This document shows, in pieces, positions 1-26,231 of a stretch of 26,231 nt of DNA (positions within the stretch are counted from its first letter, which is position 1; each line of letters starts with the position of its first letter). The stretch is from positions 1 through 26,231 of IMG/VR virus record IMGVR_UViG_3300027810_000054; one strand, 5' to 3'. A program made the position numbers and the translations under genes. Below the pieces are notes generated by a model that was not told the origin of the DNA, ran no database searches, and saw nothing but the letters and a program-made list of their open reading frames with translations. This DNA comes from a virus.

Positions 1-244
1 GGTAGTATTGATTACCTTCGATGTAGTCGTCGTTTTCAAAATAAGTCATGTTAATATAAACATTACTATCACTGATTGTATGCAGTGGATCGTTACCTGC
101 TACGAGGTTACGTTTGATAGTCTTCGCAAGGTTTCTTCTGTCCGAACTTATACTTGCGACAGAGCAACCGCTGTCTAGCATAAGGTCGATTAATGGTTGG
201 TTGGACGAGTTGTCCATACCAATGAAGAATATCTTTGGTTTCAT
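1..244 (-). CDS. Sulfotransferase-like protein, N-terminal part (cut by window edge)
   Basis: An open frame reads leftward from the ATG at 244-242 without a stop to the window edge, giving 81 visible residues starting MKPKIFFIGMDNSSN. The start overlaps the gp4 stop codon as ATGA, a typical translationally coupled junction. The layout of a hydrophobic strand (KIFFIGM), then a loop, then a helix (QPLIDLMLDSGC), and the later motif NLAKTIKRNLVAGNDPL, resemble small sulfotransferase-family proteins that I recall from marine T4-like phages. The usual 5'-phosphosulfate loop (G-x-x-K-T/S-G-T-type) is not intact: the visible loop is MDNSSNQP. If the family call is right, the protein may be altered or inactive. 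Known: such enzymes move sulfate from PAPS. Inferred: this one belongs to the family. The C-terminal half, which would settle the question, lies outside the window. Confidence 0.45.
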   Translation of the reverse strand, partial: MKPKIFFIGMDNSSNQPLIDLMLDSGCSVASISSDRRNLAKTIKRNLVAGNDPLHTISDSNVYINMTYFENDDYIEGNQYY

Positions 245-753
245 TTCTTTTTCTTTCGGAAGGGGGCTAGTTTTTTAATAGGTTTCTTGGTACGCATCTT
301 CTGGGTAGACTTGGGCATGATACCCATGGCAGTCAGTTCTTTCTCAGTCCATATCTCAAAATGGAATCCCCGATCATCAGCATACTTCTTAGCAGCTGTC
401 CACTTAGATTGATTCTTAATGTATGTCATACCTTCGTTCAGGACGGTTCGACGAGACTTACCTTGTTTACGTTCAGGTAACTTAGTCTCCTTGAATGGTT
501 TGACTTCTACTAGGACAACACGACCAGACTTGTACTTGATAACGAAGTCCATGAAGTATCGATGAGGTCTCTTGTCGGTCTCGCAGATGTAAGGTAGCAC
601 GAGCTCTTCGGACTGCCATTGTACAACGTCCAAACTATCGTCACACCACTTCATTACGTAGCGTTCCCACCCCGAACGGTAGACAACGTTGTCCGCATCC
701 CCAGCATACTTCTCTGGGTTCTTTGGTTTGTACCTACCTTTATATGTTTTCAT
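241..753 (-). CDS. 4: Head completion nuclease, T4 gp4 family
   Basis: This 170-residue protein matches T4 gp4 (also called gp50/65), which finishes DNA-filled heads before tails join. The core has the TnsA/restriction-endonuclease-like pattern: RSGWE (Glu30), then HRYFMDF (Asp69), then VEVKP (Glu83-x-Lys85), the E...D...ExK set that binds metal and cuts DNA. A further conserved-looking block is SKWTAAKKYADDRGFHFEIW (about residues 117-136). The last 20 residues are Lys/Arg-rich, consistent with DNA binding. T4 gp4 is about 150 residues, so the length fits. The gene is first in a leftward unit driven by the late promoter at 784-791, and its stop overlaps the start of the next leftward gene. 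The Shine-Dalgarno match is weak. Family assignment is strong; nuclease activity is inferred from the preserved residues. Confidence 0.85.
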   Translation of the reverse strand: MKTYKGRYKPKNPEKYAGDADNVVYRSGWERYVMKWCDDSLDVVQWQSEELVLPYICETDKRPHRYFMDFVIKYKSGRVVLVEVKPFKETKLPERKQGKSRRTVLNEGMTYIKNQSKWTAAKKYADDRGFHFEIWTEKELTAMGIMPKSTQKMRTKKPIKKLAPFRKKKK

Positions 754-766
754 TCTGAATTATATG

Positions 767-778
767 TATAAATAGTAT
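767..778 (+). promoter_or_regulatory. Late promoter for the rightward hub operon
   Basis: TATAAATAGTAT carries the T4 late-promoter octamer TATAAATA at 767-774, about 33 nt upstream of the gp48 start. No -35 hexamer is seen, as expected for sliding-clamp-activated late transcription. The same 12-mer occurs at the three other rightward late promoters in the window. It faces the leftward late promoter at 784-791. Confidence 0.8.
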
Positions 779-783
779 GACAG

Positions 784-791
784 TATTTATA
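784..791 (-). promoter_or_regulatory. Late promoter for the leftward gp4 unit
   Basis: The minus strand reads TATAAATA here, the full T4 late octamer, 30 nt upstream of the gp4 start codon. It lacks the GTAT extension found at the four rightward promoters (the minus strand continues CTGT). Its expected start point falls almost on top of that of the rightward promoter at 767-778. Confidence 0.7.
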
Positions 792-807
792 ACATAGGCT
801 TACCCCC

Positions 808-1872
808 ATGGCAGAAGATAAAAGTCCGGAAGAGAAAAAACGAGACCTTAAAACTACAGAGGTTCTTTACTATCCTTTCGAGAAAAGTGAACGGTATGGT
901 GCTTGCATCACCTTCCATCCTAAAAAAATAGTTTCCCCTGAAATTGACGGTACTATGGACGAAGAGTCTCAATTTGCAGCTGCCATGGCCAACGTAGACA
1001 GGGATCATGCCGCAATCGATAGAGATAATGAATCTAGTGATAAAAAACTAACTGAAGAAGAAATCCAAAATCGAAAAGATCAAAGTACTAAGAAACGGTT
1101 TAGTGAAGGCAATAAATTAAACAAAGGACTTCTTCAATCTACCAAGACAGCTACGAATCTAAAAATGAAGTTGTATCTGCCTGCTGGATTTACTACTACT
1201 GATGGACTGTCATATAGTAATGTTGACATAGGCCCACTTGGTGCTACAGCATTGAATCAGTTATCAGGGGGTTCAAGTCTTACTAGTATGGTGGGTAATG
1301 CATTAGCAACTGGAGTTAAGTCGGTCGGTGATTTATTCGCAGGGAATATCGGTGGTAACGATTTGGGTAAGTTGGCTGCGGTTCGAGGTGCACAGAGTAT
1401 CCTAGGTAAGGCAATGCCCGAAGAGTTGAGAAATGCGGTAACCATCGCAGCTGGGGTAACGATAAATCCTAACACACGTGCTATGTTCAAGGGTGTAGCA
1501 TTAAGAGAATTCCAATTTCAGTTTAAGTTTATACCTAGGTCAGAGGCAGAGGCAAAGGAAGTCGAGGCAATCATCTATAGATTCCGACATATGGCCTATC
1601 CAGAAAGCCTTGAACTAGACGGTGGTGTTAGTGCTGGTTACAAATATCCTAATATGTTTTCTATATCTTTAGATTATGATAATGGTGATGGTGGTGAACC
1701 CAAGCCAATAGGTACTAAAATAAAAGACTGTTATCTTAAATCTATAAGTACAAATTACAACCCTTCTTCTATGTCGTACCACAGTGATGGTAGACCAGTA
1801 GAATACGATCTAACACTGAGTTTCTCAGAAGATGTTGCACTAAACAAAACCGATATTGAGGAAGGTTACTAA
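808..1872 (+). CDS. 48: Baseplate tail-tube cap protein, T4 gp48 family
   Basis: This 354-residue protein is close in length to T4 gp48 (364 aa), which sits on the hub and starts tail-tube growth together with gp54. After a charged, low-complexity N-terminus (about residues 1-110, many Glu/Lys/Asp) comes KLYLPAGFTTTDGLSYSN (about 119-136). An Ala/Gly-rich helical stretch follows, and then the family's signature tube-like block FKGVALREFQFQFKF and PRSEAEAKEVEAIIYRFR (about 226-261). T4 gp54 shares this fold, so a gp54-like role cannot be excluded; no second copy lies in the window. It is the first gene after the late promoter, and its stop overlaps the gp53 start as TAATG. Confidence 0.8.
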   Translation: MAEDKSPEEKKRDLKTTEVLYYPFEKSERYGACITFHPKKIVSPEIDGTMDEESQFAAAMANVDRDHAAIDRDNESSDKKLTEEEIQNRKDQSTKKRFSEGNKLNKGLLQSTKTATNLKMKLYLPAGFTTTDGLSYSNVDIGPLGATALNQLSGGSSLTSMVGNALATGVKSVGDLFAGNIGGNDLGKLAAVRGAQSILGKAMPEELRNAVTIAAGVTINPNTRAMFKGVALREFQFQFKFIPRSEAEAKEVEAIIYRFRHMAYPESLELDGGVSAGYKYPNMFSISLDYDNGDGGEPKPIGTKIKDCYLKSISTNYNPSSMSYHSDGRPVEYDLTLSFSEDVALNKTDIEEGY

Positions 1873-2600
1873 TGTCCTATTTCCAATCATTTCCTGCTAC
1901 ACTATATGAGTATGGTGAGAACAACGGAATTACTTTCGCTGAAGACCTAAGTGCATATGCAGAAGTCTTTGATAAAGTTAAGGACAATGCTGCTTTCTAT
2001 CAAGACTACTATGTTATGTTAGGAGAGAGACCGGATCATGCCGCGTACAGTTTGTATGACGACCCTCAACTACATTGGACGTTCTTTTTGATGAACCCTA
2101 AAATACGAGAAAGGGGTTGGCCAGAGAACTTACAGAACGTAGTTAAGAAACTCAAGTCGAGTCATCCGGATACTACATTGACCACACAGGATGAGTTGTT
2201 TGATAAGTTCAAGGTAGGACAGACAGTACAGGGACAGTTATCTCTTGCTACAGGTATCATTGTCAGAAAAGACCTAAACCTAGGACAACTCGTTATTAAA
2301 ACGAGCGGTACCTTCTTGGTAGGGGGTGAACAAATCAACTCTACCGTTGAAGGAGGGGTTCTACCAGAGATTATACAAACTGTATCTGCTGGGCCCGAGT
2401 ATCTTTCTGCGAAATATTATACTGAAAATAGTGAACGAGTATCCATTAATCCGTATGTCGGGCCTGGGTCATTGTTGAGTGAGGTTAGTTATTACGACCA
2501 CTACATTTCCGAGAACGAAGATTTAAAACAGATACGAGTTATAAAACCATCTGCCATAAGATCTGTGTCAAGGGCGTTCCTTGATGCTATGGAGTCATAA
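1872..2600 (+). CDS. 53: Baseplate wedge subunit, T4 gp53 family
   Basis: gp53 joins the six wedges around the hub in T4-type baseplates. The 242-residue product shows the family hallmark near the N-terminus: YYVMLGERPDHAAYSLYDDP followed by WTFFLMN (about residues 46-75), a LysM-like segment typical of gp53. It is somewhat longer than T4 gp53 (196 aa), with extra sequence in a middle region that reads as beta-rich (about 115-170). The start codon overlaps the gp48 stop by one base, with GAGGAAGG just upstream as ribosome binding site, and the stop overlaps the next gene in the same way. Tight coupling to the gp48 and hub genes supports the assignment. Confidence 0.85.
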   Translation: MSYFQSFPATLYEYGENNGITFAEDLSAYAEVFDKVKDNAAFYQDYYVMLGERPDHAAYSLYDDPQLHWTFFLMNPKIRERGWPENLQNVVKKLKSSHPDTTLTTQDELFDKFKVGQTVQGQLSLATGIIVRKDLNLGQLVIKTSGTFLVGGEQINSTVEGGVLPEIIQTVSAGPEYLSAKYYTENSERVSINPYVGPGSLLSEVSYYDHYISENEDLKQIRVIKPSAIRSVSRAFLDAMES

Positions 2601-3958
2601 TGTCAAACGAAAGAAGAACTCCTTTTGAATTTCAAAGCATCTTACTGAAACCCAGTGCCGAGGGATATTTGCCTATAGAAATGAAACTATTGGTGACGGA
2701 CTTAGATGTCTATGAACACATAGATAAACCTTATCTAACAGGAATTATGGCCTTCCAAGACACTGCAAATATAATGAACGGTGGTAACATTCGTAGTGGA
2801 GATATGGTAACGATTAAGATACGAGATACCAAAGGAAAGATTTTCGTTGATAAGGTGTTTCGTGTTGATAAAATTATGTCTGCTACTAGAATGGAACAGA
2901 ACCAAAATTCTGAAAGCGTTGTTCTCCATATAGTAGAGAACCACTGGTACGAGTCTAACCTACGTAATGTAAACAAATCGTATAGTGGAAAACCAAGTAG
3001 TATCCTAACTACAATATCTGCGGATCATCGGTTAAACAAAACGATAGAGTCTTCGGGTACCGACGCACAGTCTCTTAAAGTTATTGTACCCAACCTAACT
3101 CCTATTGAAGCTATGTGTTGGTTGAAGAACCGGACAACTACCGCTAAGGGATATCCATTTTATCTATTCTCTTCGGTAAGAAATGATAAGTTACATTTCA
3201 GGGACTTGAGTGATATGATTACTAAGAAACCTTGGAATAGTGGTTCACCACATTCGTATGTATCATCCAACCAAGGACTTGGGGATGTCGCTATGCGAAG
3301 AACTATCAAATCGTATGAACACAAAAACACTGGTAACTTATTGACTCTTATCGATAAGGGTTTGGTTGGTGGAAATCACCAATACTTTAACCCCACTTCA
3401 AATAAGATGGAAGTGGTTAAGTTTGACATTCACCGAGATGTTATCAAACTATTAGAGACGGACAATATTTCTAAGAAGAGGGCTTTCTATTCCGAGGATC
3501 TGAAAGTTGGTGACAAATCTTTTAACAAGATGACTAGTCGAGTGACAACTCAGGTCACTTCGACCTCATCCATTTCTGGTGTAACTGACGAAGATTCTGG
3601 TGAAGTAACATACCCTCTCACCAGTTACGGGGAATCTAAATCTTCTGCTGACTACAAAAGAGATGTCATTAGTCGAACTGTACTGGGGTTGATGCAACTT
3701 TCACCAATGTCCGTGACAGTGAATGGGTTAGATTTTGCTAATACCCTTGACAACACTATAGGCAGCGTTATGCGCATTGCCTTCTTACTAACAAATTTTA
3801 CGCAGTCTACAAGAGAAACCTTTGATGGTAAGAAGTCTGGGGACTACCTAGTCTATTCAGCGAAACATTCCTTCAAAACTGAAGGGTATGATGTTTCACT
3901 AACATGTATGAAATTATCGAACGGTGGGTTCGAGGAGAAACGTAATGATCCCCAGTAA
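2600..3958 (+). CDS. 27: Baseplate hub protein, gp27-like
   Basis: The 452-residue protein has the layout of phage hub proteins related to T4 gp27 (391 aa), the trimeric ring that holds the gp5 spike and connects to the tail tube. Visible landmarks are an N-terminal beta-rich part with DLDVYEHIDKPYLTGIMAFQ (about 34-53) and the helix-strand segment NLTPIEAMCWLKNRT (about 164-178). This is followed by GYPFYLFSSV and KLHFRDLSDM, matching the hub pattern in which a residue stretch reports on a test structure and then on the tube-like domain. Direct adjacency to gp5 is the usual hub arrangement. The gp27 call rests on motif and context rather than strong identity, so confidence is moderate. It overlaps the gp53 stop by one base and the gp5 start by 14. 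Confidence 0.7.
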   Translation: MSNERRTPFEFQSILLKPSAEGYLPIEMKLLVTDLDVYEHIDKPYLTGIMAFQDTANIMNGGNIRSGDMVTIKIRDTKGKIFVDKVFRVDKIMSATRMEQNQNSESVVLHIVENHWYESNLRNVNKSYSGKPSSILTTISADHRLNKTIESSGTDAQSLKVIVPNLTPIEAMCWLKNRTTTAKGYPFYLFSSVRNDKLHFRDLSDMITKKPWNSGSPHSYVSSNQGLGDVAMRRTIKSYEHKNTGNLLTLIDKGLVGGNHQYFNPTSNKMEVVKFDIHRDVIKLLETDNISKKRAFYSEDLKVGDKSFNKMTSRVTTQVTSTSSISGVTDEDSGEVTYPLTSYGESKSSADYKRDVISRTVLGLMQLSPMSVTVNGLDFANTLDNTIGSVMRIAFLLTNFTQSTRETFDGKKSGDYLVYSAKHSFKTEGYDVSLTCMKLSNGGFEEKRNDPQ

Positions 3959-4547
3959 CTTTATTGAATACTATGGAGACCAGACTCGTTGGTTCCTTGG
4001 TTCAGTTGTTGATGTGAACGACCCATTGAAACTCGGACGTGTTAAGGTTAGGGTATATGGGGTACATGACTCTTATGACTCTAAAGATGCCTCTAAAGAA
4101 ACAGAAAAATATTCAATCTCCGACGAAGATTTACCTTGGGCACAGATCGTTGTACCTGTCACTACGGGTGTCCATGAAGGTAAGGGACAGTACCTAGGTA
4201 TCCTCAAGGGTACACAGGTGTTCGGTATGTTCTTGGACGGTAAGAGTTCTCAGTTACCTATGGTGATTGGTACTGTCCCTAAAGAAGGTGATGCGAACCC
4301 TAAGGCAACTGCTAACTACCCATTGAACAAGGTGTACGAGACAGAGACCGGACACTTCAAAGAGTATGATGATTCAGGTACCGGACGTATCAAAGAATAC
4401 CACCAGAAGGGTACGTACTACGAGATGAAAGAAGATGGCATCCATATCTACGGAGACACAAAGGTTACCATCCACGGTAAGAGTGAAGTCCAAGTTAATG
4501 CACCCATCGTTAGCGTAAGCGGTGGTGTGGTAAAACTGAACTCATAA
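3945..4547 (+). CDS. 5: Baseplate hub spike, gp5-like, without lysozyme domain
   Basis: The protein (200 residues, starting MIPSNFIEYYG) carries the gp5 N-terminal OB-fold: WFLGSVVDVNDPLKLGRVKV (about 16-35), DLPWAQIVVPVTT, GTQVFGMFLDG and PMVIGTVP. A short beta-helix-like tail follows, with Gly/Val-rich strands (DGIHIYGDTKVTIHGKSEVQV, abridged pattern). T4 gp5 is 575 residues with a lysozyme domain between these parts; here nothing is inserted, so this spike cannot cut peptidoglycan itself. I chose ATG 3945 over an in-frame GTG at 3924 because AGGAG (3933-3937) sits 7 nt before the ATG. It acts as the membrane-piercing tip under the gp27-like hub. The stop overlaps the next start as TAATG. 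Confidence 0.82.
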   Translation: MIPSNFIEYYGDQTRWFLGSVVDVNDPLKLGRVKVRVYGVHDSYDSKDASKETEKYSISDEDLPWAQIVVPVTTGVHEGKGQYLGILKGTQVFGMFLDGKSSQLPMVIGTVPKEGDANPKATANYPLNKVYETETGHFKEYDDSGTGRIKEYHQKGTYYEMKEDGIHIYGDTKVTIHGKSEVQVNAPIVSVSGGVVKLNS

Positions 4548-5851
4548 TGACATACCAACTCCCAGAAATTAGTCTGGAACTACCATGTTCCGGTTCGTTG
4601 CTCCCTACTAAGGCAGAGTACGTCCAGTTCTATAATGATATCGCAATGATACCTAGTAAGTTGAAGGCGTCGATGGCGAGCATTAATTTAGAAAAGATTA
4701 AAGAGGATAAAAGAAAGCAATTAGAAGAAGAGTTGGGAACCCGTCCTGATATAGACATTGATGCGGAGATACAGAAAGAGCTCGACAAGTACCTCGAACA
4801 GTTCGTTGTCATCGAAGGTATCATCAAACAGGTCGAAGACTTCATGGAACTGCAAGAGTCTCTTCTATCTCCATATTGGCAGAACGGTCAGATACGTAAC
4901 TGGCAGAAAGAAGCTAATGATGCATGGTCGGAACTGATTGATGAGTTCCACATGTACATTCCAGTCAAGATGCTAGAACTGATATCGAGTGTTATCCCAG
5001 TAAGTTTCTCGGTATCCGTAATGGGTATCAGTGTCGACCTACTCAGGATACTGGAGAAGGAAGAGCAGGAACGTCTGAAGACACAGATTACAGAACAGGT
5101 AGATAAGTACTATGCTCTGGTGCCTGAAGGATATCAGTACTATAAAGGTGAGTTCGGTGTTGAGTGTAATGAGTGGAAGGGTAAACTTACTTGGGCATAT
5201 TTTAAAAACGAGTTGGTTAAGTTGTGTACCAATCTATTGCAGTCTACCTTCGGAGCATTGATAGACAAGTTCAAGACGATATGGGATGCCTTGGGTCTAC
5301 CTACTCTACCTGTTCTATTAGAGTTTGATGTAGAAACCTTTATACGTGCACAGATAGACGCATTCAAAGAACAAGCGAAAGGTGAACTGGATAGAATCAA
5401 AGCACAGGTAGAACAACTCGAAGAGGACGCAAAGACATCAACGGATGCTCTTAAGAAACAGATAGATGACCAGATTGCTACGTTGGAAGATGATATCGCA
5501 AACTTCACGGTCAATGGGTTCATCGTAAATCAACTCAAAGGGGTGTCCTTGTTCGGTATGTCTCTTTTGGATATCATTGGGGGTGAGATTGACACCAATG
5601 TAGTAATACCGGAAGACCAGATAAACGAAATGGTACGTGCCTCACGTGACTGGTTTGCACAATGGCAGAAAGAACTAATTTTTATGTGGATAAAGACGGT
5701 CAAGTCATTCCTAGATGCCATAGGACTAGGGGCTGTACTTGACTTCCTAACACTAACATTCTGTGATGTATTGAAGTTGATTGGGGTTCCTTTGTCAATA
5801 GATTTAACTTTACCCGAATTACCTGAAATTGGTGTTGCGGTTTCTGTATAA
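4547..5851 (+). CDS. Unrecognised coiled-coil structural protein of the hub operon
   Basis: I do not recognise a named family in this 434-residue protein. It begins MTYQLPEISLELPCSG and has two strongly charged helical stretches likely to form coiled coils: about residues 47-100 (Lys/Glu-rich, with EEELGTRPDIDIDAEIQKEL) and about 264-315 (GELDRIKAQVEQLEEDAK onward). Between and after them are amphipathic or hydrophobic segments such as LISSVIPVSFSVSVMGISV and, near the C-terminus, FLDAIGLGAVLDFLTLTF. There is no signal peptide. It is translationally coupled to gp5 (TAATG), so it is probably made with the hub. A hub-assembly factor or tube-lumen protein in the role of T4 gp26, gp28 or gp29 is possible but not shown. 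The late promoter for gp25 lies across its last codons. Confidence 0.6.
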   Translation: MTYQLPEISLELPCSGSLLPTKAEYVQFYNDIAMIPSKLKASMASINLEKIKEDKRKQLEEELGTRPDIDIDAEIQKELDKYLEQFVVIEGIIKQVEDFMELQESLLSPYWQNGQIRNWQKEANDAWSELIDEFHMYIPVKMLELISSVIPVSFSVSVMGISVDLLRILEKEEQERLKTQITEQVDKYYALVPEGYQYYKGEFGVECNEWKGKLTWAYFKNELVKLCTNLLQSTFGALIDKFKTIWDALGLPTLPVLLEFDVETFIRAQIDAFKEQAKGELDRIKAQVEQLEEDAKTSTDALKKQIDDQIATLEDDIANFTVNGFIVNQLKGVSLFGMSLLDIIGGEIDTNVVIPEDQINEMVRASRDWFAQWQKELIFMWIKTVKSFLDAIGLGAVLDFLTLTFCDVLKLIGVPLSIDLTLPELPEIGVAVSV

Positions 5852-5858
5852 ATAGTAT
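5847..5858 (+). promoter_or_regulatory. Late promoter for the gp25-gp6 block
   Basis: TATAAATAGTAT overlaps the stop codon (5849-5851) of the preceding gene, 18 nt before the gp25 start. It shares the 12-mer found at 767, 9111 and 23318. A degenerate -35-like TTGCGG lies at 5835-5840, 15 nt before TATAAA; it is much weaker than the element at the two composite promoters. Confidence 0.75.
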
Positions 5859-5876
5859 AAAAAGAGTTAAACCATT

Positions 5877-6317
5877 ATGGGCAATCAATATTCAATAGAA
5901 GACGGTAACCTTTCTAATAGACCAATCACTGCTAGTGTACCTCGTGTCAATAGTGACGTAGATTGTTCTTTTGAAAAGAAGCCGTCGGGTGACGTATATC
6001 AGAAGACTGAAGCAGCTGCGGTTCGTCAATCGGTAAAGAACTTACTGATGGCTAACCACGGGTCTGTACCATTCAGACCTCTCTATGGTGCGAATCTAGG
6101 GAATCTTCTGTTCAGTCTATCTACGGACTTAGAAAAAGAAGATGTGCGTATTGTTATTAAAGAGACTCTACGAGACCACGAACCTAGAGTGAAAGTGCAA
6201 AAGGTTATTGTGGACATTGAAGAAGATTACAACAGTATTAGTATACAGGTCATCTTTGAAGTAATATCTACTTTAAGAGTTGAGACTGTAAATGTGAATA
6301 TCGCGAGGATACGATAA
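5877..6317 (+). CDS. 25: Baseplate wedge subunit gp25 (GPW/gp25 family)
   Basis: The 146-residue protein has the standard gp25 size (T4: 132 aa) and core: a KTEAAAVRQSVKNLL helix (about 43-57), then NHGSVPFRPLYGANLGNLLF (about 60-79), then a helix before DHEPRVKVQKVIVDI and a C-terminal strand pair. gp25 is the sheath initiator: it sits at the wedge core and presents a sheath-like strand for the first sheath ring. It is the first gene after the late promoter at 5847. gp6 begins directly after its stop, with no spacer. The family was once called lysozyme-like, but no catalytic role is assigned. Confidence 0.92.
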   Translation: MGNQYSIEDGNLSNRPITASVPRVNSDVDCSFEKKPSGDVYQKTEAAAVRQSVKNLLMANHGSVPFRPLYGANLGNLLFSLSTDLEKEDVRIVIKETLRDHEPRVKVQKVIVDIEEDYNSISIQVIFEVISTLRVETVNVNIARIR

Positions 6318-8093
6318 ATGACAATAAAAAATTCTGATTTAGATTTTGTAAATATCAAGCAAAGTCTTATCGAACACTTCGGACAAAGTGAAGCCTTCAG
6401 TGATTATGATTTTGATGGTAGTGGACTATCAAGTATATTAGATGTACTTGCATATAATACACACATCAATGCATTGACCGCAAATATGGCAATCAACGAA
6501 TCGTTCCTAGGTTCTGCTCAGATACGTTCTTCGGTTCTTGCTCATGCTGCGGCATTGGGGTACACTACCAAATCTCGTACATCCTCTAGTGCATTGGTTA
6601 CTTTAACCATTGACGCTCTTGTTGGTGAAGACGTATTGACATTACCTGCCGGACATTCTTTTAGTGGTGACGTAGATGAATTATCATTCACGTTCACTAA
6701 TCGAGAACAGTCAACTGCATTCAAACTAAATGACAAATTCGTATTCGAGAACGTTCGGATTTACGAAGGCGTTTCTAAAACTAGTACCTTTGTCTTTTCA
6801 GGCGAAGATAGTGCTTATGTTATCGCTGATAAAAACATTGACACTTCACAGATGACTGTTAAGGTGTTCAGTAATTTCAACACATCTCAGTATATAAATT
6901 ACATCAATATAGAAAACGCTGTTACTATCAACGAAGATTCTAAAGTTTATATCATTAAGGAAATTTCAAATGGATACTTTGAGTTGTTCTTTAGTGATGG
7001 TAACGTACTAGGTCAAATGCCTACTGTCGGTAGTAAGATTCAGGTAGAGTATTTACGTACACGCGGCCCAGAGTCGAATGGTGTTACGTCGTTCACCGCT
7101 GAGTTGTTGAATGGAACTAGACCTATATCCACCGAAGTGATATCCAATTCTGCCGGAGGTTCTGAGAAGGAATCTCTAACTCAAATAAAAAGAAATGCTC
7201 CAAGGGCATTCACCGCACAACAAAGATTGGTTACTGCGGACGATTATGAGAATCTAATTAAGAGTAAGTTCTCCTCTCATATAAGTGACGTTGTCGCTTG
7301 GGGTGGACAGGACAATATACCACCAGAGTTCGGTAAGGTGTTCGTCAGTCTTAACTTTAATGGTGACGTTGATGAACCTACCAAATTAGCTACCAAGGAA
7401 TTGATTAGTGACAACCTAACGTCAAACCTATCGATAATGTCTATTGATACCAAATTCGTTGATCCGGTAGACACTTATCTGGAACTTGCTTGTACCTTCA
7501 ACATAGATGCTGCAAAGACTGTTAGTCCAGAAGCCATGCAAGTTGCAGTAAAGAATGTCATTCGGTCACATTTTGACACTACCCTAGAAACATTCGATGC
7601 AGTGTTCCGTAGGTCTAACCTACTGAAAGATATTGATGATTTGGATACTGCGATATTAAACTCACGTATAGACGTTAAGGGTCAACAGAGAGTCTCGATA
7701 GAAACCAACTTGCAAAAAGATTATACATTCAATTTCCCATATGCACTGGCTACTCCAGACAACGATGACCATATTATAACAACTTCTATATTCCAATATC
7801 AAGGACTGAACGTCTTCATCAAAAATAAGATTGGGTCAGACGTACTACAGATCTTTGATCTAGATGGTGTTATTAGAGAGAAGAATATTGGTAACTATAT
7901 ACCATCAACAGGCGTGGTATTCTTATCGGCACTTGCGGTTGATAATATTGGAGCTATGGTATTAAAGGTATCAGTAGTTCCTGCTAACACAAGTACAATA
8001 CGTCCTTTAAGAAATTACATTATTAACTTAGACGATGACGCTTCATATGCTAGGGCAGTGATCGACTTTCAGTCTACCAGAGTGTTATTGTAA
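6318..8093 (+). CDS. 6: Baseplate wedge subunit gp6 (Baseplate_J family)
   Basis: gp6 dimers form the continuous inner ring of the T4-type baseplate and move when the tail contracts. The 591-residue protein (T4 gp6: 660) starts with a conserved-looking helical block (DFVNIKQSLIEHFGQSEAFS, about 10-29) and LDVLAYNTHINALTANMAIN (about 41-60). The centre carries the Baseplate_J-type motif NAPRAFTAQQRLVTADDYE (about 293-311). The order gp25-gp6 with abutting stop and start codons is the usual one in T4-like phages. AGGA about 11 nt upstream serves as ribosome binding site. It is followed at once by the next gene in the same manner. Confidence 0.9.
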   Translation: MTIKNSDLDFVNIKQSLIEHFGQSEAFSDYDFDGSGLSSILDVLAYNTHINALTANMAINESFLGSAQIRSSVLAHAAALGYTTKSRTSSSALVTLTIDALVGEDVLTLPAGHSFSGDVDELSFTFTNREQSTAFKLNDKFVFENVRIYEGVSKTSTFVFSGEDSAYVIADKNIDTSQMTVKVFSNFNTSQYINYINIENAVTINEDSKVYIIKEISNGYFELFFSDGNVLGQMPTVGSKIQVEYLRTRGPESNGVTSFTAELLNGTRPISTEVISNSAGGSEKESLTQIKRNAPRAFTAQQRLVTADDYENLIKSKFSSHISDVVAWGGQDNIPPEFGKVFVSLNFNGDVDEPTKLATKELISDNLTSNLSIMSIDTKFVDPVDTYLELACTFNIDAAKTVSPEAMQVAVKNVIRSHFDTTLETFDAVFRRSNLLKDIDDLDTAILNSRIDVKGQQRVSIETNLQKDYTFNFPYALATPDNDDHIITTSIFQYQGLNVFIKNKIGSDVLQIFDLDGVIREKNIGNYIPSTGVVFLSALAVDNIGAMVLKVSVVPANTSTIRPLRNYIINLDDDASYARAVIDFQSTRVLL

Positions 8094-9053
8094 ATGTATA
8101 ACATAGAATTAAATCCTAGTCGGAATCATATATCTTTTCACAACTCCAAAGTTGCGGAAGCGTTACCTGATTTCTATGATAGTGAGTATCCATTATTCGT
8201 CAAGTTCTTAGAGACTTATTATGACTATATGGACGGAGACGCTAACGGATCTTTTTCTAGATTAATACGTGATCTGTTTCATTCTCGTGATATATCTTCC
8301 TTAAAATCTTCTATAGACAATTCCGGTAATCCGATACACAACGAGTTTCTTGATTCAGTATTAGAAGAGATAGGTGACGGACTAGAGTCGTCCTCCTTCT
8401 ATAACAACCCTAGGATGATGACTCGTCTGATCGCAGACTTCTATCGTTCTAAGGGTACCCAGATATCTGCCGAACAGTTCTTCAAAGCATTCTATAATGA
8501 AGATGTTGAAGTAACTTACCCAAAGAAAAATATCTTCATACTGAATGATAAATTAGGCGGTTCTCTAGTAGGCCCAGATTCATTACATTATATCCAAGAC
8601 AATAAGAGATACCAGATATTTTCAGTTCTTTTGAAAACAGGTATACCCTTTAACGACTATGAAGAATTATATAGGAAGATGGTTCACCCTGCTGGATTCC
8701 ATCTAGCAGCAGACGTAGTAGTCCAAGGATTGGCGGAAATTAATGTTCGTGCTGGATTGACCACAGATCCACTTGCGGTACCAGAAGCTCCACTACAACT
8801 GGTCGCTCTAGCTTCACCGTTCGTTGCTCCACTATTTACCTTACTGACAATGAAAAGTACGGTTCCGGTAGACTCAACATTCGCCGTCAGTTCTGCGAAA
8901 ACCCTCGAGCAGTATCAGTACATGCCTCTAAGTAGATTGAATGATATTCACGGCACTGTTGCTAATTGGGTGTCACCGGCCTCGGTAACTATGGACAACG
9001 ACAACGTCTTAATGTCCGATACCTCTTATCGGGAGGATGCTGATGAAGAATAA
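8094..9053 (+). CDS. Baseplate-associated structural protein in the gp7 position
   Basis: The 319-residue protein matches a structural family that I recall from marine T4-like phages, in which a short N-terminal domain precedes or replaces part of wedge protein gp7. Landmarks are FVKFLETYYDYMDGD (about 35-49), SLIRDL-like RLIRDLFHSRDISSL (about 57-71), IADFYRSKGTQISAEQFFKA (about 113-132), then VEVTYPKKNIF and a MVHPAGFHL motif near residue 200. T4 gp7 exceeds 1,000 residues, so this would be a reduced counterpart. The last 100 residues are Pro/Ala/Val-rich and end in an acidic tail. It closes the gp25-gp6 block; the next gene belongs to the fibre module and has its own promoter. A gp7 identity is not shown. 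Confidence 0.6.
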   Translation: MYNIELNPSRNHISFHNSKVAEALPDFYDSEYPLFVKFLETYYDYMDGDANGSFSRLIRDLFHSRDISSLKSSIDNSGNPIHNEFLDSVLEEIGDGLESSSFYNNPRMMTRLIADFYRSKGTQISAEQFFKAFYNEDVEVTYPKKNIFILNDKLGGSLVGPDSLHYIQDNKRYQIFSVLLKTGIPFNDYEELYRKMVHPAGFHLAADVVVQGLAEINVRAGLTTDPLAVPEAPLQLVALASPFVAPLFTLLTMKSTVPVDSTFAVSSAKTLEQYQYMPLSRLNDIHGTVANWVSPASVTMDNDNVLMSDTSYREDADEE

Positions 9054-9091
9054 AGCGTTATTGGTAACCCAGCGACAACCAAATTAATATT

Positions 9092-9134
9092 AACCCCTTG
9101 ACAAAATTGTTATAAATAGTATAATAGAACGGTA
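9092..9134. repeat. 43-bp direct repeat, left copy
   Basis: This copy matches 23299-23341 at 42 of 43 positions; the only mismatch is C at 9097 against T at 23304. It contains the composite promoter and sits at the left edge of the fibre module. Identity stops abruptly on both sides. Confidence 0.95.
9098..9125 (+). promoter_or_regulatory. Composite sigma70-like and late promoter, left copy
   Basis: TTGACA (9098-9103) and TATAAT (9120-9125) are separated by 16 nt, a consensus-like sigma70 pair. Inside the spacer lies the T4-type late octamer TATAAATA (9111-9118). The element starts 74 nt before the first fibre gene. The two readings would start transcription about 9 nt apart. The TATAAT may simply be part of the extended late motif, but the consensus TTGACA at workable spacing is unlikely to be chance when it is kept in both copies. 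Confidence 0.8.
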
Positions 9135-9171
9135 AGGTAATAAAACCAAATGCGAATTTTAGGAAAATGCA

Positions 9172-11256
9172 ATGACTAGACAAATCATAGGTACGGGCGC
9201 AGCCGCAAATAATAATGGCGGTGATACTCTACGAGCAGCTGGTAATAAGATCAATGATAATTTTAGTGAACTATATACCCTTATTCAGTTAAATAACGGT
9301 GTTCTTGTAGATAGTGGCGTTGCTATTACACTTGACGACATTACCAATTTATTTGCTGACGGCACGTTTACTGACTCTGATCTTGCAATTAGAGTAACGG
9401 ATAACGACAGTGATATCGTCAGCATTTTAGCACAACTTAACACTATTCAAATAGACTCTGATCTTTCGGATAGAGTAACGGATAACGAAAGCGATATCGT
9501 CAGTATTTTATCGCAACTTAACGCTATCGATAGCGATGCTGTCAACGCGGAAACCTATACTTTAACACGCGACATATTTACTGGTGATGGTTCTACAGCA
9601 ACCTTTACTTTAGCTGATAGCGCGTATGATCCAGCAATGCTCAATGTTGTTATTGATGGATTAATGCAAGATGTAAGTTCATACAGCCTTTCTAATGGTA
9701 CGTCATTAATCTTTTCTGAAACACCGCCTCTTAGTTCTAGTATTGAGGTTAGAGGATTTTTACAAGAACTCTCAGCAGGCGAAACAGCACATACTTTATC
9801 ACATGACACATTTACTGGTGATGGTTCTGCAACTACATTTACTTTAGCTCAGAGTGTTACTGCGGCATCATTGCTCAATGTTGTTGTTGACGGACATATA
9901 CAAGATGTTAATTCATACACCGTTAATGGTACGTCATTAATCTTTTCTGAAGCTCCTCCTCTTAGTTCTAGTATTGATGTTAGAGGATTTATGACAAAGG
10001 CATTTTCAGTCGTTGGAAGTGGATCATCTGAAACCCCATATACTTTAACACGTGACACATTTACTGGTACTGGTGCTGCAACCACCTTTATTTTAGCTGA
10101 GGGTGTGACTGATCCATCAATGCTTATTGTTATCATTGACGGATTTATGCAAGATGTAAGTTCATACACCGTTGCTGACACGTCATTAATCTTTTCTGAA
10201 GCTCCCCCGTTTAATTCTAGTATTGAGGTTAGAGGATTTATAACAAAGGAAGTTTCAGTAAATACTAATCTTATGTCTAGTAGTTTCGTGGCAGACGGAA
10301 TTGTCTCATCATTTACTCTTAGCACTGCTGCGGTAAAGCAGAACACTTTTGTGTATATTGATGGAGTTTACCAATTTAAAGATACGTATTCTGTAGCAGA
10401 CACTTTACTTACACTTTCTGGCATTCCTCCGGTGATGTCTGGGATTGAAGTACTTTCTATAGGAGCAGCATACTCTACGAGTCAGGTTGTCGTCCCTACT
10501 GAATTAACCAGTAGTGAGTTAACAGGGGACGGTTCCACTACAGCGTTTACTCTTAGCGCTCCTGCTGTAAAAAATAATACTTTTGTTTACATTAACGGAG
10601 TATATCAGTTTAAAAGTACGTACTCAGTAGTAGGCGATACTCTTACTTTTTCTGAGGCTCCTCCTCTTAATGTTGATATTGAGGTTATGGTTGCTGGATT
10701 TACCTTAAGCCAAATTAGTGTTATCGATGATGCCTCAGTTACTACATCTAAGATAGCAGATTCTAATGTAACCGCAGCTAAGATAGCAAGTAACGCCGTA
10801 ACCACTGGTAAGATAGCAAGTAATGCCGTAACCACTGGTAAGATAGCAGGCACTGCCGTAACCACAGCTAAGATTGCAGATGCTAATGTAACAACTGTCA
10901 AGATTGCAGATGATGCAATAACCACAGATAAGGTAGCAGATGGTGCCATTACTTCTGCCAAGTTAGGTGCAGGGGTAGGTGGAGCATACAATGATTTTGT
11001 TATTAAAACAACTGCATACACAGCAGTCACTAGAGACCAGATAATTGTCAATTCTAGTAGTGCTGTAACTATCACTCTTCCTATAACCCCATCATCGGGC
11101 AACGTAGTGTTCATTAAGAACGCTGGTACTGGTGAAGTAACGGTTGGTAGGAATGGGTCAAACATTAATTCAACGGCAGACGATGGTACTCTAGCGGCAG
11201 ACGCTGGTGCATCTCTGGTCTATGTTGACGGAACAATAGGCTGGAAGGAACTTTAA
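9172..11256 (+). CDS. Repeat-rich tail fibre protein
   Basis: The 694-residue protein has a modular fibre layout. Residues 1-45 (TRQIIGTGAAANNNGGDTLR, then NKINDNFSELY) form an N-terminal domain recurrent in marine myovirus fibres, probably for attachment or trimerisation. Two coil units follow (RVTDNDSDIVSIL and RVTDNESDIVSIL). Five beta-rich units of about 75-80 residues start near 129, 208, 290, 372 and 450, with patterns FTGDGSTATFTL, IDGLMQDV and SLIFSEAPPLSSSIEVRGF. Next come tandem 10-residue units of the TTxKIADxAV type (about 523-600) and a C-terminal strand-rich domain ending GTIGWKEL. It is the first gene behind the composite promoter. AGGA 7 nt upstream fits ATG 9172. No enzymatic motif was seen, so it is probably a stalk or a connector for adhesins. 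Confidence 0.8.
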   Translation: MTRQIIGTGAAANNNGGDTLRAAGNKINDNFSELYTLIQLNNGVLVDSGVAITLDDITNLFADGTFTDSDLAIRVTDNDSDIVSILAQLNTIQIDSDLSDRVTDNESDIVSILSQLNAIDSDAVNAETYTLTRDIFTGDGSTATFTLADSAYDPAMLNVVIDGLMQDVSSYSLSNGTSLIFSETPPLSSSIEVRGFLQELSAGETAHTLSHDTFTGDGSATTFTLAQSVTAASLLNVVVDGHIQDVNSYTVNGTSLIFSEAPPLSSSIDVRGFMTKAFSVVGSGSSETPYTLTRDTFTGTGAATTFILAEGVTDPSMLIVIIDGFMQDVSSYTVADTSLIFSEAPPFNSSIEVRGFITKEVSVNTNLMSSSFVADGIVSSFTLSTAAVKQNTFVYIDGVYQFKDTYSVADTLLTLSGIPPVMSGIEVLSIGAAYSTSQVVVPTELTSSELTGDGSTTAFTLSAPAVKNNTFVYINGVYQFKSTYSVVGDTLTFSEAPPLNVDIEVMVAGFTLSQISVIDDASVTTSKIADSNVTAAKIASNAVTTGKIASNAVTTGKIAGTAVTTAKIADANVTTVKIADDAITTDKVADGAITSAKLGAGVGGAYNDFVIKTTAYTAVTRDQIIVNSSSAVTITLPITPSSGNVVFIKNAGTGEVTVGRNGSNINSTADDGTLAADAGASLVYVDGTIGWKEL
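10738..10970 (+). repeat. Tandem 30-bp coding repeats in the fibre gene
   Basis: About seven to eight in-frame 30-nt units encode degenerate TT(A/G/S)KIA(D/S)(N/D)AV decapeptides. Neighbouring units near 10799-10860 are nearly identical in DNA, with ACCACTGGTAAGATAGCA recurring exactly. Such units are common in phage fibre stalks, and their number can change by slippage or unequal recombination. Confidence 0.85.
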
Positions 11257-12009
11257 ATGGCTATTATATTAGGTGGTGGTTCGGGCGGTGGCGGTGGACT
11301 TCCCGTAAACATAGCATTAACGGAATCTCAAACATGGAATCCTCCTGTTGATGGAACTATCCGCATCCACGTTGTAGGTGGCGGTGGCGGTGGCGCTGGG
11401 TATAACGATACCCGATACGGCGGCGGCGGAGGCGGCTATTGCCAACTGAACTCTTTAGCTGTTACAACTTCTGATTCATTTGTAGTTATGATAGGTTATG
11501 GTGGTGGCGGCGGCAGTCAGGGCGGAGCGGCAGGTGGTACTAGTTCCGTAGCATCCACAGGTTTACTTTTAAGAGCTTTTGGTGGCGGGGCAGGTGGTTC
11601 ATCTGCTCCTACAGGAGGGGTTTGTACAGGTGGGGACTATAACTATCAAGGACAGGTAGGAACGTCGTATGGTGGAGGGGGTGTTATGGTACACGGAACA
11701 AACCCTGCCGCAGGGCCAGGCGTTTCCGGTGGTGGTGGCGACTGTGACTCGATGGGCGATGTTTCGTTATCTGGTCATGGACTGCTGATTGGCGGCCGTG
11801 GTGGAGATCTAAGTTCAGGGGCATCAAATCACGGAGAATTTTTAGCAGGGGGTGGTTTAAATCAAAAATCTGATTCAAGTTACTTTACGGTTGGCGGAAA
11901 AGGAGGAGTTGGCGGTGGCGGTGGCCCTGCTAAAAATAGCACCAATTATCGTGCCTACGGTGGGACTGGCGGTGACGGCATTGTAGTTATCCAGTACTTA
12001 CCCTCTTAA
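11257..12009 (+). CDS. Glycine-rich fibre-tip adhesin-like protein
   Basis: The 250-residue protein starts MAIILGGGSGGGGG and carries repeated Gly-rich blocks (HVVGGGGGGAG, YGGGGGGY, GYGGGGGSQGG, GGKGGVGGGGG) separated by short, varied segments, ending DGIVVIQYL. W-N-P-P-V-D-G-T-I-R-I-H (about 28-39) followed by the first Gly block is the opening of the glycine-rich domain known from phage tail proteins. In T4-type adhesins of the gp38 kind (for example phage S16), Gly motifs stack as polyglycine-II helices and present receptor-binding loops. That structure is an inference here. The start codon follows the previous stop directly, with AAGGAA as ribosome binding site. The first seven residues are identical to those of the long fibre at 12318. 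Confidence 0.75.
   Translation: MAIILGGGSGGGGGLPVNIALTESQTWNPPVDGTIRIHVVGGGGGGAGYNDTRYGGGGGGYCQLNSLAVTTSDSFVVMIGYGGGGGSQGGAAGGTSSVASTGLLLRAFGGGAGGSSAPTGGVCTGGDYNYQGQVGTSYGGGGVMVHGTNPAAGPGVSGGGGDCDSMGDVSLSGHGLLIGGRGGDLSSGASNHGEFLAGGGLNQKSDSSYFTVGGKGGVGGGGGPAKNSTNYRAYGGTGGDGIVVIQYLPS
11258..11278. repeat. 21-bp direct repeat encoding the MAIILGG tag, copy 1
   Basis: Bases 11258-11278 are identical to 12319-12339. They cover the first seven codons of two adjacent fibre genes apart from the first base (ATG here, GTG there). This suggests duplication or recombination at gene starts. Confidence 0.85.
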
Positions 12010-12019
12010 GGAGAATTAA

Positions 12020-12316
12020 ATGTATTATAATATAAAAGATGCGGATGGCAACATTACAAATACCATCAAATCTAATTTAGAGTTTGTTGAAGCTAACTTT
12101 GAACACTTTGAACTCTACGTCGCACCTACACTTGTAGAGCCTACAGCAGAAGAGAGTGAGCGTGAGTGGCGTGATGCAGAACTATCTCGTACTGACATAT
12201 CCGCTACAGTTTCTGACTACCCTAACGCAGACGCTTACATTTTGTATAGAGAGGCCCTTAGAGAATGGCCTGCAACTTCAGATTTCCCAACAACCAGGCC
12301 AACTATAGGAGAATAA
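12020..12316 (+). CDS. Tail fibre assembly chaperone-like protein, copy 1
   Basis: The 98-residue protein has an N-terminal part (MYYNIKDADGNITNTIKSN) typical of small fibre-assembly proteins. Its C-terminal half has the Phage_tail_APC-like pattern: EREWRDAELSRTDISATVSD, then ILYREALREWP and FPTTRP (about residues 53-95). Such proteins help fibre or adhesin proteins fold and trimerise and are normally encoded next to the fibre they serve. Here it lies between the glycine-rich adhesin and the long fibre at 12318, both with the MAIILGG tag. AGGAG 6 nt before ATG 12020 is a strong ribosome binding site. The C-terminal half is paralogous to the 66-residue protein at 14379. Chaperone function is inferred from family and place. 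Confidence 0.7.
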   Translation: MYYNIKDADGNITNTIKSNLEFVEANFEHFELYVAPTLVEPTAEESEREWRDAELSRTDISATVSDYPNADAYILYREALREWPATSDFPTTRPTIGE

Positions 12317-12317
12317 A

Positions 12318-14174
12318 GTGGCTATTATATTAGGTGGTGCCGGTGGCGGTGGTGGAGCTAACATCCCGTATAAAGGTTCAACAGCAGAGGTAAGCTATCT
12401 GCCAGTAACTCAAGGTTCACTTAGAAAACTTGATGGTACTGGAAAGATAATTCCAGATTCGCCTGTGGTAACTGACAATCAAGGTGCTAAATTTAATAAC
12501 ACCACGATTGCATCAGATAATGGATGGACACAGTCTATTGGTCTTCCCGTCTATAGCGGCGGTAAGCTTGAAGAAACTATGATTAACGGAAACACATTAC
12601 ATATTAGCAGTGTATATACTAATAACTCTGCTGTTTCTATTATTTTTACGGTGCGTAACTCTAATAATGAGCAGCTTTCTTATCACAACCCCGTTAATAC
12701 TAACAACTTTCGATACCAACAAAGGGTTTCTTTACAGGCTGCTGGTGAGGACAGTCAATATTACTTGTTCTGTTGTTTTATACAGGGAATTAACTCCAGT
12801 CAAAATAATGGCGACCAATACGCTCTTATTGTAAAAGTAGCTAAGTCTGATAATACAATTAGTTCATCCACATTCTTTGCTGACCAAATTAATAATAATG
12901 CTACAGCTACTTATAGCGGTTATGGCGCTCCACGCATGGACTTAGCAAGAAATAAGTCTGTGTATTGTAATCAAAGATTGACCAATGTTAACAACTCAAC
13001 AACCAACGGTACTTTAACAATAGCTACCGGCACTCTTGATAGTAATTATAATCCCACTCAGGTAACAACTTCAACAATTACTGGCGTTCTCCAGTATGCG
13101 AATGTAGAGCTTGATAAATACGACGATGCAAGCGGAAACTTCTTACTCATGTATTGCACTAGCACTACTGCGTTAGTGTTTAAGAAAATTTTAGTAGCAG
13201 CTGATGGGTCACACACAGTAACGGACGTAACTCCATCTGGCCTTACTTTAGGAACTTCGACAACTAGTATAAGAGCCGACCACAGCAGACTCATATTATC
13301 AGAAGTTCTGGGAAAATATCTCTTAGCTTTTATTTATGCTGGCTATCGAGTACACTATCAAAAGCTGTCTTACAATGGTACAGCAATAACTGTTAGTGCG
13401 TTTCAGTTTTATAATACAGGAAGCACAGCCTCTGCTAATTATATTTTTAGAGTTTCAGGTTCTAGTTTTACTAGTACAACAAATGGAAGCCATTGGTTTT
13501 ATAGGCACGCTGAAGATAAAGTGTATGTGACCCCAGTAGGAACTCATAGTAATTGGTCATCCTACACTGTAGGTGCGGCGTGGACTTTAGGTTCTGGTAA
13601 TGTTACTAATACCGCCGTTGAAACAGGCGTATTTGCTGCGGTGTCTGGTCTGTCTCCCACAGAAATTTCAATAATGTCGCTGTCAAGTGCCGGTATTATA
13701 AGCGCACGAATAGACCCCACTGATAATACTAATAGTTTTACGCAAGCAGTAACAACTCAAATTTTTAGTACTCTTGGAAATACAAAGCAAAATATAGCCT
13801 ACGTTAGACAAGATGGAAATGTTGGCGATACAGTAAATATTTCTCTAATCGAGGGCGTAACTTCAAGTGACTCATTGAGTTCAACTTACTTTTTAAATAA
13901 AGAAGATTTTTATTATCCTCTTACTACTATTCCGGGCGGCAGTAATAGTGTCATTAAAAGTATTCAGCGAGGAAATAATTATTTCGGGTCAACTGGAAAT
14001 ATCACTATATCCGCTGTTGATGTTACTAAAAGTTTTATTAACTATCATACGTGGGCTAATACTTCATATTATCCCGCTCACGGACAGTTAACACTGGTAA
14101 ACGCAACAACGCTGACTTTTAGTTGGATTGCTGCTAACAATTACGTACAGTGGGAGGTAATAGAATATGTATAA
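12318..14174 (+). CDS. Long tail fibre/adhesin with MAIILGG tag
   Basis: The 618-residue protein begins at GTG 12318, with AGGAG at 12307-12311 six bases upstream, and reads MAIILGGAGGGGGAN, sharing its tag with the preceding glycine-rich protein. Residues 20-50 (SYLPVTQGSLRKLDGTGKI) look like a collar. The rest is Ser/Thr/Asn-rich beta sequence with loosely repeating strands (GNFLLMYCTS, GKYLLAFIYAG, and many TxTxTG turns), suggestive of propeller-like blades; this is a guess from spacing alone. The C-terminus (AHGQLTLVNATTLTFSWIAA) may be a small tip domain. No catalytic signature was found. Its 3' end overlaps the next gene by 8 bases. It is probably a receptor-binding fibre served by one or both neighbouring chaperone-like proteins. 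Confidence 0.7.
   Translation: MAIILGGAGGGGGANIPYKGSTAEVSYLPVTQGSLRKLDGTGKIIPDSPVVTDNQGAKFNNTTIASDNGWTQSIGLPVYSGGKLEETMINGNTLHISSVYTNNSAVSIIFTVRNSNNEQLSYHNPVNTNNFRYQQRVSLQAAGEDSQYYLFCCFIQGINSSQNNGDQYALIVKVAKSDNTISSSTFFADQINNNATATYSGYGAPRMDLARNKSVYCNQRLTNVNNSTTNGTLTIATGTLDSNYNPTQVTTSTITGVLQYANVELDKYDDASGNFLLMYCTSTTALVFKKILVAADGSHTVTDVTPSGLTLGTSTTSIRADHSRLILSEVLGKYLLAFIYAGYRVHYQKLSYNGTAITVSAFQFYNTGSTASANYIFRVSGSSFTSTTNGSHWFYRHAEDKVYVTPVGTHSNWSSYTVGAAWTLGSGNVTNTAVETGVFAAVSGLSPTEISIMSLSSAGIISARIDPTDNTNSFTQAVTTQIFSTLGNTKQNIAYVRQDGNVGDTVNISLIEGVTSSDSLSSTYFLNKEDFYYPLTTIPGGSNSVIKSIQRGNNYFGSTGNITISAVDVTKSFINYHTWANTSYYPAHGQLTLVNATTLTFSWIAANNYVQWEVIEYV
12319..12339. repeat. 21-bp direct repeat encoding the MAIILGG tag, copy 2
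   Basis: Identical to 11258-11278; see that entry. The gene start here is GTG instead of ATG. Confidence 0.85.
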
Positions 14175-14382
14175 TTATATTGAAGTAATAAACCAAAACT
14201 GGGTAGACGATACATTTAATGTTGAAAGCCACCCTACTATTGTTGGGACAAAGCAACTTAGCGGTAAAATTACTGCGGATAATCACGTTCTTTTTAGTGG
14301 CGGTGAATTAGGTAAAATATTTATTGATGGTGTTATGTACAGCGACCCATCAGAAATACCAGAAGAAGGAGAAGGCGAATGA
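14167..14382 (+). CDS. Small protein of unknown function in the fibre module
   Basis: The 71-residue protein starts MYNYIEVINQNWVDDTFN and ends in an acidic tail (EIPEEGEGE). A central Gly-rich segment (SGGELGKIFIDGVMY) looks like a beta-turn. I recognise no family. The strong GGGAGG at 14152-14157, 9 nt before the ATG, and the ATGA overlap with the next gene support real translation. It may correspond to the N-terminal part of a two-part fibre-assembly chaperone whose second half is the next gene; copy 1 (12020) has both parts in one chain. Sequence similarity between its N-terminus and that of copy 1 is too low to claim. Confidence 0.6.
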   Translation: MYNYIEVINQNWVDDTFNVESHPTIVGTKQLSGKITADNHVLFSGGELGKIFIDGVMYSDPSEIPEEGEGE

Positions 14383-14579
14383 GTTGGACTATAGCAGATA
14401 ATCAAGACGCTAATTCAGAAGCACTTGCAAAAGCGTGGAGAGACTCAGAACTAGAAGCTACTGACTTTATAGCACCTTTGTTTGACCATCCACAACGCGA
14501 TGCACACATAATTTACAGGGAAGCGCTCAGGCAATGGCCGAGTACAGAAGACTTCCCAATTACACGACCGGAACTATAG
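14379..14579 (+). CDS. Tail fibre assembly chaperone-like protein, copy 2 (short)
   Basis: The 66-residue protein contains AWRDSELEATDFIAPLFDHP, IIYREALRQWP and FPITRPEL (about residues 19-66), the same pattern as the C-terminal half of the protein at 12020 and similar to Phage_tail_APC. It lies directly before the first pectin-lyase-fold spike and after the long fibre, so it could serve either. The start overlaps the preceding stop as ATGA, with AAGG upstream. It may work with the 71-residue protein as a split version of the 98-residue copy. Confidence 0.7.
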   Translation: MSWTIADNQDANSEALAKAWRDSELEATDFIAPLFDHPQRDAHIIYREALRQWPSTEDFPITRPEL

Positions 14580-14581
14580 GC

Positions 14582-16420
14582 ATGGGCATAACAAAAGTAC
14601 ACAATAGAATGATTGCCGGATCGCCAAAAAATGTAAAAGACTTTGGCGCGGTAGGTGATGGAAGCACTGATGATACATCGGCATTTGTTGCGGCAATTGC
14701 TGGTGGTGGTGACATTCTTCTACCAGCAGGGACTTACTTTTTAGCGGATACTTCGTTAACTGCGTTAACTGGTGGGTACATTGCTCTCCCAACAGGAACT
14801 AAGATTTATGGTGAGTCAAAGTCGAACGTAATAATTAAGTCTGATATTCAGAATAACTCTACTCATGCAGAGCGTACATTGTTTTACATCGATGCTGATA
14901 ACGTCGAGATAGGCGGTATTACTTTTGATTTTTCTCCTACGTTTTCTGCGGTTACTTCTAGCTTTCCAACCATCGGTGTGCAGAAAGTAATTACTGCTAC
15001 ACAGAATGCTAACAATCTTTTGATTGATGATATACGCATTCAGAATGTTTACTCGCCTACTTATCTCTGGGCGGTAGCCGTAAACGTCGGAGCAGAAAAT
15101 TACAATTTGCGTAACATTGATTTTACGACAATGAATGTTAACGAAACAGGAAGTGAGGGTAGTCAAAATGGATCAATGCGCGGAATTTATGTAGGTTATA
15201 ACGACGTTGGTACTGACCCGCTGGCTGATCTTGGTTACGGTCGAATAGAAAATATCTATGGAAAAGATATGACACCGTTTCGGGATACTGATCTTGTTCA
15301 AGTAATAAGCAACTCTGGAACATCGCCTTATTCTCATTACTCTCCAATTATTATTCGCAACATTGCAGGAATAAATGTTGGTAAAAGAATCGTTAAAAGC
15401 CAAGTCAACGGTGTAAGCATTGAAGATGTTTATGCTGATGCAACGGGTATACCGGATAACTCACGCAGTTACGGTTACATGTTTTCTATCGTTGCGGCTT
15501 TGAACGGCAAAACAACAGTTCGGAATGTACGCGGCAAGGGTAAGTTTAAAGTTGGGATTGAAGCAAAAGATGAAACATATATTGAAGATGTAACCATAGA
15601 AAGTGATTACACTTCAGGTAGTGTTCCTAGTAACACAAGTGCTTTTATTCTGTATGAAGGTGGTAAAGATAATCGCGGTACTTTAAAACTTAGCAATATG
15701 CATACTCGTGGGTATTGGCGGCAAGGTGTGTTAGTGCGCGATTCAGTATCAGGCACTCGTCCGCCCCCTCCTGCTTCGCCATTAAACAAGTATGGGCCAA
15801 CTAAAAAAATATTAATTGACGGATTTTATACTGACTCTGGACAAGTAGATTATTCGGTGGGTATTTTTGCAAAAGACCAATATGGACAACTTGATTATGT
15901 GCGTATTTCTAATTGCGTTTTTGGGACATTAAGCGATGGCAATCCAGCAATAACTACTACTTCTAACGCTGGTGATAGTGTTGGCGACATAATTGAATTA
16001 ATTGACATAGAGAATGTATTAATTCGCGGAGCATCAACCAGCGTTGTCGGTGTTGATTTGCGCTCAAAGAGAGTAAACATTAATAATCTTGTTGATGAGT
16101 CTGAAGTTCAAAACACAGTACAGATGTTGTGTCCGTTGGGTGGAGTGTTAAACGGTATTAAAGACTTTAGCGGAGCGTCCATTGATAAAAGATTAGCCAA
16201 TATATCTTCATCTAATAATGTGAGAATCACTAACGGATATAGCCCAACAAGCACTACAAATGCTTATAGGATTACAGGCACAGCAACAGATCCATCTAAT
16301 AATATTCATCTTAGTGAGAACATTACTAAAACAGGCATTACATTAACTGTCATTGGAGTCACTTCAACAAACAATCATGTGACTAATCTAGTTGCAGTTA
16401 ATAACTACACATTTGCATAA
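14582..16420 (+). CDS. Pectin-lyase-fold tail spike 1
   Basis: I start this gene at ATG 14582 (MGITKVHNRMIAGSPKNVKD, 612 residues), not at an upstream in-frame ATG at 14534. The shorter form lines up with the tags of the spikes at 16439, 18171 and 20889 and begins 2 nt after the preceding stop. Residues 18-60 (VKDFGAVGDGSTDDTSAFVA, then GDILLPAGTYFL) are the entry of the Pectate_lyase_3-type right-handed beta-helix. Asn/Ile-rich rungs continue to about residue 500, with VYSPTYLWAV, RNIAGINVG and KLSNMHTRGYW as examples. The C-terminus (about 530-612) lacks the domain seen in spikes 2 and 3. Spikes of this kind bind, and often cleave, surface polysaccharide; catalytic residues cannot be picked out by eye. 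Confidence 0.8.
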   Translation: MGITKVHNRMIAGSPKNVKDFGAVGDGSTDDTSAFVAAIAGGGDILLPAGTYFLADTSLTALTGGYIALPTGTKIYGESKSNVIIKSDIQNNSTHAERTLFYIDADNVEIGGITFDFSPTFSAVTSSFPTIGVQKVITATQNANNLLIDDIRIQNVYSPTYLWAVAVNVGAENYNLRNIDFTTMNVNETGSEGSQNGSMRGIYVGYNDVGTDPLADLGYGRIENIYGKDMTPFRDTDLVQVISNSGTSPYSHYSPIIIRNIAGINVGKRIVKSQVNGVSIEDVYADATGIPDNSRSYGYMFSIVAALNGKTTVRNVRGKGKFKVGIEAKDETYIEDVTIESDYTSGSVPSNTSAFILYEGGKDNRGTLKLSNMHTRGYWRQGVLVRDSVSGTRPPPPASPLNKYGPTKKILIDGFYTDSGQVDYSVGIFAKDQYGQLDYVRISNCVFGTLSDGNPAITTTSNAGDSVGDIIELIDIENVLIRGASTSVVGVDLRSKRVNINNLVDESEVQNTVQMLCPLGGVLNGIKDFSGASIDKRLANISSSNNVRITNGYSPTSTTNAYRITGTATDPSNNIHLSENITKTGITLTVIGVTSTNNHVTNLVAVNNYTFA

Positions 16421-16438
16421 TAAAAGAGCATCATAGAC

Positions 16439-17881
16439 ATGGCTTTAACAAAAGTACATAATAGAATTACCGCAGGTTCTACCATTAATGCTACAGACTA
16501 CGGTGCTGTTGCTGACGTTGATACTGATCAACAACCAGCAATACAAGCCGCAATCAATTCAACTTATGGAGATGAAGTAAGCACTGGTAATACTATTAAT
16601 TTTGGTCGTGGGGTATTTAAGACAAGTGCCACTATTGAAATTAATAACAGCGCGCAGACTTTTGAAGTTGATAATATTACTTTGCAAGGTGCAGGAAGAC
16701 AAAGCACAGTTATTGATGCTAGTGATTCTACGTCAGGTTCGGGTATTGAATTAGTCCATAGTATTTTTAATAACATCTCTGACCTTACGGTATTAAATGC
16801 TACTATTTCTGGTATTAATGTTGAAGCTGTAGGCAATACAAGACCGGGCCAGCGTACTAACTTTGAACGAGCGCAAGTTAAGCATAGCGGTACTGATGGA
16901 TTTGCCTTTGAAAGATCATACTTATGTAAAATTAGTCAGTGTAACTCAGAAGAAAATGGGCAAAATGGTTTTTATCATAACTTTGAAATTCATACTTCAT
17001 GGATGATTGATAACAACTACGGTAGATTGAATGGAACTGCCGACCCTGCCGCGCCAACTTTTAAAACTGGATCCGGATTTAAAAGTGATTTTAACGTGTA
17101 CTCTGCTTATGTGGCTAACGCGGCTGACGAAAACAGATACGGATATCATATATTAGGAAACCGTGGTGTATCCTTTGTAAGTAATGGCGCTGAGTTTAAT
17201 GGTCGCTCTGGTTTCTTCTTCGAATCTGGTTCTAGTTATGAAGCCAACTGGGTTACTGGCATGGGTAATACTTGTGGTGGTAATAACAAGCAGGACTCTG
17301 GATTTGCAAACCACACGCATGTTAAAGCGTCTGACATCACAACAAACTTTGTAGTTCAGAAGCAACCAGTGTCTTTTGCTACTGACATTGCCAACACTTA
17401 CGACTTTATTGCTACAGGTCAAGGGGCAAAGTTAGTTCTTGAAGACCCTTTGATGCAGAACTCAGGCGCACGAGCGTTTGATAACGGATTTATACAAACA
17501 AATTACACTGCTCCCAAGCTGGTATACAGCAAGGCGTTTACAGCATCTACTGCCGAAGTATTAACTTCTTTAAGCAGTTCACTAGGAACTAGTAACGATT
17601 TTTCAGGTGAGATTTTAGTTACTGCTTACAACTCTGCTTTTGGAACAACAGGTGTTATTGGTACTGCTACTTACAAGTTGTTAATTAGCAAAACCGCCAT
17701 TGTTGGTGAGGAAGTAGTTGAGATAGCCAAGTTAGGATTGATTGCAGGATCGTCTGCAAACCACCCATCGTTTACGTTTACTGTAGCGTCAGGGAATCTT
17801 GTGGCAACTCCTGTAAGTACAACTGCTGGTAACTTTTGGTTTGCGCTAGAAAAGGTTGGCGGCAATTTCATTTTTAACTAA
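16439..17881 (+). CDS. Pectin-lyase-fold tail spike 2
   Basis: The 480-residue protein opens with the MALTKVHNRITAGS tag. A beta-helix entry (DYGAVADVDTDQQPAIQAAI, about 20-39) follows, and then rungs such as NITLQGAGRQSTVIDASDS and CNSEENGQNGFYHN to about 330. A separate C-terminal domain (about 358-480) carries VVEIAKLGL, NHPSFTFTV and GNFWFALEKVGG. This domain recurs in spike 3 but not in spikes 1 and 4, so it looks like an exchangeable trimerisation or tip module. Its entry DYGAVADVDTDQQ departs from the DFGAVGDGSTDD form of spikes 1 and 4. The 18-nt gap from spike 1 has only a poor ribosome binding site (AGAGCATCATAGAC). It is probably a polysaccharide-binding or -cleaving spike; activity is not shown. 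Confidence 0.78.
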   Translation: MALTKVHNRITAGSTINATDYGAVADVDTDQQPAIQAAINSTYGDEVSTGNTINFGRGVFKTSATIEINNSAQTFEVDNITLQGAGRQSTVIDASDSTSGSGIELVHSIFNNISDLTVLNATISGINVEAVGNTRPGQRTNFERAQVKHSGTDGFAFERSYLCKISQCNSEENGQNGFYHNFEIHTSWMIDNNYGRLNGTADPAAPTFKTGSGFKSDFNVYSAYVANAADENRYGYHILGNRGVSFVSNGAEFNGRSGFFFESGSSYEANWVTGMGNTCGGNNKQDSGFANHTHVKASDITTNFVVQKQPVSFATDIANTYDFIATGQGAKLVLEDPLMQNSGARAFDNGFIQTNYTAPKLVYSKAFTASTAEVLTSLSSSLGTSNDFSGEILVTAYNSAFGTTGVIGTATYKLLISKTAIVGEEVVEIAKLGLIAGSSANHPSFTFTVASGNLVATPVSTTAGNFWFALEKVGGNFIFN

Positions 17882-17890
17882 GGAATAAAT

Positions 17891-18148
17891 ATGTCTTTTA
17901 TACAAGAAAATTTAAAAGCAATTGGTGGTTCTGCTGACGGTAAAACCACTTGGGAATATACAACAACGGGTATCCCTAATGAGGTAGCTGGCACATCCAA
18001 TTATTTTGGAGATGCATCTAGCATCTTGAATGTAGGGGACACGTTGTTTATAAAGTTAGAACAAATCACTAAAGGTGTAAGCGCACTTATAACTAATAGC
18101 GACAACTCACAAGTTGATCTTGGTTCTGTCGCAGAAATAACTATTTAA
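17891..18148 (+). CDS. Small fibre-module protein (MSFIQENLKAIGG family)
   Basis: This 85-residue protein starts MSFIQENLKAIGGSADGKT and continues with WEYTTTGIPNEV and SILNVGDTLFIK. I recall similar small proteins with the opening MSF-x-x-x-NLKAIGG in tail regions of other phages and prophages, where their function is unknown. It reads as a compact beta-barrel-like fold with no signal peptide or membrane segment. It stands between spikes 2 and 3, with AAGGA 7 nt upstream of the ATG. A capping or attachment role for the neighbouring spikes is possible but is inference from position only. Confidence 0.7.
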   Translation: MSFIQENLKAIGGSADGKTTWEYTTTGIPNEVAGTSNYFGDASSILNVGDTLFIKLEQITKGVSALITNSDNSQVDLGSVAEITI

Positions 18149-18170
18149 CGAGAATTATTAGGAGAATACA

Positions 18171-19592
18171 ATGGCCTTAACCAAATCAACAAACCGTATG
18201 ACTAAAGGCGCATACATCAATATTAAAGATTTTGAAAGCCTTTCTTCCGGTGGAACAGATTGGCAACCAGCAATTCAAGCGGCTATTGACGGTTTAGATA
18301 GTGGTGGTGACACAACTACAGGCGGTGTAATTTATTTTCCTGTAGGTCGATACTACATCAAATCACCTATTATTGTTCGCTGTGCTAATGCCGCAAACTT
18401 AGCATCTATCACCTTACAGGGTGAAGGAATGCACAATACTGTTATTGATTGTGCGGCCGGATTTACCGGAGACCAAGCTATTCAATCATTAGATTCTACT
18501 TACTGTGTGTACAAAGACTTTCATATTTTAGGAAACAATCGCACATCGTATGGACTTGAGCTTGAGAGTGGTGGTAGTGAAGTATTTGTTGAAAGAGTCT
18601 TTTGCCAAAACTTTACAGTTTCATGCTTCTACGTTCATCGTTGCTTTATGGTAACAATGACTCAGTGTCGGTCAAAAGGTGGTGTAACAGGTTTTGATTT
18701 TAGTGGTGATTACAATACGTCATTGAACATATCAAACTGCTATGCCCTTAATACTAATGCCGCAGGACAGGGTTTCTTAATTTCCGATGTAACTTACAGT
18801 AACTTCACATCGTGTGGTGCTGACTTAACTGGTCGTTACGGATATAGAGTACGCAACGTAATGGGCGTTAGTTTTGATAACTGTGGATCTGAACAACCTG
18901 TTAGGTCGGCTTGGTATTTTGAGGCAAGTGCTGCATTAGATACTGCGGCCTCTATCGTAAATGGAATTCGGTGCTCTCTAAATGGATGCGTATCTGTTCT
19001 AGCGGATCAGAGTGATGGTGGTTATGGCGCAATATACAGTAATCAAGTAGATACAAGTTCTATTGATGTAGAAGTTAATCGTTTCAGTGAAACTGGCGCT
19101 ACGAACCTTATGAGTACCTATTCAGTAACAAGCGCAGGCGTAGATTTAGACCATAAGGTTAGTTTAAACGGATGTAAATTTACTGGATATATTACAAGTA
19201 CAGTTGCAGTTGTCAATCCTATTGATGTAATTCGCGTAAACAATAAAGCTGTTACTGGAGCTAATACTCCTATTATTGATTTAGCGTCTATTTTTGGTAG
19301 CTCCAATAATTACACTGGCATTCTCCATGTTCTCGCAAGTAATGGTACTTCTACAGGTGGTAGTGCTTATAACTCTGCGGCTTATGTTCTTCTTGTAACA
19401 AAATCTACAGGTGGCTCAAGCGTTGTAGAGATTGCTAAGAACGGATTAACAACAGGTGGTAATGGAAATCACCCTTCATTTACATGGACGCTAGATTTAA
19501 CTAACAATGATTTAGAAGCTACTCCAATTGGGTCTACCTCCGGTAACTTCTATTTCTACATCGGACAACTCGGTGCTCTATCAGCATCATAA
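18171..19592 (+). CDS. Pectin-lyase-fold tail spike 3
   Basis: The 473-residue protein starts MALTKSTNRMTKGAYINIKD, the module's common tag, followed by a beta-helix entry (DWQPAIQAAIDGL, GGVIYFPVGRYYIKSPIIV, about 26-65). The rungs are rich in Cys and Asn, for example FCQNFTVSCFYVHRCFMVTM, SNCYALNTN and SFDNCGSEQP; a ladder of cysteines is unusual among the four spikes. The C-terminal domain (about 349-473) matches that of spike 2, with VVEIAKNGL, NHPSFTWTL and GNFYFYIGQLG. AGGAG at 18160-18164, 6 nt before the ATG, is one of the better ribosome binding sites in the module. Substrate and catalysis are unknown. Confidence 0.78.
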   Translation: MALTKSTNRMTKGAYINIKDFESLSSGGTDWQPAIQAAIDGLDSGGDTTTGGVIYFPVGRYYIKSPIIVRCANAANLASITLQGEGMHNTVIDCAAGFTGDQAIQSLDSTYCVYKDFHILGNNRTSYGLELESGGSEVFVERVFCQNFTVSCFYVHRCFMVTMTQCRSKGGVTGFDFSGDYNTSLNISNCYALNTNAAGQGFLISDVTYSNFTSCGADLTGRYGYRVRNVMGVSFDNCGSEQPVRSAWYFEASAALDTAASIVNGIRCSLNGCVSVLADQSDGGYGAIYSNQVDTSSIDVEVNRFSETGATNLMSTYSVTSAGVDLDHKVSLNGCKFTGYITSTVAVVNPIDVIRVNNKAVTGANTPIIDLASIFGSSNNYTGILHVLASNGTSTGGSAYNSAAYVLLVTKSTGGSSVVEIAKNGLTTGGNGNHPSFTWTLDLTNNDLEATPIGSTSGNFYFYIGQLGALSAS

Positions 19593-19609
19593 TTTAAAGG
19601 TAATATGAA

Positions 19610-20863
19610 ATGGCTTTAACAAAAGTAAATGCAGGGTTAGTAACTTACGATGAATTAGGAGGAACTGAAACTACTGTTCAAGCTGCTCTTGTTCCGTCAC
19701 AAGGAAGTCTGAGAGTTGACTTTGGCGAAAACGCCATTGCTACGAACTCTAGTGACCCCGTTGTCAATGTAAATAGAAATGTTGATAATACTGGATATAC
19801 AGGAAATGCTCATTGCTTCAGTGATTCATCTACCGTTACTAGAGACGGTGGTATTAGTTACGCTTCTTTTGATGCTCGATTTAATATAAGCGGTACTGAA
19901 AATTACGGTCATTTCGCTCCTTTTCAAAATGGTGTTGTGCATAACACTAGCGGAACTACAAATCTCCTTTACGGTTATGTAGATGTACCCTCGGTAACAA
20001 ATGGAACTGTAAGCACTCGATACGGCATTAAAATTAATGACGTTGCTACTTCTGGGACTGGTACAGTAACAAACAACTATGCTATCTGGATCGATCAACA
20101 AACGGCAAACTCTCCGCAGAAGTGGGGCCTTGTACAGAAAGGTACAAGCAAAAACTTATTCGAAGGACAGGTGTATTTCCAAGGTTTAGTTAATTTGCAT
20201 GACTCTGTTGTTGATAAAAGTGCTGTAGCAGGAACACGCATTGGGTTGGGAGCAGGTTCCGCCAGTGATCTAGCTATTATGAAGGCTGACTACTCTCAGT
20301 ACGTAATGACTGTTCCAACAGGCACGAATCAGGCTAAGTTCTGGGGAGGCGTACATTTAGCAGGAACAGGCGCTGCTAACAGTTACCCGATACTTTCTGA
20401 CCAAGTTCTTTATGGGACTGGAAATATAGCACACATATTTTTTAAAAATGGTAACGGTTTTGTTGGGTCAATTACGACTAACGGCTCTGCTACTGCGTAC
20501 AATACTTCTTCTGACTACCGATTAAAGACAGACATACAGCCGATGGAAAACGCCATTGATAGGTTGAATGCTTTAGAACCTGTTAATTTTGAATGGATAG
20601 AGTCAGGGGAAAGAGTTGATGGATTCATCGCACATGAGGCAAAACTTGTAGTGCCTGATGCTGTAATCGGTGAAAAGGACGCAATGCGTACTGAAGTTAT
20701 CAAAGATGAAGATGACTTGCCTACTGGAGAAGTTTTAACTTTACCTGACTATCAAGGTATTGACCAATCAAAACTAGTTCCCCTATTAACCAAAGCTTTA
20801 CAAGAAGCTATTTCTAAAATTGATGCGTTAGAAGCAAGAATATCTGCGCTAGAAACTGTTTAA
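19610..20863 (+). CDS. Tail fibre with C-terminal S74 self-cleaving chaperone
   Basis: This 417-residue protein starts MALTKVNAGLVTYDELGGTE, a variant of the module tag, followed by a beta-rich body (about 30-290) with no helix-rung pattern. The C-terminal 117 residues form the Peptidase_S74 intramolecular chaperone: SDYRLKTDIQPMENAIDRLN then LEPVNFEW, then DGFIAHEAKLVVPDAVIGEK and a terminal coiled coil (ISKIDALEARISALE). In this family the chaperone helps trimer folding and then cuts itself off just before the Ser of SDxR, here between Ser300 and Ser301. Ser301 and Asp302, the expected dyad, are present. A five-codon frame beginning at 19605 overlaps the start out of frame. The gene lies between spikes 3 and 4. 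Confidence 0.85.
   Translation: MALTKVNAGLVTYDELGGTETTVQAALVPSQGSLRVDFGENAIATNSSDPVVNVNRNVDNTGYTGNAHCFSDSSTVTRDGGISYASFDARFNISGTENYGHFAPFQNGVVHNTSGTTNLLYGYVDVPSVTNGTVSTRYGIKINDVATSGTGTVTNNYAIWIDQQTANSPQKWGLVQKGTSKNLFEGQVYFQGLVNLHDSVVDKSAVAGTRIGLGAGSASDLAIMKADYSQYVMTVPTGTNQAKFWGGVHLAGTGAANSYPILSDQVLYGTGNIAHIFFKNGNGFVGSITTNGSATAYNTSSDYRLKTDIQPMENAIDRLNALEPVNFEWIESGERVDGFIAHEAKLVVPDAVIGEKDAMRTEVIKDEDDLPTGEVLTLPDYQGIDQSKLVPLLTKALQEAISKIDALEARISALETV
20507..20515 (+). other. Predicted S74 autocleavage site
   Basis: Codons for Ser300-Ser301-Asp302 precede Tyr-Arg-Leu-Lys. In endosialidase-type S74 proteins the peptide bond before the Ser of S-D-x-R is cut after folding. The expected products are about 300 residues (virion fibre) and 117 residues (released chaperone). 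Confidence 0.7.
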
Positions 20864-20888
20864 AAAGATAATTAAAAGGTAATATAGC

Positions 20889-23282
20889 ATGACTTTAACT
20901 AAAGCAAGAAACAGAATGATTGAAGGTGCCAGTATTAATGTGCTGGACTTTGGGGCAGTGGGTAATGGGTCGACTGATGATACCATAGCGGTGCAAGAGG
21001 CTATTAATGTAAGCAATGGAACACCTGTCGTATTTAATGCGGGCAAGACCTTTTTGTGTGGTGCGTTAACTGTTCCCTCTAATACGCATCTAATTATTAA
21101 CGGAACTATCAAAGCATCTCTTACTGTTACTGACATGCCTTTAATTAGCGGACTAAACATAAGCAATGTAATCATTGAAGGTACTGGTAACTTAGATGGT
21201 GGTTACAATATTGCTGTTGCCTATCAAGGCCGTAATGATGGAGAGCCTACAACACGAACTGACAGCTCTGCCTTGCAAGATGGAGATACGTTTTATGATA
21301 CTGCAACTGGTGTCAAAAAGTTTAAACTATACGATGCCGATAATTCAGTATGGAATATCATAACTCTATACAGAGGAGGAATTAAACTAGACAAGTCTGT
21401 AGATTGTAGAATTGAAAACATTACTGTTGAAAACTTCTTTTTTACAGCACAGCCCGGAAATTGGGGCGCTGGTGTTTGGTTTGAAGGTGACCCAGAAGGC
21501 ACATCCGTTGTTGAGGGAATAAGAAATCAATGTGTTAATGTTAATGCATCTTACAATATTGGTTGTGGAATAGTGTTTGGTGCCAACTTAGATTCTAAAA
21601 CTGATAGGTGTTATACAGTAGGTAATCAGTGGGGAAGTGGTATTGCTCACACAAGAGGACAGAGGGCAACGTCTACAAGTGATACACTAGACGGCAACGA
21701 ACTATCTAACTTAACTATCAACTGCGAAGAGTCTCAAATTATTGCACCCAATTCTAGGAACTCTGGTTACACTGGAATTAACATTGGACACGATAGAGAG
21801 GCCTCTAATGCTTCAAGAACTTTGTTGATAGGAGGCATGTCAGAACATAATGACTATGAAGGGTTGACGGTTACTGGGTCTAGCGATGTTACTATCATTG
21901 GTCTTTTCTGTAATGGGAACGGAGAAAACCCACTGGGTACCACCTTTCGATACGGAATATCTAATTTAGCAAACTGTGAAAGACTACACTTGATCGGATG
22001 TAAGGTTACAGGTTCTTATGGGCCAGGAATTTATTTAAAATCTGGTTATGGTCATAGAATTGAGTCTTGTAAAGTATACGAAAACTTAAGATCAGGAGTG
22101 CAAATAAACTTACCTGATGTTAATATATCAGACTGTGAGATATTCAATAATAATCTTTTATCTGACAGTGTAAATCGGGCAGGAATCCTTTTTGAAAGTG
22201 GCCGAAGCAAGATTACTGATACATCTATTTATGACACCAGAACTACAGCAGTTAATGATGTCACTTCAACAGCAGGGCAAACAGTATTCCCTTATACTTT
22301 CAAAGTGGATGAGGCGGTTACTTCAGCAGGAATTCCAACTGGTTCTCCTGTTCCATCTCAGATCAGAGTAGAGAGGCGAGGAACACCACTAACGCTCAAC
22401 ACTGACTATAGAGTGTCTAACATAGAAAATAATTACACTGCTACGAATTTGCAGACTGTTTTTGCTTACACTTTTGATCCTACAGCTTTAACTGATTTGA
22501 GAGTTTTCAAAGAAGGAGTACGGTTAACCCTTACTACTGACTATACTGTTTCAGCAAATGCAGGAGTAGGAGGCACAGTTACTTTGGTCTCAGGGGCAAC
22601 TACAGGTAACGCGATTAGAATCGCGACTGTTGGAGGAGCTGGAGGTAATGTAACTATTATTACAGGATCCCAAAACTCTGGTGATATAATTAGGATTAGT
22701 GGAGAGCCAGATAGTTTATCAGATAACTACGGAGCTACTAGCGGACAAACTGTTTTTGCTTATAGCTTTGATCCTCCAGCACTCTCTGATTTAAGAGTTG
22801 TTAAAGAGGGAGTGTTGCTAACACTGACTACTGACTACACAGTCGTAGCAAACGCAGGAGTTGGTGGGGTTGTAACGCTAGTCACTGGAGCAACTACAAA
22901 TGATGAGGTTAGAATTACGGTAGTGTCGCAAAATTATGGTGTTCTTGCCACTGGCGGACTTCATCAATTAGTAGGGTGTAGTGTTGTTGGTAACATGCAG
23001 GCACCTACTAAAATTTTATCAACTGGCGATATTGATATAACGTCAACTACAATCGGAAACAGCCCGATGGGTGGTGTTATTAATTTAGGTGTGAATGTAA
23101 ATACGACGGTTGTTGCAAATGACAACGTGACTTCTGCTAGTAGAATTATCATTGTGCCTAGGTTCTTTGAGAGCTCTCCAAACGAGCGTAATACTTATGT
23201 GTCAAGCGTGAAGCCCGGAGTTAGCTTTACAGTTTCACACTCTTCTGGGGTAACAGCGCCATATAATTATATAATCATGTAA
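20889..23282 (+). CDS. Pectin-lyase-fold tail spike 4 with inserted repeat domains
   Basis: At 797 residues this is the longest spike. It has the tag MTLTKARNRMIEGASINVLD and a classical entry DFGAVGNGSTDDTIAVQEAI (about 20-39), then an insert near 117-147 (PTTRTDSSALQDGDTFYDTA) of a type common in phage fibres outside beta-helices. A long beta-helix follows (VNASYNIGCGIVFGANL, GLFCNGNGEN, CKVTGSYGPGIYLKSGYG) to about 450. Residues 455-685 hold three beta units of the QTVFAYxFDP and KEGVxLTLTTDYTV type; the last two (from about 514 and 611) are close duplicates. A short C-terminal beta domain ends the chain. It is the last gene of the fibre module, with AAAAGGTAATATAGC as leader. It is probably a chimera of separate fibre parts; its function in host recognition is inferred. 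Confidence 0.78.
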   Translation: MTLTKARNRMIEGASINVLDFGAVGNGSTDDTIAVQEAINVSNGTPVVFNAGKTFLCGALTVPSNTHLIINGTIKASLTVTDMPLISGLNISNVIIEGTGNLDGGYNIAVAYQGRNDGEPTTRTDSSALQDGDTFYDTATGVKKFKLYDADNSVWNIITLYRGGIKLDKSVDCRIENITVENFFFTAQPGNWGAGVWFEGDPEGTSVVEGIRNQCVNVNASYNIGCGIVFGANLDSKTDRCYTVGNQWGSGIAHTRGQRATSTSDTLDGNELSNLTINCEESQIIAPNSRNSGYTGINIGHDREASNASRTLLIGGMSEHNDYEGLTVTGSSDVTIIGLFCNGNGENPLGTTFRYGISNLANCERLHLIGCKVTGSYGPGIYLKSGYGHRIESCKVYENLRSGVQINLPDVNISDCEIFNNNLLSDSVNRAGILFESGRSKITDTSIYDTRTTAVNDVTSTAGQTVFPYTFKVDEAVTSAGIPTGSPVPSQIRVERRGTPLTLNTDYRVSNIENNYTATNLQTVFAYTFDPTALTDLRVFKEGVRLTLTTDYTVSANAGVGGTVTLVSGATTGNAIRIATVGGAGGNVTIITGSQNSGDIIRISGEPDSLSDNYGATSGQTVFAYSFDPPALSDLRVVKEGVLLTLTTDYTVVANAGVGGVVTLVTGATTNDEVRITVVSQNYGVLATGGLHQLVGCSVVGNMQAPTKILSTGDIDITSTTIGNSPMGGVINLGVNVNTTVVANDNVTSASRIIIVPRFFESSPNERNTYVSSVKPGVSFTVSHSSGVTAPYNYIIM
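22429..22626 (+). repeat. Internal repeat unit A in spike 4
   Basis: Encodes a beta unit with QTVFAYTFDPTALTDLRVFK and LTLTTDYTVSANAGVGG. It matches unit B at 22720-22919 over nearly its full length at protein level, including shared DNA stretches such as GACTGTTTTTGCTTA against AACTGTTTTTGCTTA. Confidence 0.8.
22720..22919 (+). repeat. Internal repeat unit B in spike 4
   Basis: Second copy of the beta unit, with QTVFAYSFDPPALSDLRVVK and LTLTTDYTVVANAGVGG, about 290 nt after unit A. A more distant first unit (QTVFPYTFKV, LTLNTDYRVSN) lies upstream near 22275-22420. Confidence 0.8.
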
Positions 23283-23298
23283 TGAGGGATTTACTAAC

Positions 23299-23341
23299 AA
23301 CCCTTTGACAAAATTGTTATAAATAGTATAATAGAACGGTA
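23299..23341. repeat. 43-bp direct repeat, right copy
   Basis: Partner of 9092-9134, 14,207 bp downstream, with one mismatch in 43. It begins 17 nt after the stop of the last fibre gene and drives the gp8 block. Confidence 0.95.
23305..23332 (+). promoter_or_regulatory. Composite sigma70-like and late promoter, right copy
   Basis: TTGACA (23305-23310), a 16-nt spacer containing TATAAATA (23318-23325), then TATAAT (23327-23332), identical to the left copy. It lies 76 nt before the gp8 start, almost the same distance as the left copy from its gene (74 nt), although the leader sequences differ beyond the repeat. Confidence 0.8.
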
Positions 23342-23380
23342 GGTGGACTACTGCACCGAAATAGAGGATAGGAATATACG

Positions 23381-24712
23381 ATGTTAGCCATAGTAAGACA
23401 AACCATGCGGTCTCGTTTAGCAAAAGAATTGTTGCAGGATTCACAAGACGTTTCGACAAGTCAATACTTTATTGGTATTGGTAAGTCCGATAGTTTTGGG
23501 AACAACGACGTACCAGTTGCTGCTGTAGACTCGCCATTTGAAGAAAGAGAATTCCGTCATAATCTTCAATCTATAAAGAAGATTGAATCCTCGTCTATCG
23601 TTATGCCTAGAGTTAACTGGTCTAGTGGTTCACTTTATTCATCTTGGTCAGACCAAGTAACCACATATCCATTCTATGTAATGAATGCACAGAAAGAAGT
23701 CTACATATGTTTGACACAGGGTGGGGCGCAAGTTACCCCTAACTTATCTACTGTAGAACCCAATTATGGTAATGTGGGCCCAGATGCCTATCTAACACCT
23801 TTCACAACAAGTGATGGGTACGAGTGGAAGTACATGTTCTCCTTGTCACCAGTAAGATTGACCAACTTCTTATCCTCTAATCATATTCCCGTATTGGTTT
23901 CTGAATCTACAGAGGTTGATGCAGGCCCATTCGAAGATTTATTAATTCAGGTACAAGACGCAGCTGTACCAAGAGAATTAGTGTCTATCCAAATAACTGA
24001 ATCGGGCAGTGGTTATGTTGACGGAGACGTTGTTGTTACTATCGAAGGTACTGGAACAGGTGCTGCCGCTACTGCTACTATAGTAGGCGGTAAAGTGGTT
24101 AGAGTTACTATGACCAATCGTGGACAAGATTACATCTATGCTAATGTTAGTATTATCAACGGTGCAGGAACTGGATGTGTATTGAGAGCAGTAATGTCTG
24201 ACGCAAATGGTCTGGGTAAAGACCAAGTAAATGATTTCAAAACAAGTTCAGTCATGTTCACTATCAAACCAGATGGTGTTGAAGGAAATACCTTCATTGT
24301 AGAAAACACATTCCGTCAGATGGGATTGTTAAAGGATATCACTGATGCTGCCGGAGTTGATTTTACGGGGACTAGTCTCAAAGTATTATCTTATGTGCAA
24401 TTGACTGCAACTTCTGCATTTACTTCGGGCAACCAAATTACAGGTGTTACTTCTGGTGCAGTAGGATATATCGACGAGTCAGTAAACAATGATGTTTATT
24501 ACCACCAAAATGAAAGTACTGGATTCATTCCTTTTCAAGCGAATGAACAAGTCACTGAGATTGGTGGTTCTGCTAGTGGGGTTATCTCTACACTACATCC
24601 TGTCAATGGCGTAAATCGGTTCTCTGGCGAAGTCCTATATATTGAGAACAGAAACAAAATACAACGTGATGCACAACAACAAGAAGACATTAAGTTAGTC
24701 ATAACCGTTTAG
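23381..24712 (+). CDS. 8: Baseplate wedge subunit gp8
   Basis: The 443-residue protein has the gp8 outline: an N-terminal helix, then YFIGIGKSDSFGNNDVPVAA (about 28-47), EFRHNLQSIKKIESSSIVMP (about 57-76), NWSSGSLYSSW, then EVYICLTQGG, and finally the DGYEWKYMFSLSP block (about 146-158). gp8 dimers sit in the outer wedge in T4. At 443 against 334 residues it is longer than the T4 protein. The excess includes a Gly-rich segment GSGYVDGDVVVTIEGTGTGA (about 208-227) and a second TSGNQITGVTSGAVGYIDES part, of kinds recurrent in marine phage structural proteins. It begins the block behind the right composite promoter, with GGATAGGA as ribosome binding site. It is separated from the gp25-gp6 block only by the fibre module. 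Confidence 0.85.
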   Translation: MLAIVRQTMRSRLAKELLQDSQDVSTSQYFIGIGKSDSFGNNDVPVAAVDSPFEEREFRHNLQSIKKIESSSIVMPRVNWSSGSLYSSWSDQVTTYPFYVMNAQKEVYICLTQGGAQVTPNLSTVEPNYGNVGPDAYLTPFTTSDGYEWKYMFSLSPVRLTNFLSSNHIPVLVSESTEVDAGPFEDLLIQVQDAAVPRELVSIQITESGSGYVDGDVVVTIEGTGTGAAATATIVGGKVVRVTMTNRGQDYIYANVSIINGAGTGCVLRAVMSDANGLGKDQVNDFKTSSVMFTIKPDGVEGNTFIVENTFRQMGLLKDITDAAGVDFTGTSLKVLSYVQLTATSAFTSGNQITGVTSGAVGYIDESVNNDVYYHQNESTGFIPFQANEQVTEIGGSASGVISTLHPVNGVNRFSGEVLYIENRNKIQRDAQQQEDIKLVITV

Positions 24713-24720
24713 GATTAATC

Positions 24721-26231
24721 ATGGTAGATTTTACAAACAAGACGTTCGAAGAAACATACAGAGATTTCTATAAAGCGGAAGATAGTTATCATCGCGTATT
24801 ATTCAATTCCGGTAAGGCCTTGCAGGCACGTGAATTAATAGAATCGCAAACAATCATCCAAGAAGAGATTGCTCGGTTCGGACGTAATATATTTAAAGAA
24901 GGTGCTCTGGTAAATCCAGGCGGTGCGACTGTTGATAATCGAATCGAATATATTAGGTTAGACGTAAGTAGTGTCGCAGGCCAAGAGTTGGTCGGTGTCG
25001 TAATGACTGATGGTGTGGTCGAGTTCAAGGTACTAGAGGTTATTCCAGCAACAACCATTGCTCCTATTGAACCTGTTACTATGTATGTTCAGTACACAGA
25101 TACCTCAAATATTGTAGACACTACTAAGTCCGCTCGGGTAGCATCTGCTGCTACACTAACTCGTGTTGATGCTGTTGCTGTCACTGCACAAGTTGCGGCA
25201 GACGGTGCCATTTTAGCAGCTGGTCGTGGAACCAAAGCATACTTTTCTTCGGGGGACTTCTTTGTCCAAGGACACTTTGTCTTTATGGAAGGCGGTAGTG
25301 CGTTCATCGACAAATATAGTACACTCCCTACAACAGATATTGGATTTCTGATCCAACAAAACATCATCACAACGAACGAAGACGTAGATCTTTTTGACAA
25401 TCAGGGCGAAGTACCTGACCAAACTGCTCCGGGCGCAGATCGGTATCAGATCAAATTAATACCTACTACACGTGACCAAGTTGAAGTAGACGACAACTTT
25501 GTCTTTATCGCACGTGTTGTGGATGGAGTTATCACTCGCGAAGTCAGTACATTCGATTCTTATAACCGAATCAATGACCTTCTTGCACAACGGACAAAAG
25601 AAGAGTCTGGTAACTACGTTGTCGAAAATTTCAAAGCAATCTTCGAAGAGAAAGATGCAACTAACCTAAACCTAGACGTAACTGAAGGTATCGCATATGT
25701 TGATGGATACCGACTAGAGATTGGTACTACAGATATTACAGTACCAAAGTCACGTGAGTTATTTGTCCAAGCGAATGAACCAGTCCCAGCAATATATGGT
25801 AACTATGTCTATATCGACCCAGCCACCACGCAAGGATTTGGTCGCATCAATGTTTTTGGTTTTCTTAGACTAAAAAACGGTTCTGATGTAATTGGGTATG
25901 CCAACGTTCGTGGTATTGAACAAGATTCTAAGGGGTATCGTTTATACCTATTCAACATTAGAATGGACGGTATATTCCAAACTATTAATAGTGTGCTTAC
26001 TAAAGTCGGAACCGAAAACTTCTCGGACGTTACCGAGATGGACGATACGTTAACTAATACGGTTATACCTTTGTTAGCTGATGACTCTACTCTTTATGGT
26101 ACTTCCGATAACAATTTGTTATTCCCTCTACCGAGAACTAGTCCATCTAAAACCAGTATATTGAGTTCTTCGTACACTATCCAAAAGTATAACGCAGTAA
26201 CTTCAGATGCTGCTGGTAATTTAACTCTTAG
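24721..26231 (+). CDS. DUF4815-like large structural protein, N-terminal part (cut by window edge)
   Basis: An open frame runs from ATG 24721 to the window end, 503 residues visible. The N-terminus contains YHRVLFNSGKALQARELIES (about 23-42), then IARFGRNIFKEGALVNPGG (about 50-68), which is the DUF4815 opening seen in large virion proteins of marine phages. An Ala/Val-rich stretch with VAVTAQVAADGAILAAGRG follows, then TKAYFSSGDFFVQGHFVFME and later TEGIAYVDGYRLEI. These proteins are thought to be baseplate or fibre-attachment components; the exact role is unknown. It follows gp8 after 8 nt, with AGGATTAATC as leader, so both are probably made together. The total length cannot be told. Confidence 0.75.
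   Translation, partial: MVDFTNKTFEETYRDFYKAEDSYHRVLFNSGKALQARELIESQTIIQEEIARFGRNIFKEGALVNPGGATVDNRIEYIRLDVSSVAGQELVGVVMTDGVVEFKVLEVIPATTIAPIEPVTMYVQYTDTSNIVDTTKSARVASAATLTRVDAVAVTAQVAADGAILAAGRGTKAYFSSGDFFVQGHFVFMEGGSAFIDKYSTLPTTDIGFLIQQNIITTNEDVDLFDNQGEVPDQTAPGADRYQIKLIPTTRDQVEVDDNFVFIARVVDGVITREVSTFDSYNRINDLLAQRTKEESGNYVVENFKAIFEEKDATNLNLDVTEGIAYVDGYRLEIGTTDITVPKSRELFVQANEPVPAIYGNYVYIDPATTQGFGRINVFGFLRLKNGSDVIGYANVRGIEQDSKGYRLYLFNIRMDGIFQTINSVLTKVGTENFSDVTEMDDTLTNTVIPLLADDSTLYGTSDNNLLFPLPRTSPSKTSILSSSYTIQKYNAVTSDAAGNLTL

Follow-up and report, generated by a model that had tools for sequence, protein, structure and literature searches.

A Candidate Promoter with a Late Box Nested Between Sigma70 Elements in the Tail Region of a T4-Like Phage

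Introduction

Can tail genes of a T4-like phage be placed under a promoter that is read twice, early by the host RNA polymerase and afterwards by the late transcription complex of the phage? The question is raised by two sites in a stretch of viral DNA at which the octamer TATAAATA lies inside the spacer of what looks like a sigma70 promoter. In T4-type late promoters, this octamer is served by gp55, gp33, and gp45. If the double reading is correct, a lytic T4-like phage would transcribe some of its tail genes from the start of infection, and phages that lack MotA could gain continuous expression from two promoters packed into 28 bp.

The stretch that was analysed (hereafter, the window) is a whole viral record of 26,231 bases and carries the tail and baseplate region of a T4-like myovirus. 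It contains gp48-like, gp53-like, and gp5-like genes, gp25 (5877), gp6 (6318), a wedge protein gene (8094), a fibre ORF with a T4 gp9/10-like N-terminus (9172–11256, + strand), more fibre and adhesin genes up to 23282, a gp8-like baseplate wedge gene (23381–24712, + strand; phrog_438, E 2e-71), and, listed after gp8, a large DUF4815 protein. The fibre ORF has internal repeats at 9547–10259 (three units, each roughly 230 nt long) and 10768–10947 (five of 30 nt), which are typical of modular fibre growth.

At the DNA level, the closest named phage is Phage C48C1, of the family Kyanoviridae. Two larger relatives are G001 (145 kb), whose gp6 and gp8 are both 73% identical to the window proteins, and G002 (151 kb), whose gp8 is 51% identical to that of the window; both encode gp55 and gp33, which belong to the late machinery. 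G001 also encodes a di-haem cytochrome c peroxidase (L222:8375-9817) whose signal resembles that of a lipoprotein; the gene may be auxiliary and may hint at the host. Its 77% identity to a protein from a Haliea MAG weakly suggests a marine gammaproteobacterial host.

Structure of the Composite Sites

The 28-mer TTGACAAAATTGTTATAAATAGTATAAT is present at 9098–9125 and, in identical form, at 23305–23332, both on the + strand. As the initial annotation had claimed, each copy reads TTGACA, 16 nt, TATAAT with TATAAATA in the spacer, an arrangement found at no other site in the window; we refer to it as type A. In copy 1, the -35 hexamer lies at 9098–9103 (matrix score 10.8), the late octamer at 9111–9118, and the -10 hexamer at 9120–9125 (all +); the corresponding + strand positions in copy 2 are 23305–23310, 23318–23325, and 23327–23332. 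The late box occupies -13 to -6 relative to the RNA start (PMC1524935), and with TATAAT set at -12 to -7, late starts are predicted at 9124 and 23331 and sigma70 starts at 9132 and 23339. The distance between the two starts is therefore 8 nt, a small correction to the 9 nt or so that had been expected.

Upstream of the -35 hexamer of copy 1 lies an AT-rich stretch, AAATTAATATTAACCCC (9081–9097, +), which may act as an UP-like element; in relatives it reads AAATTAATTTNAAAA, with a mean pairwise identity of 0.95 among five haplotypes of the chaperone locus described below. RNA folding of the leaders revealed nothing remarkable. A nine-codon frame, ATGCGAATTTTAGGAAAATGCAATGACTAG, at 9150–9179 extends across the start codon of the fibre ORF (9172) and could be a leader or a product of chance.

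The other octamers in the window, at 767 (+), 784–791 (-), and 5847 (+), have no TTGACA in register, in agreement with the earlier statement that the remaining late promoters lack a proper -35. Two of them form a pair at 767–791, in the interval from the gp4-like to the gp48-like gene. They are separated by 9 bp, lie on opposite strands, and point across one another; this arrangement is retained in relatives (G001:97790/97814 and G002:136340/136364).

Like T4-type late promoters, the composite sites place TATAAATA upstream of structural genes. These had been given as adhesins and gp8, which is accurate for the site at 23305, followed by gp8 on the + strand; the first gene downstream of the site at 9098 is more precisely the fibre ORF of the gp9/10 N-terminal type. 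No + strand terminator was predicted between the gp25 promoter (5847) and the fibre genes, so the latter may also receive read-through from that promoter.

Strength of the Sigma70 Elements

Chance hardly accounts for the sigma70 match. Shuffling the window gives an expectation of 0.04 occurrences of TTGACA-N14..19-TATAAT, and two such sites appeared in no shuffle; a nested match at 12 of 12 positions is expected fewer than 0.001 times among the five window octamers. The relatives have a recognizable class of early promoters, TTGACA-17-TATAAT, with 22 perfect sites in G001 and 20 in G002 (vs. 0.3 and 0.1 expected), almost wholly outside structural genes; the class was measured in these two genomes, as the window represents only 26 kb of its own. 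The spacer in this class is nearly always 17 nt, with a minority of 16 or 18, and the window sites, at 16 nt, depart from the usual length.

Scored with a matrix built from 71 early-class promoters, the window sites reach 22.5, compared with a class median of 21.2 and values of -5 to +6 for ordinary late promoters, although the hexamer part of this score is partly circular, the training sites having been chosen by their hexamers. Both sites would rank with the top 17 of the 145-kb relative. In addition, they have the G before and the A after TATAAT that are typical of the class, an agreement that is independent of hexamer selection. In strength, then, the sigma70 elements of the window match the early promoters of the group itself. 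We consider it rather probable that the sites are composite promoters, in which host polymerase would read the sigma70 half early and a gp55/gp33 complex would read the late box.

Conservation in Relatives and the Case for an Ordinary Late Promoter

In relatives, the promoter drives a 159-aa tail-assembly chaperone first and then gp8. The 16-mer TTATAAATAGTATAAT is invariant in these relatives and the block GTTATAAATAGTATAAT is invariant across eight aligned sequences; the octamer and TATAAT, as aligned with copy 1, are unchanged in every aligned relative. Among the five chaperone-locus haplotypes, pairwise identity reaches 1.00 in both the octamer and TATAAT, against 0.73 in the -35 hexamer, 0.74 in the spacer, and roughly 0.6 in the immediate flanks. 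The -35 hexamer is TTGACA in the window and L201, TTGATA in L202–L205, TTGTTA in L206/L208 (G001), and CCGATA in L207, and with this drift the matrix score falls from 22.5 to 17 and 16, then to 10, and finally to 5.5. More distant relatives retain just TATAAATA upstream of gp8. A search of phage records with the window promoter DNA gave chance-level matches only and found no type A carrier in that collection.

Because the octamer core is kept in relatives while the -35 hexamer drifts, the late function of the type A promoter appears to be ancestral and general, and the full-strength sigma70 promoter seems to be confined to the close lineage of the window. Similarly, since the -35 hexamer is not maintained at this locus, early reading would not be a feature conserved for these tail genes.

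This pattern gives weight to a simpler explanation, namely that the sites are ordinary late promoters with fortuitous sigma70-like flanks: GTATAA would be an A+T-rich melting context, and the final T and TTGACA would have arisen by drift. The -35 hexamer is not kept in relatives and its identity hardly differs from that of the spacer. Moreover, TATAAATAGTA is frequent at other late promoters in the group; in T4, late promoters carry an AT-rich segment downstream and are not conserved at -35 (PMC2988020); and the perfect match at two places amounts to one repeat. However, the complete TATAAT is invariant here and variable at other late promoters. In the same genomes, the octamer of the gp25 late promoter is followed by seven variable bases (GTATAAA, GTATGAA, GTACAAA, GCATGAA), which indicates that the invariant hexamer is specific to the promoter under study. 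Four of the five chaperone-locus haplotypes also hold at least four of the six -35 bases at exactly the same spacing, and the full nested match has the very low chance expectation given above. We therefore regard purely fortuitous flanks as unlikely, while still the most serious competitor of the composite reading.

Duplication at the Ends of the Fibre Cassette

Both sites belong to a 51-bp direct repeat. Copy 1 (9084–9134, +) stands at the head of the fibre cassette, and copy 2 (23291–23341, +), 92% identical to it, follows 14.2 kb further on; the two lie at both exact ends of the 14-kb cassette. The two sites are thus copies of one repeat and represent a single evolutionary event rather than independent ones. 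Copy 1 is located in the 118 bp that separate 9053 from 9172; in relatives this interval measures 15–36 nt and the promoter is absent. The neighbourhood of copy 1 is present in four contigs (the window, L121, L122, and L195), in exact form in L121 and with one spacer change each in L122 and L195. Misassembly of copy 1 was considered and is ruled out by these three other contigs. The exact junction of copy 2 occurs in the window record only.

Relatives carry the downstream copy only. In all close relatives the chaperone gene is found upstream of gp8, and its intact ORF (L201 5505-5984) matches Phage_tail_APC (PF16778). In the window the gene is deleted (23336–23381); comparison with the L201 ORF identifies its last codons as the remnant ctactgcaccgaaatag at 23348–23364 (+). 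Owing to the loss of this ORF, the promoter now stands directly upstream of gp8. Copy 1, flanks included, is closer to the L201 chaperone promoter than copy 2 is. The simplest reading of these comparisons is that a copy of the promoter came to lie ahead of an enlarged fibre cassette. Two small tail-fibre-assembly ORFs, at 12020–12316 and 14379–14579, may be a replacement for the lost chaperone.

The position of the repeats at the exact ends of the cassette, the single downstream copy in relatives, and the deletion of the adjoining chaperone gene would also suit a recombination boundary of a receptor-binding cassette, with the promoter elements merely travelling along. However, the repeat is just 51 bp long, and the core is also kept in relatives that have a single copy, so promoter function explains its conservation; we give the recombination boundary very little credence.

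A Second Nested Promoter Behind an Exonuclease Gene

A second nested promoter, TTGACA|TATAAATA|GTATCTGTTATACT (type B), is present 3' of an exonuclease gene in 12 of 14 relatives, these representatives having been fetched only through homology to the neighbouring exonuclease protein. It lies directly behind the RecB-like exonuclease gene (L401–L423, e.g., L411:2209-2240) and is common to G001 and G002 (G001:51049, G002:34993). Its -35 hexamer, TTGACA in 11 of the 12 sites and TAGACA in the other, directly abuts TATAAATA; downstream of the octamer comes GTATCTGT or a variant, with TATACT in 10/12 and usually an extended -10 TG. In C48C1, TTGACA and the octamer are kept and the -10 is degraded.

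The type B -35 hexamer overlaps the last exonuclease codons (Leu/Phe-Asp-Ile-stop), and codon choice at this end is unusual. The Asp codon is GAC in all 12 cases (GAC:GAT is 48:46 elsewhere), and Ile is encoded by ATA, a codon used for 2 of 127 elsewhere, because the late box forces it. The gene that follows differs between phages (383, 355, 428, 437, or 458 aa, among others), and the five tested had no Pfam match. Type B may accordingly mark a cargo slot, in which unlike genes are placed behind a fixed early and late promoter.

Type B is the better conserved of the two nested promoters, and its retention in 12 of 14 relatives supports the idea that nested early and late promoters are a selected design in this group. 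It is conceivable, at slightly less than an even chance in our judgement, that such promoters form a selected, reusable part of the marine T4-like group, which would keep a plugged-in gene on from early to late infection at both type A and type B sites. Type B offers a clean, testable case and flags a slot for interchangeable genes that is worth screening.

The octamer–TATAAT core with an in-register TTGACA (spacers of 16–18) also occurs in unrelated marine phage contigs, in which the octamers are putative; the genes that follow are oxygenase-, halogenase-, or transferase-like, names that were read from translations. In five contigs (L302, L353, L356, L357, and L275), TTGACATCGAAAATATAAATAGTATAAT or a near-identical sequence has the geometry of the window sites, is followed by AGGGGGGTCGGGGGGTCAG, and precedes islands of accessory-looking genes. 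Scanning viral contigs for TTGACA...TATAAATA with an open gap proved too unspecific.

Proposed Mechanism

Under the composite reading, the TATAAATA box would be a late promoter for the gp55/gp33 complex, and the TTGACA and TATAAT around it a sigma70 promoter for unmodified host RNA polymerase. Initiation by sigma70 near 9132 and 23339 would come first, in parallel with the many TTGACA-17-TATAAT early promoters of the phage, and the gp55 complex would later start near 9124 and 23331. The late start falls within TATAAT, so the two complexes should be mutually exclusive. The ancestral unit would be the promoter of the tail-assembly chaperone and gp8; in the lineage of the window it would have been copied ahead of the enlarged fibre cassette, with loss of the chaperone gene.

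The same mutual exclusion (box position from PMC1524935) could instead mean that host polymerase bound early holds the late promoter until gp55 complexes displace it, thereby sharpening the switch to tail genes, but there is no sign of a pause or block and the remaining early promoters of the group with consensus elements are presumably active, which makes such a delay highly improbable. The sequence itself, the early class and the conserved core in relatives, the duplication, and the chaperone deletion are established directly; early initiation at the window sites, with its timing and use, is what we infer from sequence comparison, and early use is likely. The dual reading put forward in the initial annotation is thereby strengthened on several points (sigma70 elements as strong as the early class, gp55 and gp33 in relatives, a conserved type B) and weakened on others: the -35 hexamer is not maintained in relatives, and the spacer is 16 nt against the 17 of the class.

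Comparison with Known Systems

The composite sites share with T4-type late promoters the octamer, a short 5' leader, downstream structural genes, and the presence of gp55 and gp33 in relatives; they differ in that sigma70 -35 and -10 elements flank the box, whereas no conservation at -35 is seen in T4 (PMC2988020). With the early promoters of their own group, they have in common two perfect hexamers and the same flanking bases (G before, A after); unlike these, they have a 16-nt spacer that includes a late box, and are situated among structural genes.

Pfam models PF09114 and PF09010 (MotA/AsiA) had no match in G001 or G002, a weak test in which the control was also without a match. Nested sites with the strict octamer were absent from the Syn9 record and from 100 kb of Phage C48C1.

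The nearest parallel is that of RB49, S-PM2, and Syn9, in which, according to a review (PMC2984593), overlapping early and late promoters have been proposed for middle genes. There, as at the window sites, early (sigma70) and late elements occupy a common promoter region. The window sites differ in two respects: the late box sits within the sigma70 spacer, and the genes downstream are tail genes (the fibre ORF and gp8) rather than middle genes, type B in turn being found behind an exonuclease gene. Overlapping early and late promoters have thus already been proposed in related phages, and what sets the present sites apart is their nested geometry and their tail-gene targets.
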